Shown: one piece after another, positions 1 through 64,000 of the stretch
How positions within the stretch are numbered: the stretch's first letter is position 1
Layout: every line of letters starts with the position of its first letter
Source: Streptomyces sp. DG2A-72
Lineage (GTDB): Bacteria; Actinomycetota; Actinomycetes; Streptomycetales; Streptomycetaceae
Length of the DNA: 64,000 bases
Assembly (NCBI RefSeq): GCF_030499575.1
Contig: NZ_JASTLC010000001.1
Coordinates: forward strand, 496,001 to 560,000
Direction: 5' to 3'
The notes under the pieces: generated by a model
What the model saw: only the letters and a program-made list of their open reading frames with translations
Told to the model about the DNA's origin: nothing
The model's database searches: none
Position numbers and translations under genes: made by a program

Positions 1-380
1 AGGTCTCCTTCCCGGAGGACTGCCGGATCTTCGAGGCGGGCGGCCGGGCCGACCGCTTCTGGGTCATCCGCTCGGGCGCGGTCTCGCTCACACAGCGGGT
101 GAACTCCCTGCAGCGGGTCACCGTGGCGAGCCTCGGCGCGGGCGATCTGCTCGGCTGGTCCTGGCTGTTCCCGCCGCACGAGTGGGACTTCGGCGCGGAG
201 GCGTTCAGCCCCGTACGCGCCTACGAGTTCGACGCGGCGGCCGTGCTCCAGCTGTGCGAGGAGGATGCGCAGCTCGGGCTGTCGCTGGTGCGCAACGTGG
301 CGGAGATCCTCGCGCACCGGCTGGAGACGACCCGGGGCAAGCTCATGGAGCAGTACGCGATGCACCGGCGGGGCCTGTAG
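1..380 (+). CDS. Cyclic-nucleotide-binding (Crp/cNMP) domain protein, 5' truncated by window edge
   Basis: The reading frame is open from base 3 to the TAG at 378-380 and gives about 125 residues with no start, so the gene begins upstream. The residues fit the second half of a Crp/Fnr-type cyclic-nucleotide-binding beta-roll: an FxxG-like turn, then RFWVIRSGAVSL, then the GDLLGWSWLF segment in the phosphate-binding-cassette position, followed by a closing helix. No winged helix follows; the protein ends about 35 residues after the roll. It may therefore be a stand-alone cNMP-domain sensor rather than a DNA-binding regulator. It is convergent with the MFS gene, 4 bp away. Domain call fairly sure; ligand unknown. 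Confidence 0.72.
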   Translation, partial: VSFPEDCRIFEAGGRADRFWVIRSGAVSLTQRVNSLQRVTVASLGAGDLLGWSWLFPPHEWDFGAEAFSPVRAYEFDAAAVLQLCEEDAQLGLSLVRNVAEILAHRLETTRGKLMEQYAMHRRGL

Positions 381-384
381 GGCG

Positions 385-1683
385 TCAGACGCGGTAGCGG
401 CGCAGTGCGGGCATCGCCGCGGCCAGGCCCAGCATCACGGCGACGACCAGGATGCCGCCGCCCGCCACCGCCGTACGCGGACCGAAGGCGGAGCCCGCGG
501 TGCCGTGCAGCAGGTCGGCGAGGCGTGGGCCGCCGGCGACGACGACCGTGAAGACGCCCTGCATCCGGCCGCGCATCTCGTCCGTGGCGGCGGACAGCAG
601 GATCGCCCCGCGGAAGACCATCGAGACCATGTCGGCGACCCCGGCCACGGCCAGGAACGCCACCGCGAGCCACAGACTGCCGCTCAGTCCGAAGCCGGTG
701 ATGGCCACGCCCCAGGCGACGACCGCACCGATCACCATCCAGCCGTGCCGGCGGACCCGGGAGAACGTGCCGGAGAACAGCCCGCCCAGCACCGCGCCGA
801 TGGGGATCGCCGCGAACAGCAGGCCGAGCGCGAGCCCTTCGCCGTACGACGCGTAGGTCTCGGCGGCCAGCTGCGGGAACAGGGCGCGGGGCATGCCGAG
901 GACCATCGCGACGACGTCGGCGAGGAGGGACAGCAACAGCACCTTGTGCAGCGAGATGTACCGGAACCCGGCCCCGATCTCACGCAGCCCGGCACGGCGG
1001 GCGGGCCGGCCGTCCAGCGGCGGCAGCGAGGGCAGTCGTACGACGGCCCAGACCGCGACGCACAGGGCGAGGGCGTCGATCAGATACAGCTCGGGCAGGC
1101 CGATGACCGGGATCAGGGCGCCGGCCAGGAGCGGGCCCGCTACCAGGCCGGTCTGCATGACGGTGGAGCCGAGGGCCTGCGCGGCGGGCAGTTCGTCCGC
1201 GGGGACCAGGCGGGCGATCGAGGCGCTGCGGGCCGGGGCGTTGAGGCCGAAGAAGGCCTGCTGCAGGGCGAGCAGCACCATCAGCACCGCCACCGAGCCC
1301 AGCCCGGCGGCGGCCTGGATCCAGAACAGCAGCGAGGTGACGGCTATACCGCTGTTGGTGATCAGCAGCAGCCTGCGGCGGTCCATGGTGTCGGCGACCG
1401 CGCCGCCCCACAGCGCGAACACGACCAGCGGCAGAAGGCCGGCCAGGCTGGCGTAGCCGACCCAGGCCGACGAGCCGGTGATGTCGTAGATCTGCTTGGG
1501 CACGGCGACAGCGGTGAGCTGGCTGCCGACGGCGGTGACGATGGTCGAGCTCCACAGGCGGCGATAGGCGGGGCGGCGCAGCGGACGGGTGTCCAAGGCC
1601 CAGCGGCGCCAGCCACGGCGGGGCGGTCCCGCCTTCTCGGCGGCCTCGGAGTCGGAGTGGGGGCTGCTCTCGCTCGTGTCCAC
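385..1683 (-). CDS. MFS transporter (EntS/DHA3-like exporter)
   Basis: A 432-residue membrane protein with about twelve hydrophobic segments after a roughly 45-residue basic cytoplasmic N-terminus. The loop after helix 2 carries GGAVADTMDRRRLL, which matches the MFS motif A, and the second half repeats the pattern. Length and composition fit the drug:H+ or siderophore (EntS-type) exporters of the DHA3 group. GTG start at 1683 is preceded by an AGGGA site. It probably exports a small amphipathic compound; the substrate cannot be read from sequence. It lies downstream of the LysE gene on the same strand, with an 79-bp gap. Confidence 0.85.
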   Translation of the reverse strand: MDTSESSPHSDSEAAEKAGPPRRGWRRWALDTRPLRRPAYRRLWSSTIVTAVGSQLTAVAVPKQIYDITGSSAWVGYASLAGLLPLVVFALWGGAVADTMDRRRLLLITNSGIAVTSLLFWIQAAAGLGSVAVLMVLLALQQAFFGLNAPARSASIARLVPADELPAAQALGSTVMQTGLVAGPLLAGALIPVIGLPELYLIDALALCVAVWAVVRLPSLPPLDGRPARRAGLREIGAGFRYISLHKVLLLSLLADVVAMVLGMPRALFPQLAAETYASYGEGLALGLLFAAIPIGAVLGGLFSGTFSRVRRHGWMVIGAVVAWGVAITGFGLSGSLWLAVAFLAVAGVADMVSMVFRGAILLSAATDEMRGRMQGVFTVVVAGGPRLADLLHGTAGSAFGPRTAVAGGGILVVAVMLGLAAAMPALRRYRV

Positions 1684-1762
1684 GGGGTCCCTGGATGCTC
1701 GCTACATCTTTCGAATCGAGGGATCACTATGGCACCACTGGCTCAGCGCACGGTCCGCGGCC

Positions 1763-2374
1763 TCAGGTTCCGGCAATGAGCGTCGCGCCGAGGGCGATCA
1801 TCGTCGCGGCGACCAGAGCGTCCAGGACCCGCCAGGCGGCGGGCCGGGCGAGGAAGCGGCTGAGCAGCCGGGCACCGAAGCCCAGGGCCGCGAACCAGCA
1901 GAGGCTGGCGCAGACCGCGCCGAGTCCGAACGTCCAGCGCAGCGGGCCGCGGTCGGCGGCGACGGAGCCGAGCAGGAACACCGTGTCGAGGTAGACATGC
2001 GGGTTGAGCCAGGTCATGGCCAGGCAGGTGAGCACGGCACGCCTGCGGGAACCAGCGGCCTCCCCCTCCACCTTCAGGGCGCCCGGCCGGAACACCCGCC
2101 GTGCGGCGAGTGCGCCGTAGCAGAGCAGGAACGCACCGCCGATCCAGCCGACGGCGGTCAGCGCCCCCGGCCAGGCGACCACCACGGCACCGACACCGGC
2201 GACGCCCAGCGCGATGAGGGCCGCGTCGGAGAGGGCACAGATCGCGACGACGGGGAGGACCGCGTCGCGTCGGATGCCCTGGCGCAGGACGAAGGCGTTC
2301 TGGGCGCCGATGGCGACGATGAGCGAGAGGCCGGTGCCGAATCCGGCAGCCGCGACGGACAGTGCGTGGGACAT
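1763..2374 (-). CDS. LysE/ArgO-family amino acid exporter
   Basis: A 203-residue protein with about six membrane helices. The N-terminal segment GAQNAFVLRQGIRR and the central TWLNPHVYLD are hallmarks of the LysE/ArgO family, which exports basic amino acids such as lysine and arginine. The gene is divergent from a LysR-type regulator of the ArgP/LysG kind, with only 69 bp between the two starts. This is the arrangement known for lysE-lysG and argO-argP, where the regulator senses the intracellular amino acid and switches on export. Start at 2374 fits family length; no strong ribosome binding site is visible. Confidence 0.88.
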   Translation of the reverse strand: MSHALSVAAAGFGTGLSLIVAIGAQNAFVLRQGIRRDAVLPVVAICALSDAALIALGVAGVGAVVVAWPGALTAVGWIGGAFLLCYGALAARRVFRPGALKVEGEAAGSRRRAVLTCLAMTWLNPHVYLDTVFLLGSVAADRGPLRWTFGLGAVCASLCWFAALGFGARLLSRFLARPAAWRVLDALVAATMIALGATLIAGT

Positions 2375-2410
2375 GGCATCGACGCTAGAGAAGGCGCCGC
2401 CTGGAGTACA

Positions 2411-2436
2411 GCTAAAGATTCTTACGTATCATTAGC
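2411..2436. promoter_or_regulatory. Candidate LysR-type operator in the divergent exporter/regulator promoter
   Basis: GCTAA at 2411-2415 and TTAGC at 2432-2436 are perfect inverted arms separated by 16 bp in the 69-bp intergenic region of the LysE/LysR pair. An AT-rich patch in high-GC DNA at this position is what a LysR-family binding site looks like. The assignment is an inference from position and symmetry. Confidence 0.5.
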
Positions 2437-2443
2437 GTTCGTG

Positions 2444-3340
2444 ATGACAGACCTGCCTCTCGACCAGGTACGGACCCTTCTCGCCGTGGTGGACGAGGGC
2501 ACGTTCGACGCTGCGGCATCCGCTCTGCATGTGACGCCGTCGGCGGTCAGCCAGCGCGTCAAGGCACTGGAGCAGCGCACCGGGCGGGTGCTGCTGACGC
2601 GGACGAAGCCGGTGCGGGCGACCGAGTCGGGCGAGGTGGTCGTGCGGTTCGCCCGCCAGCTGGCCCGGCTGGAGCGCGATGCGCGCGCCGAGCTGGGCAT
2701 GACGAGCGCCGGGGAGCCGACCCGGGTGTCCATCGCCGTGAACGCCGACTCCCTGGCCACCTGGTTCCTGGGCGCGCTCAACCGCCTGCCCGCCGAGCCC
2801 CGGCTCTGCTTCGAGCTGCACCGCGAGGACGAGGACCACACGGCGGCGCTGCTCCGGGAGGGCCAGGTGATGGCGGCGGTGACCTCCTCGCCGGACGCCG
2901 TGGCGGGGTGCTCGGTGCGGGCGCTGGGCCGGATGCGCTACGTCGCGGTGGCCAGTCCGGAGTTCGCCGAGGCGCATCGCGGCGGGCCGCTGCGGGACGC
3001 GCCGGCGGTGAATTTCGACCGACGGGACGACTTCCAGGACGGCTTCGTGCGGCGATTGCCCGGCGGAGATGGGGACGGACACGGCGGAGCGAGCCCGGTG
3101 CGGCACTTCATCCCCACCTCGGAGGGCTTCGCGGCGGCCGTCGCCGCCGGTCTCGGCTGGGGCATGCTGCCCGAGGCACAGGCCGTGCCGCTGCTCCGTG
3201 CGGGGCGGCTGGTTCAACTGGCGCCGGAGCGGCCGGTGGACGTGCCCCTGTACTGGCAGCAGTGGAAGCTGGATTCGCCCGCACTGGCGGCGGTGGCGGA
3301 CGCGGTGTCGGCGACGGCTGCTGAGACGCTGCGCTCCTGA
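2444..3340 (+). CDS. LysR-family regulator, ArgP/LysG subfamily
   Basis: A 298-residue protein. The N-terminal winged helix (residues about 2-60) contains AASALHVTPSAVSQRVKALE, typical of ArgP/IciA/LysG proteins, followed by a LysR substrate-binding domain to the C-terminus. The start is ATG 2444 (GTG 2441 is equally possible); upstream sequence in the same frame is antisense to the exporter and is not coding. ArgP/LysG members activate a divergent lysE/argO exporter gene in response to basic amino acids, and the neighbour here is exactly that. Autoregulation through the shared intergenic region is likely. Confidence 0.9.
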   Translation: MTDLPLDQVRTLLAVVDEGTFDAAASALHVTPSAVSQRVKALEQRTGRVLLTRTKPVRATESGEVVVRFARQLARLERDARAELGMTSAGEPTRVSIAVNADSLATWFLGALNRLPAEPRLCFELHREDEDHTAALLREGQVMAAVTSSPDAVAGCSVRALGRMRYVAVASPEFAEAHRGGPLRDAPAVNFDRRDDFQDGFVRRLPGGDGDGHGGASPVRHFIPTSEGFAAAVAAGLGWGMLPEAQAVPLLRAGRLVQLAPERPVDVPLYWQQWKLDSPALAAVADAVSATAAETLRS

Positions 3341-3403
3341 GGCGTGTCTGAGATGTGATCACAGTGCCGGCCGTATCAGGACGGCGCCCGGCTCATCGGT
3401 CTG

Positions 3404-3871
3404 TCAGGCGGCCGTCCCGCCCGCGTTGCGGATCAGCCGCTGGAGCACCTTCACCGTGGTGACGTAGTCCGTGTCGTCGATGCCCTCGTGCAGGGCGGCA
3501 CGGATCGCGGGGGCGTTGCTCGCGAGATCGACGCGGGCCTGTTCCCCCTCCGCGGTGAGCCACAGCCGGTCCTCGGAGTCCCGGGTCAGCCAGCCGCGCT
3601 CCACGAGCACCTCGGCCTCCGCCGCCAGATCGTCCTCGGGCCGGATGTAGGAGGCCATGGCCGCCCGCAGCTCGGACAGGGTCATCCCCTCGCCGTCGGG
3701 CGAGATGTCGTTCTCCGACAGGTTGCGCAGCAGCCAGAACTGGGGCTGGGTGTAGCCCTTTTCGGCCTGCCGGGCCCGGGTGTACGCGATGAGCGCCTCG
3801 TAGGCGACACCGGTCCAGTAGGCGGCGGGCTGTCCGGCGAGTTCGGCGTCGGAGATCTCCTGGGTCGTCAT
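3404..3871 (-). CDS. MarR-like winged-helix regulator
   Basis: 155 residues with ATG at 3871, chosen because GGAGG lies about 6-10 bp upstream; a longer open frame to 3961 lacks such a site. The middle of the protein reads as a winged helix: a helix with MTLSELRAAMASYI, then VLVERGWLTRDSEDRLWLTAEG as recognition helix and wing. The flanking helices would form the dimer interface of MarR proteins. The target is unknown; there is no divergent partner close by. The gene lies convergent with the LysR regulator. Confidence 0.72.
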   Translation of the reverse strand: MTTQEISDAELAGQPAAYWTGVAYEALIAYTRARQAEKGYTQPQFWLLRNLSENDISPDGEGMTLSELRAAMASYIRPEDDLAAEAEVLVERGWLTRDSEDRLWLTAEGEQARVDLASNAPAIRAALHEGIDDTDYVTTVKVLQRLIRNAGGTAA

Positions 3872-4003
3872 GGGGTGTGTCCTCCAGTACGCCGGGTGCG
3901 GAGCTCGCACGCCGTGCAGGTCATGCGGAGACCGTAGGACCTCAAGTGCGGTTGAGGGCAAGGGCGTGATCTTCCTCGCCCCGGGGCCGGAGGCTACGAA
4001 CCA

Positions 4004-5821
4004 CTACGCCGTCGGACCGCCCGGCAGCCGCAGGGTGAAGACGCTGCCCTTGCAGGGCTCGCTCACCGCCTCTGCCGCTCCGCCGTGGGCCGCGACCAGA
4101 TGGCGGACGATGGGCAGGCCGAGCCCGCTGCCGCCCGTGCGACGGCTACGGGACTTCTCCGCTCGCCAGAACCGGTCGAAGACGTGCGGCAGTTCCTCGG
4201 GCGTGATGCCGGTGCCGGTGTCGGCGACCTCGATGACGACGTGGTCCCCGTCCTGGCGCGCGGCCAGGGTGACGATGCCGCCGGCCGGGGTGTGCCGCAG
4301 CGCGTTGGAGACCAGGTTGCCGAGCGCCTGCCGCATCCGGACCGGGTCGGCGTCCAGCCAGGGCGTGCCGTCGATGTCGGTGCGCAGTTCGACGCCGGCC
4401 GCGTCGGCGGCGACGTGGTGGGCCGCGGCAACCTGGTGGAGGAGTTCGTCGCAGCGCACGGGCTCGCGGTACAGGCGCAGGGTGCCGGCGTCGGCGTCCG
4501 CGAGGTCCCGCAGGTCGTCGATGACGCGCTGGAGGACGACGGCCTCCTCGTGCAGCGCGGCCAGCAGGGCGGGGTCCGGGTCAACGACTCCGTCGCGGGT
4601 GACCTCCAGCCAGCCGCGGATATTGGTGAGCGGGCTGCGCAGTTCGTGGGCGATGTCGCTGACCATGGCCTTGCGCTGGGCTTCCAGGCGTTCGCGGCGT
4701 TCGGTCAGGTCGTTGAAGGCCGCGGCCAGGATGCCGGTCTCGTCCCGGGTGGTGACGGGGACGCGGACATGGCGGTCCGGGGGCTGCTGGGCCGCCGCGG
4801 TCAGCGCGCGCAGCGGCCGTACCAGCCGGGTGGCGACCACGGCGGTCACGGCCACGGTGACGGCGAGCACCAGCCCCGCGGTGCCCACGACCTTGGCCTT
4901 GTTGGCCGGGGACATGTCGAACCGCACGGCAGGGCTGCCCCCGCCGCCCAGGAACAGTTCGGCCACCGGCGCCGTATAGGGGTCGAGCTGGGCGCGACGG
5001 GCGTCGTCGACACAGGACTCGGCCTGCCGCATGTCCTTGACGCCTGTCTTGTCGTAGCCGGACGTGATGGACGGGCTCCGGAAGAGCAGGCCGGGCAGGG
5101 CGTCCCCCAGGGACAGGGGCAGCCGGGGATCCACGCCCGCCCGGATCAGACAGCCGCGCGCGAGCGTGTGGAGCGCGGTCAGCGCCTTTTCCTCCGTGCG
5201 GGTCGGCGTGTTGAGCAGGCCGTCGCCGCACGGCTCCGGCACATAGCCGGGCTGACCCGCACCGTCCGCGTCGGCCAGGACCGGGCGGCCGCTCGGCGTG
5301 CGGGTGAGGCGGGTCTCCAGGCCGTAGTGGGCGAAGCAGCTCTGTCGTTTCCGGGCCAGGAGGTCGAGCCTCGTGCGTTCCGCCGTCGTGAGCCGGTACG
5401 GGCCGACCACGCGCGGGTCGGTGCCGCCGAGTTGGGCGCCCCGCTCGCTGGAGGTGTCGGTGCGCAGCGGGTCCACGGTCGCGGCGGCGGTCGGTGGCAG
5501 GGAGGTGCCGGGCGGCGCCGAGTCGGCGATGGTCCTCCGGTCGGGGGTGGTCAAGGCGATACGCCGGCCTGTCCGCGCCGACAGCTCCCGCACGGTCGTG
5601 GCGACTCCCCGCCAGTCGCGATGGGTGGCCGCGTAGCCGCTGAGCTCGGCCAGGACCTCCATGTCCGCGGCGAGGGCCTGGCCCTGTTCCTCTCTCAGCG
5701 CGCGGGTGGTGGTCGCCACGGCCAGCCATGCGGTCGCCGCCACCGAACACACGGCGATGAGGCCGGAGGCGATCAGCAGCCGCACCAGGAGGCGCTTGCG
5801 CAGCGGGATGCGCTCGCTCAT
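4004..5821 (-). CDS. Sensor histidine kinase with large extracytoplasmic domain
   Basis: 605 residues. First membrane helix at about 11-35, a roughly 270-residue extracytoplasmic region (36-310) with five cysteines, second helix at about 311-334, then HAMP, HisKA with phospho-accepting His392 in SDIAHELRSPLTN, and HATPase_c with NLVSNALRHTP, DTGTGI and GSGLGLPIV. The sensor domain is much larger than in usual two-helix kinases and I do not recognise its fold. ATG at 5821 overlaps the TGA of the response-regulator gene by one base (TGATG), implying translational coupling. It is the last gene of an operon that begins with an L,D-transpeptidase lipoprotein, so cell-wall or envelope state is a plausible signal. 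Confidence 0.92.
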   Translation of the reverse strand: MSERIPLRKRLLVRLLIASGLIAVCSVAATAWLAVATTTRALREEQGQALAADMEVLAELSGYAATHRDWRGVATTVRELSARTGRRIALTTPDRRTIADSAPPGTSLPPTAAATVDPLRTDTSSERGAQLGGTDPRVVGPYRLTTAERTRLDLLARKRQSCFAHYGLETRLTRTPSGRPVLADADGAGQPGYVPEPCGDGLLNTPTRTEEKALTALHTLARGCLIRAGVDPRLPLSLGDALPGLLFRSPSITSGYDKTGVKDMRQAESCVDDARRAQLDPYTAPVAELFLGGGGSPAVRFDMSPANKAKVVGTAGLVLAVTVAVTAVVATRLVRPLRALTAAAQQPPDRHVRVPVTTRDETGILAAAFNDLTERRERLEAQRKAMVSDIAHELRSPLTNIRGWLEVTRDGVVDPDPALLAALHEEAVVLQRVIDDLRDLADADAGTLRLYREPVRCDELLHQVAAAHHVAADAAGVELRTDIDGTPWLDADPVRMRQALGNLVSNALRHTPAGGIVTLAARQDGDHVVIEVADTGTGITPEELPHVFDRFWRAEKSRSRRTGGSGLGLPIVRHLVAAHGGAAEAVSEPCKGSVFTLRLPGGPTA

Positions 5822-6516
5822 CAGCGGCCGCCGCTGAGCTTGTAGCCGACGCCGAACACGGTCAGCAGCCGGGCCGGGCGGCGCGGGTCGGCCTCGATCT
5901 TCTTGCGCAGGTTCATGATGTGGACGTCGACGGCCCGTTCGGTGGAGGCCCGGTCGGTGCCCCGGGTGATCTCCAGCAACTGCCGCCGGGAGAACACCCG
6001 TTCCGCTTCCCCGACCATGGCCAGCAGGATCTCGAACTCGGCCGGCGTGCACTCCACCGGCGCCGAGTCGCAGCGCACTTCGTGCCGTACGGGATCGACC
6101 GAGAGACCCGCGGCGTGTACGACCGGATCCTCGCGCCGGTCCGCGGGCACCCGTCCGCTGCGCCGCAGGACGGTCCGGATGCGGGCCATCAGCTCGCGCG
6201 GACTGTACGGCTTGGTCATGTAGTCGTCCGCGCCCAGCTCCAGGCCGAGCAGGATGTCGTCCTCGGTCGAGCGGGCGGTGAGCATCAGGACGGGGATGTC
6301 GTCGTCCGCGCGCAGCACCCGGCACACCCCGAACCCGTCGATCACCGGGAGCATCAGATCCAGGACGACAAGGTCAGGGGCAAAACGCCGCGCCGCGTCC
6401 AGCGCGGCCCGTCCGTCGTGGACCACGGTGGCGGTGTGACCCTCCGCGAGCAGGGAGCGTCGTATCAACTCGGCCTGCATCTCGTCGTCCTCGGCGACCA
6501 GCACATGTGCGCACAC
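5821..6516 (-). CDS. OmpR/PhoB-family response regulator
   Basis: 231 residues. The receiver domain has the acidic pair Asp10-Asp11, phosphorylation site Asp53 in VVLDLMLP, and a conserved KPYSPRELMARIR. The C-terminal winged helix (about 130-228) ends with VDVHIMNLRKKIEADPRRP and a typical hairpin. It is the cognate partner of the overlapping histidine kinase and lies 19 bp after the L,D-transpeptidase gene on the same strand, so the pair probably regulates that gene and itself. Confidence 0.95.
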   Translation of the reverse strand: MCAHVLVAEDDEMQAELIRRSLLAEGHTATVVHDGRAALDAARRFAPDLVVLDLMLPVIDGFGVCRVLRADDDIPVLMLTARSTEDDILLGLELGADDYMTKPYSPRELMARIRTVLRRSGRVPADRREDPVVHAAGLSVDPVRHEVRCDSAPVECTPAEFEILLAMVGEAERVFSRRQLLEITRGTDRASTERAVDVHIMNLRKKIEADPRRPARLLTVFGVGYKLSGGR

Positions 6517-6535
6517 GCGGCGGATCCTAAGCGGT

Positions 6536-7279
6536 TCAGCGGGCCAGGGACGCGGCGTCGCCCATGACGACGACGGGGTTCAGCCGCGGGTCCAGCGCCA
6601 GCAGCAGCTCCTTCATGTGCTCCTTGGCGATGCTCACACAGCCCTGCGTGGGGCCGTCGTGGTCGACGTGTAACCAGATCCCGCCGCCGCGGCTCGCACC
6701 GAGCGGGCGGGTCCAGTCCAGGGGCGAGGTGCCGGGCTGCCGGTTGTAGTCGATGGCGATGACGTAGTCGAAGGAGCCGGCCAGCGACTCACCCTCGAAA
6801 CCGGTGCCGGGTGAGGTGAAGGCGGTGGAGCGGTCGTACGGCAGCTTGGTTCCGGGGTCGTCGAGCAGGCCGCCGGCGTCCGTGAGGGTGTAGACGCCGA
6901 TGGGTGAGCGCAGGTCGCCGATCCGGTGGTCGTCGGTCCAGCCCTTGAGGGCGTTGTGGGCGGGCCGGCTCGTGCCCGCCTGCCAGCCGTCGGCGGTGCG
7001 CTCGTACAGAACGACGGTGGAGCGCGAGGAGTCCTTGCCCCGACCGGTCACGACGACGGCCTGCCGGGCGTCGGACGGCACCTTCGCCCAGGTCTTCGGC
7101 CCGAGCCCGGGCAGCTGCTGTGGTGCCGTCTCGACGGAGATCTTGGGGGCGGGGGTGTCCGGCGCGGTGGGCTGGGCGGTCACGGTCTCGTGGTCCGGTG
7201 CGGCCGAGGCACCGCCGCCGCATCCGGTCAGGAGCAGGGACACGGCGAGCAGGGCCACGCCGGGCTTGCGTGTGATCAT
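6536..7279 (-). CDS. Lipoprotein L,D-transpeptidase (YkuD domain)
   Basis: 247 residues. Start ATG 7279 gives a lipoprotein signal peptide with basic residues, a hydrophobic core and lipobox LLLTGC (Cys20). A Thr/Pro-rich tether follows, then a YkuD-type catalytic domain. The active-site segment contains His204 in HVDHDGPT and Cys214 in TQGCVSI; family members usually have HGC, so Gln before Gly is a small deviation. Such enzymes form 3-3 crosslinks in peptidoglycan or attach proteins to it outside the membrane. It is first in an operon with a two-component system. Confidence 0.85.
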   Translation of the reverse strand: MITRKPGVALLAVSLLLTGCGGGASAAPDHETVTAQPTAPDTPAPKISVETAPQQLPGLGPKTWAKVPSDARQAVVVTGRGKDSSRSTVVLYERTADGWQAGTSRPAHNALKGWTDDHRIGDLRSPIGVYTLTDAGGLLDDPGTKLPYDRSTAFTSPGTGFEGESLAGSFDYVIAIDYNRQPGTSPLDWTRPLGASRGGGIWLHVDHDGPTQGCVSIAKEHMKELLLALDPRLNPVVVMGDAASLAR

Positions 7280-7492
7280 GGCTCGACCTTGACCAACACT
7301 TGTGAGGAACTCGTCAGGTTCTGAGGGGTGTTCGGTCACGAGTCTTCGGCACTTGCGGGTCGGGGGCGGGCTACAGCTTCAGGGTAGGCGTCGCTCCGTC
7401 CATGTTTCGACTCCGTTCAGGTCAAGTCGTACCGCCTTGCCCGCCGCACTCCGCAGTACGCTCCCGGCACGTCCCCGTCGAAAGGCCCCACC

Positions 7493-7843
7493 GTGAGCGT
7501 TCGCGTCCGTCGCGTCTACGATCCGCCCGAGCCGCAGGACGGCGTGCGTGTCCTGGTCGACCGGCTGTGGCCGCGCGGACTGTCGAAGGACGCGGCGCGG
7601 GTGGACGAGTGGCCGAAGGCGCTCACTCCGTCGACCGAACTGCGCCGCTGGTACCACGCGGGCGAGGGGTCGTACGAGGAGTTCAGCCGTCGCTACGAGG
7701 CAGAACTCGCCGCGCCCGAGGCCGCTGAACTCCTCGATTCCATCCGGGAATTGACCCGCAAGGGGCCGGTGACCCTGCTCACCTCGGCCAAGACTCCCGA
7801 GGAGAGTCATGCCGCCGTGCTGGCCCGCCTCCTCCAGAACTGA
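7493..7843 (+). CDS. DUF488 family protein
   Basis: 116 residues from GTG 7493. Contains the family signatures VRRVYDPPEP, VLVDRLWPRGL and WYHAGEGSYEEFSRRY, matching short DUF488 proteins of about 115-120 residues. No biochemical role is established. It stands alone between the divergent transpeptidase operon and the convergent flavin dehydrogenase gene, 18 bp away. Confidence 0.88.
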   Translation: MSVRVRRVYDPPEPQDGVRVLVDRLWPRGLSKDAARVDEWPKALTPSTELRRWYHAGEGSYEEFSRRYEAELAAPEAAELLDSIRELTRKGPVTLLTSAKTPEESHAAVLARLLQN

Positions 7844-7861
7844 GGAGACGGGCCCAAAGTC

Positions 7862-9535
7862 TCAGCCCGTCTGCTGCGCCGCCGCCCGCCCCGCCGCGCG
7901 CCCCGAGAACAGGCAGCCGCCGAGGAAGGTGCCCTCCAGGGCGTTGTAGCCGTGGACGCCGCCGCCGCCGAAGCCGGCTACCTCGCCGGCCGCGTAGAGG
8001 CCGTCGACCGGCTGTCCGTCGGCGCCCAGGGCGCGGGATTCGAGGTCGGTCTGGATGCCGCCGAGGGTCTTGCGGGTCAGGACGTGCAGCTTGACGCCGA
8101 TCAGGGGTCCTGCGGCCGGGTCGAGGATGCGGTGCGGGGTCGCGACCCTGCCGAGGCGGTCGCCGATGTAGCGGCGGGCGTTGCGGATGCCCTGGACCTG
8201 GGAGTCCTTCGCGTAGGGGTTGGCGATCTGCAGGTCGCGTGCCTCGATCTGGCGCCGTACCTCGGCCGCGTCGAGAAGCGGCTTCTCGGTCAACTGGTTC
8301 ATCTTCTCGACCAGTTGGTCCAGGGTCGGGGCCACGACGAAGTCCGCTCCCTTGCGCAGGAACGCGTCGACCGGTCCCGGCGCGCCCTTGCCCAGCACGC
8401 GCTCGCGCAGGAACGCCTTGCGGTCCTTGGAGGTGATGTCGGGGTTCTGCTCGGAACCCGACAGGGCGAACTCCTTCTCGATGATCTTCTGGGTGAGGAT
8501 GAACCAGGAGTGGTCGTATCCGGCGATGTCCCCGGTGGTGCGCAGATGCTTGAGGGTGCCGAGGGTGTCGTAGCCGGGCAGGCACGGGTCGGGCAGTCGG
8601 CGGCCGAGAGCGTCGAACCACAACGAGGACGGGCCGGGCAGGATGCGGATGCCGTGGCCGGGCCAGATCGGGTCCCAGTTCTGCAGGCCCTCGGTGTAGT
8701 GCCACATGCGGTCGCGGTTGACCAGCCGTACGCCGGCCCGGTCGCTGATGTCGAGCATGCGGCCGTCGACGTAGGCCGGTACGCCGGTGACCATCTCCGT
8801 GGGCGCGGTGCCGAGGCGTTCGGGCCAGTAGCGGCGGACGATGTCGTGGTTGGCGCCGATGCCGCCGGTGGTGACGACGACGGCCTGGGCGGTGAGTTCG
8901 AACTCGCCGATCCGGTCGCGGTTGGAGGCGACACCGCGGGCCGAGCGGTCCTCGGCGAGGACCGTGCCGCGCACGCCGCGCACCGAGCCCTCCTCGACGA
9001 CGAGTTCGTCCACCTGGTGCCGGTGGTAGAAGGTGAGCAGCCCGTCGCGCGCCGCCTGCTTGGCGTGGCCGACGAAGGGCTCGACGACACCCGTGCCCGT
9101 GCCCCAGGCGATATGGAAGCGGGGGACGGAGTTGCCGTGCCCGTCGGCCCGCAGGTCGCCGCGCTCCGCCCAGCCGACGGTGGGCAGGAACGAGATGCCG
9201 TGCCCGGCGAGCCACGAGCGCTTCTCCCCCGCCGCGAACTCGACGTAGGCCCGCGCCCAGCGCACCGCCCAGGAGTCCTCGTCGTCGACGCGGTCGAACT
9301 GCGCGCTGCCCTGCCAGTCGTTCCAGGCGAGGTCGAAGGAGTCCTTGATGCCCAGGCGCCGCTGTTCCGGGGAGTCGACCAGGAACAGCCCGCCGAAGGA
9401 CCAGAACGCCTGGCCGCCGAGGTTGGCGGCGTTCTCCTGGTCGACCAGGGCGACCCTGCGGCCCCGGCTGGTGAGTTCGTGCGCCGCGACCAGGCCGGCG
9501 AGGCCCGCTCCGACGACGATGACATCGGCATCCAT
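7862..9535 (-). CDS. FAD-binding dehydrogenase (ketosteroid-dehydrogenase-like)
   Basis: 557 residues. N-terminal dinucleotide-binding GAGLAG at residues 9-14 after VIVV, an acidic residue closing the ADP fold (VALVDQE), and a C-terminal FAD segment with GLYAAGEVAGFGGGGVHG. This is the FAD_binding_2 (fumarate reductase/3-ketosteroid dehydrogenase) architecture, in the long FAD-binding-dehydrogenase subgroup common in actinomycetes. ATG 9535 is preceded by a GAGGAAAGGG stretch. The gene follows the TetR gene by 18 bp, so it is probably in one repressible operon. Substrate unknown; an unsaturated-ring or steroid-like compound would fit the family. Confidence 0.88.
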   Translation of the reverse strand: MDADVIVVGAGLAGLVAAHELTSRGRRVALVDQENAANLGGQAFWSFGGLFLVDSPEQRRLGIKDSFDLAWNDWQGSAQFDRVDDEDSWAVRWARAYVEFAAGEKRSWLAGHGISFLPTVGWAERGDLRADGHGNSVPRFHIAWGTGTGVVEPFVGHAKQAARDGLLTFYHRHQVDELVVEEGSVRGVRGTVLAEDRSARGVASNRDRIGEFELTAQAVVVTTGGIGANHDIVRRYWPERLGTAPTEMVTGVPAYVDGRMLDISDRAGVRLVNRDRMWHYTEGLQNWDPIWPGHGIRILPGPSSLWFDALGRRLPDPCLPGYDTLGTLKHLRTTGDIAGYDHSWFILTQKIIEKEFALSGSEQNPDITSKDRKAFLRERVLGKGAPGPVDAFLRKGADFVVAPTLDQLVEKMNQLTEKPLLDAAEVRRQIEARDLQIANPYAKDSQVQGIRNARRYIGDRLGRVATPHRILDPAAGPLIGVKLHVLTRKTLGGIQTDLESRALGADGQPVDGLYAAGEVAGFGGGGVHGYNALEGTFLGGCLFSGRAAGRAAAQQTG

Positions 9536-9553
9536 GGCGAGAAGTCCCTTTCC

Positions 9554-10180
9554 TCATACGGCGGCGTCGCTGCCGTCGGTCAGCAGCGCGGTGAGCAGTT
9601 GCTTGAGCCAGACGCGAGCGTGCTCGACGTCCCGGTCCAGCAGCAGTTGGGTGGTGACCCCGTCGTACGCGGCTACCACCGCGTGCGCGGCGGCGTCGAT
9701 GTCGCCCAGTACGGCGGGCAGTTCGGTGTGGCCCCGGGCGCGGGCGAGCCGTTCCGCGATGGCGCCGCGCAGCCGCGCCCGGTGCTCCAGCAGGGTCCGC
9801 GCGACGTCCGGGTCACGGGCGGCGTGCACCAGGAAGTCCGTCTTCACCAGCAGCCAGTCCCGGTCGAGCAGCAGCACCTCGGTGACGCGGTCGACGGCGG
9901 CGGGCACGTCGAGGTCGGGGCCGTCGAGGGCGAGCGCCCCGGACACCTGCTCGGCGATCAGGTCGGCGCGCTGCCGGTAGAGGGCGAAGAACAGCTCGTC
10001 GAGGCTGGCGAAGTTCGAGTAGAAAGCGCCCCGGCTGTACCCGGCCGCCTCGCAGACCTCCTCGATCGAGACCCGGCCGAAGCCCTTGGCCGCGAAGACC
10101 GCGAACGCGGCGTCGAGCAGGTTCGCGCGCGTGCGGACACGGCGCCTGGTCACGCGCCCGGTCGTCGCCTCCGCCACCAT
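9554..10180 (-). CDS. TetR-family repressor
   Basis: 208 residues. The N-terminal helix-turn-helix (about 17-60) reads RANLLDAAFAVFAAKGF, then SIEEVCEAAGYSRGAFYSNF. The remainder is the variable all-helical ligand and dimer domain. First gene of a two-gene operon with the FAD-binding dehydrogenase; a tandem pair of perfect inverted repeats lies 17 bp upstream of its ATG, indicating autorepression together with the enzyme. A ligand related to the dehydrogenase substrate is the natural guess. Confidence 0.93.
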   Translation of the reverse strand: MVAEATTGRVTRRRVRTRANLLDAAFAVFAAKGFGRVSIEEVCEAAGYSRGAFYSNFASLDELFFALYRQRADLIAEQVSGALALDGPDLDVPAAVDRVTEVLLLDRDWLLVKTDFLVHAARDPDVARTLLEHRARLRGAIAERLARARGHTELPAVLGDIDAAAHAVVAAYDGVTTQLLLDRDVEHARVWLKQLLTALLTDGSDAAV

Positions 10181-10196
10181 GCCCCGCCTTTCGTTC

Positions 10197-10229
10197 GATA
10201 CGGGAATGTATCCGATACACGAACGTATC
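10197..10229. promoter_or_regulatory. Tandem TetR-type operator
   Basis: Two perfect palindromic half-site pairs GATAC-N6-GTATC lie side by side at 10197-10212 and 10214-10229, centres 17 bp apart, just upstream of the TetR gene and about 75 bp before the divergent dioxygenase gene. Two helically spaced 16-bp operators suit cooperative binding of two repressor dimers. Operator role is inferred; the repeats are visible. Confidence 0.75.
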
Positions 10230-10302
10230 CAAAGGGCGGGGACATCAAGAGTTCACGCATTCTCATGGGAACAAATTTTCGAATAAGGGGTACGCTGGAT
10301 CC

Positions 10303-10932
10303 ATGACCACGCACCTCCAGGGCTCGCTCTTCGACCAGGCGGACCGGCTCCGGCTCGGCTCCCTCGACGGGATGCGCCGCACCGAGCTGGGCCGCGGCGC
10401 GTGGATCGACGTCCTGCCCGGGTGGCTCGAAGGCTCCGACGCCCTGTTCGAACAGCTGGCGGACGAGGTGCCGTGGCGTGCGGAACGGCGCACGATGTAC
10501 GACCACGTAGTCGACGTACCTCGACTGCTGGCGTTCTACGGCGCCGACGACCCGCTGCCGCACCCCGTGCTGGACGAGGCGCGCGACACGCTCTCGGCGC
10601 ACTACGCCGACGAACTCGGCGAACCCTTCACCACGGCCGGCCTGTGCTATTACCGCGACGGCCGCGACAGCGTCGCCTGGCACGGCGACCGGATCGGACG
10701 GGGCGCCCGGGAGGACACGATGGTCGCGATCCTCTCCGTCGGCTCACCCCGTGATCTGCTGCTGCGTCCCCTGCGCGGCGGCGGCGACACGATCCGGCGT
10801 CCGCTGGGCCACGGGGACCTCATCGTGATGGGCGGCTCCTGCCAGCGGACCTGGGAGCACGCCGTACCGAAGACCGCACGGGCCGCGGGACCGCGCATCA
10901 GCGTGCAGTTCCGCCCGGACGGCGTGCACTGA
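10303..10932 (+). CDS. AlkB-like 2-oxoglutarate/Fe(II) dioxygenase
   Basis: 209 residues. The double-stranded beta-helix metal site is complete: His127 and Asp129 in WHGDRIG, His186 in TWEHAVPK, and the 2-oxoglutarate-binding arginines Arg198 and Arg204 in RISVQFRP. AlkB homologues oxidatively demethylate alkylated bases in DNA or RNA; actinomycete members of this size are assumed to be repair enzymes. An AAGGGG site precedes ATG 10303. Divergent from the TetR operon; the shared intergenic region might give it partial co-regulation. Confidence 0.88.
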   Translation: MTTHLQGSLFDQADRLRLGSLDGMRRTELGRGAWIDVLPGWLEGSDALFEQLADEVPWRAERRTMYDHVVDVPRLLAFYGADDPLPHPVLDEARDTLSAHYADELGEPFTTAGLCYYRDGRDSVAWHGDRIGRGAREDTMVAILSVGSPRDLLLRPLRGGGDTIRRPLGHGDLIVMGGSCQRTWEHAVPKTARAAGPRISVQFRPDGVH

Positions 10933-10965
10933 GGCGGAGAGGCGGCCGCTTCGGATGCGCGCGGG

Positions 10966-10998
10966 GGCTGCCTCCGGGGGACGGTGCCGGAGGCAGCC
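10966..10998. terminator. Rho-independent-like hairpin after the AlkB gene
   Basis: A perfect 12-bp stem (10966-10977 with 10987-10998) and 9-base loop begins 33 bp past the AlkB stop. No T-run follows, as is common in Streptomyces. The remainder of the 10933-11360 gap holds no convincing gene: an intergenic repeat at 11142 and a minus-strand open tail ending at 10999 that I cannot identify. Confidence 0.6.
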
Positions 10999-11141
10999 TC
11001 ACCCCCTGACGGAACCCTGTCGTCCCTTCGCCGGGCTCGGCTCCCGGTACTCGATCCGCAGCCGCGGCCCGGGCGGTTTCGCCCGTGAGCGCCTGCCTTC
11101 GGCGACGAACCAGGCCGGGCATGGTCCGCTGCTGTGCTGCA

Positions 11142-11190
11142 GCGCCGTAAAGGGTCGCGGGGCTGTATTGATGTGCGGCTATCGCCGCCC
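11142..11190 (+). repeat. Intergenic palindromic repeat, long form, copy 1
   Basis: Carries the core GCGGGGCTGTATTGATGTG followed by a small GCGGCT...CGCCGC stem. The same core recurs at 40626 and, inverted, at 57066. The closing GGGGC hairpin is degenerate here (GCGCCGTAAAGGGTCGC). Located between the AlkB and metallo-hydrolase genes. Confidence 0.7.
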
Positions 11191-11360
11191 GGCCGGTCGG
11201 GGGCGCGTTGCTGCCGGCTGGTGCAGGGTGGGACGCGTCGATTCCCTCAAGTACCCCGTGATCGTGGCCTGTTCCCCAGGCGGTGACCCTCCGGGCGCCG
11301 GGCCGCTCGCCTTCTGCTTTGCTGGTGCCGTCGGGCAGGGACCTCACACGCGGGACGATC

Positions 11361-12107
11361 ATGCGGGCAGCAGTGGAGCAAGTCGCCGACGGCACCTACC
11401 TGGTGCACGGCAGCAACACGAACTGGGTGATCCTGAGCGAGGGGGACGCCGTCACGCTGATCGACACGGGCTACCCCGGGGACCGGGAGCTGCTTCTCGC
11501 TTCCCTTGCGGAGGTGGGCAGTTCGCCGGAGGCGGTGACGGCGGTACTGATCACGCACGCCCACAACGACCACCTGGGTTCCGCCGAGCACCTGCGTGGC
11601 ACGTACGGCACGCCCGTCTACCTGCACGAGGCCGAAGTGCCGCACGCCCGCCGTGATTTCCTGCACCAGGTGTCCGTCGGCCAGGTCCTCGGGAACGGCT
11701 GGCGTCCGGGCGTCCTGCCGTGGGCCGTGCATGCCCTGCGGGTCGGCGGCACCGCCCATGTCCCCGTCGCCGAACCGCAGCCGTTCCCGGCGCAGGGGCC
11801 GCTCGACCTGCCCGGCCGCCCCGTCCCCGTACACACGCCCGGCCATACGCTCGGCCACACCGCCTACCACCTCCCGGGCACCGGAGTGGTGATCTCCGGC
11901 GACGCCCTGGTCAGCGGCCACCCCACCTCGCGCGCCACGGGGCCCCAGCTGCTGCCGGGCATGTTCCATCACGAACGCGCCCGCGCCGTGACCTCGCTGG
12001 AGACCCTGGAGGGCCTCGACGGCGACGTCCTGGTCCCCGGGCACGGGCCGGTGCACCGCGGTCCAGTACGTGAGGCGGCACGGCACGCACGGGAGCGCGC
12101 ACTCTAG
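11361..12107 (+). CDS. MBL-fold metallo-hydrolase
   Basis: 248 residues from ATG 11361. The zinc-binding motif HAHNDHLG (His66, His68, Asp70, His71) is intact, followed by a further metal His in HTPGHTLGH and GD in ISGDAL, then PGHGPVH near the C-terminus. Longer open sequence upstream to 11283 runs through intergenic DNA and is unlikely to be coding. The family hydrolyses thioesters, lactones or similar; nothing here narrows the substrate. The DUF4032 gene starts 10 bp after its stop, so the two may be co-transcribed. Confidence 0.85.
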   Translation: MRAAVEQVADGTYLVHGSNTNWVILSEGDAVTLIDTGYPGDRELLLASLAEVGSSPEAVTAVLITHAHNDHLGSAEHLRGTYGTPVYLHEAEVPHARRDFLHQVSVGQVLGNGWRPGVLPWAVHALRVGGTAHVPVAEPQPFPAQGPLDLPGRPVPVHTPGHTLGHTAYHLPGTGVVISGDALVSGHPTSRATGPQLLPGMFHHERARAVTSLETLEGLDGDVLVPGHGPVHRGPVREAARHARERAL

Positions 12108-12117
12108 AGTTCTGGCC

Positions 12118-13350
12118 ATGGCATTGCAGATCAGCGCGACCAACCCGGAGCACCCCGCGCTCCTCCTCGAGCTGCCGTGGGACGTGCCCCTGGAGAAGTG
12201 GCCCGAGGAGTACCTCGTCCCGCTGCCGCGCGGCATCTCCCGCCACGTGGTGCGCTACGCCCGGGCCGGCTCCGAGGTCATCGCCGTCAAGGAGCTGGCC
12301 GAACGGCCCGCGCTGCGCGAGTACGAGCTGCTGCGCGACCTGGACCGGATCGGCATCCCCGCGGTCGACCCCCTCGCCGTGGTCACCGGCCGCGCCGACA
12401 AGGACGGGGCGCCGCTGGAACCGGTGCTGATCACCCGGCATCTGGGCGGCTCGATGCCGTACCGCTCGATGTTCGAGACGACGATGCGCCCGGCCACCAT
12501 GCACCGCCTCATGGACGCCCTGGCCGTGCTGCTCGTCCGGCTGCACCTGGCCGGGTTCGCCTGGGGCGACTGCTCGCTGTCCAACACGCTCTTCCGGCGG
12601 GACGCGGGCGCCTACGCCGCGTATCTCGTGGACGCCGAGACCGGTGATCTGCATCCGCAGCTCAGCAGCGGACAGCGCGACTACGACCTCGACCTCGCCC
12701 GGGTCAACATCAGCGGCGAGCTGCTGGACCTGGAGGCGTCGGGGGCGCTGCACCCGTCCGTCGACCCGATCGAGTTCGGCACCGAGATCTGCGGACGCTA
12801 CCGGGACCTGTGGGACGAGCTGACCCGCACCTCGGTCTACCCGGCGGGCAAGTACCACTACATAGAGCGCCGGATACGCCGCCTGAACGAGCTCGGTTTC
12901 GACGTGGCCGAGATGCAGATCGAGCACAACTCCAACGGTGACACGGTCACCTTCGTGCCCAAGGTCGTCGACGCGGGCCACCACCAGCGCCAGCTGCTCC
13001 GGCTGACCGGCCTCGACACCGAGGAGAACCAGGCGCGGCGGCTCCTGAACGACCTGGAGAGCTGGATGGCCACCCAGGACGACTACGCCCCGGGCGACCC
13101 CCTCGGCGCCCGCCCCGAGGTGCTCGCCCACCGCTGGGTGCGGGACGTGTTCCGTCCCACCGTGCGCGCGGTGCCGCCGGAGCTGCGCGGCTCGATGGAC
13201 GCGGCCGAGATCTACCACGAGCTGCTCGAACACCGCTGGTACCTGTCCGAGCGTGCCCAGCACGACATCGGGCTGGACACGGTGGTGGCGGACTACGTGA
13301 AGAACATCCTGCCCAAGACGCGCGAGACGCTGCAGCCGACAGGCGAGTGA
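12118..13350 (+). CDS. DUF4032 protein with kinase-like (Kdo/WaaP-type) fold
   Basis: 410 residues from ATG 12118. The N-terminal half resembles lipopolysaccharide-kinase-type small kinases: a Lys in VIAVKELAE, a catalytic-loop-like FAWGDCSLSNTLF, and VDAETGDL in the position of the metal-binding DFG. The C-terminal half (about 225-400) is the DUF4032 region typical of actinomycetes. Whether it phosphorylates anything is unknown. Ends 1 bp from the convergent stress-protein gene. Confidence 0.85.
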   Translation: MALQISATNPEHPALLLELPWDVPLEKWPEEYLVPLPRGISRHVVRYARAGSEVIAVKELAERPALREYELLRDLDRIGIPAVDPLAVVTGRADKDGAPLEPVLITRHLGGSMPYRSMFETTMRPATMHRLMDALAVLLVRLHLAGFAWGDCSLSNTLFRRDAGAYAAYLVDAETGDLHPQLSSGQRDYDLDLARVNISGELLDLEASGALHPSVDPIEFGTEICGRYRDLWDELTRTSVYPAGKYHYIERRIRRLNELGFDVAEMQIEHNSNGDTVTFVPKVVDAGHHQRQLLRLTGLDTEENQARRLLNDLESWMATQDDYAPGDPLGARPEVLAHRWVRDVFRPTVRAVPPELRGSMDAAEIYHELLEHRWYLSERAQHDIGLDTVVADYVKNILPKTRETLQPTGE

Positions 13351-13351
13351 C

Positions 13352-14224
13352 TCACGCGGGCGGGACCACGGCCACCGGGCAGTCCGCGTGATGCAGGATC
13401 CCGTGGGCGACCGAGCCGATCCGTGCGCCGACGGCGGTACGGCGGGCCCGGCGGCCGACGACCATCAGCTGGGCCTGCCCGGCCACCTCCAGCAGCACCT
13501 GCCCGGCGCTGCCCATCTCCACGTGCTCCACCACCGGGACGTCCGGGAAGCGGTCCCGCCACGGCTGCACCGCCGCGGCCAGTGCCTTCTTCTCGTACGG
13601 CTCCAGGCCCCCGGCCTCGTCGAGCAGCTTCAGCGAGGCCGGGCTGTAGGAGAACACCGGCGGCAGCGTCCAGGCGCGTACGGCACGGACGGTCGCCCCG
13701 CGCGCGGCTGCCGTCTCGAACGCGAACCGCAGCACGGCGGCACTGTCGTCCGGGTCGCCCTGCTGGCCCACGACGACCTGACGGCCCGCGGCCTCGGCGG
13801 CCGGCTCGTCCTCCGCCCGTACGAGGACGACGGGACCGGTGGCCCCGGCGATGACCTGCTGTCCGACCGAGCCGAGCAGGAAGCCGACGACCCGGCCGTG
13901 GCCGCGCGAGCCGAGCACCAGCATCTCGGCGTCGGCCGCCGCGGCGGCCAGGGTGTCGACCGGGCCGCCTTCGAGGACGTCGGTCGTCACGTCGAGCTCC
14001 GGGTGCCGCTCGGTGACGGTCCGGGCGGCCTCCGCCACGGCCGTGCGCACCCATCCGGCCTGGCTGTCGGCGTCCCCGGCGTCGATCGCCTCGTGCGGCT
14101 GGAACCGCCAGGCGTGCACCACCCGCAGCGGCAGCCCGCGACGGACCGCCTCGCGGGCTGCCCAGGCCAGCGCGGCGTGGCTCTCCTCCGTACCGTCGAC
14201 CCCTGCCGTGATCGGGCGTGTCAT
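13352..14224 (-). CDS. Universal stress protein, tandem UspA domains
   Basis: 290 residues made of two UspA domains (about 1-140 and 148-290). The first has the ATP-binding glycine pattern in GSRGHGRVVGFLLGSV; the second has a variant, GRRARRTAVGARIGSV, with arginines near the phosphate loop. ATG 14224 follows AGGGAGGC at good spacing; the same frame continues far upstream only as antisense of other genes. Tandem Usp proteins in actinobacteria accumulate in hypoxia, stationary phase or stress. Three exact 14-bp direct repeats lie just upstream of the ribosome binding site. Confidence 0.92.
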   Translation of the reverse strand: MTRPITAGVDGTEESHAALAWAAREAVRRGLPLRVVHAWRFQPHEAIDAGDADSQAGWVRTAVAEAARTVTERHPELDVTTDVLEGGPVDTLAAAAADAEMLVLGSRGHGRVVGFLLGSVGQQVIAGATGPVVLVRAEDEPAAEAAGRQVVVGQQGDPDDSAAVLRFAFETAAARGATVRAVRAWTLPPVFSYSPASLKLLDEAGGLEPYEKKALAAAVQPWRDRFPDVPVVEHVEMGSAGQVLLEVAGQAQLMVVGRRARRTAVGARIGSVAHGILHHADCPVAVVPPA

Positions 14225-14236
14225 GCGGCTGCCTCC

Positions 14237-14278
14237 CTGTATTGCGGTCGCTGTATTGCGGTCGCTGTATTGCGGTCG
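14237..14278. repeat. Three tandem 14-bp repeats upstream of the Usp gene
   Basis: CTGTATTGCGGTCG occurs three times with no gap (14237-14250, 14251-14264, 14265-14278) inside the 87-bp divergent region between the Usp and VOC genes. Each unit puts an AT-rich TGTATT at the same phase. It may be a regulator array or simply slippage. Confidence 0.85.
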
Positions 14279-14311
14279 CTTCGTCGGAACAGTCTTCACT
14301 ACGCTGCCCGG

Positions 14312-14668
14312 ATGGGCCTCGAATGGGAGCAAGTCAACGTCGACGCGGCCGACGCGGTTGCCCTGGGCCGCTGGTGGGCCGAGGCGCTGGGGTGGGTGGT
14401 GATCAACGATTCGCCCGAGGAGTTCGAGATCCGGCCGCGGGAGGACCGCCTGCCCGGGCTGATCTTCGGCCCGGTTCCCGAGGGCAAGACGGTCAAGAAC
14501 CGGCTGCACCTCGACTTCCGCCCCGACGACCAGGAGGCCGAGGTCGCCCGTTTCCTCGCGCTCGGCGCCCGGCACGCGGACGTCGGCCAGACAGGCGAGG
14601 AGAGCTGGGTCACCCTTGCCGACCCGGAGGGCAACGAGTTCTGTGTGCTGAGCTCGCGGCGCCGCTGA
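14312..14668 (+). CDS. Small VOC/glyoxalase-like protein
   Basis: 118 residues from ATG 14312. One glyoxalase-fold unit: starts LEWEQVNVDAADAVALGRWW, has LHLDFRPDD in the second strand and ends WVTLADPEGNEFCVL, the usual C-terminal metal-site strand with its glutamate absent from the canonical place but DPEGNEFC conserved. This subgroup (glyoxalase_6-like) is abundant in Streptomyces and functionally unassigned. Confidence 0.8.
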   Translation: MGLEWEQVNVDAADAVALGRWWAEALGWVVINDSPEEFEIRPREDRLPGLIFGPVPEGKTVKNRLHLDFRPDDQEAEVARFLALGARHADVGQTGEESWVTLADPEGNEFCVLSSRRR

Positions 14669-14791
14669 CGGGCTCCGGCCTCCCGCATGCCTGAGCGAAG
14701 CGGGACGATCGAACATACGATGGGCGGGAGCCGGCGCGGCGGGACGGGGTCGCCGTACCGCGAATCCGAACGCTCTCGGGGTGGGAGACGT

Positions 14792-16468
14792 ATGGCACAG
14801 GCCGCCGACGCAGCGCGGACCGTCATCATGACCGTCGACGACGACCCGGGAGTCTCCCGCGCCGTCGCCCGCGACCTGCGGCGCCGCTACGGCGGTTCGT
14901 ACCGGATCGTGCGCGCGGAGTCCGGCGAGTCCGCGCTGGACGCCCTGCGTGAGCTGAAGCTGCGCGGCGATCTGGTGGCCGTGATCCTGGCCGACTACCG
15001 CATGCCGCAGATGAACGGCATCGAGTTCCTGGAGCAGGCCCTGGACGTCTATCCGGGCGCACGGCGGGTGCTGCTGACCGCGTACGCGGACACGAACGCG
15101 GCGATCGACGCGATCAACGTCGTCGACCTCGACCACTATCTGCTCAAGCCGTGGGATCCGCCCGAGGAGAAGCTCTATCCGGTCCTCGACGATCTGCTGG
15201 AGGCCTGGCGGTGCAGCGACTACCGGCCGGTGCCCAGCACCAAGGTGGTCGGGCACCGCTGGTCGGCGCGTTCCTCGGACGTACGGGAGTTCCTGGCCCG
15301 CAACCAGGTGCCGTACCGCTGGTACTCGGCCGACGAACCCGAGGGGCGGCGGCTGCTGGCTGCCGCCGGTCAGGACGGGCAGCGACTGCCGGTGGTGATC
15401 ACCGCGGACGGCACGCTCCTCGTCGAGCCGGACGCGCCGGAGCTCGCCGCCCGTGTCGGGCTGGCGACCACGCCGACGGCCGACTTCTACGACCTCGTCG
15501 TGATCGGGGGCGGTCCGGCCGGGCTGGGCGCGGCGGTGTACGGAGCCTCGGAGGGGCTGCGGACGGTGCTCGTGGAGCGGTCGGCGACCGGCGGGCAGGC
15601 CGGGCAGAGTTCGCGGATCGAGAACTACCTGGGCTTCCCGGACGGCGTCTCGGGGGCGCAGCTCACCGACCGGGCCCGGCGGCAGGCCGCCAAGTTCGAC
15701 GCCGAGATCCTCACCGCGCGCGAGGTGACGGGGCTGGAGATCAGCGGCGCGGCACGGGTCGTACGGTTCTCGGACGGGTCGGCGATCGCCGCGCACAGCG
15801 TGATCCTGGCGACGGGAGTGTCGTACCGGCAGTTGCAGGCGCCGGGCACGGCCGATCTGACCGGGTGCGGGGTGTTCTACGGTTCGGCGCTGACCGAGGC
15901 GGCTTCCTGCCAGGGGCACGACGTGTACATCGTCGGCGGCGCCAACTCCGCCGGGCAGGCGGCGATGTACCTGGCCAGGGGTGCCAAGTCGGTCACCCTG
16001 CTGGTGCGCGGAACGGACCTGTCGGCGTCGATGTCGTACTACCTGACCCAGCAGATCGACGAGGCGCCCAACATCTCGGTCCGCACCTGCACCGTCGTGG
16101 AGGCCGCGCACGGTTCGGAGCGCCTGGAGCAGCTGACCCTGCGGGACACGGAGAGCGGGCGGACCGAACTCGTCGACGCGCAGTGGATGTTCGTGTTCAT
16201 CGGCGCGGCTCCGCTCACCGACTGGCTGGACGGCACCGTGCTGCGGGACGAGCACGGGTTCATCCTGGCCGGGCCCGATCTCTCCCCGGACGGGCGGCCG
16301 CCGGCGGGCTGGGAGCTGGACCGGCCGCCGTACCACCTGGAGACCAACATCCCCGGCGTGTTCGTGGCGGGCGACGCGCGTGCCGAGTCCGCCAAGCGCG
16401 TCGCGTCCGCCGTCGGAGAGGGAGCCATGGCCGTGATGCTCGTCCACCGGTATCTGGAGCAGTCGTGA
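14792..16468 (+). CDS. Fused response regulator / thioredoxin-reductase-like flavoprotein
   Basis: 558 residues from ATG 14792 (GGGAG 6 bp upstream). Order: receiver domain 10-140 with Asp16-Asp18 and phospho-acceptor Asp68 in ILADYRMP; a middle region 150-225 resembling a glutaredoxin-type fold (VVGHRWSARSSDVREFLARN) with no CxxC; then a thioredoxin-reductase-like FAD/NAD(P)H module 233-555 with IGGGPAGLG, GGQAGQSSRIENYLGFP, YIVGGANSAGQAA and a C-terminal GVFVAGDAR. The redox-active CATC of true thioredoxin reductases is replaced by GVFYGSALTEAAS. It is likely an NAD(P)H-flavin enzyme or sensor controlled by phosphorylation from the next gene's kinase. Its stop overlaps the kinase start. Confidence 0.93.
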   Translation: MAQAADAARTVIMTVDDDPGVSRAVARDLRRRYGGSYRIVRAESGESALDALRELKLRGDLVAVILADYRMPQMNGIEFLEQALDVYPGARRVLLTAYADTNAAIDAINVVDLDHYLLKPWDPPEEKLYPVLDDLLEAWRCSDYRPVPSTKVVGHRWSARSSDVREFLARNQVPYRWYSADEPEGRRLLAAAGQDGQRLPVVITADGTLLVEPDAPELAARVGLATTPTADFYDLVVIGGGPAGLGAAVYGASEGLRTVLVERSATGGQAGQSSRIENYLGFPDGVSGAQLTDRARRQAAKFDAEILTAREVTGLEISGAARVVRFSDGSAIAAHSVILATGVSYRQLQAPGTADLTGCGVFYGSALTEAASCQGHDVYIVGGANSAGQAAMYLARGAKSVTLLVRGTDLSASMSYYLTQQIDEAPNISVRTCTVVEAAHGSERLEQLTLRDTESGRTELVDAQWMFVFIGAAPLTDWLDGTVLRDEHGFILAGPDLSPDGRPPAGWELDRPPYHLETNIPGVFVAGDARAESAKRVASAVGEGAMAVMLVHRYLEQS

Positions 16469-17922
16469 GCGGGCAGCCGATGCCGTGCAGCCCCGCGGAG
16501 ATCGGTTCGCTGTTCCTGTTCGAGAAGCTGTCCGCCGATCAGCTCGGGCAGCTGTGCAGTGCGGGGCGGGTGGAGAAGTTCGAGCCCGGGCCCGTGTACA
16601 CCGAGGGCGAGCCGGCCACCTGCTTCTACGTGATGATCGAGGGCACGGTGGTGCTCTCCCGCCGGGTCGGCGTCGACGACGTGGAGGTCACCCGCACCTC
16701 GCAGCGCGGGGTGTACGCGGGGTCCATGCAGGCGTATCTCGGGGACCGGGTGCGCCAGGTCTACAACAGCTCCATGCGGGTCACGGAGCCCACACGTTTC
16801 TTCGTGGTGCCCGCCGAGGAGTTCGCGGCCTTCATGCAGCAGTGGTTCCCCATGGCGGTCCACCTGCTGGAAGGGCTCTTCTTCGGCTCGAAGAACACCC
16901 AGCGGGCCATCGGGGAGCGCGAACGGCTGCTGGCGCTCGGGTCGTTGTCGGCCGGTCTGACGCACGAGCTCAACAACCCGGCCGCGGCGGCCGTACGAGC
17001 CACCGCGACGCTCCGGGAGCGGGTGGGCAAGATGCGGCACAAGCTCGCCGTCATCGCCCAGGGCTCCTACTCCCCCGAGGTCATGGCGAACCTCATCGAC
17101 ATCCAGGAACGCACCGCCGAACGCGTCGCCAAGGCACCAGTGCTGACTCCCCTGGAAGCCGCCGACCGGGAAGACGCCCTCACCGACTGGCTCAACGACC
17201 ACGGCATCCCGGAGGGCTGGCGGATCGCGCCGACCTTCGTGCAGGCCGGTATCGACACCGACTGGCTCGACCAGATCGCGGCGGCCGTGGACGAGGAGAT
17301 CCTGCCGAACGCGATCGGGTGGCTCAACTACACCGTCGAGACCGAGCTGTTGATGGACGAGATCAACGACTCCACCAACCGCGTCTCCCACCTCGTCGAC
17401 GCCGCCAAGCAGTACTCACAGCTCGACCGGGCGCCCTACCAGGTCGCCGACGTGCACGAACTCCTCGACAGCACACTGCTGATGCTCTCGGGCAAGATCG
17501 GGGAGCGGATCAAGGTCGTCAAGGAGTACGACCGTACGCTCCCGAAGATCCCGGCGTACCCGGCGGAGCTCAACCAGGTGTGGACCAACCTGATCGACAA
17601 CGCGGTCCACGCGATCAACGACGCGGGCGACGAAGGGACGTTGACCGTGCGGACGGCGCTCCAACACGAACGGTTGCTGGTGGAGTTCCGTGACACCGGG
17701 CCGGGCGTGCCCAAGGAGATCCGCAGCCGTATCTTCGACCCCTTCTTCACCACCAAGCCGGTGGGCGAGGGCACCGGGCTCGGCCTGGACATCTCCTGGC
17801 GGATCGTCGTCAACAAGCACCACGGCACGCTTCAGGTCGAGTCCGAGCCGGGCGACACGCGCTTTCAGGTGCTGCTTCCGCTGGTCGCGTCCGCGAACGA
17901 CCTGCCCGAGGAGGCCGTATGA
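16465..17922 (+). CDS. Soluble histidine kinase with N-terminal cyclic-nucleotide-binding domain
   Basis: 485 residues. GTG 16465 overlaps the upstream TGA (GTGA); ATG 16480 is an alternative. cNMP-type beta-roll at about 14-128, a helical linker, HisKA-like segment with His167 in SAGLTHELNNPAAAAVR, an unusual insertion of about 120 residues, then HATPase_c with NLIDNAVHAI, DTGPGVP and GEGTGLGLDIS. There is no transmembrane segment, so the signal is cytoplasmic. It is presumably the kinase for the receiver domain of the flavoprotein encoded just upstream. Ends with an ATGA overlap to the zinc-finger gene. Confidence 0.92.
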   Translation: MSGQPMPCSPAEIGSLFLFEKLSADQLGQLCSAGRVEKFEPGPVYTEGEPATCFYVMIEGTVVLSRRVGVDDVEVTRTSQRGVYAGSMQAYLGDRVRQVYNSSMRVTEPTRFFVVPAEEFAAFMQQWFPMAVHLLEGLFFGSKNTQRAIGERERLLALGSLSAGLTHELNNPAAAAVRATATLRERVGKMRHKLAVIAQGSYSPEVMANLIDIQERTAERVAKAPVLTPLEAADREDALTDWLNDHGIPEGWRIAPTFVQAGIDTDWLDQIAAAVDEEILPNAIGWLNYTVETELLMDEINDSTNRVSHLVDAAKQYSQLDRAPYQVADVHELLDSTLLMLSGKIGERIKVVKEYDRTLPKIPAYPAELNQVWTNLIDNAVHAINDAGDEGTLTVRTALQHERLLVEFRDTGPGVPKEIRSRIFDPFFTTKPVGEGTGLGLDISWRIVVNKHHGTLQVESEPGDTRFQVLLPLVASANDLPEEAV

Positions 17923-18272
17923 CGAGCGACAACATGATCGACCCGACTGTTCCGCCCAGTGGCATGGGGTGTGTGGAGTGCGACGAGGTCGGCGGGTGGT
18001 GGTTCCATCTGCGGCGGTGTGCGCAGTGCGGGCACATCGGTTGCTGCGACTCGTCGCCGGCGAAGCATGCGACCGCGCATTTCCGGGAGACCGGGCATCC
18101 TGTGGTGCGTAGTTTCGAGCCGGGTGAGGAGTGGTTCTGGAACTATGCGACGTCCGAGATGTATGAGGCGGGGCCGGAGCTCGCACCTCCGGTGAGTCAT
18201 CCGGCTGATCAGCCGGCGCCGGGCCCTGCCGGGCGGGTGCCGGAGGATTGGGCGCGGGTGTTGAAGGGCTGA
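17919..18272 (+). CDS. UBP-type zinc finger protein
   Basis: 117 residues, ATG overlapping the kinase stop. Cysteine and histidine spacing (CVEC at about 18-21, CAQC and GCC 13-22 residues later, HATAHFRETGHPVV) matches the ZnF-UBP fold, which in eukaryotic deubiquitinases binds a free C-terminal Gly-Gly. Bacteria lack ubiquitin, so the ligand is open. The C-terminal 40 residues are Pro-rich and probably unstructured. Position as third gene of the flavoprotein/kinase operon is the main functional clue. Confidence 0.88.
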   Translation: MTSDNMIDPTVPPSGMGCVECDEVGGWWFHLRRCAQCGHIGCCDSSPAKHATAHFRETGHPVVRSFEPGEEWFWNYATSEMYEAGPELAPPVSHPADQPAPGPAGRVPEDWARVLKG

Positions 18273-18323
18273 GCGCCTACGAGCTCGGGGGGTTCTGTTT
18301 GGCGGCGGCTGCGGGTTGTTTGT

Positions 18324-18360
18324 GGCTGGTCGCGCAGTTCCCCGCGCCCCTTACGGGGCG
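18324..18360 (-). repeat. Intergenic palindromic repeat, short form, copy 2
   Basis: GGCTGGTCGCGCAGTTCCCC followed by a GCGCCCC-TTA-CGGGGCG hairpin. It is the reverse complement of the copy at 62541. It sits 51 bp after the zinc-finger gene, where it may terminate or protect that transcript. Confidence 0.8.
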
Positions 18361-18416
18361 GACCAGTCAGCCCTGGATTCAGAAGTGCTGTCAGTGGGTC
18401 GTGCCAGGATGGGATT

Positions 18417-21362
18417 GTGCTGCAGACCACCGCGTTTACCTCGCCCATCGTTGGCCGGGAGGATGAGCTTGCTCGTCTTTCCGGTGTGCTGGAGCGTGCC
18501 CGGGGTGGTGAGGCTCGGGCTGTTCTGATTGCCGGGGATGCCGGGGTCGGGAAGACGCGGGTGTTGGATGAGGTGTCGGCGCGGGCTGCTGGCGCTGGGA
18601 TGACGGTGCTGACCGGGCATTGTGTGGATCTCGGTGACGTGGGGCTGCCGTATCTGCCGTTCAGCGAGGTGCTGGGGGTGCTTGCCGCTGACGAGCGGTT
18701 TGCGGCCGTGGTGGCGGCGCATCCGGCGGTGGAGCGGTTGCTGGGTGGCGGGTCGGACGACGGTGGGCGGGTGCGGCTGTTCGAGGGTGTGGCGGGGCTG
18801 CTGGCCGATCTGGCGGATGTCGCTCCGCTGCTGCTCGTGCTGGAGGATCTGCACTGGGCGGATCAGTCCTCGCGGGATCTGCTGCGGTTCCTGCTCAGCC
18901 GCGGCATCCTGCAGCGGGCCGCGGGCGGTGCGCCCACGCATCGGCTGGCGGTGCTCGCTTCGTACCGGGCGGACGATCTGCATCGGCGGCATCCCTTGCG
19001 TCCGCTGCTCGCCGAGCTGGTGCGGCTGCCCGCTGTCGAGCGGCTGGAGCTTCGGCCCATGGCCGATCCCGACGTGGCCCGGCTGGTGCGCGGGCTGCGG
19101 GAGCGTCCGGTGCCGGACACGACGGTCCGCCGGATCGTGGAGCGCGCCGAGGGCAACGCCTTCTACGCGGAGGAGCTGCTGGCCGCCACGGACGCGGAGG
19201 CGGGCGGGGTGCCCAGCGGGCTGGCCGATGTCCTCCTCATCCGTTTCGAGCAGCTGACCGACACGGCCCAGCAGGTGCTGCGTACGGCCGCCGTCGCCGG
19301 GCGGCGGGTCGAGCACGATCTGCTGCGGGACGCGGTCGGGCTCCCCGAGGACGAGCTGGAGTCGGCGCTGCGGGAGGCCGTGGAGCGGCAACTCCTGGTC
19401 TCCGGGGGCGGCGACACGTACTCCTTCCGCCATGCCCTGGCCCGGGAGGCGGTGTACGCCGATCTGCTGCCGGGTGAACGGGCGCGGCTGCACGGTGCGT
19501 TCGCCCGGCTGCTGTCCCGCCGGGGGCACCGCGCGGAGACCGCGGCCGAGCGCGCCCACCACTATCGCGCGAGTCATGATCTGGCCGAGGCCCTGGCCGC
19601 GTCGCTGGAGGCCGCCGACCACGCCCATCGGCTCGGTGCTCCCGCCGAGGAACTCCGGCACCTGGAAGCCGCGCTCGACGTGTGGTCGTCGGTGGACCCG
19701 GCCGCGCGGCCTTCCGGCGAGGGCATCGACAGGGTGACGCTGACCTTGCGGGCCTCCGCCGCGGCGGCGCACGCCGGGGAGACGCACCGCGCGGTCTCCC
19801 TCACCCGTGCCGCGCTGGCGGGCATCGGCCAGGACGCGGACTCCGAGCTCGCCGCCCGGGTGCGCTACACGCTCGCCGGGAACCTGATCAGCGTCGACAA
19901 CCTGACGGCGGCGTTCGCGTACAGCAGCGAGGCGCTCGCTCTGATCCCCGCCGAACCCGCCTCGCGGACCTGGGTGTGGGCGGCGGCCACCCATGTGATG
20001 GCGGCCCGCCAGGTCGGAGAGACCGAGATCGCGCTGCGGGTCGCCCGCCAGGCGCTGGGCATCGCGGAGCAGTTGCGGGTGACCGACGCCCAGGCCGACC
20101 TGCTGATCTCGCTGGCCACGCTCGAAGGCGGCCGCCGACGCACCCCCGAAAACCGCGCGCGGCTGAAGGAGGCCCGGGAGCTGGCTCGGAGGTCGGGCAA
20201 CGCGCCGGTGGAGTTGCGTGCCCTGTTCAACCTCGCCATGGGCTTTTTCGAGTCCGGCGATCTGGAGGAGTGCCTGCCCTGGCTGACCGAGGGCCTGGAC
20301 CGCGCCCGCCGCGCCGGTCTGCTGTCCTCGCCGTATCCGCTGGAGATGCGCTATCTGCACCTGCTGGTGCTGTACACCCTGGGCCGCTGGGACGAGTGCC
20401 TGCGCGCGGCGGCGAGTGACGCCGCGGTGCTGCCGACGGCCGGCGGCTATACGGCGGGTCCCGCGCTGAACGTCGCCTTGGCGCGCGGCGACTTCAAGGC
20501 AGCCGACCGTGCGCGCGCCCTGCTTCAGGGGCCGTTCGACTGGATGGCCACGCTCGTCGCGGGAATCGTGCTGACGGACACCGCCGCGCTGCTCGGCGAT
20601 GCGGACGAGGCCGTGGCGCAGATGCGGTCCACCGTCGCGGCGCTCACCGATGACGCGGGTACGCCGCCCGACGTGACGGTCCGGCTCGCCGCGCTCGCCC
20701 TGTCCGCCGTCGCCGACTCGGCCGTCGATCTGCGCCGCACCGGCGACGAGGCGGGGGCCCGCCGCCGGGCGCAGACGGCGGGCGAGTTGGTGGAGCTGGC
20801 GCGAGATGTGGCCGGGCACGGCGACGACGGCATTCCGCAGGGTCCGGAGGGGCAGGCCTGGCTGGCCCGGGCGGAAGCGGAGTGGGCGCGGGCCGTGTCC
20901 GGTCCGGACGCGGAGGCGTGGGGGAAGGCGGTGGCCGCGTTCGACTACGGCGACGCGTATGAGCGGGCGCGCTGCCGACTGCGGTTCGCCGAGGCCCTGT
21001 TGGCGGCCGAGCGGCGCGAGGAAGCGGCCGTCGAGGCAGGCGCGGCCCGGGAGACGGCCGCCGAACTCCGCGCCACGCCGCTGTTGGAGCGGGCGGACGC
21101 CCTCATACGCCGCGGCAGGCTGTCGGACCGGGACGACCACGGCACGTCCCTGCTCACCTCCCGCGAGCAGGACGTCCTGCGGCTCCTCGCCCTCGGCCGC
21201 AGCAACCGGCAGATAGGCGAGGAGCTGTTCATCACCGGCAAGACGGCGAGCGTCCACGTCTCCAACATTCTCGGCAAGCTGGGCGCCGCGAGCCGCACCG
21301 AGGCCGTGGCGATCGCCTACCGCCGGGGCCTGATCACCCCGGAGCCGACGGCATCCGGCTGA
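18417..21362 (+). CDS. LAL-type LuxR-family regulator (large ATP-binding)
   Basis: 981 residues from GTG 18417. N-terminal AAA/NACHT-like ATPase with Walker A GDAGVGKT at 40-47 and Walker B LLLVLEDLHWADQ near 140, a long TPR-like helical middle region, and a C-terminal LuxR helix-turn-helix beginning LTSREQDVLRLLALGRSNRQ and containing KTASVHVSNILGKL. LAL proteins are often pathway activators in Streptomyces, but no biosynthetic cluster is adjacent, so the target is unknown. Confidence 0.95.
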   Translation: MLQTTAFTSPIVGREDELARLSGVLERARGGEARAVLIAGDAGVGKTRVLDEVSARAAGAGMTVLTGHCVDLGDVGLPYLPFSEVLGVLAADERFAAVVAAHPAVERLLGGGSDDGGRVRLFEGVAGLLADLADVAPLLLVLEDLHWADQSSRDLLRFLLSRGILQRAAGGAPTHRLAVLASYRADDLHRRHPLRPLLAELVRLPAVERLELRPMADPDVARLVRGLRERPVPDTTVRRIVERAEGNAFYAEELLAATDAEAGGVPSGLADVLLIRFEQLTDTAQQVLRTAAVAGRRVEHDLLRDAVGLPEDELESALREAVERQLLVSGGGDTYSFRHALAREAVYADLLPGERARLHGAFARLLSRRGHRAETAAERAHHYRASHDLAEALAASLEAADHAHRLGAPAEELRHLEAALDVWSSVDPAARPSGEGIDRVTLTLRASAAAAHAGETHRAVSLTRAALAGIGQDADSELAARVRYTLAGNLISVDNLTAAFAYSSEALALIPAEPASRTWVWAAATHVMAARQVGETEIALRVARQALGIAEQLRVTDAQADLLISLATLEGGRRRTPENRARLKEARELARRSGNAPVELRALFNLAMGFFESGDLEECLPWLTEGLDRARRAGLLSSPYPLEMRYLHLLVLYTLGRWDECLRAAASDAAVLPTAGGYTAGPALNVALARGDFKAADRARALLQGPFDWMATLVAGIVLTDTAALLGDADEAVAQMRSTVAALTDDAGTPPDVTVRLAALALSAVADSAVDLRRTGDEAGARRRAQTAGELVELARDVAGHGDDGIPQGPEGQAWLARAEAEWARAVSGPDAEAWGKAVAAFDYGDAYERARCRLRFAEALLAAERREEAAVEAGAARETAAELRATPLLERADALIRRGRLSDRDDHGTSLLTSREQDVLRLLALGRSNRQIGEELFITGKTASVHVSNILGKLGAASRTEAVAIAYRRGLITPEPTASG

Positions 21363-21371
21363 CCAGCCCGG

Positions 21372-21533
21372 TCAGCCGACCAGCAGGGCCAGTTCGGTGC
21401 CGCCCAGCAGGAAGGCGCCGACACCGAAGTCCGCGGTGCTGTCGTACGTCACGGGCTGGCCGGACTCCGGGCGGTCGCCGACCTTCTGGACGTACCCGAG
21501 GAAGCCGTCGGGGTGGACGGCGGTGGTGCTGGA
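21372..21533 (-). pseudogene. C-terminal remnant of a GH88/GH105-type glycosidase
   Basis: Read on the minus strand into the TGA at 21372-21374, about 50 codons give AVHPDGFLGYVQKVGDRPES and then STADFGVGAFLLGGTELALL, which matches the C-terminus of unsaturated rhamnogalacturonyl hydrolases (GH88/GH105). In-frame stop TGA lies just upstream, at about 21554, and no start exists. The rest of the gene is gone. Family assignment is from remembered C-terminal pattern only. Confidence 0.55.
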
Positions 21534-21621
21534 TCTGTTTTTCCGTCGTCAAGAGAAGAAGCAGGCTTGGGGCCGTGGGACCCGGCAGCCGGGCGTGCGC
21601 CGCGCGGCTGCCGGTGTCGCG

Positions 21622-23415
21622 TCAGTGCCTTTCGGCCGGTGTGTTGGCCTTGGTCACGTTGACGGCGGCCCAGGCCCGGTTCACCGTCTTGTACTCCGTG
21701 CTGTTCAGCCCGTGGAGGTCCTTGGCCGCCTTCAGCGTCGCGGTGCGCGCGTCGTGGAAGTCGGTCGTGGAGACCATGTAGCGGGTCAGGGCGCGGTAGA
21801 AGATCGCCGTGGCCTTGGCGCGGCCGATGCCCTTGACCGGCAGGCCGTCGTAGGTCGGCGAGTCGTAGGTGACGCTGCCGATCTTCTTGCGGCCGCTGCC
21901 CTCGGCGAGGAGGTAGTAGGCGTGCGAGGACACACCGGACCCGGCGTGCACCTCGGCGTCGTAGACGGCCGGTGACCAGTAGTCGATCGCGCCCTCGAGC
22001 ACGTCGAGGGAGGGGCGGTCGAGGCGGCGCAGGAACTTCTGGTCCAGGCCGAGCTTCTCGCCGACGAGGTAGTTGGGCGGGTTCTTGGGGTTGTTGGCGC
22101 TGAACTCCACGGCGGAGCCGAAGATGTCGGCGAGGGACTCGTTGAGGGAGCCCGGTTCGCCGTACTGATTGCCCTGGGCGTCCACGCGGGTGGGCTCCAG
22201 GCGGGCGGTGGCGTCGACGACGCCGTGGGTGAGTTCGTGGCCGGTGACGTCGAGGACGACGAGCGGTTTCTTGAACATCTCGCCGTCGCCGTCGCCGTAC
22301 AGCATGCAGCCGCAGGAGGGGTCCCAGAACGCGTTGGCGACCTTGTTGCCGAAGTGGACCAGGGCGCGGGCGCCCTTGCCGTCGTTCTTGATGCCCTTGC
22401 GGCCGAAGGTCTTCTTGTAGAAGTCCAGGGTCTTGGTGATGCCGTACTGGGCGTCGACGGCGGCGCTGGCGCGGTTCGAGACGGTGCCGTTGCCCCACTT
22501 GTTGGTGGTGCTGGTGAACGTCTTGCCGCGGGCGAAGCTCGTCGGCTCCCCGCCCTTGGCGTCCCGCGTCTCGGTGCCCCAGCGGCTGGGGTCCTTGAGG
22601 ACGTAGCTGGTGCGGGCGGTCCGGGTGGTGGTCAGGGCGACCTTGCCGGCGAAGAGGGACGTGCCGGTGCCGGTCGCCGGTGCCGGGTAGCGGGCCGCGC
22701 CCGGCGCGGGGGTCGCGGCGAGGCCGGTCGGCTCCGGGGCGGTGCCGGTGGCGGGGTCGAGCGTCTCGCCTCGCTCGCGCAGTGTGTCCACCAGGTCCGG
22801 CGACAGGAACTCTTCGCTGTCGGGCGTGTTGCTGCGGACCTTGCCGGTGCGGGCATCGATGACGACGGTCCGGGAGCCGCCGCCGTCCGCGGTGCCGCTG
22901 CCGCCGACGTGCACCTCGTAGGCGAGGGCCGACGCGCCACGGCGGGCGTCGACGACGAGTTCGACACTCTTCACCGACCCCTTGGCGACATCGGCGGCCT
23001 TCTCCTCCGCCTGGCGGCCGGTCACTTGGGCCTCGGAGGCAGCGGGCGCGACGCTGTGGTCCGCGGCCCGGGTGACACCGGCGTACTTCAGGCGCTCGGT
23101 GAGGTGGACGACGAGGTCGCCGCCGAGCACCGGCATCCCGCGGTGGGCCCGGACGAACCGCACGTGCCGTGCGCCCTCCGGGTCGAGCAGCACGTCCTGG
23201 GCGCGCAGTTCGTCGCCCGGTGCGACACCGGTGGCCCTCGCGTGAGCGAAGGCGGCGGCGCGGGCCGCGTCGACTATGGAGGAGGCGGAGGAGACGGAAG
23301 CGGAGGTGGGCTCGGTCCCCGTGACCGGGCCCGCGAAGGCCGTTCCGGTGAGCCCCGTCGCGGCGGTCGTCACGGCGACGGCGACCGCCAGGCTGCGTAT
23401 GTGAGCTCTACGCAC
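21622..23415 (-). CDS. Secreted M4 (thermolysin-type) metalloprotease
   Basis: 597 residues from GTG 23415, chosen because AAGGA lies 8 bp upstream and it yields a clean signal peptide (twin Arg near the start, hydrophobic core, TGTAFA cleavage at about 28); an ATG at 23487 would add 24 residues. A propeptide (FTP/PepSY, about 40-255) precedes the catalytic domain. Zinc site HELTH at 393-397 with Glu426 in ESLADIFG; the downstream catalytic His lies in HAGSGVSSHAYYL. It is presumably secreted and self-activated to degrade extracellular protein. Convergent position with the glycosidase remnant. Confidence 0.92.
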   Translation of the reverse strand: MRRAHIRSLAVAVAVTTAATGLTGTAFAGPVTGTEPTSASVSSASSIVDAARAAAFAHARATGVAPGDELRAQDVLLDPEGARHVRFVRAHRGMPVLGGDLVVHLTERLKYAGVTRAADHSVAPAASEAQVTGRQAEEKAADVAKGSVKSVELVVDARRGASALAYEVHVGGSGTADGGGSRTVVIDARTGKVRSNTPDSEEFLSPDLVDTLRERGETLDPATGTAPEPTGLAATPAPGAARYPAPATGTGTSLFAGKVALTTTRTARTSYVLKDPSRWGTETRDAKGGEPTSFARGKTFTSTTNKWGNGTVSNRASAAVDAQYGITKTLDFYKKTFGRKGIKNDGKGARALVHFGNKVANAFWDPSCGCMLYGDGDGEMFKKPLVVLDVTGHELTHGVVDATARLEPTRVDAQGNQYGEPGSLNESLADIFGSAVEFSANNPKNPPNYLVGEKLGLDQKFLRRLDRPSLDVLEGAIDYWSPAVYDAEVHAGSGVSSHAYYLLAEGSGRKKIGSVTYDSPTYDGLPVKGIGRAKATAIFYRALTRYMVSTTDFHDARTATLKAAKDLHGLNSTEYKTVNRAWAAVNVTKANTPAERH

Positions 23416-23721
23416 TTGAGGGTTCCTTCGTGCGAAGGCGGCCGGGGTCACCAACCGCCCTGAGGCATGGCGCAGTTGAGACGCCATGGGGGCTGGTCGG
23501 GCCCCCGGTGCACAACCCTTCCGGATGAGTCATGTCCATGTAAAGCATGAATCGTCGATTACACGCATTTCATGGCGATACCGCCCGCATCCGTACTGCT
23601 CAGTGATCGGTCGGCGGTCAACTGTGCGTCGACAGTGGAGAGGTGACGGGACGCACGGAGGTTGCCCGGCTTCGGTGTGACCGATGTCGCATCGACCGCG
23701 AGCGCGTCCTTCGCCGGCGTC

Positions 23722-25059
23722 TCAGTCCCGGTAGCCGCCGCCCTCGACCACGTCGTTCGCGAAGAGTTGGGCCTTCTCCAGCGCCTCGTCGACCGACTGC
23801 CGGCCGGCGATCGCCGCGGAGATCTCCTTGGCCACCCGGCCGCCGAGGCCCGCGTACTCCGGGATGCCGACGTACGAGGTTCCCGTCCACGGCTGCTTGT
23901 GCAGGCCGGGCCGGGTGAGGTTGACGGCGTTGAGCGCGTCCAGCGTCGGCTGCAGAAAGGCCTTGGCGGCCTTCCTGTACGGAGGAAGGCGGTACGTGGA
24001 CAGCCGGCTGCCGGGTGGCACTCCGACCCAGCCGAGCCTCTTGCCGTAGAGCTTCAGATACCGCTTCGACGTGGCCCAGGAGGCGAAATCCCACGCGGCC
24101 TTCGGGTGCTTGGACGTGACGGGGATCGCCAGCGCCCAGGTCCACAGCCATCCCGAGCTGCCGGTGCGCATCACGGGCGCGGGAGCGTAGCCGAGCTTGC
24201 CGGCGACCTCGCTGATCCTGGGGTCCTCGAGACCACCGGCGAAGGAAGTGGTGTCGTACAGCATGGCCGCCTTGCCCCGCAGCATCGTCGCCTGGCACTG
24301 GGCGGGCCCTGCTTCGTGCGCCCGAGGCTCGCCGGAGCTACGGACCAGGTCCACGTAGAACTTCACCGCCCGCCTGGTTTCGGGGGAGGTGAATTGGGGG
24401 TTCCAATGCTCGTCGAACCACCGGCCGCCGAAGGTCAGGATCACGGTGTTGAGAGACACCAGGTTCAGCCAGACGGGACCGCCGCGCAGGCAGATTCCGG
24501 CGATTCCGCGCCGGGGATCGTGGAGTTCGGCCGCCAGTTCGGCGACCTGCGACCAGGTCGGGCGTTCCGGCATGGTCAGCCCGGCCTTGTCGAACAGGTC
24601 CTTGCGGTACATCAGGAAGGACGACTCCCCGTAGTAGGGCACCGCGTACAGGCCCTTTCGGTAGGACAGCGCCGTACGCACCACGGGAATGAAATCCTCT
24701 ACGTCGTAGTCACCCCGGCTCGCCAGGACATCGAGTCGGGTGAGCCATCCTCGCGAGGCCCAGATCGGCGCCTCCCACGGGCCGATGGAGACGACGTCGT
24801 AGCGGCTCTCCTCGTCGGCGACGTCCTTGGACAGCCGATTCCGCAGCACCCTCTCGGGGAGAAAGACGAACTTCACACGGATACGGGGATGGGTGCGCCG
24901 GAAGTCGTCGACGAGCTTCTCCATATCGCGGGTGAAGTCGACGGACGCCACCGTGATCGTCGTGTCCTGCTCGTTCCCGGCGCAGGCAGCAGTGCCGAGC
25001 GCAAGTGAAGCGAGCAAGGCTCCCACGACGGGGATACGGGTGAGCCGTGTGATGTTCAC
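23722..25059 (-). CDS. ABC-transporter solute-binding lipoprotein (family 1), no permease nearby
   Basis: 445 residues from GTG 25059, with lipobox LGTAAC (Cys26) after a hydrophobic signal. The mature part has the SBP_bac_1 layout (VDDFRRTHPRIRVKFVFLPE, YYGESSFLMYRKDLFDKAG, TFGGRWFD), typical of sugar-binding proteins. GTGA overlaps the stop of the DUF4239 gene, so translation is coupled. No permease or ATPase gene lies in the operon, which is unusual; it may serve as a sensor partner of DUF4239 or use a remote transporter. Confidence 0.88.
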   Translation of the reverse strand: MNITRLTRIPVVGALLASLALGTAACAGNEQDTTITVASVDFTRDMEKLVDDFRRTHPRIRVKFVFLPERVLRNRLSKDVADEESRYDVVSIGPWEAPIWASRGWLTRLDVLASRGDYDVEDFIPVVRTALSYRKGLYAVPYYGESSFLMYRKDLFDKAGLTMPERPTWSQVAELAAELHDPRRGIAGICLRGGPVWLNLVSLNTVILTFGGRWFDEHWNPQFTSPETRRAVKFYVDLVRSSGEPRAHEAGPAQCQATMLRGKAAMLYDTTSFAGGLEDPRISEVAGKLGYAPAPVMRTGSSGWLWTWALAIPVTSKHPKAAWDFASWATSKRYLKLYGKRLGWVGVPPGSRLSTYRLPPYRKAAKAFLQPTLDALNAVNLTRPGLHKQPWTGTSYVGIPEYAGLGGRVAKEISAAIAGRQSVDEALEKAQLFANDVVEGGGYRD

Positions 25060-25961
25060 TGCGGAAGCTGCTCCGAGCTGGCGAACGAAACGTAGTCGGC
25101 CACGTCCAGGAGGCAGCCCGGCACCCGCTCCCTGCTCGACACCCCGAAGTACGTGGTGATCTGCTCCTGTCCCTCGGGAGGCACTCCCATTCCTTGCGTC
25201 AGCGCGACCTTCCAATGCGTCAGGTCGATCGCGTTGCTGTCCTGGAGAGGGTGATCCAGCGCGATGATCAGGGTGATGAACAAGCCGATGAAGAACGACA
25301 GCAGGCCGGTCAGGGCCACATGGTCGATCATTCTGACGCCGACCAGCGCCCAGGTCGCCGCAATGGTCACGAACGCGCCGCCGAAGAGGACGAGATACAG
25401 CACCGGCAGCAGCCCGATGCTCACCTCGCCCTGCCGTTCACGGCGAAGGTTGTTGTAATCGTTGAAGGCTTCGAGGGTGACGGACTGCGCGTTCGACTCC
25501 TCTTCGTTCTGCGGTTCATAGAACATCAGGGATTCGAATACGGCGTCCAGCCGCCCTTGGTCCTCGACGATCTCGCCCCGCTGCTGTTGCGGCCAGACCT
25601 CGTTGATCACATTCTCGGCGTAGTTCCGCACCTGGGACTGAATACGGCATCTACGGCTGTTGGGAAACGCCTCACCGGCGCGATAGACCGTGGTGAGCTG
25701 CGAAGCCTCCTCATTGACAAGCTTCTTCACCTCCACATAGTGGTCGTACGCCCCCACGGCAACCAGCCCGATCAGCAAGGCGTAAAAGCCTCCGACGACT
25801 TCGACCAGGAATTTGACGCGTTCGTTGTGCTCGGGATCTTCGCCGAACCAATCGCGGATCCGGGCTCGTACGAGCAGGCCGCTGAGGCCGAAGGCGAGGA
25901 ATCCGCCCACCATCAGCAGAGCCTGGGACCAGATCGGCACATGCGAGAACCAAGCAGGCAT
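25056..25961 (-). CDS. DUF4239 (bestrophin-like) membrane protein
   Basis: 301 residues. Two hydrophobic helices near the N-terminus (about 10-32 and 52-75), a charged roughly 120-residue soluble region and two or more C-terminal helices (about 185-235), followed by a soluble tail. This matches DUF4239, annotated as bestrophin-like, suggesting but not proving an ion channel. First gene of a two-gene operon with a solute-binding lipoprotein. Confidence 0.8.
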   Translation of the reverse strand: MPAWFSHVPIWSQALLMVGGFLAFGLSGLLVRARIRDWFGEDPEHNERVKFLVEVVGGFYALLIGLVAVGAYDHYVEVKKLVNEEASQLTTVYRAGEAFPNSRRCRIQSQVRNYAENVINEVWPQQQRGEIVEDQGRLDAVFESLMFYEPQNEEESNAQSVTLEAFNDYNNLRRERQGEVSIGLLPVLYLVLFGGAFVTIAATWALVGVRMIDHVALTGLLSFFIGLFITLIIALDHPLQDSNAIDLTHWKVALTQGMGVPPEGQEQITTYFGVSSRERVPGCLLDVADYVSFASSEQLPQ

Positions 25962-26225
25962 CCGCCGATCTCGCCCCCTGTCCGCCCTTCACACCCCAGT
26001 TCACATCCCACTGCGATGGTCCTCACCTGACCGCTGTCATCACCAGGGCGCGCGGGGCCGGCAAAGAGCAGTCACCACCCCACGGCACACACACATCGCG
26101 CATGCGTACGCCACCCAGCGCCACCTGGTACGACGAACGCCCCCGAGGGGGAACCCGCGGGCCCTGGTGGACGTTTCCCGGACAACCCCGACCGGGGCCG
26201 GATCCACGACCATCAGGGCGGCGTC

Positions 26226-27662
26226 ATGAGCGAGTTGGTCCCCGGAGGCAATCTGCCCCTCCCGGGCGGCGCTGTGAGCGTCCAGGTGCCCGGCCCCTTC
26301 GACGTGTCCGCGCTCATCACCGACGACAGCGGGAAAGTCCGGGGCGACGCCGATTTCGTGTTCTACAACCAGCCTTCCGCACCGGGCGCCCGGCTGCACG
26401 GCCACACGCTCACCGTCGACCCGTCCGGCCTGCGCACCGGCGCCACCAAGGTCACCGTGGTCGTCAGCCCCGCCGACCCCGGCACTCCCCTGGGCCGCCT
26501 GCCCGCCCCCACCCTCCTGGTCACCGGTCAGGGCGGCCGGCTGATCGCCCGGTTCGCCCCGCCACGCCCGGGGCAGGAGACGGTGCTGCTGCTCGCGGAG
26601 ATCTACCGGCGCGGCAGCGGGTGGAAGCTGCGTGCGCTCGGGCAGGGGTACGCGGACGGACTGGCCGGGCTCGCCCGTGACTTCGGGGTCGACGTCACCG
26701 AGGACAGCGCGGCCACAGCGGCGCCGCACGCCCGCTCCGGCGCGGCGCCCGCGTCGCCCTTCCCCGCGCCGCAGCGTCCCGCCACCGCACCACACCAACG
26801 CGCTGCCGCGCCGCCCACCCCTTCCACCACGCCACAGCATCCGTCCACCGCGCCCCGCCGACCCACTGCCGTGCCCTCCACGCCCGACCCCGACGGCTTC
26901 CTCGGCCTCGTCAACTCCGCCCGCGCCAGGGCCGGTTCACCCCCCGTCTCCCTCGACGCCCGCCTGACGTCCGCCGCGCGAGCCCACGCCTGCGCCATGG
27001 CCGCTGAAGGACAGCTCGGTGTCGAAGGCCGGGACGGTGTCTCCGTCTACCAGCGCGTCACCGCGACCGGATTCACCTATGTCACGGTCGGCGAGCACCT
27101 CGTCTCCGGCCCGCGCACGCCCGCCGAGTTCGTGGACTACTGCCTGGGTTCGAGGGAGCCCAGCCGCACCCTGCACGACCCGGCGTTCACCCACGCGGGC
27201 CTGGCGTACGTCACCGGGGGCCGCTCCGGCGACACGTACTGGACCGCGCTGTGGGCGAGGCCGCTGACGCCTCAGGCGCTGGCGCGGACGGCGGCCGACG
27301 TCGTCGACCTCACCAACCGGGAGCGTGCCGGGGCAGGTCTGCCGCCCCTGGCCGTCGACCCGGTCCTCACCGCCGCGGCGCAGGCACACAGCGCGGACAT
27401 GATCGCCCGCGCGTTCTACTCGCACACCTCGCCCGACGGCAGCCAGCCCTGGGACCGGGCCGCCGCCGCGGGCTCCACCCGGCGCTCGATCGGCGAGAAC
27501 ATAGCCTGCGGCCAGCGCTCCCCGGCCGAGGTGGTGGAGGGCTGGATGAACAGTCCGGGCCATCGGGCCAACATCCTCAAGCCCACGTTCACCCACATCG
27601 GCGTCGGCTTCGCGGGCGGCGGCGCGGCGGGCACGTACTGGACGCAGCTCTTCGGCGCCTGA
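26226..27662 (+). CDS. TerD - Pro-rich linker - CAP - CAP fusion protein
   Basis: 478 residues from ATG 26226. Residues 1-155 form a TerD-like domain (start with VPGGNLPLPGG, then FDVSALITDDSGKVRGDADF, then the VLLLAEIYRRG segment and LGQGYADGLAGLARDFGV). A Pro/Ala/Thr linker spans about 158-220. Two SCP/PR1-type CAP domains follow (225-350 and 355-478); the second is canonical with HSADMIARAFYSHTSPDG, ENIACGQRSP and GWMNSPGHRANIL, the first is divergent. No signal peptide is visible. TerD proteins bind calcium and belong to stress-response systems; the CAP part is usually extracellular, so its topology is puzzling. Confidence 0.85.
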   Translation: MSELVPGGNLPLPGGAVSVQVPGPFDVSALITDDSGKVRGDADFVFYNQPSAPGARLHGHTLTVDPSGLRTGATKVTVVVSPADPGTPLGRLPAPTLLVTGQGGRLIARFAPPRPGQETVLLLAEIYRRGSGWKLRALGQGYADGLAGLARDFGVDVTEDSAATAAPHARSGAAPASPFPAPQRPATAPHQRAAAPPTPSTTPQHPSTAPRRPTAVPSTPDPDGFLGLVNSARARAGSPPVSLDARLTSAARAHACAMAAEGQLGVEGRDGVSVYQRVTATGFTYVTVGEHLVSGPRTPAEFVDYCLGSREPSRTLHDPAFTHAGLAYVTGGRSGDTYWTALWARPLTPQALARTAADVVDLTNRERAGAGLPPLAVDPVLTAAAQAHSADMIARAFYSHTSPDGSQPWDRAAAAGSTRRSIGENIACGQRSPAEVVEGWMNSPGHRANILKPTFTHIGVGFAGGGAAGTYWTQLFGA

Positions 27663-27732
27663 CGGAAAGCCGTGGAAGACCCGTTGCCCCGCGATCTTGG
27701 CGGAAGGACCCGCTCCGGGAAAGGATGCCGAT

Positions 27733-28407
27733 ATGAAGGGTGATCTGTTTTCCAGCGAGCACATGGTCCAGCCCGCCGCGGCGCCGGGCATGACGATCGA
27801 GAACTCCAAGTGCATCAAGTACGCGGTGAACGGCGAGATGATGGCGCGTCAGGGCGCGATGATCGCCTATCGCGGCAACCTCCAGTTCGAACGCAAGGGC
27901 CAGGGCGTGGGCGGGATGCTCAAACGCGCGGTGACCGGCGAGGGGCTCCCGCTGATGGCGGTGCGCGGGCAGGGCGAGGCCTGGTTCGCGCACGAGGCGC
28001 AGAACTGCTTCGTCGTCGATGTGAACCCCGGTGACGAGTTCACGGTCAACGGCCGCAATGTGCTGTGCTTCGATGCCTCGCTGTCGTACCGGATCGCGAC
28101 CGTGAAGGGCGCGGGCATCACGGGCGGCGGCCTGTTCAACAGCGTCTTCTCCGGACAGGGCAGGCTGGGCCTGGTGTGCGACGGAAGCCCGCTGGTCATC
28201 CCGGTCTCGCCGCAGTATCCGGTGTACGTCGACACGGACGCGATCGTCGGCTGGACGGCCGGCCTGCAGACCTCGCTGCACCGTTCGCAGTCCATCGGGT
28301 CGATGCTGCGCGGAGGTTCCGGGGAAGCGGTGCAGCTGATGCTGCAGGGCCAGGGCCATGTGGTCGTACGACCGAGCGAGCTGACACCGCAGAAGGCGCA
28401 GCACTGA
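27733..28407 (+). CDS. AIM24-family protein
   Basis: 224 residues from ATG 27733 (AAAGGA upstream). Contains the AIM24/DUF124 beta-prism pattern with YAVNGEMMARQGAMIAYRG, LMAVRGQGEAWFAH and FDASLSYRI. Bacterial members are often near TerD genes, as here (70 bp after the TerD-CAP gene), and are presumed membrane-associated scaffold or stress proteins; no enzyme activity is known. Confidence 0.88.
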   Translation: MKGDLFSSEHMVQPAAAPGMTIENSKCIKYAVNGEMMARQGAMIAYRGNLQFERKGQGVGGMLKRAVTGEGLPLMAVRGQGEAWFAHEAQNCFVVDVNPGDEFTVNGRNVLCFDASLSYRIATVKGAGITGGGLFNSVFSGQGRLGLVCDGSPLVIPVSPQYPVYVDTDAIVGWTAGLQTSLHRSQSIGSMLRGGSGEAVQLMLQGQGHVVVRPSELTPQKAQH

Positions 28408-28419
28408 GAAGTCCAGTGA

Positions 28420-28779
28420 AGTGATCTGCGCCTCACGGGCAACCTGGTCGGTCCTGCCGACGTCAAGCTGTCGAGCGCGCTGGCCTACAACCACAAGATG
28501 CGCGACAACGTCCTGTACCGCGCCGGGCGTTACACGCAGGCCCGGGATCTCTACGAGGAGGCGCTCGCCGAGTTCCGCGCCATGAGCGAGCCCCGCGAGG
28601 AGGCCCTGTCCCGGCTCGGCCTGGTCAAGTCGCTGGCGCACCTGGGCCGCGACCGTTCCGAAACGGCGGCCGAACTCGCCGAACTGGCCCGGGAGTTGGA
28701 GCGGACAGGGCTGCGGCACGCGCGGGAGATGGTGGCTCGGGCGCAGCAGGAGTTCGGGGTCGCGGAGGGCGTACGGTGA
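28420..28779 (+). pseudogene. TPR-like protein, probably 5' truncated
   Basis: The frame is open from an in-frame stop at 28417-28419 to TGA 28777-28779. Protein-like sequence extends upstream of the only ATG (28498): NLVGPADVKLSSALAYNHKM precedes a TPR-like YRAGRYTQARDLYEEALAEF. No start or ribosome binding site exists for the upstream part, so the N-terminus seems lost. A 93-residue product from 28498 is still possible. Stop overlaps the GTG of the polyprenyl synthetase gene (GTGA). Confidence 0.5.
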
Positions 28780-29818
28780 CGGCGCACGGCTTGGCGGTGC
28801 AGTCACCGCCCTCGGCGGCCGAAGTCCTCGACCGCTGCCGGGGGTTGGTGCGCCCGGCGCTGCGGGAGGCCGTGGGCCGGCTGCATCCGTGGGTGGGCGA
28901 GATGGCCGCGTACTCCTTCGGCTGGTGCGAGGTGGGCGGCACTCCGGTCGTCGCGTCCGGCGGGAAGGGCGTCCGGCAGGCGCTGGCCGTGCTCGGCGCC
29001 GAGGCGGCGGGTGCGCAGGGGCGGGCCGGCGTGCCCGCAGCCGTGGCGGTGGAGCTGGTGCACATCTTCTCGCTGCTGCACGACGACATCATGGACGGCG
29101 ACACGGACCGGCGCCGCCGCCCCACCGTGGAAGGCGTACGGCACGGGTCCCGCGGTCCTCGCGGGCGACGCGCTGTTCGCCCTGGCCGTCGGGACCCTTG
29201 CCGCCGTGCCGCAAAGACCGCAAGGACCGCAGACCGTACGCCTGTTGTCGGTCGCGCTCGGCGACCTGGTGCGTGGACAGGCGGACGACCTGTTGTTCGC
29301 CGCCCGGCCGTGGACGGGACCGGGGCGGGTGCGCCCGGACGAGTACCGGCGGATGGCCGAGCACAAGACGGGCTCACTGCTGGGCTGTGCGGCGGCGCTG
29401 GGCGCGGTGCTCGGTGGAGCCCCGCCCACGGCGGTCGCCGCGCTCGACCGGGTCGGCCGGCATCTGGGAATCGCCTTCCAGATCGTCGACGACGTCCTGA
29501 GGATCTGGGGCGATCCCGCGGTCACCGGCAAGCCCGTGCACGGCGACTGCGGGAGCGGAAGAAGACGTTCCCGGTGCTGGCCGCGCTGGACTCCCCGCTA
29601 CCGCGGCGAGCCGGCTCGCCGCACTCCTCGAAGCCGACGGCGAGCCCGCCGAGGCGGCCGCGCTGATCGACGCGGCGGGCGGCCGGTCGGCGGCCCTGGC
29701 CAAGGCCCGCCGGCATCTGGTCGCGGCGGAGGTCGCGCTCACGGACGTACTTCTGCGGCGCGGCGCCGTCGACGAGCTGCGGTCATTGATCGACTTCCTG
29801 GTGCGGCGCGACCTTTGA
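28776..29818 (+). pseudogene. Polyprenyl synthetase, three frameshifts
   Basis: Homology to trans-isoprenyl diphosphate synthases runs through three frames. The first Asp-rich motif LLHDDIMDGD is in frame 1; at about 29127 two bases are missing (frame change before KAYGTGPAVLAGDALFALAV); the second motif FQIVDDVLRIWGDP is in frame 2; one base is missing at about 29546 and another in the C-run at 29593-29596, after which the tail to TGA 29818 is in frame 3. The N-terminus resembles the polyprenyl transferases described as cargo of family 2 encapsulins, but no encapsulin gene is nearby. All motifs survive, so the breakage is recent or a sequence error. Confidence 0.78.
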
Positions 29819-29901
29819 TACCGAGTTGACCTGCCGCCTCCTCTCGGGTCAGGGTTCGATGCGGACGCGGACTCAGTCACCCGCGCCGAAAGGTGATGGT
29901 C

Positions 29902-30870
29902 ATGATCGGGATCACGGACATCGAGGCCGTCGAGGCCGCCGCCGCACGGATCGCCGGACACGTCGTCCGCACCCCCACCGTGCCCAGCCCGGGCCTGTCC
30001 GCGCTGCTCGGCGCCCCGGTCACCGCCAAGCTCGAACTCCTGCAGCGCACCGGGTCGTTCAAGGCCCGCGGCGCGACGGCGAAGCTGCTCTCGCTGAGCG
30101 AGGCCGAGCGGGCCGCCGGGGTCGTGGCGGTCAGTGGCGGCAACCACGGCATCGCGCTCGCGGTCATGGCCGCCGCCCTCGATGTGAAGGCCACGGTCGT
30201 GATGCCGCGCTCGGCGCCGGCCCGTTCCATCGAGATCGCCCAGGACACGGGTGCGTTGGTGCGGCTGACCGATGACATGGACGGCGCGTTCTCGCTGGTG
30301 ACGCGGCTCAGGGACGAGGGGCTGACGCTGGTCCACCCGTTCGACGACCCGGTGGTGATCGCCGGACAGGGCACCGTAGGGCTGGAGTTCGCGGAGGACG
30401 CCGGAGAACTGACCGATGTCCTGGTGAGCGTCGGGGGCGGTGGGCTGATCGCCGGTGTGGCGGCGGCGCTGCGTGCGCGCCGGCCCGGCGTGCGGGTGTG
30501 GGGCGTGGAGACCGAGGGCGCGCAGGCGATGTCCGAGGCGCTGGCGGCGGGCGGACCGGTGCCGGTGGCGCTGTCGTCGATCGTGACCACGCTCAGTGCC
30601 CCGTCCGTGTCGCAGCTGACGTACGACCATGTGTCCGCCCTGGTCACCGAGGTGCTCGTGGTCCCGGACCGGGAGGCCGTGCAGGGCGTTCTCGACCTCG
30701 CCGACCACGCCAAGCTGTGGACCGAGCCGGCCGCCGGATGTCTGCTGCCCGCGGCCCGCCGGGTCCTGGAGCGGGTGGGCGAAGGGGCACGGCTCGGTCT
30801 GGTGGTGTGCGGCGGCAACGCGACGACCGGGGACGTGATGGAGTGGACGGAGCGCTTCGGTCTGCGCTGA
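29902..30870 (+). CDS. Threonine/serine dehydratase-like PLP enzyme
   Basis: 322 residues from ATG 29902, preferred over GTG 29893 because AAAGG lies 8 bp upstream. Fold-type II PLP enzyme: Schiff-base Lys54 in GSFKARGA, phosphate-contacting SGGNHG, and the glycine loop VGGGGLIAGV. No C-terminal ACT domain, so it is the catabolic type (TdcB-like threonine ammonia-lyase or serine racemase/dehydratase). It deaminates threonine or serine to the 2-oxoacid. Monocistronic by context. Confidence 0.88.
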   Translation: MIGITDIEAVEAAAARIAGHVVRTPTVPSPGLSALLGAPVTAKLELLQRTGSFKARGATAKLLSLSEAERAAGVVAVSGGNHGIALAVMAAALDVKATVVMPRSAPARSIEIAQDTGALVRLTDDMDGAFSLVTRLRDEGLTLVHPFDDPVVIAGQGTVGLEFAEDAGELTDVLVSVGGGGLIAGVAAALRARRPGVRVWGVETEGAQAMSEALAAGGPVPVALSSIVTTLSAPSVSQLTYDHVSALVTEVLVVPDREAVQGVLDLADHAKLWTEPAAGCLLPAARRVLERVGEGARLGLVVCGGNATTGDVMEWTERFGLR

Positions 30871-31032
30871 GCTGAGTCTCGGTCGAATTCCTCGTCGAAT
30901 ACGGCCAGTTCCGCACACCTCGGGCACAAGCCGAAAGAAGGTCACCGGAGTTGCGGATTCGTTGAACGCACACCATTGCACCCGTCGTACCTCTGGGAAA
31001 GGTGAGAGCCAGGGGTTCAGCGAGGGATGACC

Positions 31033-32661
31033 ATGGTCAAGGCGCACGTCTCCACGCACGAGTTGGTAGCCGGAAGGTACCGCCTGCTGGAGGTCCTCCA
31101 TCGCGAGACGAACCGCATCTGCTGGTACGGCGAGGATGTCGAGGCCTCACGGCCCTGTCTCCTCACGCAGACGGTGCTCCCGGCCGACTCCGACGGGGAG
31201 ACCGTGCGGCGGGCCACCGCCCGGGTGATCCGCATGTCCGAGACCATGGGGCTGCTGCGTCCGGGCAAGGTGGCCACGGTCGTCGACGCGATCGAGGAGA
31301 ACGGCACCCTGTGGACCGTCACCGAGTGGATCGACGGCATTCCACTGGGGGAACTCCTCGCGCAGGAGGGCACGTTCAACCATGCACGGGCGGCGCGGAT
31401 CGGCCTGGAGCTGCTCGATGTGCTGGAGGCGGCGCACGGCGAGGGCATCACGCACGGCGAGCTGAGTCCGGGGCAGGTGTTCGTGCGGGAGCAGGGGCCC
31501 CTGGTGGTCACCGGCTTCGGCCTGGCCGGCGCGACCCTCGTGCCACGCGTGACGGCACCGTCGTACGCCTCCCCGGAACAGGCCCGTGACGAGCGCATCG
31601 GACCGGCGGCCGACCTGTGGGCCCTGGGTGCGCTCCTCTACACGATGCTGGAGGGCCGCCCGCCCTTCCGTGAACGTGACCGGCCCGAAACGACGTTGAA
31701 GGGCGTCGACCGGCTTCCGCTGCGCACACCGCTGCGCGCCGGACCGCTCACCCAGCTGGTGCAGGGGCTGCTCCGCAAGAACTGCCGGGAGCGGCTGACC
31801 CGGCCGGTGGTCCGCGAGGCACTGGTCCGTGTCCTCAGCGAAGACCCCGAGATGGTCGCACGGTCGACGTCGCGGCCCCGGCTGCGCGGGGTGTACGCGG
31901 CGGCCCTGCACGCGCGTGAGGGGTGGAGCCGGCGCACCATGGTCGCCGGGACGGCGCTCGCCGTCGTCACCGTGTCCGTCGCCGTCCTCGCCGTGTCCCG
32001 CCAGGTCTCCGACAACGACAGCACGTCCGAGGCCGGTACGGCACCCCGGCCACCGGCTTCGGCGTCCGCCCCGGGGGAGCAGACCCCCTCGCCGTCCGTG
32101 ACACCCTCCCCCTCCCCCACCCCCACCCCGACGCCGACACCCACGCCCACGCCCACTCCGACGTCGGCGTCCCCCTCCCCCACGGGCACGCCCCTGCCGC
32201 CCGGCTTCAGCCGCTACCAGTCCCCCAAGGGGTTCTCGCTCGCTCTCCCCCAGGGCTGGAAACCGCTGCAGACCACCCGCCAGGCCGATCTGGCCTACCG
32301 GGTCGTACTGGGCAAGGACGACGACCCTCGCACGCTCGCCGTCACCTACAGCGAGGCGGTGGGCCCGGATCCGGTCGCCGTGTGGCGGGACGACGTCGAG
32401 CCCGAGTTGAAGCAGGGCCACGACTACCGGCGGATCGGCGACATCCGCGCGACGACGTACCAGGGCCGCGAGGCCGCCGACATCGAGTGGCTCATCGATG
32501 TCGACGGCAGGCGCGTGCGCACCTTCGGGCGCGGTTTCCTCATCGGCGAGCACCGGGGCTTCTCACTGCGCTGGACGACCCCCGCCGCCGACTGGGACGA
32601 CGCCGCCAACCGTGAGGCGCTGGACACCTTCCTGCGGACCTTCCGGGTGCCGTCAGAGTGA
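31033..32661 (+). CDS. Membrane-anchored Ser/Thr pseudokinase
   Basis: 542 residues; ATG 31033 lies 6 bp after GAGGG (ATG 31027 is an alternative). A protein-kinase-like domain covers 14-265, but catalytic residues are gone: the VAIK lysine is absent (CLLTQTVLP), HRD is replaced by ITHGELSPGQ, and DFG by GFG; the YASPEQARDERIGPAADLWAL activation-segment region is kept. One membrane helix at about 298-320, then a Ser/Pro/Thr linker with repeated Pro-Thr encoded at 32101-32196, and a 150-residue extracellular domain. Probably a scaffold or sensor, not an enzyme. Confidence 0.85.
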   Translation: MVKAHVSTHELVAGRYRLLEVLHRETNRICWYGEDVEASRPCLLTQTVLPADSDGETVRRATARVIRMSETMGLLRPGKVATVVDAIEENGTLWTVTEWIDGIPLGELLAQEGTFNHARAARIGLELLDVLEAAHGEGITHGELSPGQVFVREQGPLVVTGFGLAGATLVPRVTAPSYASPEQARDERIGPAADLWALGALLYTMLEGRPPFRERDRPETTLKGVDRLPLRTPLRAGPLTQLVQGLLRKNCRERLTRPVVREALVRVLSEDPEMVARSTSRPRLRGVYAAALHAREGWSRRTMVAGTALAVVTVSVAVLAVSRQVSDNDSTSEAGTAPRPPASASAPGEQTPSPSVTPSPSPTPTPTPTPTPTPTPTSASPSPTGTPLPPGFSRYQSPKGFSLALPQGWKPLQTTRQADLAYRVVLGKDDDPRTLAVTYSEAVGPDPVAVWRDDVEPELKQGHDYRRIGDIRATTYQGREAADIEWLIDVDGRRVRTFGRGFLIGEHRGFSLRWTTPAADWDDAANREALDTFLRTFRVPSE

Positions 32662-34083
32662 GGCGCGGGGTGCGCGCATCCTGCGCAGCGCACCCTGGTG
32701 CAGCGGCTGCATGAGCCACCGCGCGGTGAACGTGCCGTCGGTGAGCGAGCACGTGACGACCAGGTGGTGCGGTGTCTCCAGGAAGGCGATGTCCACGACG
32801 AGGGTGTCCGCTTCGCTCCACCCCCCGCTCACCGCGATGGGGACCGGTTCCTCGATGACGGTCCAGCCGTCGTTGCCGATCGGCACCTGCAGCGGCTGCC
32901 CGTCGTCGATCAGCGCCAGGTTCCGGCCCTCCGTGATGTGCACCGCGGTCAGTGTCGGCTGGGCCTCGCACACACCGCCGTGCGGCGTGAAGTCGACGGC
33001 GGACCAGGCCTCCGCACGCTCCGGCGGTGCGGGCTTGCCCGCGGCCGGCGGCAGTGCGAGCCGCGCCAGCCGCGCGGCGAGGGCGGTGTCGCGCTCCTCG
33101 TGGGCGGACAGCGGCGTGGGCCCGAACGCGGGCAGCAGATGGTCCCAGACCAGGTTCAGCAGCTTCTGCATCTGCTCGGTCGCCGCGGTCGTCGCGATCA
33201 CCGCGTCGTGCTCCGGCAGCACCAGGCAGTACTGTCCGTACGCGCCATCGCCGCGATAGCCGTGCCGGGACATCCAGAACTGGAAGCCGTAGCCCTGCTG
33301 CCAGTCGGTCCCGCTCATCTCGAACTCGGCGGTGGAGATCTGCGCCCGCGTGGCCTCGGCCACCCACTCCTCGGGCAGCAGCCGTTCGCCCTCCCACACG
33401 CCGCGCTGCAGATACAGCTGGCCCAGCCGGGCGACGGCGTCGGTGGTGGCGTGCAGTCCGCTGAAGCCCAGCTCGGCCCCTGACCCGTCACGCAGCCACG
33501 CCGTCTCGCCGGTGCCGAGCGGATCGAACAGCCGGGGCCGCAGATAGTCAGTCAGCGACCGACCGGTGACGCGCCGCACGATCGCGCCGAGCGTGTACGT
33601 GGTGGGCTGGTTGTACGCGAACACGGTCCCCGGATCACGGTCCGGCGGCAGCAGCAGGAAGCCGCGCACCAGGTTCTGGTGGTCGAGGGCGAGAGCGGGG
33701 TACAGGGTGTCGGTCCCATGGCCGCTCGCCATGGACGCCACATGCCGTACGAGCATCGCGCGGCTGCGCGGATCGGTGATGTCGGCCTCGAACTCCGGGA
33801 AGTACGAGATCACCGGGGCGTCGAAGTCGAGCAGCCCCTCGGCGGCGGCGAGCGCGGCGGCCGCCGCCGTGAAGCTCTTGCTGAGCGAATAGAGGAGATG
33901 CGGGCGGTCTTCGGTGTACGGCGCCCACCAGCCGGACGCCACGAGGTGGCCGTGCCGCATGATCATCAGGCTGTGCGGCTCGATGTCCGGGGCGGCGTCG
34001 AGGGCGTCGAGGAAGGCGTGGACGCCGGATGCGTCGACGCCCTGGGCGGCGGGGGTGCTCAGAGGCAGGGGGCGAACACTCAT
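32653..34083 (-). CDS. Class C beta-lactamase-like serine hydrolase
   Basis: 476 residues from ATG 34083. Nucleophile motif SLSK (Ser66, Lys69) and YNQ at about 158 in place of YxN, plus GYGFQFWMSRHG. The last 110 residues form a separate domain of unknown role. No signal peptide, suggesting an intracellular esterase or peptidase rather than a beta-lactamase. Its 3' end overlaps the pseudokinase gene by 9 bp (convergent). Confidence 0.85.
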   Translation of the reverse strand: MSVRPLPLSTPAAQGVDASGVHAFLDALDAAPDIEPHSLMIMRHGHLVASGWWAPYTEDRPHLLYSLSKSFTAAAAALAAAEGLLDFDAPVISYFPEFEADITDPRSRAMLVRHVASMASGHGTDTLYPALALDHQNLVRGFLLLPPDRDPGTVFAYNQPTTYTLGAIVRRVTGRSLTDYLRPRLFDPLGTGETAWLRDGSGAELGFSGLHATTDAVARLGQLYLQRGVWEGERLLPEEWVAEATRAQISTAEFEMSGTDWQQGYGFQFWMSRHGYRGDGAYGQYCLVLPEHDAVIATTAATEQMQKLLNLVWDHLLPAFGPTPLSAHEERDTALAARLARLALPPAAGKPAPPERAEAWSAVDFTPHGGVCEAQPTLTAVHITEGRNLALIDDGQPLQVPIGNDGWTVIEEPVPIAVSGGWSEADTLVVDIAFLETPHHLVVTCSLTDGTFTARWLMQPLHQGALRRMRAPRASL

Positions 34084-34246
34084 GCCCGCATCCTCTCCCG
34101 GCCGGCCGTCATGATCGAGGGGTCGGCCGGCGAACGGGAGGAGAAACACACGGATCCGAGGCCGGGAAAAGCCTCGTCATGAGCCCCTATAGGCTTCCTG
34201 TCGCACCTGTTCCAGCCCCCGGCAACACCTTTCAGGAGAGTCACCC

Positions 34247-35272
34247 GTGACCCTGGCGACCGTCCCGTCCGAGACGTCCCCCGTGCCCCTGTCCGATCTC
34301 GTGGCGCGGGACGCCCGCGAGTTCGGGGTCTATGCGCGGACCGGAGGCTGGGCCTTCGGCCTGATGGTGGCGCGCAGCGTACGGCCGGGCGGTCAGGGCG
34401 CGGACGAGACGCCGAAGGTCTCCGCGAAGGAGTTCGCCGAGCTCGCTGGCTGTTCCGCCGACCGCGTCATGCGCTACTACAAGGCCTGGGACCGGGCCGC
34501 CGACGACGGTCTCGTCCCGCACTTCGAGGAGCTGGCGCCCGGCCAGGAGGTCGAGCTGCCCGACGCGGACGTCTGGCTCAGCTACTACGTCTCACGTAAC
34601 GGCGCCGCCTCGGAGCGCGGCACCGCCATCACCGAGGCGGCCGAGGCCGAGGGCATCCGGCCGACGAAGGCCCTCGAAGTCGCGGAGAACCCCACCGCAC
34701 TGCGCGCGGCGATCCTCGCGGACCCCTCCACCGCCCTGGCGGCCCGCCGGGCACTCCTGGACCGAGTCCGCGAAGACCCGGAACTCCAGGCCGAGTTGGC
34801 CCGTGACATCGTGCGCACCGACGACCTGAAGAAGGCCGTCGCCGCCGAGAGCAGGGCTGCCGACCGGATCGGATACGTCCGCCAGATCGCCGAGTCGGGC
34901 CAGATCAAGACCCCCGCCGGGCAGACCGTCGACGCGCCGGTCGACGTACGCCAGGAGGCCGAGCGGCATCTGTCCCTCATCGACGAGCTGGACGAGGCGG
35001 AGGACCCCGGCGAGTGGGCCGGCGAGGCCTACGACACCATGAAGTCCCTCGTCGCCGAGACCGTGGAGGCCGACCCCGAACTGCGCGTGCAGGAGCGGCG
35101 GACGAAGTTCTACAGCAGTCTCCAGCGGGCGACGAAGGTGTTCGAGGAGCTGACCTTCGACGACGCGCAGGACTTCTACGAGGACGACATGGTCCAGCAG
35201 CTGGAGGAGCTTCAGCAGGCGATCAGCACATGCATCGTGGCGCTGCGCGGGGCCCGTGGCGACACTGACTGA
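34247..35272 (+). CDS. Uncharacterised actinobacterial protein with possible helix-turn-helix
   Basis: 341 residues from GTG 34247, with AGGAG 9 bp upstream. I do not recognise the family. Residues about 58-75 (SAKEFAELAGCSADRVMRYY) look like a helix-turn-helix, and the remainder is charged, mostly helical, with an acidic C-terminal half. No signal peptide or membrane segment. It resembles ParB-like or nucleoid-associated helper proteins in composition only. Convergent with the DUF6328 gene. Confidence 0.6.
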   Translation: MTLATVPSETSPVPLSDLVARDAREFGVYARTGGWAFGLMVARSVRPGGQGADETPKVSAKEFAELAGCSADRVMRYYKAWDRAADDGLVPHFEELAPGQEVELPDADVWLSYYVSRNGAASERGTAITEAAEAEGIRPTKALEVAENPTALRAAILADPSTALAARRALLDRVREDPELQAELARDIVRTDDLKKAVAAESRAADRIGYVRQIAESGQIKTPAGQTVDAPVDVRQEAERHLSLIDELDEAEDPGEWAGEAYDTMKSLVAETVEADPELRVQERRTKFYSSLQRATKVFEELTFDDAQDFYEDDMVQQLEELQQAISTCIVALRGARGDTD

Positions 35273-35296
35273 TCACACCGGGTGACACGCGCGATC

Positions 35297-35800
35297 TCAC
35301 CGTGACGAGTGGCGGTGCCGTGTCCACCACGGCACGCCGAACCAGCACAGCAGGTACCACGCCACGATGCCGGCGACGAGCCACGGCACGTAGTCGTCGT
35401 GGCCCGTCGCGACCCTGAGGATCAGCAAAACCGCGGCGGTCATCGTGGCCAGCAGCAGCAACAGGCCGACGAGGGTCAGCCGGGAGGCCCATTCCACTGC
35501 CTGCGGCTTGATGCGCCGACCGGACACGAGCCGGTGCAGGGACACCGGGCCGATCAGTGCCCCGGTCGAGGCGGCGCCCAGGACGACGGTGACGATGTAG
35601 ATGTTCTCGTCCGTGGCGTCCAGATCCACGAACCTCGGGGCGAACACGACCGTCAGCAGAAAGCCGAACAGGATCTGCACCCCGGTCTGCGCGACCCGGA
35701 CCTCCTGGATCAGCTCGCCCCACTTCCGGTCGGCCCGCTGCTCCGGGGTCTCACCGCGACCCCAGTCCTCGGTGTCCGCACTCTTTCCCGTGACCGACAA
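35297..35800 (-). CDS. DUF6328-type four-helix membrane protein
   Basis: 167 residues. The start is TTG 35800, supported by GGGAGGAA 3-5 bp upstream. After a charged 30-residue N-terminus (WGELIQEVRVAQTGVQILFG) there are four hydrophobic helices. The pattern fits DUF6328, a family of small membrane proteins of unknown role. Confidence 0.75.
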   Translation of the reverse strand: MSVTGKSADTEDWGRGETPEQRADRKWGELIQEVRVAQTGVQILFGFLLTVVFAPRFVDLDATDENIYIVTVVLGAASTGALIGPVSLHRLVSGRRIKPQAVEWASRLTLVGLLLLLATMTAAVLLILRVATGHDDYVPWLVAGIVAWYLLCWFGVPWWTRHRHSSR

Positions 35801-35890
35801 GGTTCCTCCCTGATCGATCGAACCCGCATCTGTCTCGGCCCCGAGTGCCCAGATTCGCGCGGTTCGATCGGTCAGGGCGGCACGCCCCTG

Positions 35891-36874
35891 CTACCAGCGG
35901 CTCTCCACCTGGTCCTTGATCCGGCGGTCGTAGAGATCCCGGATCGCGGTGAGCGTCTCGTCGGACAGCTCCGGCAGCTTGGCGGCGGCCGCGTTGGCGC
36001 GGGCCTGCTCGGGCGAGCGGGCGCCGGGGATGACCGTGGTCACGCCGGGCTGCCGGATGATCCAGCGCAGCGCCAGCTGGGCCGGCGTGTACCCCTCCGG
36101 GGCCAGCGCGGAGAACTCGGCCGCGGCCTCCACGCCCGTCTCGAAGTCGACGCCGGAGAACGTCTCACCCTGGTCGAAGGACTCTCCGTGCCGGTTGAAG
36201 GTGCGGTGGTCGTTCTCGGCGAAGACGGTGTCCTTGGTGTACTTGCCGGAGAGCAGCCCCGAGGCCAGCGGAACCCGGGCGATGATGCCGACGCCCGCCT
36301 CCCGCGCCGCCGGCAGCACCTCGGCGAGCGGCTTCATGCGGAACGGGTTGAGGATGATCTGCACGCTCGCCACGTTCGGGCGGGCGATGGCGGTCAGCGC
36401 CTCGGCGCAGGTCTCCACGCTCACTCCGTACGCGGCGATCCGCTCCTCGGCGACCAGCGTGTCCAGGGCGTCGAAGACTTCGTTGGTGGAGTAGACGGGC
36501 GTCGGCGGGCAGTGCAGCTGCACCAGGTCGAGGCGGTCGACGCCGAGGTTGCGGCGGGAGCGGTCGTTCCAGGCGCGGAAGTTGTCCAGGACGTAGTTCT
36601 CCGGGATCTGGTCCACACGGCGGCCCATCTTGGTGGCGACCAGGACATGCAGATCGGGGCGCCCGCGCAGGAACGTGGCGATGGTCTGCTCGCTGCGTCC
36701 GTCGCCGTACACGTCGGCGGTGTCGAAGAACGTTACCCCCGTCTCGGCCGCCGCCTCCAGCACCGCCAGGGCTTCCTTGTCGTCGACGTCTCCCCAGTCG
36801 GCACCCAGCTGCCATGTGCCGAGACCTACGACGGATACCTGCTGACCCGACCTACCGAATACGCGCTCGTCCAT
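35891..36874 (-). CDS. Aldo/keto reductase
   Basis: 327 residues. Catalytic tetrad is recognisable: Asp50-like in FFDTADVYGDGRSE with its Tyr, Lys in VLVATKMGRR, His in LVQLHCPP; the C-terminal NADPH site has VIPGARSPEQARANAAA. The family reduces aldehydes and ketones with NADPH. It is last after the sugar cluster on the same strand but separated from it by a strong terminator hairpin, so it is probably expressed on its own. Confidence 0.9.
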   Translation of the reverse strand: MDERVFGRSGQQVSVVGLGTWQLGADWGDVDDKEALAVLEAAAETGVTFFDTADVYGDGRSEQTIATFLRGRPDLHVLVATKMGRRVDQIPENYVLDNFRAWNDRSRRNLGVDRLDLVQLHCPPTPVYSTNEVFDALDTLVAEERIAAYGVSVETCAEALTAIARPNVASVQIILNPFRMKPLAEVLPAAREAGVGIIARVPLASGLLSGKYTKDTVFAENDHRTFNRHGESFDQGETFSGVDFETGVEAAAEFSALAPEGYTPAQLALRWIIRQPGVTTVIPGARSPEQARANAAAAKLPELSDETLTAIRDLYDRRIKDQVESRW

Positions 36875-36987
36875 GGTGTCAGTCTGTCATCCGTGATCCG
36901 CGCACGCGGAGCGGGCCGGCCCGTCCCCACCCTGCATCCGAGGAGAGCCGCCACGCACCTGACGGCGGCGTGCCACCTCGTGCCGCG

Positions 36988-37034
36988 CCCGTTACGGTGC
37001 GCGGGACGGCGTGCGTCCCGCGCACCGTAACGGG
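36988..37034. terminator. Perfect 20-bp hairpin terminator after the GH1 gene
   Basis: Arms 36988-37007 and 37015-37034 are perfect inverted repeats around a 7-base loop. It begins 11 bp past the beta-glucosidase stop and lies before the aldo/keto reductase. No T-run. It probably insulates the sugar operon. Confidence 0.85.
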
Positions 37035-37045
37035 TTGATCATCTG

Positions 37046-38503
37046 TCACTTCCCGCCGCTCTCCTCCAGCAGGGTGCCCGTGCGGGCCACGTCGGCGTAC
37101 CACCGCGCGCTGGCCTTGGGGATGCGCTTGCCGGTCGGATAGTCGACGTAGACGGCACCGAAGCGCTTGCTGTAGCCGTAGCCCCACTCGAAGTTGTCCA
37201 GCAGGGACCACAGGAAGTAGCCCCGGACGTCGACGCCGGCCACGATCGCCCGGTGCACGGCCGACAGGTGGCCGTGGAGGTAGGCGATGCGATCGGGGTC
37301 GGCCACCTCGCCCTCCGGGTTGACGTAGTCGTCGAACGCGGCCCCGTTCTCGGTGATCATCAGAGGCATCGCGGGGAAGTCCGCCTTGAGCCGCATCAGC
37401 AGGTCGTACAGACCGCTGGGGTCGACCGCCCAGCCCATCGCGGTGGTGCTGCCCGGCGGCCGGTGGAAGGCGACGTTGTCGGCGCCCGGCCAGGGGCTGT
37501 GCTCGCTCATCCCGTGTCCGTCGGAACCGTGGCTGGCCTCGCCGGTGGCGGCGGAAACGAGGGTGGGTGTGTAGTAGTTGACGCCCAGGAAGTCCAGCGG
37601 CTGGTGGATCGTGGCGGTGTCACCGTCCCGTACGAAGGACCAGTTGGTCAGGCTCGCCGTGTCCTGGAGGAGATCCTGCGGGTACTGGCCTTCCAGCAGA
37701 GGGCCGGTGAAGACGCGGTTGGCCAGTGCGTCGATCCGGCGGGCCGCGTCGAGGTCCTCGGCAGCCTCGGTCAGCGCACGGACATGGTGAATGTTGAGTG
37801 TGATGGACGCCTGCGCGCGGGCGGGCAGTTCGGCGCGCAGTGCCTGAACGGCCTTGCCGTGGGCGAGGTTGAGATGGTGCGCCGCGCGCAGGGCCGCGAC
37901 CGGGTCGGTGCGCCCGGGCGCGTGGACACCCGAGCCGTATCCGAGGAAGGCGCTGCACCAGGGCTCGTTGAGGGTGATCCAGGTCTTCACCCGGTCCCCC
38001 AGCGCACGTGCCGCCAGGGCCGCGTAGTCGGCGAACCTGTCCGCGGTGGCGCGCTCCGGCCAGCCGCCGGCGTCCTCCAACTCCTGCGGCAGGTCCCAGT
38101 GGTACAGCGTGACGACCGGTTCGATGCCCTTTTCCAGCAGTGCGTCGGTCAGGGCGCGATAGAAGTCGAGACCCTTCTCGACGGCCGGGCCGCGGCCGGT
38201 CGGCTGCACACGCGGCCACGACAGGGAGAACCGGTACGCGCTCACCCCCAGGTCGGCCATGATCGCGACGTCCTCGCGCCAGCGGTGGTAGTGGTCGGTG
38301 GCGATGTCACCGGTGTCGCCGTTGCGCACCCTGCCGGGTGTGTGCGAGTAGGTGTCCCAGATCGAAGGGGTGCGTCCGTCCGCGGAGGCGGCACCCTCGA
38401 TCTGGTAGGCGGCGGTCGCCGTGCCCCAGGTGAATCCCTGCGGGAACCTGATGGCGGTGGTGTTCTCCGAGGCGGGCGCGACACGTCGGGTTGCGGTGGT
38501 CAC
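37046..38503 (-). CDS. GH1 beta-glucosidase
   Basis: 485 residues from GTG 38503 (AAGGA upstream). Acid/base Glu180 in TLNEPW, nucleophile Glu in ITENGAA near residue 390, and the N-terminal [15 protein letters not shown] signature of family 1. No signal peptide, so it cleaves imported beta-glucosides such as cellobiose inside the cell. It follows two sugar permeases and a binding protein in the arrangement known as cebEFG-bglC in Streptomyces; the LacI regulator divergent from the binding-protein gene completes the set. Confidence 0.95.
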
Positions 38504-38594
38504 GTGGGTCCTTCCAGATGTACTGCGGGGCGGAAGCGGCGAAGTGGGATGGCGGGCGTCGAAGGGCCGCGGCAGCGGGGGGACGGTGGGGCGC

Positions 38595-39536
38595 TCATCC
38601 CTTGACCGCTCCCTGCATGATTCCGCCGACGATCTGACGGCCGAAGACGACGAACAGGGCGAGCAGGGGCAGCGTGCCGAGCAGCGCGCCCGCCATGATC
38701 AGCGACTGGTCGCGCACGTATCCCGCGCTGAGCTGGGTGAGGGCTACGGGGACCGTCGGATTGGTCATGTCGAGCACGATGAACGGCCAGAAGAAGTCGT
38801 TCCAGGCGTGCACGAACGTGATCATGAACAGCACGGCCATGGGAGGCCGGGCGATCGGCAGCACGATGCTCCAGAAGATGCGCAGCGAGTGCGCACCGTC
38901 CACCCGCCCGGCCTCGACGAGTTCGTCGGGCAGCGCCTCGGACAGGTACTGCCGCATGAAGAACACGCCGACGGCGCTGACGAGCGTGGGGAAGATGACG
39001 GCGGGCAGCTTCTGGCCCCAGCCCAGTTCGGTGATCATCATGAACAGTGGTACGACGCCGAGTTGGGGCGGCACCATCATCGTGCCGATCACGAGCATCA
39101 GCAGGATGTTGCGGCCCTTGAAGCGGAGTTTGGCGAACGCGAAGCCGGCGAGGGTGGCGAACAGCACCGTGGACAGGGCGATCACCCCGGCCACGATCAG
39201 GCTGTTGAGCATGGCCTTGCCCAGCGCGGCGTCCTGCCAGGCCTTGCCGAGGTTCTCCAGGAGGTGAGGTCCCGGCAGGAACGGCGGAGGCGTCTGGGTG
39301 ACGCGCGTGTTGTCGGTCGACGCCGCCACCATCGTCCAGTAGAGCGGGAAGAGCGAGAACAGCGCCGCGATTCCCAGCAGGATGTAGGCGACGGGACCCG
39401 CGTGGTGCTGACGTCCGGCACCCGGGTGCCGGAACAGTTGGCGGCGCCGTCCGCCGGACGGGGTGGCTTTGCGGGCCTTCCGCGCGGTCCCTGGGCGTGC
39501 GTCGGCCGTCTGGACCGGGATGCTGTCTGTGGTCAT
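38595..39536 (-). CDS. Sugar ABC transporter permease, MalG type
   Basis: 313 residues, six helices, with the permease EAA loop [24 protein letters not shown]. An extended basic N-terminus (about 45 residues) precedes the first helix. It lies 13 bp after its partner permease. Forms the membrane channel with that permease; no ATPase gene is in the cluster, so a shared MsiK-type ATPase elsewhere is expected, as in other Streptomyces sugar importers. Confidence 0.93.
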
Positions 39537-39549
39537 GGAAACCTCCCGG

Positions 39550-40521
39550 TCAGGCCTTGCGCGCCAGGACGCGCTTGACGACTCGTTGGACGACGAACAC
39601 GAGGATGAGCACCAGGAACATCGCCCAGGCGACCGTGGCGGCCCGGCCCATCTGGTAGTTCTTCCAGCCCTCCTCGTACAGCAGCAGACCCAGCGTCTGG
39701 TACTGGTTGTCCGCTCCCCCGGTGATGCCGTTCGGGCCCTGGCCGAAGATCAGGGGCTCACCGAAGAGCTGGGTGGCGCCGATCGTGGACAGGACGATGG
39801 TGAACACGATGGTGGAGCGGATGCCGGGGACGGTGACCTTCAGGAACTGCTGCCACCGCGAAGCGCCGTCGATGGCCGCGGCTTCGTAGCGGTCGCGCGG
39901 GATCGCCTGCATCGCCGCGAGGTAGAGCAGGGCGTTGTAGCCGGTCCAGCGCCAGATGACGATCGAGGAAATCGCCGTCTGCGCGGCCCACTTGTTGTTC
40001 TCCCAGTCGATGTTGTCGACACCGACCAGGCTCAGCATCCAGTTGATCATGCCGAAGTCGCGTTCGAAGAGCATCGTGAACACCAGGGCCGCGGCACCGA
40101 CCGACGTGGCGTACGGCGTCAGGGCGGCGACGCGGAAGAACGTCGAGCCGCGCAGCCGGTAGTTGAGCAGGTGCGCCAGTCCGAGCGCCATCAGCAGCTG
40201 CGGCACGGTCGACAGGACGCCGATGGTGAAGGTGTTGAACAGCGCGTTCCAGAAGCGGTCGTCGTCCCACAGCGCCGTGTAGTTGTCGAAGCCGACCCAC
40301 TCCATGAGGTTCAGGGTCGACAGTTCTACGCGGTGCAGCGAGATCCACGAGGTGTAGATGAGCGGGTAGAAGCTGAAGGCGGCGAAGACGACGAAGAACG
40401 GGGCGACGAAGGCGTACGGCGCGCCCCGGACGTCGAGACGGTGCAGCAGCGTACGGCGCCGCTGACGCTCCGCGCCGATGCCGGGCGCACCGTCTGGTGG
40501 TGTCGAGGTGGAGATGGCCAC
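39550..40521 (-). CDS. Sugar ABC transporter permease, MalF type
   Basis: 323 residues from GTG 40521 (AAGGA upstream); open sequence beyond is intergenic repeat DNA. Six helices and the EAA loop DRYEAAAIDGASRWQQFLKVTVP. Partner of the MalG-type permease. It is separated from the binding-protein gene by 230 bp that hold a composite palindromic repeat, a layout that could lower permease relative to binding-protein expression. Confidence 0.93.
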   Translation of the reverse strand: MAISTSTPPDGAPGIGAERQRRRTLLHRLDVRGAPYAFVAPFFVVFAAFSFYPLIYTSWISLHRVELSTLNLMEWVGFDNYTALWDDDRFWNALFNTFTIGVLSTVPQLLMALGLAHLLNYRLRGSTFFRVAALTPYATSVGAAALVFTMLFERDFGMINWMLSLVGVDNIDWENNKWAAQTAISSIVIWRWTGYNALLYLAAMQAIPRDRYEAAAIDGASRWQQFLKVTVPGIRSTIVFTIVLSTIGATQLFGEPLIFGQGPNGITGGADNQYQTLGLLLYEEGWKNYQMGRAATVAWAMFLVLILVFVVQRVVKRVLARKA

Positions 40522-40610
40522 CGGAAGGCGTCCTTCCTGGAGGGTGAGAGAGGCGAGCCGGAGCCCGGCGGCCCACACGGGCCTTGCGTGGGGCGCCGGG
40601 CGGCGGAGGC

Positions 40611-40712
40611 GCCCCAAAGGGGCGCGGGGCTGTATCAATATGCGGCTCCGCCGCGATGGGGGTCCCCCCGCTCGAGCGAAGCCGAGAGTGGGGGAGCGAC
40701 CAGCCACGACGG
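40611..40712 (+). repeat. Composite intergenic repeat, copy 3, with a second module nested inside
   Basis: 40611-40654 and 40698-40712 together match the long-form repeat (GCCCC/GGGGC hairpin, GCTGTATCAATATGCGGCT, and the end CGACCAGCCACGACGG). A second palindromic module at about 40655-40697, starting GATGGGGGTCCCCCC and ending GGGGGAGCG, interrupts it. The second module also occurs inside coding genes at 45387 and 59834. Confidence 0.8.
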
Positions 40713-40751
40713 ACCCGCGGCCGACGCACCGGACTTCCAGCGAAGCGCCAG

Positions 40752-42065
40752 TCAGCCGGCGGCCTTCTCGATGCGCTCGTCAGTGGTCTTCCACGCCTCG
40801 TTCGGGCTCTTGTTCTGCGCCTCGATCAAGGTCAGACCCTGCGAGAAGATGTCCTTGATGGTGCCGTCCTTACGGCCGAGTACCTGCTCGTCGGGGATCT
40901 CCTGGGCCGCGGCGCCGAAGATCTGCCCGATGGGCGCGCCGCTGAAGTAGTCCGACTTGGCATCGACCACTTCGGGCATCTCCAACGCGGTCTGCGACGA
41001 GGGGAGGTTGCCGAGCTTCTTGAAGATGTAGGCCTGCTGCTCAGGGGCGGTGAGCCAGGCTACGAGCTCCTGCGCCTCCTTCTTGACGGGGCTCTTCTCC
41101 ATGACGCCGAGGAACGCTCCGCCCCAGTTGGCGCCCTTGGGCGCCTTGGCGACGTCCCACTTGCCCTTGTTGTTCGGGCCCGCCTTCTCGCTGATGTGCG
41201 CGAGCATCCACGCCGGGCAGACGGTGCTGGCGAAGGTGCTGTTGGCCAGGCCGGGGTCCCAACCGGGCTGGAACTGGCGGAGCTTCGCGGTCAGATCGGA
41301 CGTGGCCGCCTCGGAGGCCAGCTTCCACGCGTCCTTCACGACAGGGTTGGTGGCGTAGATCAGCTCGCCCTCCTTGTCGTAGAACTGCTGGGAGTCGCCG
41401 TAGATCATGGCGTTGAACAGCCCGCTGGAGCTGTCCATGAAGGCGACCTTGTCGTCCTTCGAGTTCTGCTTGAACCGCTTGCCCGCGTCGACGTACTTCG
41501 ACCAGTCGCCCTCCCACAGCTTGGCGACCTCGTCGCGGTCGGTGGGCAGGCCGGCCTGCTCGAAGAGGTCCTTGCGGTAGCAGACCGCCATCGGGCCGAT
41601 GTCGGTGCCGAGGCCGATGACCTTCTTGTCCTCGGTGGTGACCTGGCTCTGCTTCCACGGAAGGAAGTGTTCCGTCCCGGCCACACCGGCCAGATCGACG
41701 AACTTGTCCTTCTGCGTGTCGGACAGTTCCTTGGCCCTACCAATCTCTATGCCCTGGATGTCCTTCAGCCCGCTGCCGGCGGCCAAGTGGGTCTGCAGGG
41801 CGGTGTAGTAGGTCTGCTCGTCGCCCGCGACGTCCGCCTTGATGGTGACGTTCGGGTGCTCCTTCATGTACTTGTCGAGCAGATCGGTCTCCTTGAAGCC
41901 CATGACGCCGAACAGGCCCATGGTGATGGTGACCTTGCCGTCCTTCTTCCCCCCACCGGTCCCCCCGTCACTGCTGCCCCCGCAGCCCACGACCAGACCG
42001 AGAGCCGACGCGGCCGATACTGCGGCCACGACTCTCATACGCAACTTCCTTCGTAACTTGTCCAT
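40752..42065 (-). CDS. Sugar ABC transporter solute-binding lipoprotein (CebE-like)
   Basis: 437 residues from ATG 42065 with GGAGGAC 3 bp further up. Lipobox LGLVVGC after a basic start; mature start GGSSDGGTGGGKKD is the usual flexible tether. Family SBP_bac_1 with TITMGLFGVMGFKETDLLDK, similar to Streptomyces cellobiose-binding proteins. Captures the sugar outside the membrane for the two permeases. Transcribed divergently from the LacI gene under a clear inverted-repeat operator. Confidence 0.93.
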   Translation of the reverse strand: MDKLRRKLRMRVVAAVSAASALGLVVGCGGSSDGGTGGGKKDGKVTITMGLFGVMGFKETDLLDKYMKEHPNVTIKADVAGDEQTYYTALQTHLAAGSGLKDIQGIEIGRAKELSDTQKDKFVDLAGVAGTEHFLPWKQSQVTTEDKKVIGLGTDIGPMAVCYRKDLFEQAGLPTDRDEVAKLWEGDWSKYVDAGKRFKQNSKDDKVAFMDSSSGLFNAMIYGDSQQFYDKEGELIYATNPVVKDAWKLASEAATSDLTAKLRQFQPGWDPGLANSTFASTVCPAWMLAHISEKAGPNNKGKWDVAKAPKGANWGGAFLGVMEKSPVKKEAQELVAWLTAPEQQAYIFKKLGNLPSSQTALEMPEVVDAKSDYFSGAPIGQIFGAAAQEIPDEQVLGRKDGTIKDIFSQGLTLIEAQNKSPNEAWKTTDERIEKAAG

Positions 42066-42140
42066 TTCGTCCTCCAAGCGGCGGCGCTGACGCACCGGAG
42101 TTCGAGCCCCACGGACCGCTCCGCAGGCACGATTTGTCCG

Positions 42141-42178
42141 GTGGGTACGTTCCCAAACAGCGATGGGAACGTACCCAC
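42141..42178. promoter_or_regulatory. LacI-type double operator, 15-bp perfect inverted repeat
   Basis: GTGGGTACGTTCCCA at 42141-42155 and its exact reverse complement at 42164-42178, with an 8-bp spacer, about 75 bp before the binding-protein start. Each half is itself nearly palindromic (TGGGtACGTtCCCA). It differs from the TGGGAGCGCTCCCA box known for CebR but shares TGGG/CCCA ends. Likely target of the divergent LacI protein. Confidence 0.75.
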
Positions 42179-42348
42179 CCAGGAGCCCGCAGCCTCGCCG
42201 CCGCGGAAGGCGTCTGTCAAGAAGTTGAATCCACTTCGTTGCGGAAAGATGTCGTGAGCCCGCGCTCGGACCCTGCGGGCGCTCTCCTCGGATCTGGCAC
42301 AATGCGCAGGTGAAAGCCGTCCGGGCAGCGCCGAGCTAGGGAGGCGTC

Positions 42349-43365
42349 ATGGGGGACAGACAACTCCCGACCATCAAGACCGTGGCCGCGCGCGCCGGTG
42401 TCGGACGCACCACGGTTTCACGAGTCATCAACGGCTCCGAGCTCGTCAGCGAGAAGGCCAGGGCCGCCGTGCTCGCCGCGATCGCCGAGCTGAACTACGT
42501 CCCGAACTCGGTTGCCCGGGGGCTGGTGACGAGCAGGACGAACTCCGTGGCCCTGGTGATCCCCGAGTCGGAGAGCAGACTGGGCTCGGAGCCCTACTTC
42601 TCGGCGGTCATCCGCGGGGTCAGCACTGCCCTCGCGGAGACCCGCACGCAGCTCCAACTGGTGCTTGTCCGCGACCAGGCCGAGCGGGACCAGCTCACCC
42701 AGTCGGTTGCGGAACGCCGTGTCGACGGAGTGCTCCTGGTCTCGGTGCACGAGCACGACCCGCTGCCGGGCCTGCTGGAGGACATGGGGCTGCCCACGGT
42801 GCTCGCCGGGCGCCGTTCCCCCGACGAGTCGCTCAGCCATGTGCACTCCGACAACGCGGGCGGGGCCGCGGCGGCCGTCGATCACCTCCTCACGCGAGGG
42901 CGGCGAACCGTCACCACCATCAGCGGACCGCTCGACATGGACGTGGCGCGCAGCAGGCTCCAGGGCTGGCGCGAGGCCCTCGATAAGGCGGGCCACGAGG
43001 CCACGGACCGGCTCGTGGCCTCGGCCGACTTCACCGAGGAGGGCGGCAAGGCGGCGATGCGTTCACTCCTTGAACACGTCCCCGAGCTCGACGCCGTGTT
43101 CGTCGCCTCGGACGTCATGGCGGCGGGGGCACTGGCGGAGCTGCGCAGGCGAGGGAGGAGCGTCCCCGGCGACGTGGCCGTGGTCGGATTCGACGACTCC
43201 ATCATCGCCCGGCACACCAATCCGCCCCTCAGCACGGTTCGTCAGCCCGTCGAGGAGATCGGCAGCATGATCGCCCACATCCTTCTGGAGGAGATCGGCG
43301 ATCCCGAGGAGCCGCGTCGGCGCGTCACGCTTCCCACTGAGCTCGTCGTACGCGAATCGTCATGA
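42349..43365 (+). CDS. LacI-family repressor of the beta-glucoside cluster
   Basis: 338 residues from ATG 42349 (GGGAGG upstream). N-terminal helix-turn-helix and hinge at 8-60 (IKTVAARAGVGRTTVSRVIN, then NYVPNSVARGLV) and a periplasmic-binding-like sugar domain with VGFDDSIIARHTNPPLSTVRQP. Gene order with the divergent binding-protein operon equals cebR-cebE in Streptomyces. It probably releases DNA on binding cellobiose or a related glucoside. ATGA overlap with a 24-codon downstream reading frame. Confidence 0.93.
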   Translation: MGDRQLPTIKTVAARAGVGRTTVSRVINGSELVSEKARAAVLAAIAELNYVPNSVARGLVTSRTNSVALVIPESESRLGSEPYFSAVIRGVSTALAETRTQLQLVLVRDQAERDQLTQSVAERRVDGVLLVSVHEHDPLPGLLEDMGLPTVLAGRRSPDESLSHVHSDNAGGAAAAVDHLLTRGRRTVTTISGPLDMDVARSRLQGWREALDKAGHEATDRLVASADFTEEGGKAAMRSLLEHVPELDAVFVASDVMAAGALAELRRRGRSVPGDVAVVGFDDSIIARHTNPPLSTVRQPVEEIGSMIAHILLEEIGDPEEPRRRVTLPTELVVRESS

Positions 43366-43436
43366 GTCCGGACGCCCCGGACGTCATCGACATCAACGAG
43401 ACGATGAAGCCGTGGCAGGACGTGCGGCCGGTCTGA
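43362..43436 (+). CDS. Possible 24-residue ORF overlapping the LacI stop
   Basis: ATG 43362 overlaps the LacI TGA (ATGA) and reads to TGA 43436, giving an acidic peptide with VIDINETMKPWQ in the middle. It abuts the convergent RNase H stop with no gap. Codon bias is Streptomyces-like. It may be a remnant of a lost gene. Function unknown. Confidence 0.3.
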   Translation: MSPDAPDVIDINETMKPWQDVRPV

Positions 43437-44126
43437 TCAGGCGTCCGCCGTACGGCACTCCGGGTGGCCCCAGCCCTGCGCGTTCTTGGCGATGGGCTCC
43501 CCGGCGGCGTAGGAGCGGCCGCACAGGCAGCGGCCCGCGAACTTCGCCTTGATCGTGCGGGAGGAGCCCCCGCCCTTGCGCGGCCGGGCCGCGGCGGCGG
43601 CCTTGCGGCGCGGGGCGCCGGCGGCCGGAGTGTCGGGCGAGGGCGGCGGCTCGGGTGAGCCGAGGTCGCTGCCCGCGGGCTCCTGGACGATCGCGGCCTG
43701 GCTGGCGGCCCGGTCGGCGAAGTCGTTGAGCGGGTCGCCGTCGACCTGGTGGGCGGGGACGTAGCGGAAGTCGACCTTGCGGCCGTCGAGGAGTTCGTCG
43801 ATGCGGACGACGAGATCCTGGTTGGCGACGGGCTTGCCGGCCGAGGTCTTCCAGCCGTTGCGCTTCCAGCCGGGCAGCCAGGTGGTGACGGCTTTCATGG
43901 CGTACTGCGAGTCCATCCGGATCTCCAGCTGCACGTCCGGGTCGACAGCCGTCAACAGGCGTTCCAGCGCGGTGAGTTCGGCGACGTTGTTGGTCGCCTT
44001 GCCGAGCGGCCCCGCCTCCCAGCGGCTCGGGGTCTCGGCCCCGTCGGCGACCACCCAGGCCCAGCCCGCCGGTCCGGGGTTTCCCTTCGAAGCCCCGTCG
44101 CACGCGGCCACCAGTCGTTCACGCAT
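43437..44126 (-). CDS. Ribonuclease HI with C-terminal Cys-rich extension
   Basis: 229 residues from ATG 44126. RNase HI catalytic set is complete: Asp10 (ACDGAS), Glu50 (VAELTAL), Asp72 (RMDSQY), His126 (VPAHQVDG) and Asp135 (LNDFAD). After an Ala/Pro/Lys-rich linker (about 150-190) there is a short C-terminal module with CLCG and, 20 residues on, GHPEC, which looks like a small zinc-binding element. It removes RNA from RNA-DNA hybrids; the tail may help substrate binding. Confidence 0.92.
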   Translation of the reverse strand: MRERLVAACDGASKGNPGPAGWAWVVADGAETPSRWEAGPLGKATNNVAELTALERLLTAVDPDVQLEIRMDSQYAMKAVTTWLPGWKRNGWKTSAGKPVANQDLVVRIDELLDGRKVDFRYVPAHQVDGDPLNDFADRAASQAAIVQEPAGSDLGSPEPPPSPDTPAAGAPRRKAAAAARPRKGGGSSRTIKAKFAGRCLCGRSYAAGEPIAKNAQGWGHPECRTADA

Positions 44127-44172
44127 GTGCCGATCATGCCATGGACGGGCCGGGCCCTGAATGTGGTGTGGG

Positions 44173-44970
44173 TCAGACGTCGGTGAGCTTGGGCATCTCA
44201 CCCTGGATGTTCGTGGTGTCGATCACCGAGAAGTTCGCGCCCTGCGGGTCGGTGAGGGCCGCGAACCGTCCGAAGGGGCTGTCCATCGGCCCGAACCGCA
44301 GGATCGCGCCGAGCTTGGTGGCCTTGGCGACGGCGTCGTCGCAGTCGGTGACAGCGAAGTAGACGTTGATGTACGGCGGCACCTCGGGCGGGAATTCCTC
44401 GGTCATCTTCATCCGGCCCAGGGCGGGGTTGCCTCCGACGTTGTAGACCCGGAAGTCCATCGCGTCGTCGTCCATCTGCTGGGACGTGTACGGGAAGACG
44501 GCGGGGAAGAACGTGTCCGACTTCTCGGGTTCACGGGTGAAGATCTCCGCCCAGCAGAACGCGCCCGGCTGGTCCATCGGCGCCTCGAACCCCTCGTGGG
44601 TGCCCGCCTGCCACACGCCGAACACGACGCCGCCGGGGTCGCTCGCCAGGCACATGCTGCCGAAGTCGCTCACCGCCATCGGCTCCATCACCACCTGGCC
44701 ACCGTTGTCACGGATCTTGGCCGCGGTGGCGGCCACGTCCGGCGACGCGAAATACAGACACCACTGGGACTGGTCTTCCTGGCCGGGCATCGGCGGTACG
44801 ACGGCGGCGACCGCCTTGCCGTCCACGTAGGCCTGGGTGTAGTTGCCGTACTCCGTCGCCTCTTCGCCGAACGTCCAGCCGAGGACGTCGCCGTAGAAGC
44901 TCTTCGCTCCCTCGACGTCGCTGAACATCGCATCGGCCCAACAGGGGGTTCCCTCAGGTTGTACCGCCAT
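44173..44970 (-). CDS. Two-domain VOC/glyoxalase family protein
   Basis: 265 residues made of two glyoxalase-like units (about 5-125 and 132-260). Typical strands: WADAMFSDVEGAKSFYGDVL at the start, GVVFGVWQAGTHEG at the end of unit one, and GRFAALTDPQGANFSVID at the end of unit two. Similar Streptomyces proteins are annotated only as VOC family or hydroxylase-like. No operon partner. Confidence 0.85.
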   Translation of the reverse strand: MAVQPEGTPCWADAMFSDVEGAKSFYGDVLGWTFGEEATEYGNYTQAYVDGKAVAAVVPPMPGQEDQSQWCLYFASPDVAATAAKIRDNGGQVVMEPMAVSDFGSMCLASDPGGVVFGVWQAGTHEGFEAPMDQPGAFCWAEIFTREPEKSDTFFPAVFPYTSQQMDDDAMDFRVYNVGGNPALGRMKMTEEFPPEVPPYINVYFAVTDCDDAVAKATKLGAILRFGPMDSPFGRFAALTDPQGANFSVIDTTNIQGEMPKLTDV

Positions 44971-45129
44971 GACTGCGGCCCTCTCGGTGTGTTGGCTTGT
45001 CCGAATCGGGTGGGTTGGCTGTCCGGATTCTCACGCTAGCCACCCCTCGGCCGGACCGCGCGCCGAATGCGTGACTCCGTTCCAGACTGGAGGGGGACGG
45101 GGGCGGACTTCGGGCGGACGGGGTGCGGG

Positions 45130-46194
45130 ATGGCGGACGGGACGATGCGGGCGTGGGCCGTGGTGCGGCCGGCGCCCGTCGAGGAGGGGCCCCTCAGGTT
45201 CGTGGAGAGACCGGTGCCGGTGCCAGGGGACGACGAGCTGCTGGTGCATGTGCGCGCGTGCGGGGTGTGCCGGACCGACCTGCACGTGGCCGAGGGAGAC
45301 CTGCCGGTCCATCGGCCGGAGGTGACGCCGGGGCACGAGGTCGTCGGCGTGGTCTCGGCGGTCGGGGCGGCGGCGAGCGCAGCGAGATGGGGGTCCCCCC
45401 GGCCGAAGGCTGGGGGAGGGTTCGCGGTCGGCGACCGGGTCGGCGTGGCCTGGCTGCGGCGGACCGACGGCACCTGTGCGTACTGTCTGCGCGGGGCGGA
45501 GAACCTGTGCCCGCGCTCCGAGTACACCGGCTGGGACGCCGACGGCGGTTACGCGGAGTACACGACGGTTCCGGCCGCGTTCGCACACCGGCTCCCCGAG
45601 GGCCTCGACGACGTGGCGGCGGCGCCCCTGCTGTGCGCCGGGATCATCGGCTACCGCGCGCTGCGGCGGGCGTCGCTCCCGCCGGGCGGGCGGCTCGGGC
45701 TGTACGGCTTCGGCGGCAGCGCCCATCTGTGCGCGCAGGTGGCACTGGCCGAGGGCGCCACCGTGCATGTGCTGACCCGGGGTGCGGCGGCGCGGCGGCT
45801 GGCGCTGGAGCTGGGGGTGGCGTCGGCGCGCGGTGCGCACGAGGCTCCGCCGGAACCCCTGGACGCGGCGATCCTGTTCGCACCGGTCGGCGACCTGGTG
45901 CCGGTCGCGCTGCGCGCCCTCGACCGCGGCGGCATCCTGTCGATCGCCGGAATCCACCTCACCGACATCCCGTCCCTGCGCTACGAGAGCGAACTGTTCC
46001 ACGAGAAGGAGCTGCGCAGCGTCACCTCCAACACCCGTGAGGACGCCCGGGAGTTCCTGGCACTGGCCGCCCGGCACGACGTCCACGCCACGACGCACGC
46101 CTATCCGCTGTCGGCGGCCGATCGGGCGCTGGCCGACCTCAAGCACGGCCGCTTCGACGGGGCGGCGGTGCTGGTGAACGACGTGGCGCGGTGA
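45130..46194 (+). CDS. Zinc-dependent alcohol dehydrogenase with an in-frame repeat insertion
   Basis: 354 residues from ATG 45130. Catalytic zinc ligands are in CGVCRTDLH and PGHE; the structural zinc cysteines are in [15 protein letters not shown](P) loop [10 protein letters not shown]. The subgroup is the AdhA-like zinc alcohol dehydrogenases. Between [10 protein letters not shown] and FAVGDRVG, where relatives have only a few residues, about 16 extra residues ([16 protein letters not shown]) are encoded by a copy of a palindromic repeat found elsewhere in the window. The reading frame is kept, and the loop is on the surface in family structures, so the enzyme may still work. Confidence 0.88.
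45387..45418 (+). repeat. Palindromic repeat module inside the alcohol dehydrogenase gene
   Basis: ATGGGGGTCCCCCCGGCCGA and then AGGCTGGGGGAG form a stem of G-run and C-run with a short internal stem. Same module as at 40655 and 59834. It adds codons without a frameshift. Confidence 0.8.
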
Positions 46195-46224
46195 TGGCGT
46201 ACGCCCCCTACTCGCAGGGCGGCG

Positions 46225-46560
46225 ATGATGTCCGGCCAGGAGCGTAGGGAGGCCGACCGTGTGGCGGGGCTGGAGATCGGCGTCGACGACTACCTGGTCA
46301 AGCCGTTCTCGCAGCGGGAGCTGGTGGCCCGGATCCGGGCCGTACTGCGCCGCTCGCAGCCTGCAGAGACACCGGAAGTCCTCCAGGTCGGGTCATTACG
46401 CGTCGACACGGGCGCCCGCCAGGCCACCGCCGACGGCACGATGCTGACGCTGCGCCCCAAGGAGTACGCGCTGCTGGAGGTGTTGGCCGGTGCTCCCGGG
46501 CGGGTGTTCTCGGCGCAGCAGTTGCTCGAACGGGTCTGGGGTGCCGCCTGGCAGCAGTCC
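46225..46560 (+). pseudogene. OmpR-type response regulator fragment
   Basis: Lacks the first half of the receiver domain: recognisable sequence begins at READRVAGLEIGVDDYLVKPF and continues with SQRELVARIRAVLRR into a winged-helix start (LTLRPKEYALLEVLAGAPGR). It breaks off at VWGAAWQQS, before the recognition helix. It contains an in-frame TTA at 46396-46398. Joined directly to a different receiver fragment, pointing to a deletion. Confidence 0.7.
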
Positions 46561-46870
46561 GCGACCGGGCCACCATGTCACCGCCGTGCACACGGGCGCC
46601 GACGCGCTCACCGCCACACGGTCCGACCTGTCCGACGTCGTCCTGTGCGACCTGGGCCTGCCCGACATCGACGGCTACGCGGTCGCGCGGGGCGTGCGGG
46701 CCCGGCCGCACGGCAGGCGGATCCGGCTGATCGCGGTGTCGGCCTTCGGCCAGGGCACCGATCGCGCGCTGTCCCGCGCCGCCGGATTCGACACCCACTT
46801 GGCGAAGCCGCTGCCGCTCACCGATCTGCTGGACCTGCTGGACCTGCTGGACCTGCTGGAGCATCCGTGA
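46561..46870 (+). pseudogene. Receiver-domain fragment of a hybrid kinase
   Basis: In another frame from the preceding fragment, reads GHHVTAVHTGADALTATRSD, then the phosphorylation-site strand VVLCDLGLPDIDGY and a conserved Lys in HLAKPLPL, ending at TGA 46870. This is the C-terminal receiver of a hybrid or CheY-like protein whose upstream part is missing. The tail DLLDLLDLLDLLEHP is encoded by four 9-bp tandem units at 46826-46861. Confidence 0.65.
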
Positions 46871-46946
46871 CATGTGTCTTCCCCCTCGGGCCGGGCTGTG
46901 CTTGCCTGGGGAGCCGCTTTTCCGTGTCCGGGGCGGGAGTTGCTGT

Positions 46947-47849
46947 ATGCGGAGCTCGTGGATCGTGGGGGTGCTGCTGGCCGGGGTACTGCTCGGCGCG
47001 TGCGGGGATCCGGCGTCCGAGCCGGAGAAGGCACCGCCCACACCCTCCGCGCCCGGGGGCACTACACGACAGCAGGCGCCGGCCACACCGACGACGCCGA
47101 TGAAGGCTCCCACCGTGCTCTACCTCGGTGACTCCCTCGCGATGGAGAACCAGAAGGTGCTGGGGCAGGAGCTGCGCAAGGACCTGGACGCCGAGTACAC
47201 CAGCGCCCCGTACTCGGGCACCACGCTCTGCGACTACCTGGAGGGCACGGGCAAGCGCTCCCTCGTCCCGGACGCGCACAAGGCGGCCGCCCTGGTGCGT
47301 TCCCTGCACCCGGACTACGTGGTGCTGCAGTTCTGGGGCAACGCCTGGGGCTACACCTGGTGCATGGACGGGATCACGCACGCCAAGGCCCCGAGCACGT
47401 ACTTCGCGCGGTACGCCGCCGACGCCGAACGCCTCACCGAACAGATCGCCGCGGCCGGAGGATCCGGGCGCCCGCGGATCGTCTGGGTGTTGCAGGGCCC
47501 GGACCCGATCACCCCCGACCGGGTCCGGCGCGTGAACGCCATCTACGAAGAGCGGGCCGCCACTTCGGGTGACGTCGTCGCCGACGCGGGCAGGACGGTC
47601 AGCCCGGACGGCGCCCGCTACACCTGGGCGAAGTACCTGCCCTGCACGCCGTACGAGCGCGAGCATCCCGACTACTGCACCCAGCCGGGCGGCGACCGGA
47701 CCGAGCTGCATTTCGGCGACGACTATCTGCACTTCTGTCTGGCGCCCACGACGTCCACCCCGAAGCCGTGCCCGGTCCGCTCCCCCGGCATCCTGCGCAT
47801 CGCCAGGGAGATCACTCGGGTGATCGGCGAACGAGCTCGGTCTCGATGA
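46947..47849 (+). CDS. SGNH/GDSL-hydrolase lipoprotein
   Basis: 300 residues from ATG 46947 (GGGAG upstream). Lipoprotein signal with LLGAC (Cys19), a Pro/Thr-rich tether, then LYLGDSLAME, the block I serine of SGNH hydrolases, and a conserved Asn/Gly region around VLQFWGNAWG. Catalytic Asp-His are probably in the ELHFGDDYLHF segment near 268. Likely a surface esterase acting on acetylated glycan or lipid. Not in an operon with the response-regulator debris upstream. Confidence 0.82.
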   Translation: MRSSWIVGVLLAGVLLGACGDPASEPEKAPPTPSAPGGTTRQQAPATPTTPMKAPTVLYLGDSLAMENQKVLGQELRKDLDAEYTSAPYSGTTLCDYLEGTGKRSLVPDAHKAAALVRSLHPDYVVLQFWGNAWGYTWCMDGITHAKAPSTYFARYAADAERLTEQIAAAGGSGRPRIVWVLQGPDPITPDRVRRVNAIYEERAATSGDVVADAGRTVSPDGARYTWAKYLPCTPYEREHPDYCTQPGGDRTELHFGDDYLHFCLAPTTSTPKPCPVRSPGILRIAREITRVIGERARSR

Positions 47850-47968
47850 GCCGGTTGATCAGCCGGTTGAGACGACGGCGGGCGTCCGCGGTGGGCGCTG
47901 GGGCCGGGAGTCGGCCGCGCGTCGAAATCGTTGGACAGCAGGGGCCGTTGACCAGTGGGATGGCGCTC

Positions 47969-48859
47969 ATGTGTGCCCAGAAGATACGTCCGGACGAAGT
48001 GGACATCGACGCCGCGCTGGTGAGCCGGCTGATCGCCCGGCAGTTCCCGGAGTGGGCGGGGCTGCCCGTGGCGCGGCTGGAGTCCTCCGGCACCGAGAAC
48101 GCGATGTTCCGGCTCGGCGACGAGCTGGTCGTACGGCTCCCCCGGCATCCCGGTGCCGTCGCGGACGTCGAGCACGAGCAGCGCTGGCTGCCCCTGCTGG
48201 GGCCGCTGCTACCGGCCGCGGTGCCCGAGCCGGTCGGGCAGGGTGTGGCGGGCGACGGATTCCCGTGGGCGTGGTCGGTGTTCCGGTGGCTGGACGGGCG
48301 TAATCCGGCCGTCGACGCGCTCGACGATCCCGAGACGCTGGCCGGGGAGCTGGCGGCGTTCGTCGGTGCGCTGCGCCGTGTGGACCCCATGGGCGCGCCG
48401 GTCGGCTACCGGGGGATTCCGCTGGCGGCCCGGGACGCGCCGACGCGTGAGGCGATCGTCCAGCTGGCGGGCGCCGTGGACACGGACGCGGTGACGGCGC
48501 TGTGGGAGGCGGCCCTGCGGGTCCCGGAGCACACCGGGCCGCCCGTCTGGGCGCACGGGGACCTGTCACCCGGAAACGTGCTGGTGGCCGACGGGCGGCT
48601 GAGCGCCGTGATCGACTTCGGGACCCTGGGCGTCGGCGACCCGGCCGTGGATCTGATCGTGGCCTGGAATCTCCTGCCCGCGTCGGCCCGCCCCGTCCTC
48701 CGTCACGCTCTCGGTGCCGACGACGCCCAGTGGGCGCGGGGCCGGGGCTGGGCGCTGTCGATCTCGCTGATCCAGCTGCCGTACTACTGGGAGACGAACC
48801 CGCCGCTGGCGGCGAACTCACGGCATGTGATCAAAGAGATCCTGGCCGAGGCCGGGTAG
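47969..48859 (+). CDS. Aminoglycoside-phosphotransferase-family kinase
   Basis: 296 residues from ATG 47969 (GTGGGA 3 bp before an alternative ATG 47960). APH fold: ENAMFRLGDELVVRLPR in the N-lobe with the ATP-site Arg, the catalytic loop WAHGDLSPGNVLV, and metal-binding VIDFGTLGVGDPAVDL. Family members phosphorylate aminoglycosides, macrolides or small metabolites; nothing here indicates which. Stand-alone gene. Confidence 0.87.
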   Translation: MCAQKIRPDEVDIDAALVSRLIARQFPEWAGLPVARLESSGTENAMFRLGDELVVRLPRHPGAVADVEHEQRWLPLLGPLLPAAVPEPVGQGVAGDGFPWAWSVFRWLDGRNPAVDALDDPETLAGELAAFVGALRRVDPMGAPVGYRGIPLAARDAPTREAIVQLAGAVDTDAVTALWEAALRVPEHTGPPVWAHGDLSPGNVLVADGRLSAVIDFGTLGVGDPAVDLIVAWNLLPASARPVLRHALGADDAQWARGRGWALSISLIQLPYYWETNPPLAANSRHVIKEILAEAG

Positions 48860-48909
48860 CGGCGGACCGGCCGCCAGGTGCTCGGCGACCGGTCACCGCA
48901 CTGTGTGCC

Positions 48910-49392
48910 CTACTCCCCCGCCGCCGCCTTCTCCAGGGCGGCGATGTCGATCTTGCCCATCTTCATCATGGCGCCCATCGCGCGGGTGGCCTTCTCCATG
49001 TCCGGGTCGGTGGTCAGCTCGATGAGGCGGTCGGGGACGACCTGCCAGGACAGGCCGTACTTGTCCTTGAGCCAGCCGCAGGGCCCGGGCTCGCCGCCGC
49101 CCTCGAGGAACTTGTTCCAGTAGAAGTCGACCTCTTCCTGGTCCGCACAGGCGATCATGAAGGAGATCGCTTCGGTGAACTTGAACTGCGGGCCGGCGTT
49201 GAGAGCCAGGAACCGCTGGCCGTTGGCCGTGAACTCGACGGTCATCACGGATCCGGCGGGCTGCATGGCGCCCTCGGTGTAGCGGGCGACCTTGCCGACG
49301 CTGGAGTTCTTGAAGATCGAGACGTAGTAGTGGGCGGCTTCCTCGGCCTGGTCCTCGAACCAGAGACACGTGGTGAATCCGTCGGTGGCCAT
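48910..49392 (-). CDS. PhnB-like VOC protein
   Basis: 160 residues from ATG 49392 with GGAGG 5 bp upstream. Begins TTCLWFEDQAEEAAHYYVSI, then FLALNAGPQFKFTEAISFMI and CGWLKDKYGLSWQVVP, the pattern of PhnB/3-demethylubiquinone-methyltransferase-like glyoxalase-fold proteins. C-terminal MMKMGKIDIAALEKA is a common tail in this group. Function unassigned. Confidence 0.88.
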   Translation of the reverse strand: MATDGFTTCLWFEDQAEEAAHYYVSIFKNSSVGKVARYTEGAMQPAGSVMTVEFTANGQRFLALNAGPQFKFTEAISFMIACADQEEVDFYWNKFLEGGGEPGPCGWLKDKYGLSWQVVPDRLIELTTDPDMEKATRAMGAMMKMGKIDIAALEKAAAGE

Positions 49393-49515
49393 GAGTACCT
49401 CCTGGGGCATGGAACGCGGTCACCTGTATCGACCGATCCTGCACCCGGAACTCATCGGCCGGGCGGCCGATTAATCCACGTGGCCGCTACACCGTCCCGG
49501 CATAGCATCGCGAGC

Positions 49516-50724
49516 ATGACATCGACGCCCGCCGACGGCATCCGTCCCTTCCGTATCGACATCCCGCAGAGCGACCTCGATGATCTCCACGACCGGCTCG
49601 ACCGCACCCGCTGGCCGGACATGCTTTCGGGGGTGGGCTGGTCGTACGGCGTCCCGCGCGACTATCTCCAGGAGCTCGCCCGGTACTGGCGGCACGAGTA
49701 CGACTGGCGTGCGGCCGAGGCTCAGCTCAACGAGTGGCCCCAGTTCACGACCACCATCGACGGCGCGAACGTGCACTTCGCGCATATCCGCTCCCCGGAA
49801 CCGAACGCCACGCCGCTGATCATCACGCACGGCTGGCCGGGCTCGATCGTCGAATTCCTGGATGTCGTAGGGCCGTTGACCGATCCGGCCGCACACGGGG
49901 GCGATCCGGCCGACGCGTTCCATGTCGTCGTACCGAGCGTTCCGGGGTTCGGGCTGTCCGGGCCCACGCCGGACACCGGCTGGGAGGCGGGGCGGGTCGC
50001 CGACGCGTGGGCCGAGCTGATGACGCGGCTCGGCTACGAGCGGTTCGGCGCGCAGGGCGGCGACTGGGGGTCGGCCATCTCCCGCGAGCTGGGCCGCGCG
50101 TACCCGGACCGGTTGATCGGCGTGCACCTCAATCTGCTGCCGGGCGCGCAGGCGACCCATGAACCGACGGCCGAGGAGCTGGACGCGCTGAGTCCCGAGG
50201 AGCGGGAGCGCACGCTCGCCTCCTGGCGCGGCTGGAGCGCCTGGTCCCGCGAGGGCACCGGGTACGCCATCCTGCAGTCCACCAAGCCGCAGACCCTGGC
50301 GTACGGGCTCACGGACTCCCCCGTCGGTCAACTCGCCTGGATCGTCGAGAAGTTCCAGGAGTGGACGGACTCGGCGGAGCTGCCCGAGGAGGCCGTCGAC
50401 CGGGACCGGCTGCTGACCAACGTGATGCTGTACTGGCTGACCGGGACCGCCGGTTCGTCCGCCCGGATCTACTACGAGCGGGCGCACGCCCCGGCCGACC
50501 GGGCCGGAGCGCCCAGGCAGCCGTCGACCGCGCCGACCGCGCTCGCCCTCTTCCCCGCCGAACCGCAGATCGCGCTGCGGCACAAGGCGGACCGCACGGA
50601 GAACATCGTGCGGTGGACGGAGCTGGACCGCGGTGGGCACTTCGCCGCGATGGAGGAACCGGATCTGCTGGTCGAGGACGTGAGGGCGTTCTTCCGGCAG
50701 TTGCGCGAGAAGGGTGACGGCTGA
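49516..50724 (+). CDS. Epoxide hydrolase (EH N-terminal domain, alpha/beta fold)
   Basis: 402 residues from ATG 49516. N-terminal EHN domain (FRIDIPQSDLDDLHDRLDRT) and alpha/beta hydrolase with oxyanion HGWPGS, nucleophile Asp in QGGDWGS, and catalytic His in RGGHFAAMEEP near the C-terminus. Such enzymes open epoxides to diols. Actinomycete members are diverse; the substrate is unknown. Monocistronic, followed by the clpP3 promoter. Confidence 0.9.
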   Translation: MTSTPADGIRPFRIDIPQSDLDDLHDRLDRTRWPDMLSGVGWSYGVPRDYLQELARYWRHEYDWRAAEAQLNEWPQFTTTIDGANVHFAHIRSPEPNATPLIITHGWPGSIVEFLDVVGPLTDPAAHGGDPADAFHVVVPSVPGFGLSGPTPDTGWEAGRVADAWAELMTRLGYERFGAQGGDWGSAISRELGRAYPDRLIGVHLNLLPGAQATHEPTAEELDALSPEERERTLASWRGWSAWSREGTGYAILQSTKPQTLAYGLTDSPVGQLAWIVEKFQEWTDSAELPEEAVDRDRLLTNVMLYWLTGTAGSSARIYYERAHAPADRAGAPRQPSTAPTALALFPAEPQIALRHKADRTENIVRWTELDRGGHFAAMEEPDLLVEDVRAFFRQLREKGDG

Positions 50725-50756
50725 CCGTACGCGAGCAGGGCTCTGCCCACGGCGAA

Positions 50757-50771
50757 TCTGCCGCGGGCAGA
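50757..50771. promoter_or_regulatory. Putative PopR box upstream of clpP3
   Basis: TCTGCC-GCG-GGCAGA, about 100 bp before the clpP3 start. The PopR box as I recall it from Streptomyces lividans is TTCTGCC-N3-GGCAGAA, so 12 of 14 positions match. An overlapping wider repeat pairs CTCTGCCC at 50741 with GGGCAGAG at 50765. Confidence 0.7.
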
Positions 50772-50870
50772 GAAATCCCCGGTGAGGGCGGTTCCGGGCC
50801 GAGAGTGGAGAGCGCAGGCCACTGCGACTCGACCCATCGACATCTCGACATCTCGACTAGGAGCGCGCCG

Positions 50871-51524
50871 ATGTCTCCACTCATCGCCGGCCGGGGGCCG
50901 GACCTCATGCCACGGGCCGAGGAGGGCGACACCCCTCCGACCCGGCTCGACGACCACCTCGCCGCCCAACTGCTCGGTCAGCGGATCGTGTTGCTGGGCA
51001 CCCAGGTCGACGAGGTCTCCGCCAACCGGATCTGCTCGCAACTGCTGATCCTGTCCGCCGAGGACCCGCGCACGGACATCAGCCTGTACATCAACAGTCC
51101 GGGCGGCTCGGTGTACGCGGGCCTCGCCATCTACGACACGATGCGGCTGATCCCGAACGATGTGTCGACGCTGGCGATGGGTTTCGCGGCGAGCATGGGC
51201 CAGTTCCTGCTCTGCGCGGGCACGCCCGGCAAGCGGTACGCCCTGCCGAACGCGCGGATCATGATGCACCAGGGGTCGGCGGGCATCGGCGGCACCACCG
51301 CCGACATCGAGATCCAGGCGGAGAACCTGGACCACAGCAAGCGGACCATGGAGCGGCTTCTGGCCGAGAACACGGGCCAGACACCGGAGACCATCGCCCG
51401 GGACGGCGACCGCGACCGCTGGTTCACGGCCGAGGAGGCGATGGAGTACGGCATGGTGGACCGGGTCCTGGAGTCGCTCGCCGACGTCCGCCCGGCCGCC
51501 TCGAAGCGACGGATGGGGCTGTGA
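50871..51524 (+). CDS. clpP3: ClpP3 protease subunit
   Basis: 217 residues from ATG 50871, AGGAG upstream. Catalytic triad is complete: Ser108 in GFAASMGQF, His133 in MMHQGS, Asp182 in DRDRWF. ClpP subunits form stacked heptamers that degrade proteins fed by Clp ATPases. Order clpP3-clpP4 with a convergent popR is the Streptomyces locus that is switched on when ClpP1P2 fails. One base separates it from clpP4. Confidence 0.88.
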
Positions 51525-51525
51525 C

Positions 51526-52128
51526 ATGGGGAACTACACGATTCCGTACGTCGTCGAGCGGACCGCGCACGGCGAGCGGTCCTCCGACGTCTTCAGCCGT
51601 CTGCTGTCGGAGCGGATCATCTTCCTCGGCACCGAGATCGACGACGGCGTGGCCAACGTCGTCATCGCGCAACTGCTCCATCTGGAGTCGTCGGCGCCGG
51701 AGAACGAGATCGCGATCTACATCAACTCGCCCGGTGGCTCGTTCACTTCGCTGATGGCGATCTACGACACGATGGCCTTCGTGCAGGCGCCGGTCTCGAC
51801 GTTCTGCGTGGGCCAGGCGGCCTCCACGGCGGCCGTACTGCTGGCCGGAGGGGATCCCGGCCGGCGGTTCGTGCTGGAGCACGCGCGCGTGCTGCTCGGT
51901 CAGCCGGCCAGCGGCGGCAGCCGGGGCGCGATCTCCGATCTCGCGCTCCAGGCCAAGGAGATGGTCCGGATCCGTTCCCAGGTGGAGGAGGTGCTGGCCC
52001 GGCACACGCACCACGACATCGCGACGCTGCGCGCGGACATGGACCGCGACAAGGTGTTCACGGCCGAGGAGGCGGTGGCGTACGGGTTGGCCGACGAGGT
52101 GGTGAGCCGGCGCCTGGTGGGAGTCTGA
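51526..52128 (+). CDS. clpP4: ClpP4 protease subunit lacking the catalytic histidine
   Basis: 200 residues; ATG 51526 one base after the clpP3 stop. Keeps Ser100 in [10 protein letters not shown] and the acidic segment [13 protein letters not shown], but the strand that normally reads IHQP is LLGQP, with Gly125 at the His position. It should not be proteolytically active alone and probably serves as structural or ATPase-docking partner of ClpP3 in a mixed particle. The remaining fold is normal. Confidence 0.87.
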
Positions 52129-52141
52129 GGCGCCGGTCCCG

Positions 52142-52684
52142 TCAGGCGGCCAGGCAGAGACCGTTGTACGACGACATGCCCGTGGCCCGGCTCCGAGTGA
52201 GCTCACTCTGCGCCAGCGAGAGCAGATCGCCGAGGCCCAGGCCGAGGGCGTGGGCGGCGGCCGCGAGGACCTCCGAGGAGGCCTCCTTGCGGCCGCGCTC
52301 CACCTCCGACAGATAGGGCATGGAGATACGGGCGGCGTCGGCCACGTCCTTGAGCGTCCGCTCCTGCGCGAGCCGCTCGCGCCGCAGCACATCGCCGATC
52401 AGGTCGCGCCAGAGAGGTTCCCTGGGTTCCTTGGGGGCGACGGGCGAGGTGGATCGGTCCGGCGCGGGGGCGACGGGCGCGAGGGGGCGGGCGGACGCTG
52501 GGCGGGCGCTGGTCTCCGGGCGTGTCACCGACGGGTGCTGGGACTGCGGACGCTCGGCTGACGGGCGCTCGACCTGCGGACGCTGGGCCGATGGGCCCTC
52601 GAGCTGCGGGCGTTGGGCCGCTGGGCGCTGGGCCGGCGGGCGCAGAGGGATCACGCGGGCTTGGTTCGGCGCTTGGTTGCTCAC
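52142..52684 (-). CDS. popR: PopR, XRE-type activator of clpP3-clpP4
   Basis: 180 residues. Low-complexity N-terminus with four 10-residue Arg-Pro-Gln repeats (about 19-58), then an XRE helix-turn-helix at about 100-160 (RTLKDVADAARISMPYLSEV, then KEASSEVLAAAAHALGLGLG) and a C-terminal CLAA. The known PopR is degraded by ClpP1P2 through C-terminal alanines, and this Leu-Ala-Ala end fits. Start GTG 52684 is poorly supported because its Shine-Dalgarno is too close. Convergent with clpP4, 13 bp apart. Confidence 0.8.
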   Translation of the reverse strand: MSNQAPNQARVIPLRPPAQRPAAQRPQLEGPSAQRPQVERPSAERPQSQHPSVTRPETSARPASARPLAPVAPAPDRSTSPVAPKEPREPLWRDLIGDVLRRERLAQERTLKDVADAARISMPYLSEVERGRKEASSEVLAAAAHALGLGLGDLLSLAQSELTRSRATGMSSYNGLCLAA

Positions 52685-52728
52685 CTTCCCAGACTAAATT
52701 CCCTCGACTCCAGGGGAAGGGATCAGCA

Positions 52729-52745
52729 TTCTGCCCTGGGTGGAA
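52729..52745. promoter_or_regulatory. Second PopR-box-like site upstream of popR
   Basis: TTCTGCC-CTG-GGTGGAA, 45 bp before the popR start and 225 bp before the sigma-factor gene. It matches 12 of 14 bases of the recalled PopR box. Would imply autoregulation or control of the sigma gene. The 285-bp divergent region contains no gene. Confidence 0.45.
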
Positions 52746-52969
52746 TCGTCGAGACGGGGGTGGGCGGCGGACGTGCTGTGCGCACTCGACGACGCGCCCG
52801 GCAGGGGCTGTTGGCCTGTTCCTCGCCGCCCGCCGCTGAGCCCACCTGTCCCACACCACTCAATTTCCGCCGCACGGCGGCCCGATGGGCATGCGGTGTG
52901 CGGACCGGGGTAGTCGCTTGTGGAGGACCGAGCCGGAGTCTCAGGTGACCCGCGTGGGGAGAGGACGAC

Positions 52970-53854
52970 ATGGACACCGCCGTGATGCGGTCGGAGGCAG
53001 AGGTCGAACAGACCGCCGGGACCAGCACGGGGAACGGACCACTGCCGGACATCGAGAACCCGCGGACCGTGGCTCCGCGGGACGCGCGGGAGTTGTCCCG
53101 CCAGTTCTTCCAGCGCCTGTCGGAACTCGACGAGGGCACACACGCCCACCAGTACGCGCGCAACACGCTCATCGAGATGAACATGTCCCTCGTGCGGTTC
53201 GCGGCCGGCCGGTTCCGGGGCCGCGGGGACGACATGGAGGACATCGTCCAGACCGGGATGATCGGCCTGATCAAGGCCATCGACCGGTTCGAACTCAGCC
53301 GCGAGGTGGAGTTCACCTCGTTCGCGCTGCCGTACATCGTCGGTGAGATCAAGCGGTTCTTCCGGGACACCACCTGGGCCGTGCACGTACCGCGCAGGCT
53401 GCAGGAGCTGCGCGTCGACCTGGCCAAGGCACGCGACGAACTCGCCGGCCGGCTCGACCGGGAACCCACCGTCGCCGAACTCGCCACGCTCATGAACATC
53501 GACGAGGACGGGGTCATCGAGGCCCAGGTCGCCTCCAACGGCTACAACTCCGCGTCGCTGGACGCCGCGCTCACCGGCGACGGCCCGGAGGACGGGGAGG
53601 CGGTGCTCGCCGACTTCATCGGCGTCGAGGAGGACGGGCTGCGGCTCGTCGAGGACTGCCAGTCGCTCGCCCCGCTGATGGCCGAACTCAGCGAGCGGGA
53701 CCGGCAGATCATCCACATGCGGTTCGTGGAGGAGGCCACGCAGGCGGAGATCGGCGCCCGGCTGGGCTGCTCCCAGATGCATGTGTCCCGGCTGATCAAG
53801 CGGATCATCGCGCGGTTGCGGCACGGCATGCTGGGCGAGCTCGGCTGCGCCTGA
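52970..53854 (+). CDS. SigB/SigF-family RNA polymerase sigma factor
   Basis: 294 residues from ATG 52970 (GGGGAGAGGA upstream). Regions 2-4 are complete: DDMEDIVQTGMIGLIKAIDR and EFTSFALPYIVGEIKRFFRD for region 2, the middle region with REPTVAELATLMNID, and region 4 MHVSRLIKRIIARLRHGML. This is the group of stress and sporulation sigma factors (SigF, SigB, SigG) in Streptomyces. An RsbW-like ATPase gene faces it 27 bp downstream. Confidence 0.93.
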   Translation: MDTAVMRSEAEVEQTAGTSTGNGPLPDIENPRTVAPRDARELSRQFFQRLSELDEGTHAHQYARNTLIEMNMSLVRFAAGRFRGRGDDMEDIVQTGMIGLIKAIDRFELSREVEFTSFALPYIVGEIKRFFRDTTWAVHVPRRLQELRVDLAKARDELAGRLDREPTVAELATLMNIDEDGVIEAQVASNGYNSASLDAALTGDGPEDGEAVLADFIGVEEDGLRLVEDCQSLAPLMAELSERDRQIIHMRFVEEATQAEIGARLGCSQMHVSRLIKRIIARLRHGMLGELGCA

Positions 53855-53881
53855 CCCCGGGCCGCCAGGGGGCCAGGGCCG

Positions 53882-54337
53882 TCACTCGCAGCTCAGGCCC
53901 ACCACGACGCGCACGCGCTTACCGACCGGCACGCGCTCGACGGCGACCTCCGTCGCCAGCGCGTGCACTATCTCCAGCCCGTGCCGGCCCACGCGCTCGG
54001 GATCCCGGGGGAAGCGCCGGGGCAGCGCGGCGCTGCTGTCGTAGACGCTCACCGTGACCGCGGCGTCCGTGCCCTCCAGGTCCAGGATGTACGGCCCGTC
54101 GCTGTGCCGGTCCGCGTTGGTGACCAGTTCGCTCACCACCAGGAGCAGAGCTCCCTCGGCCCGCTCGTCGATCTCGGCGCACCACTCGGTTCTGAGCTGA
54201 TCGAGGAAGAACGCGGCGAAGGACCGCGCCTCGGCGATGCATCCCGGCTCGCCGGTGTAGTGCGCCGCCCGCCGTAGCGGTTCCACGGGCACGTCGAAAC
54301 CAGTCGCTACCACTGCCCCGTCCAGGTTGTCGATCAT
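53882..54337 (-). CDS. RsbW/SpoIIAB-like ATP-binding protein (HATPase_c_2)
   Basis: 151 residues from ATG 54337. Serine-kinase-like GHKL ATPase: N-box LLVVSELVTNADRHS and a G-box GRHGLEIVHALA. It lacks a DNA-binding or membrane domain. Proteins of this kind are anti-sigma factors or serine kinases of anti-anti-sigma proteins; Streptomyces have dozens. Convergence with the sigma gene hints at, but does not prove, pairing. Confidence 0.87.
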   Translation of the reverse strand: MIDNLDGAVVATGFDVPVEPLRRAAHYTGEPGCIAEARSFAAFFLDQLRTEWCAEIDERAEGALLLVVSELVTNADRHSDGPYILDLEGTDAAVTVSVYDSSAALPRRFPRDPERVGRHGLEIVHALATEVAVERVPVGKRVRVVVGLSCE

Positions 54338-54379
54338 GCGTTTCTCTCTCGGAAGCCGGGCTCGCCGGACGCTGCTGCA

Positions 54380-55597
54380 TCAGTGCTCGTACCCCGAGTG
54401 GCGCGCGGCAGTCCCCGCAACCGCACAGCCGGTCAGCCGGCGGGCGCTTCCGGCGTGCTTCGTCGGGTCCGAGGCCGGCGGCGGCTGGGCCGGCTGGGCC
54501 GGCGGGGTCTCGGGGGACGGCGGTTCGACGCTTGTCTCAGGCTCCGAGGTCGGCGGTTGGGAGGGCGGGGACTCGGGGCTGGGGGTCACCGAGGAGGGGG
54601 CGCTCGACGTCGGCGGGCACGAAGTCGCCCCGTCGGCGGCCTTCGAGTCGCAGGGCGACGGCGAGGCCGGCGTCGACACGCTCACCGAGGGCGAGGGCCG
54701 GGCCGGCGGTTCGGTCTTCCGGTCCTTCTCGCCGGTGTCACCGCGGTGCCTGGCGAACCAGTCGCCGCGCTCGGGGTCGTACACGACGAAGATGGTGATG
54801 ACCGTCGTCGCGGGCGTGACCACGACGACGTTGGAGGGCCGGTACGACGGCCAGGAGTCGCCCGTCTGCCGCGGCATCGTCCGCTGGGCGACCGGTGGGG
54901 TCAGCGGGTTGCCGCAGGCGCAGCGCACGCGGGGCACGCCGCGGTCGTCGGCGAGGACGGCGGTGCCGGACTGCAGGACGGCCTGGTAGCTGGTGGCGGC
55001 GCCGTCGCGGTAGCCGTGGTTGGTGACGCGGGTGTCCATGCGCAGCTGTACGGGGTGAGCGAGCGGAGATGGGCGGGCACGGCGGACGGGTCGACGCCGG
55101 CGACGGAGGCGAACGCCCGGTTCTTGTCCGGGTCGGCCCGCAGCGCCTTGATCCGCTTTTCCACGTCACAGCCGGCGACGTTGCGCGTGCCGCCCTACAG
55201 GCCGGGCGCCCCGCCGTCGACGCCGCGCACCGCGTTCGAGGGCGCCGGCTGGGTGGGCGAGGGGGAGACGGGTGGGGCCGAGCTGTCGGTCGCCGTCGAC
55301 TCCGTGAAGGGGTCGGGGCCCGTCTTGCCCGCGGCCTGGAGGAAGACCTCGCTGTCCTTGCCCGAGCCGCCGTCGGAGCGGCTGAGGACGACGGCCAGGA
55401 CGACGGCGGCCACCACGACGGTGGCCAGCACCGCGATCCGGGGCACCGACCTTCACCACGGCCGACCGGGTTCGGGCGTCTCGCCACCGCCGCCCGGCTG
55501 CGACGGCGGTCCCGGGAGGCGGCGGCTGGGAGGGCCCCGACAGCGGACCGGAGGGTGGTCCTGTGGGACGGTCTGAGGACGGCGGTTCGACGCTCAC
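54380..55597 (-). pseudogene. DUF6777-type protein, broken by frameshifts and stops
   Basis: From GTG 55597 to TGA 54380, the product reads as the Streptomyces DUF6777 protein: Pro-rich N-terminus (TGPPSGPLSGPSQPPPP), membrane helix (AVLATVVVAAVVLAVVLS), then a domain with GCDVEKRIKALRADPDKNRA and CACGNPLTPPV, and a Ser/Pro tail. Defects: about one extra base near 55511, TGA at 55453-55455 where Trp is expected, TAG at 55195-55197 where Tyr is expected, and one missing base near 55050 that restores the first frame. Several independent lesions favour a real pseudogene. Confidence 0.72.
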
Positions 55598-55755
55598 GAG
55601 CCCTTCTTCCCGACGTCAATTGTCAGTATCCGCGGGCGATTCCGCTATTCATCCGCAACATCCTCATTGTGTGCCCCGGTGCAGTGGCCCCCGCAAGCCG
55701 ACGCGGACGGACCTCCCGGCGGGCGAGCCCACCGGCTCCTGCTTAGCGTGGCAGC

Positions 55756-57015
55756 GTGAGCGCTCGTACCCCCTCCGGCCTGGCGGTCGCCCGTCACGGC
55801 TGGGTCCAGGCCGTTGCCGTCGTGCTGGCCGGGCTGATCGCGATGGGAGTGACCGCCGCTCTGGGACTCTGGGCGGCCGGCGCGGCCGACCTGCCGGACG
55901 GCGCGTTCCCCCGGGTGGTGGCGGCGACGGTCGTCACGTCCGTCGGAGGGACCATCGAGCTGTCGGGCAACGCGGGGGACCTGGCCGACAGTTCGGCAGG
56001 GCTCACCGTGATCCCGCTGTCCGTCACGCTCGTCGGGGCCCTGGTCGTCGCCACCGGTTTCCTACGGCCGCTGCGGCACCGGGCGGTGGCAGGTGCCCGG
56101 GAGCTGGCGGGCTGGGCGGGCCGGATCGCCGCGCTGTGGGTGCTGGGTCTGCTCGGCCTCGCCCTCGCCGCGCGCCAGACCTTCACGATCACCCTCGGGG
56201 ACGACACACTCGGGGAAATCGGCGACCTGTTCGGCGTCACGCCGAGAGTCGGCTTCGAGACCGATGTGCCGCTGACGCTCCTGTTCGGCCTGCTGTGGCT
56301 GGCCGGTGTGCTGGTGCTGGCGTTGCTGGTCGCACGCGGAGCACCGCTGCCGCCCCGGCTGCTGCGCTTCCAGGAGTCGGTGCGCCCGGCCGCGTACTCC
56401 ATGGTCGTCCTGCTCCTCTCCTACGTCGCTCTCGGCCTCGTCATCGCAATCGTCACCGCCGCGACGCGCGGGCATGCCGCGGAGACCTTCGCCGTGATCC
56501 TGCTCGGCCTGCCGAACCTGGTCTGGCTCAGCTTCACCATCGGCCTCGGCGCGACCTGGGAGGGCCAGGTCGAGGGGCCGTTCGGGCTGCCGATGCCGCG
56601 TGTCCTCGACGAGGTGCTGCGCGGTCCGGATGTCTCCACTCTCAACCTGAGCACGCTCGCCGAGCAGGACGGGCGGGTGTGGTGGCTCGTGGTCGTCGAC
56701 GCCGTACTGCTGCTGGCCGTCGCGTTCCTGATGGCGGCCCGCTCACCGCGCCGGATGCGGGCGTGGCAGCACGCGGTGCACCTGGCGGTCGCGCTCGCCC
56801 TCACGGTTCTCATGGTCTGCCTCGTCGGCCGGATCTCCGCGCACTACGGCCTGTCCGTACTCGGCATCGGCGACCTGGGCGGCGATCTCGGCGGGGAGCT
56901 GCTTCTGCGACCGGAGTTGTGGCCGGCGCTGGGCTTGGCGGTGCTGTGGGGGCTGGTCGCCGGTTTCCTCGGCGCGTTGCCGGCACGGCGGGTGCGGCGG
57001 CGGGGTCAGGCCTGA
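55756..57015 (+). CDS. Streptophobe-family integral membrane protein
   Basis: 419 residues from GTG 55756 with about ten hydrophobic helices and a periplasmic-type loop around 130-170. Sequence such as GGTIELSGNAGDLA and PLSVTLVGALVVATGF matches the streptophobe family, found mainly in Streptomyces and without known function. Ends at a palindromic repeat shared with the convergent kinase gene. Confidence 0.8.
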   Translation: MSARTPSGLAVARHGWVQAVAVVLAGLIAMGVTAALGLWAAGAADLPDGAFPRVVAATVVTSVGGTIELSGNAGDLADSSAGLTVIPLSVTLVGALVVATGFLRPLRHRAVAGARELAGWAGRIAALWVLGLLGLALAARQTFTITLGDDTLGEIGDLFGVTPRVGFETDVPLTLLFGLLWLAGVLVLALLVARGAPLPPRLLRFQESVRPAAYSMVVLLLSYVALGLVIAIVTAATRGHAAETFAVILLGLPNLVWLSFTIGLGATWEGQVEGPFGLPMPRVLDEVLRGPDVSTLNLSTLAEQDGRVWWLVVVDAVLLLAVAFLMAARSPRRMRAWQHAVHLAVALALTVLMVCLVGRISAHYGLSVLGIGDLGGDLGGELLLRPELWPALGLAVLWGLVAGFLGALPARRVRRRGQA

Positions 57016-57037
57016 CGCCGTTCTTCGTCTGCGGCAC

Positions 57038-57107
57038 CGTCGTGGCTGGTCGCGCCCACGCGGCGGTAGCCGCACATCAATACAGCCCCGCGCCCCTACG
57101 GGGCGCT
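57038..57107 (-). repeat. Intergenic palindromic repeat, long form, copy 4
   Basis: Reverse complement reads GCGCCCCGTAGGGGCGC, then GGGGCTGTATTGATGTGCGG, then CGCGACCAGCCACGACGG. It lies between convergent genes and encodes the last residues and the TAG (57096-57098) of the kinase frame. No other feature in this gap. Confidence 0.85.
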
Positions 57108-58068
57108 GCCAAACACCGGCGCGGCCCACCGCGGCGGCGGCTTCGCCGCCCTCAGATCGACCTCCGTCGCCGGGTGACCGGACTCCGGCCCGCCGCGCGT
57201 GGCGACACGCAGCGCGGTGACGAAGGCCAGGCACGTGTCGTACCGGTCGTCGGGGCGCTTGGCCAGCGCCTCGGCGAACACCGGGTCGACGAGAGGGGCG
57301 AGGTCCGGGCGGGAGTCTGTCAGCGGGGGCGGTTCGTCGTACTGGTGGGCCCACAGCAGCGCCATGTCGTCGTCGCGCCGGAAGGGCGGGCGGCCGGCCA
57401 GGCACTCGTAGACGACGCAGGCGAACCCGTAGACGTCGCAGCATGCGTCGACGGGCTTGCCGGAGATCTGTTCGGGGGGCGACGTAGTCGAGCGTGCCGA
57501 CGAACTGGCCGACGGTGGTGAAGCCGGTCAGGGACAGCGACTTCTTCGTCAGGCCGAAGTCGGTGAGGTAGACGTGCTCGGGGTGGTCGCTGTCGGTGCC
57601 GCGGGAGACCAGGATGTTGCCGGGTTTCACGTCCCGGTGCACCAGGCCGTGCTCGTGGGCCGCGTCGAGCGCGGAGGCGATCTGGGCGGCGATGCGCAGG
57701 ACGGTCGGGGACGGCAACTGGCCCTGACGGTCGAGGAGATGGCGTAGATCGCTGCCGGCCACGTACCGCATCGCGATGTAAAGGACGCCGTCCGTCTCGC
57801 CCGCCTCGAAGACCGGGACGATATGCGGATGGTCGATCGCGGCGGCCGCCCCGGACTCGTGGGTGAAGCGGCGGCGGAAGGTGTCGTTGCGGGCGAGTTC
57901 GGGGGCGAGGAGCTTGAGGGCGACGGTGCGTTCCAGGCGCAGGTCCCGGGCGCGGTAGACGACGGCCATGCCGCCGCGGCCGATCTCGCGCTCGATGCGG
58001 TAGCCCGCGACCTGCCTGCCGATGAGTTCGGAGGGGCGGCCGGAGAAGAGGCTCGTGTCACGTGCCAT
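57096..58068 (-). pseudogene. Ser/Thr protein kinase with one frameshift
   Basis: ATG 58068. Residues 1-190 carry a complete catalytic core: IGRGGMAVVYRARD, VALKLLAPE, LVHRDVKPGNILV and YLTDFGLTKK. At GTLDYVAP an extra base in a G6 run (57474-57479) shifts the frame; the expected continuation EQISGKPVDACCDVYGFACV and the rest of the C-lobe, through KRPDDRYDTCLAF, is in the next frame and ends at 57096. One base correction restores a full kinase domain of about 320 residues without a membrane segment. Sits 3' of an FHA-ABC transporter gene, as pknF does beside Rv1747. Confidence 0.82.
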
Positions 58069-58543
58069 CGGGTGTCACCACCTGCGTGGGGGCGCGGTCG
58101 GCGGCGCGGGGCGCGTCGTCCGTCGCGAACGTGCTCGCCCGCGCCCCGTCCGCGTAGACCCAGCGCGCGTTCTCGACGTCGTACAGCCACACGTGCTCCC
58201 CGTCGACGACGATTCCGATGCGCAGCCCTTGTGTGCGGCTGCGGAAGGCCTCTCCGTCGAGGGCACCGGCGGCGAGTTCCCCGACCGCGGCGCGGTAGTG
58301 CGCGAGGGTCTGTTCGGCGTGGGCGAGCAGGGGGCGTGGGTCGTCGCCGCGGGTGAGCGGTCCGCCGGGCAGGGGTGGATCGTGGGGTACGGCGACCAGG
58401 CAGCGGCCGTCGACCCAGGCCGACCAGCCGTTGGCGCACAGGACGTGGCCCCAGTCGCCGCGCCGCTCGACGAGCTGGACGGGCAGCAACGGGCCGAGGG
58501 CCACGGTGGGCCGGGCGGGGTCGGGGGTCTCCCAGGCGGGCAT
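58058..58543 (-). CDS. Small protein of the kinase/FHA-ABC locus
   Basis: 161 residues from ATG 58543. Starts with a SH3-like segment (LLPVQLVERRGDWGHVLCAN then GWSAWVDGRCLVAVP) and has a second half with LRIGIVVDGEHVWLYDVENA. No membrane helix. Its end overlaps the kinase start by 11 bp. The family is unfamiliar to me; position suggests a cytoplasmic accessory to the kinase or transporter. Confidence 0.65.
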   Translation of the reverse strand: MPAWETPDPARPTVALGPLLPVQLVERRGDWGHVLCANGWSAWVDGRCLVAVPHDPPLPGGPLTRGDDPRPLLAHAEQTLAHYRAAVGELAAGALDGEAFRSRTQGLRIGIVVDGEHVWLYDVENARWVYADGARASTFATDDAPRAADRAPTQVVTPDGT

Positions 58544-58600
58544 GCCGTGCTGCGGGACGACGTGGGTGGGGCGGAAGCCGGGGGTCGCCGTGATGGCCGC

Positions 58601-60904
58601 CTACTTCCGCATCACGACGGGTTCGTGCCGGCGCAGCAGCCGGGACACCGCGTAGCCGAAGACCGCCGACAGCACGACCAGCATGCCCACATTGAGCAGC
58701 CACACGCCCGCCGTGTGCTTGAACAGGGGGTCGCCGGTCAGCTCGCCGGGCACGATCCGGGCGAGGCCCACGGTGCCGGCCATGGCGCCGAGCGCCCACC
58801 GGGAGGGCACGATCCACGACAGCTGCTCCAGGCCGGACACGCCGTGGAGTTTCAGCAGGGCGCCGCAGAAGACGACTTGCACGATCGCAAGCAGCACGAG
58901 CAGTGGCATCGTCACCTCCTCCTTGCGTACCAGCGCCGACACCAGCAGGCCGAGCATCATCGCGGTGAAGGCGAGCAGGGCGACGGCCACCGTGATCTCG
59001 ATGAGCGGCGGCATCAACACGCCTTTTCCGCCGGGCGCGTTGAGGTCGACGCCGAGCAGTGCGACGAGGGTGAGCACCACCGCCTGGAGGACGGTGACCG
59101 TCCCCAGCACGACGACCTTGGACATCAGGTACGCCGATCTGGACAGGCCCACGGCTCGCTCGCGCTGGTAGATGACGCGTTCCTTGACGAGTTCGCGCAC
59201 GGCGTTGGCCGCGCCGGTGAGAACGCCGCCGACGCACAGGATCAGCAGGGCGTTCATCGCCGTCTCCTGCGTCAGCTTGCTGCCCGCCAGTGCGCGGGCC
59301 ATGGCGCCCATCACGAACGGCAGGGCGATCATGATGGCGAGGAAGGTGCGGTCGGCGCCGAGTGCCGCGGCGTACCGGCGGATCAGGGTGCCCAGTTGGG
59401 CGCCGCGGCTGCGTGGCCGGGGCGGCGGGGCGACGGCGACCGGGGCGGAGCCGTCCAGCAGGGGCTGCGCGGTCGCGTCGGTGATGTACCGGCGGTGGAA
59501 GGGCGAGACACGGAAGTCACCGGCCCAGTCCCGGTCGGTGTCCCGCTCGAACGCCTCGAAGGCCTCCGGCCACTGCTCGAAACCGAAGAAGGCGAGGGCG
59601 TCGTCGGGAGGTCCGTAGTACTCGTCCTGCCCCCGGGCGCGAACACCAGGAGCCGGTCGCAGACGTCGAGGCTCAGGACGCTGTGGGTGACCACGATGAC
59701 CGTCCGGCCGTCGTCGGCGAGGCCGCGCAGCATGTGCATCACCGAGCGGTCCATGCCGGGGTCCAGACCCGAGGTCGGCTCGTCGAGGAAGAGCAGCGAC
59801 GGCTTGGTCAGCAGCTCCAGGGCCACGCTGACCCTCCCCCAGTGCCTGAACGGCCTGGGGGGACCCCCATCGCTGCCCGCCGGACAGACTGTGCACGGGC
59901 TGCCGGGAGCGCTGCTCCAGGCCCAGTTCACGGATCACCTCGTCGACCCGGTCCCGGCGCTCGGCCTTGGCGGTGTCCTGCGGGAAGCGCAGTTCGGCGG
60001 CGTAGGACAGGGCGCTGCGGACGGTCAGCTGGGCGTGCAGGATGTCTTCCTGCGGGACGAGGCCGATGCGCTGGCGCAGTTCGGCGTAGTCGCGGTAGAG
60101 GTCGCGGCCGTCGTAGAGGACGGTGCCGTGGTCGGCGGGGCGCTGGCCGGTCAGGGCGTTGAGCAGGGTGGACTTGCCGGCACCGCTCGGGCCGACGACC
60201 GCGAGCAGGCACTTCTCCCCCACCGGGAACGACACATGGTCGAGCAGTGTCTTGCGGCCGCGGTCGACGGCGACCGCGAGGTCCTGTACGTCGAGGGAGA
60301 CCTCGCCGGTGTCGACGTACTCCTGCAACTGGTCGCCGACCAGGCAGAACGCCGAGTGGCCGATGCCGACGATGTCGCCGGGGCCCATCGGCGCGCGAGT
60401 CACGGGCAGGCCGCCCAGAAAGGTGCCGTTGTGGCTGCCGAGGTCGACGATCTCGAAGGTGCCGTCCGGGAGGGCGCGCAGCTCGGCGTGCCGGCGCGAG
60501 ACGACCAGGTCGTCGATGACCAGGTCGTTGTCGTCGGCGCGGCCGATGCGGACGGTGCGGGTGGGCAACGGCCGTACGGTGGTGGGCCGGCGGAAGGTGC
60601 CGGTGCGAGACGGCATGGAGACGGCGGAGGGGCGCTCCGGGGCCGGTGCGGCGGGCCCGACCAGGACGGCACGGGGGCCGTCGGAGGGGTTGCCGAAGCG
60701 GATCTCACAACCGGGGCCGACGTCCCCTGCCTGGATACGGCGGCCGTCGGCGTAGGTGCCGTTGGTGCTGTGCTCGTCCTCGAGGGTCAAGTGGCCGTCG
60801 TCGGCCCGCAGTACCGCGTGGTGCCACGAGACCCGGGCATCGTCGATGACGATGTCGCTCAGTGGATCGCGCCCGACGTGGTACTCGCGGCCCGGACTCA
60901 TCAC
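58601..60904 (-). CDS. FHA-FHA-ABC ATPase-permease (Rv1747-like), central segment frameshifted
   Basis: 767 codons from GTG 60904; FHA-like sequence PELVLETDTG continues upstream in frame, so the true start may be a little earlier. FHA1 about 5-75 (RVSWHHA, STNGT), FHA2 about 95-185 ([17 protein letters not shown]), ABC ATPase with Walker [10 protein letters not shown] and signature LSGGQR, then six or so helices of an ABC2-type membrane domain. Right after LSGGQR a 37-bp palindromic module replaces about 6 bp (net +31), so Walker B ([14 protein letters not shown]) is read in another frame; a missing base at 59631-59635 restores the frame for the membrane part. The ATPase product is therefore defective as sequenced. 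Confidence 0.82.
59834..59870 (-). repeat. Palindromic module inserted in the ABC ATPase gene
   Basis: On the minus strand ATGGGGGTCCCCCC, a short spacer, and GGGGGAG, the same module as at 40655 and 45387. Inserted directly after the codons for the ABC signature motif and shifts the frame. Confidence 0.82.
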
Positions 60905-61016
60905 CGTGGAGCCGGTGTCGGTCTCCAGGACGAGTTCAGGCGCCGTCGGCGCGACGGCCGCTCCACCATGCCGGAATTCTATCGATTTGTTTACATATGC
61001 GCTCGACGCGAAGGCT

Positions 61017-61505
61017 TCAGGCGACCGGCGCGAACAGGGCCGCGGCGGTCCGCTGCATACGCAGGGCGTCCACGGACTCCGCCAGCAGCTCGTACTCGGT
61101 GGTGTCGTCGCTGACGGCCACCCTGATTAATCGACCCTCGGCCAACGCCTCGGCGATGAGTTCCTGCTGGTCCACGTCACGGCACCAGCCGCGGAGCACG
61201 GCGGGCACGTCGGCCACGGTGTCGCCGACGGGGACGAGCGCGCCGGGCGGCAGATGCTCGGCCTCGGGCTGCGGATCCAGCCGGTCGGCGATCCAGGAGG
61301 CACGGTCGCGCAGCCACCACAGGGCGAGGGCGAGCGTGGGAGCCCGATAGGTCCCTAAGGGCACTCCGATACGCCGACCGCCGCAGGTGCCGTACCCCGT
61401 GACATGGCACAGGAATTCGTCGTGCACGATCCACTCCCCGTTCGTTCCGCTCGCCGGTCGGCCGTTCCTCGCTTTCCTGCGGCTCTGGTGCTGTGCGCGG
61501 CTCAT
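61017..61505 (-). CDS. Hypothetical protein with a TTA codon
   Basis: 162 residues from ATG 61505. Soluble; begins with a basic stretch and an EWIVHDEFLCHVTGYGTCGG segment, then a helical region with LALALWWLRDRASWIADRL and an acidic C-terminal half. I do not recognise the family. Leu in EGRLIRVAV is TTA (61128-61130), the codon read by bldA tRNA, which suggests translation late in growth. Divergent from the NTF2-like gene, and its 3' end lies near the AT-rich promoter-like sequence of the FHA-ABC gene. Confidence 0.65.
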   Translation of the reverse strand: MSRAQHQSRRKARNGRPASGTNGEWIVHDEFLCHVTGYGTCGGRRIGVPLGTYRAPTLALALWWLRDRASWIADRLDPQPEAEHLPPGALVPVGDTVADVPAVLRGWCRDVDQQELIAEALAEGRLIRVAVSDDTTEYELLAESVDALRMQRTAAALFAPVA

Positions 61506-61649
61506 GCGCGGTGCGTGACGGATGCTGCGCCGACTGTGAAGGCCCTGAAGTCGAGTATGTTCACTACCGAATCACTGTCACCATGAATTTCCGGCCACTC
61601 TCCCGGCATATTCACCGCTGTTATTGGCCGAAAGGCGGCGGGCGCGGCC

Positions 61650-61666
61650 ATTACCCGAGGGGTAAT
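61650..61666. promoter_or_regulatory. Palindrome in the NTF2-like gene promoter region
   Basis: ATTACCC-GAG-GGGTAAT, perfect 7-bp arms, about 100 bp before ATG 61768. Could be a repressor site or overlap a GGGTA-type sigma element. The rest of the 262-bp gap (61506-61767) holds no gene. Confidence 0.4.
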
Positions 61667-61767
61667 CGACGGTCTCCCCCGAGCCGGGCATGGTTGCGGT
61701 ACCGGGTCAGCGCGACCGCGATCCGGCTCTGACCAGCAGGTACGACCTTGATGGAGGCTGATTCCGC

Positions 61768-62151
61768 ATGTCCGCGAACACCGACCGTTACGAGAGTGCC
61801 GTCGCCCGTTACTTCGAGGCATGGAACGCCGTCGAGCCGGAGGAACTGGCCAAAGCGGTCGCCGCCGCCTGGACCACGGACGGCGGCTACACCGACCCGC
61901 TCGCCGACGTCAGCGGGCACGAGCAGATCGCGGCCGTGATCGCGGCGGCCCACGAACAGTTCCCCGGTTTCGCATTCCGCCTGCTCGGCGCCGTCGACGG
62001 GCACCACGACACGGCGCGCTTCTCCTGGGAGCTGGTGAGCGAGACCGACGGAGCAGCACCCGTCGCCGGATTCGATGTGATCACGCTGGACGCGGACGGC
62101 CGCATCCGGTCCGTGCTGGGCTTTCTGGACCGGGTGCCCGCCGGCGCGTGA
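61768..62151 (+). CDS. NTF2-like (SnoaL-type) protein
   Basis: 127 residues from ATG 61768. Cone-fold pattern: a helical start with [46 protein letters not shown] and [20 protein letters not shown]. Such proteins are isomerases, ligand-binding proteins or accessory factors; no catalytic residues are evident. It may be co-transcribed with the DUF1905 gene across the hairpin that follows. Confidence 0.85.
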
Positions 62152-62167
62152 GGCTCGCGATGAGTTT

Positions 62168-62214
62168 CTCCGCTCACGGTGGTCCTCTCCCTACGAGGAC
62201 CACCGCGAGCGGAG
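62168..62214. promoter_or_regulatory. Long hairpin covering the DUF1905 ribosome binding site
   Basis: Arms 62168-62187 and 62195-62214, 20 bp with one G-U type mismatch and a 7-base loop. The last stem bases form the GGAG of the Shine-Dalgarno, 8 bp before ATG 62223. It could act as terminator, translational lock or RNA thermometer. Confidence 0.7.
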
Positions 62215-62222
62215 GCAGCATC

Positions 62223-62510
62223 ATGACGACGACCACCCAGCTGGACGAGGAATTCACCGCCGTCCTGCGCAAGAGCCCGAGCGACGGCGGCTGGACCTAT
62301 CTCGTCTGGCCGCAGAGCGTCGAGTTCTTCGGCACCCGAGGGCTCGTCAAGGTCCGCGGCACGATCGACGGACACCCTTTCCGCAGCTCCTTCATGGCCC
62401 TGGGCGACGGCACCCACAAGCTGCCCGTCAAGGCCGAACTCCGCAAGGCCATCGGGAAGGGCGAGGGTGACACGGTGACCGTGCACCTCGACGAGCGGCT
62501 CAGCTCCTAA
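62223..62510 (+). CDS. DUF1905 protein
   Basis: 95 residues from ATG 62223. Single DUF1905 domain: [40 protein letters not shown] and [18 protein letters not shown]. Small beta-barrel proteins of unknown function, sometimes fused to YdeI-type domains; here alone. Its Shine-Dalgarno is in a long hairpin. Confidence 0.9.
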
Positions 62511-62540
62511 GCGGCCCTGGTGAATTCGGCGGTTCGGCAG

Positions 62541-62584
62541 CGCCCCGAAGGGGCGCGGGGAACTGCGCGACCAGCCACGACGGA
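62541..62584 (+). repeat. Intergenic palindromic repeat, short form, copy 5
   Basis: CGCCCCGAAGGGGCG hairpin followed by CGGGGAACTGCGCGACCAGC and CACGACGGA, between the convergent DUF1905 and aldo/keto reductase genes. Likely bidirectional terminator. Confidence 0.85.
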
Positions 62585-62652
62585 CCAGCAGACGACCGGC
62601 GACCTCACCGCACCTCCCGCGGAGCGCTCCGCGGCGTCGCGGCGGGAGGCGC

Positions 62653-63645
62653 TCAGGGCTTGACGAGCGCGTCGATCCGGGCCAGTTCGTCCGCGTCGAA
62701 GTCGAGGTTGCGGATGGCGCCGACGCTGTCCTCGATCTGCTGCGGGCTGCTCGCGCCGACGAGGGCGGACGTCACCCGGCCGCCGCGCAGCACCCAGGCC
62801 AGGGCCATCTGGGCCAAGGTCTGGCCGCGGGACTTGGCGATGTCGTCGAGGGCGCGCAGCCGGGCGACCAGTTCCCCGGTCAGCGCCTCGGATTTCAGGA
62901 ACGGGCTGTCACCGGCTGCTCGCGAGTCCTCCGGGATGCCGTCGAGGTAGCGGCCGGTCAGCAGACCCTGCTCCAGCGGGGAGAAGACGATGGAACCGAC
63001 CTGGAGCTCGTCCAGCGCGTCCAGCAGGCCCTCGCTCTCGGGGCGGCGGTCCAGCATCGAGTAGCGCGGCTGGTGGATCAGCAGCGGGGTGCCCAGCTCA
63101 CCGAGGATGCGGGCGGCTTCACGGGTCTGCTCCGCCGAATAGTTGGAGACGCCCACGTACAGCGCCTTGCCCTGCTGCACCGCCGAGTGCAGGGCGCCCA
63201 TCGTCTCCTCCAGGGGAGTCTCCGGGTCGGGGCGGTGCGAGTAGAAGATGTCGACGTAGTCCAGGCCCATACGGGCGAGGGACTGGTCGAGCGAGGAGAG
63301 CAGGTACTTGCGGGAGCCCCACTCGCCGTACGGGCCGGGCCACATCAGGTATCCGGCCTTGGTGGAGATGACCAGCTCGTCGCGGTAGGCCGCGAAGTCC
63401 GCCTTCAGGGCCTCGCCGAAGGCGCTCTCGGCGGCCCCGGGCGGCGGGCCGTAGTTGTTCGCCAGGTCGAAGTGGGTGATGCCGAGGTCGAAGGCGCGGC
63501 GCAGGATCGCGCGCTGTGTCGCGACCGGGCGGTCCGGACCGAAGTTGTGCCACAGGCCGAGCGACAGAGCGGGCAGCCTCAGGCCGCTGCGTCCGGTGCG
63601 CCGGTAGGGCATGTCCGCGTAACGGTCGGGGTGTGCGGTGTACAA
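62653..63645 (-). CDS. Aldo/keto reductase, glyceraldehyde-3-phosphate reductase (YghZ/MgrA) type
   Basis: 330 residues; TTG 63645 with GGAG 6 bp upstream. Signature HFDLANNYGPPPGAAES, VISTKAGYLMWPGPYGEWGS and IFYSHRPDPETP match the YghZ subgroup, which reduces L-glyceraldehyde 3-phosphate and other aldehydes with NADPH. The C-terminal cofactor site is ALVGASSPQQIEDSV. Divergent from a LysR gene whose operator-like repeat lies between, so it may be its target. Confidence 0.9.
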   Translation of the reverse strand: MYTAHPDRYADMPYRRTGRSGLRLPALSLGLWHNFGPDRPVATQRAILRRAFDLGITHFDLANNYGPPPGAAESAFGEALKADFAAYRDELVISTKAGYLMWPGPYGEWGSRKYLLSSLDQSLARMGLDYVDIFYSHRPDPETPLEETMGALHSAVQQGKALYVGVSNYSAEQTREAARILGELGTPLLIHQPRYSMLDRRPESEGLLDALDELQVGSIVFSPLEQGLLTGRYLDGIPEDSRAAGDSPFLKSEALTGELVARLRALDDIAKSRGQTLAQMALAWVLRGGRVTSALVGASSPQQIEDSVGAIRNLDFDADELARIDALVKP

Positions 63646-63728
63646 CGCGACTCCAGAGGGGTTGGCGCGGTTTCCTGACTACCTTTGTCCACTCTTTCGC
63701 GACCTGGGGGCATTGGTCCAACAGAAGA

Positions 63729-63749
63729 ATCCGATGGAATTCAGCGGAT
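63729..63749. promoter_or_regulatory. LysR-type box between reductase and LysR gene
   Basis: ATCCG-N11-CGGAT, 13 bp before ATG 63763. Interrupted dyads with an 11-bp centre are typical of LysR-family sites, and divergent location supports the role. Confidence 0.5.
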
Positions 63750-63762
63750 AGGCTTCTCAGTC

Positions 63763-64000
63763 ATGGAACTGCGCCATCTTCAGCACTTTGTCGCGGTCGC
63801 CGAGGACCAGCACTTCACCCGTGCCGCCGAGCGGCTGCTGGTGTCCCAGTCCGGCCTGTCCGCCTCCATCCGCGCGCTGGAGCGGGAGTTGCAGACGCCG
63901 CTGTTCGTGCGGACGACGCGCCGGGTGACGCTCACCCCGGCCGGGCGGGCGCTGCTGGTCGAGGCGGAGCGGATCCTCGCGCAGGTGCGGGCGGCCCATG
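63763..64000 (+). CDS. LysR-family regulator, 3' truncated by window edge
   Basis: The first 79 codons give the LysR winged helix: [20 protein letters not shown], then [20 protein letters not shown] and the wing [13 protein letters not shown]. The substrate-binding domain lies outside. Probably regulates the divergent aldo/keto reductase and itself. Confidence 0.93.

Follow-up and report, generated by a model that had tools for sequence, protein, structure and literature searches.

A three-gene Streptomyces locus with probable control of a CxxC-less thioredoxin reductase-like flavoprotein by a soluble sensor kinase

Fusions of a receiver (REC) domain to a thioredoxin reductase (TrxR) have appeared in print, in the relevant passage of one study, as a 'Mycobacterium-like combination' found in two Heimdallarchaeota (PMC5847659). 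This agrees with the response regulator/TrxR fusion annotations mentioned in the original prediction for the locus described here. A second relative, ATII-TrxR, combines a cNMP-type domain with a TrxR and, in the available part of its description, is reported to be a dimeric FAD enzyme that uses both NADPH and NADH (PMC6544261). Among the matches listed from open-licence PMC papers, no title or abstract opening dealt with the whole set of three genes analyzed here, which lie in a 64,000-nucleotide stretch of Streptomyces sp. DG2A-72 DNA (the window, to which all coordinates refer) and which we propose form one two-component system with an enzymatic output (probability about 0.55).

Gene organization and co-occurrence

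The three genes, all on the + strand like every feature given below, overlap one another. Gene A (14792-16468) encodes a 558 aa protein with a receiver, a glutaredoxin-like part and a TrxR-like FAD/NAD(P) part; gene B (16465-17922) encodes a 485 aa histidine kinase of the soluble type with a cNMP-type domain on its N-terminal side; and gene C (17919-18272) encodes a 117 aa UBP-type zinc finger protein. Gene A begins with the ATG at 14792, has ggtgggag just upstream, and ends with the TGA at 16466-16468, which overlaps the GTG start codon of gene B (16465) in a GTGA (16465..16468). The stop codon of gene B and the ATG start of gene C (17919) overlap in an ATGA (17919..17922). On rechecking, the start, end and strand originally given for these genes were all exact, and Pfam agreed with the domain calls of a receiver-flavoprotein, a cNMP-type histidine kinase and a UBP finger. 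The 4-base A-B overlap was present in all seven other Streptomyces loci examined (L157-L162 and L214) and in Tsukamurella (L216). The B-C overlap was present in seven of those eight loci, the exception being L162, where the zinc-finger gene is split by a frameshift. The next gene downstream (18417-21359, same strand), 144 bases past C, encodes an AAA_16/LuxR-type regulator according to Pfam; in S. fungicidicus, a CAP-domain gene lies 3´ of C instead. From their domain content, the three proteins would make up a cytoplasmic system.

Among 246 Actinomycetota genomes, B was never found without A: all 35 genomes with B have A, and B is missing from each of the 185 genomes that lack A. The P values of this survey ignore descent, and scoring was limited to a maximum of 5-6 first-look candidates in each genome, such that paralogues can escape. 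Of 51 B matches, 46 had a same-strand A no more than 5 kb away, 36 of those within 200 bases. A, B and C were contiguous in 12 genomes, a count that takes in the window's own genome as well as G094, which encodes B and C as a single protein, but not G023, where C is frameshifted. Since B occurs only with A, usually adjacent, and A-B-C is often contiguous, the idea of a three-gene system, which rare co-occurrence would have refuted, survived this neighbourhood check. Tandem copies of B next to A were found in six genomes, A-B-C on S. fungicidicus and Tsukamurella plasmids, and A-B on a Nostoc plasmid. At one locus (L175), the cNMP domain, kinase and zinc finger are encoded in a single frame. 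This kinase-zinc finger fusion was met once; in the order to which G094 belongs, 6 of 36 genomes gave a match, and that of G094 alone extended beyond residue 489.

We also examined zinc-finger loci more broadly, taking the best 80 of at least 592 confirmed stretches (at least 595 found), ranked by likeness to the sequence of the bacterial protein 2ida. A gene for A lay within 1 kb of the finger in 43 of these 80 loci (39 on the same strand), whereas a B-like match above 60 bits was found in only 4 of the 80, so that the flavoprotein is the part that stays constant, with the N-terminal domain as a variable input. The proteobacterial relatives examined have a cNMP-type domain in place of the receiver, with the zinc finger still adjacent, and all three A relatives tested from outside this operon type (L062, L122 and L149) have an N-terminal PF00027 domain and keep the flavoprotein. 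A motif scan detected no zinc finger beside either the gene of Cupriavidus (L213) or the A-B pair of Nostoc (L215). Thioredoxin was rejected as a general neighbour, as a strict motif scan of L057-L176 and of L213 upward returned three loci (L226, L148 and L071).

The kinase and the receiver

The predicted architecture of B comprises a cNMP-binding-type domain (residues 44-126; 16594..16842; cNMP_binding PF00027, 7.1e-8), a HisKA match at 158-186 that falls under its Pfam cut-off, and a HATPase domain (367-473; 17563..17883; HATPase_c PF02518, 1.3e-23). The phospho-acceptor position assigned by alignment, His167 (codon 16963-16965), is present in 44 of 44 aligned sequences including the gene B protein itself (P0002), and the HATPase motifs are kept. 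In the model of B (mean pLDDT 87.2), a helical insert with no Pfam match (about residues 200-280; 17062..17304) is positioned between the DHp helices; it is made up of helices 204-222, 229-245, 251-260 and 265-274, and its E236 is invariant in the 44 sequences. Neither this insert nor the glutaredoxin-like part of A figured in the original prediction. The phosphate-binding cassette of cNMP domains reads Gly-Glu ... Arg-x-Ala. In the alignment, this cassette was not recognisable in the cNMP-type domain of B, and cassette-like sequences were seen in few B relatives only, for example L175, L176 and L138. Because the cassette is not recognisable in the Streptomyces clade, cAMP sensing by B is disfavoured. 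A hint of a nucleotide signal comes from a single actinobacterial family, four genomes of which have a diadenylate-cyclase-like gene adjoining the kinases.

The receiver of A (residues 12-124; 14825..15163; Response_reg PF00072, 3.1e-14) has the acidic pair D16 D17, the phospho-Asp D68, T96 and K119. As originally predicted, Asp68 (codon 14993-14995) occupies the phospho-acceptor position in the receiver alignment, and all 29 of the receiver-type A proteins aligned, chosen for their acidic motif, share it. We compared 33 kinase-linked and 30 kinase-less receiver-type rows, the 63 being those with a query start of at most 31 (others, including the truncated L152, were dropped). The five phosphorylation residues were complete in 32 of the 33 A proteins with an adjacent kinase, the other being a fragment, versus 1 of the 30 kinase-less proteins; Asp68 was retained in 13 of the latter. 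The gene for the lone kinase-less complete receiver (L207) ends 545 bases short of a contig end, and a piece of B opens another contig of the same genome. In a phylogenetic tree, 26 of 28 kinase-less receiver rows formed one clade, and an independent-pairs sign test of kinase against intact receiver was not significant, with a single pair (two if support is disregarded); the tree and test were run without L209, L152, L191, L196 and L180, and L207 was given no kinase or receiver label. In these alignments, an adjacent kinase goes with an intact receiver and the receivers of kinase-less copies are mostly broken, with few evolutionary events behind the association.

The redox parts of A and the zinc finger

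The order of strands and helices in the AlphaFold2 model of A (mean pLDDT 89.8) indicates a glutaredoxin-like part (about residues 150-224; 15239..15463) ahead of the TrxR-like flavoprotein part (about 231-558; 15482..16465; Pyr_redox_2 at 233-544, 1.3e-30). PF00462 matches the Nostoc orthologue (L215, 1.6e-5) and was not reported for the gene A protein (P0001), in which the glutaredoxin active-site cysteines are replaced by S158..S161. The residues at positions 158/161 in the 29 receiver-type A proteins are S-S (25), S-T (3) or A-S (1), with no CxxC or CxxS. In the flavoprotein part, the FAD GxGxxG glycines G239, G241 and G244 are invariant in 64 sequences, as are N385-S386-A387 and G527-D528. 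A passage of PMC10880999 names GxGxxA and HRRxxxR as NAD(P)H motifs; A has GGANSA for the first, with A for the third G, and VRGTDLS at the position of the second.

The TrxR CxxC is found in 0 of 73 aligned A proteins, one of which (L061) has no residues there. P0001 is one of the 73, and L001, L025 and L041-L048 were omitted because they are duplicates or incomplete; the single CxxC of L107 lies elsewhere in the sequence. A also scores below the NCBIfam cut-offs for TrxB (TIGR01292, 213.6 bits against 343.45) and AhpF (TIGR03140, 161.7 bits against 502.9). Its assignment to either enzyme was rejected on the CxxC and these cut-offs, and a separate TrxR with WCATC is encoded in the window's genome at G000:C1:5082568. 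In structure comparisons, in which the aligned rows mostly ran over residues 228-558 (A) and 119-476 (B), the model of A gave an rmsd of 1.7 with the TrxR structure 5mh4 (titled FR conformation) and 7.6 with 5mjk (titled FO). The original description of A as TrxR-like thus held for the fold and the FAD motif but not for a plain thioredoxin reductase; without the CxxC in its flavin module, A is not a normal thioredoxin reductase, and plain disulfide reduction is unlikely. By its sequence, A has retained the flavin site and perhaps some of the NAD(P)H site, without the TrxR-type disulfide.

The zinc finger of C (residues 18-81; 17970-18161) belongs to the UBP family (zf-UBP PF02148, 1.6e-14; 54.3 bits against a cut-off of 22.7), with 2ida as a close relative (E 2.9e-27). 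Fingers that bind the ubiquitin tail carry a CGR arginine, R221 in USP5 and R1155 in HDAC6. The GCGR of USP16 aligns with bacterial GCCD, and the position of the eukaryotic arginine is taken by Asp44 in C (codon 18048-18050). In 109 distinct bacterial stretches, found with a pattern that demanded LR before the second cysteine pair and left divergent fingers uncounted, this position is Asp in 107, Asn in one and Glu in one, and Arg or Lys in none. In an alternative alignment, the USP5 arginine faces His39 of the gene C protein (P0003), again not an arginine. The original prediction had this finger recognising a protein tail, in eukaryotes a free Gly-Gly end; recognition of a Gly-Gly end is therefore not supported. 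The bacteria concerned are not known to have ubiquitin, nor alphaproteobacteria to have Pup; 52 of the best 80 of at least 592 confirmed zinc-finger loci are alphaproteobacterial, and with the missing arginine this disfavours reading of either a Gly-Gly or a Pup tail. A KefB-type antiporter was also rejected as a general finger partner, as one fusion was found (L125) and tblastn of an earlier set of the loci gave no second.

A proposed kinase-controlled flavin module and its alternatives

If A, B and C form one two-component system, B would read an intracellular signal through its cNMP-type domain, autophosphorylate His167 and pass the phosphate to Asp68 of A, and the phosphorylated receiver would alter how the attached NAD(P)H-FAD module works or assembles. 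Because this module has no TrxR-type disulfide, the reduced flavin would need to pass its electrons elsewhere, to oxygen, a quinone or a partner protein, or by way of lone-cysteine chemistry. C would have an accessory role in the complex, most likely docked on the kinase, rather than being a reader of free Gly-Gly tails. From the gene structure, predicted folds, conservation, co-occurrence and kinase/receiver residue covariation documented above, we infer the phosphotransfer from B to A, the direction of the signal, its effect on the flavin and the role of C. On sequence grounds, the soluble sensor kinase B probably controls the CxxC-less flavin enzyme A by phosphorylation. The fuller picture, in which a disulfide reductase of the TrxR fold has evolved into an NAD(P)H-flavin switch or oxidase under phosphorylation control, a UBP finger that does not read Gly-Gly is a kinase or flavoprotein partner, and the module elsewhere has its own cNMP-type sensor, is put forward more tentatively.

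It is unlikely that A is still a kinase-controlled thiol reductase, with NAD(P)H electrons relayed by FAD, and then by Cys373 or a partner, to a disulfide such as that of thioredoxin. Cys373 (codon 15908-15910, in the TrxR-like part) is present in 67 of 73 sequences in the first A alignment, and on Rhodococcus pDK4, trxA and clpB adjoin a zinc finger and an A of apparently cNMP type. ATII-TrxR is reported, in the available part of PMC6544261, to reduce DTNB and its thioredoxin with NADPH, so disulfide chemistry is conceivable for the wider family. By eye, with an offset of 21, its Cys206, Cys223 and Cys376 correspond to the cysteines at columns 204, 221 and 373 of a Cupriavidus metallidurans relative; the Cys467 of ATII-TrxR has no such counterpart there. 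However, A has T204 and R221 at the first two columns. None of 29 receiver-type A proteins has cysteine at both 204 and 221, versus 27 of 44 A proteins from the best 80 zinc-finger loci; for the pair 373 and 482 the counts are 0 of 29 versus 32 of 44. In a later set, Cys373 was found in 25 of 33 kinase-linked A proteins with a residue there, while kinase-less receivers mostly have Met or a Leu-type residue. The separate TrxR in the same genome and the low TIGR01292 score also speak against this function.

More doubtful is a reversed flow, in which A senses redox or NAD(P)H state, its flavin gates the receiver or kinase, and the output is C or an unlinked protein. Catalytic cysteines are absent from both redox parts of A, the L175 fusion would fit an output on the kinase side, and the downstream same-strand gene encodes a regulator, but that gene is separated from C and replaced in S. 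fungicidicus, and in the best 80 zinc-finger loci the N-terminal domain is the variable input to a constant flavoprotein. We consider it improbable that A, B and C are simply co-transcribed stress-response genes without a shared mechanism. Such a loose association would be in line with the 63 of 85 zinc fingers that have no A or B inside 5 kb and the 31 of 66 receiver-bearing A matches that have no B within 1 kb, but not with the constant company of A wherever B occurs, the tandem B copies, the 4-base overlaps and the one fusion.

The preferred two-component reading, if true, would describe a system whose output is electron flow, not transcription, and would provide the UBP zinc fingers of bacteria with concrete partners and with a non-ubiquitin role that can be tested. 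The A family as sampled here occurs in Actinomycetota and a cyanobacterium, and also in proteobacteria, where the sensor is swapped, and the three proteins look soluble and small, suited to in vitro reconstitution.

Among described systems, the REC-thioredoxin reductase fusions have the same domain pair as A and are recognised in that study as response regulators with an enzymatic output; they are set apart from A-B-C in that the passages describing them mention no dedicated kinase, zinc finger or missing CxxC (PMC5847659). Like A, ATII-TrxR joins an N-terminal regulatory domain to a TrxR-like part, and homology to A in a Cupriavidus relative extends through the glutaredoxin-like and TrxR-like parts. 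Unlike A, ATII-TrxR is described as having a cNMP-type domain for the receiver, with no mention of a kinase in the available part of its description (PMC6544261), and it has cysteines at columns 204 and 221. Compared with TrxB and AhpF, A is without a CxxC in both its TrxR-like part and its glutaredoxin-like site and lies below their NCBIfam cut-offs. The fingers of USP5, USP16, HDAC6 and bacterial 2ida belong to the same zf-UBP family as C, but where the ubiquitin-binding members have the CGR arginine, the family of C has Asp.

Layout and conservation of the three-gene unit

The three genes lie on the forward strand of a 10.6 Mb genome: A (14792-16468), which encodes a receiver-flavoprotein fusion and whose stop overlaps the start of B by GTGA; B (16465-17922), which encodes a histidine kinase with a cNMP-type domain and whose stop overlaps the start of C by ATGA; and C (17919-18272), which encodes a UBP zinc finger protein. 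The original prediction described this arrangement correctly, and the domains it named are all present; it did not mention the glutaredoxin-like middle part of A, nor the conserved helical insert of the kinase B. An AAA_16/LuxR-type regulator gene is found downstream, 144 bases past the end of C. Upstream are MBL-fold, DUF4032 and universal-stress genes (13352-14260, reverse strand, and 11283-13350, forward strand), with the universal stress protein gene (PF00582, 3.7e-50) divergent from A-B-C. Since S. fungicidicus shares these upstream genes in the same order and has a CAP-domain gene after C in place of the regulator, we left the regulator out of the unit.

The same set of 246 Actinomycetota genomes was searched three times, with A (E ≤ 1e-60), B (E ≤ 1e-40) and the zinc finger family PF02148 (E ≤ 1e-4), giving matches in 61, 35 and 61 genomes, respectively. 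A was present in all 35 B-bearing genomes. Of the 51 B matches, 36 sit no more than 200 bases from A, another 10 are tandem copies at up to 5 kb, and the remaining 5 are elsewhere. A and the zinc finger occur together in 47 genomes, each without the other in 14, and neither in 171 (Fisher 2e-25, not corrected for descent). All three genes are contiguous in 12 genomes, including the window's own and one (G094) in which B and C form one protein. A-B-C is a conserved unit, and the proposal that the three genes form a system holds up well, as they co-occur and are often adjacent. Only 22 of 85 zinc fingers have A or B no more than 5 kb away; therefore, the finger also serves elsewhere. The window's genome itself has one A and two further zinc fingers, both distant from A. 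A Nostoc plasmid carries a receiver-type A followed by B, and in one Streptomyces genome (G023; loci L045 and L162) a frameshift, reflecting sequencing error or decay, splits the zinc finger gene. On a Tsukamurella plasmid, a gene annotated as S-(hydroxymethyl)mycothiol dehydrogenase (L216:6399-7484) follows A-B-C on the same strand.

Receiver integrity and proposed kinase input

We compared 63 receiver-type A proteins, 33 with an adjacent kinase and 30 without. The five phosphorylation residues (D16, D17, D68, T96 and K119) are complete in 32 of the 33 kinase-adjacent proteins, the exception being a fragment, but in only one of the 30 others, which ends 545 bases short of a contig end. Among the kinase-less proteins, the phospho-acceptor Asp68 is kept in 13 and gone in 17, and Ser/Thr96 is kept in 6, so receiver decay is partial and uneven; broken pseudo-receivers are common (for example, at L146, L177 and L189). 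In a tree built from the flavoprotein part, a single clade takes in 26 of the 28 kinase-less receiver rows, and the pattern is therefore complete yet statistically weak. We read these alignments as indicating that receiver chemistry is maintained where the kinase is present and is decaying where it is absent.

A scan of GTDB species genomes with the bacterial zinc finger family gave at least 592 confirmed loci, the best 80 of which were analysed. An A-like flavoprotein was found within 1 kb of the finger in 43 of these 80, on the same strand in 39. The 43 comprise 39 of 52 alphaproteobacterial, two of five gammaproteobacterial and one of six betaproteobacterial loci and one actinobacterium, with none in the 16 remaining loci of other groups. 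By Pfam, the N-terminal domain of the three finger-linked A relatives tested (L062, L122 and the actinobacterial L149) is cNMP-type rather than a receiver; in receiver-type operons, the cNMP-type domain is located on the kinase instead. This swapping of the input domain while the flavoprotein stays is our main reason for placing the sensor on the input side and the flavoprotein on the output side.

The Streptomyces kinase B shows no recognisable cyclic-nucleotide-binding cassette in the alignment. Four genomes (L156, L169, L170 and L173), all from a single actinobacterial family, encode proteins of one cluster beside the tandem kinases of an A-B-B(-B) arrangement, with DUF924 and MFS transporter genes nearby. 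The only copy scanned (L170:7082-7759) matches the DAC family (PF02457, 2.2e-21). Of the DAC motifs, DGA is kept in all four and the expected RHR reads RHM. At most, this hints at a nucleotide signal.

Probable partner and proposed ligand of the zinc finger

In G094 (contig C13), one uninterrupted 555-residue frame (L175:6777-8441) combines the cNMP-type, kinase and zf-UBP domains; no second such fusion was found among 36 genomes of the same order. The zinc finger C is probably part of the complex. In UBP fingers such as those of USP5 and HDAC6, ubiquitin-tail binding centres on an arginine in the CGR motif. At its position, all 109 distinct stretches have a replacement (Asp in 107, Asn in one, Glu in one); an alternative alignment places the USP5 arginine opposite His39. 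The original prediction had the finger recognise a protein tail, in eukaryotes a free Gly-Gly end; recognition of a Gly-Gly tail is not expected from these residues. Elsewhere (L125:6300-8225), a cation/proton antiporter that contains a TrkA_N domain carries a C-terminally fused UBP zinc finger. On the Rhodococcus sp. DK180 plasmid pDK4 (L226), an A-like gene and a finger are right behind grpE, a J-domain gene, cbpM, clpB and trxA, a group resembling a heat-shock cluster.

Flavoprotein chemistry and known relatives

The TrxR-like part of A is without CxxC in all 73 aligned proteins (L061 has no residues at the site), the glutaredoxin-like site reads S..S, and CxxC is present in a separate TrxR of the window's own genome. 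This absence speaks against thioredoxin-reductase chemistry for A, and the flavoprotein, judging by its residues, has probably lost normal TrxR chemistry. A lone Cys373 is found in 67 of 73 proteins in the first alignment; in a broader set, just 25 of the 33 A proteins linked to a kinase have it. The AlphaFold2 model of A resembles TrxR entry 5mh4, titled FR conformation (rmsd 1.7), not 5mjk, titled FO (7.6), which is suggestive only.

In PMC6544261, the relative ATII-TrxR, which has a cNMP-type domain where the window's A has a receiver, is reported to use NADPH to reduce DTNB and thioredoxin. Its Cys206, Cys223 and Cys376, as given there, correspond in spacing and on visual comparison to columns 204, 221 and 373 of a Cupriavidus metallidurans protein, which we infer to be the 87% relative in that text; no counterpart of Cys467 was matched in this comparison. 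None of 29 receiver-type A proteins pairs a cysteine at 204 with one at 221. Other members of the broader family may have thiol activity, which is less likely for the receiver-type A here. The receiver-TrxR architecture was recorded earlier, in PMC5847659.
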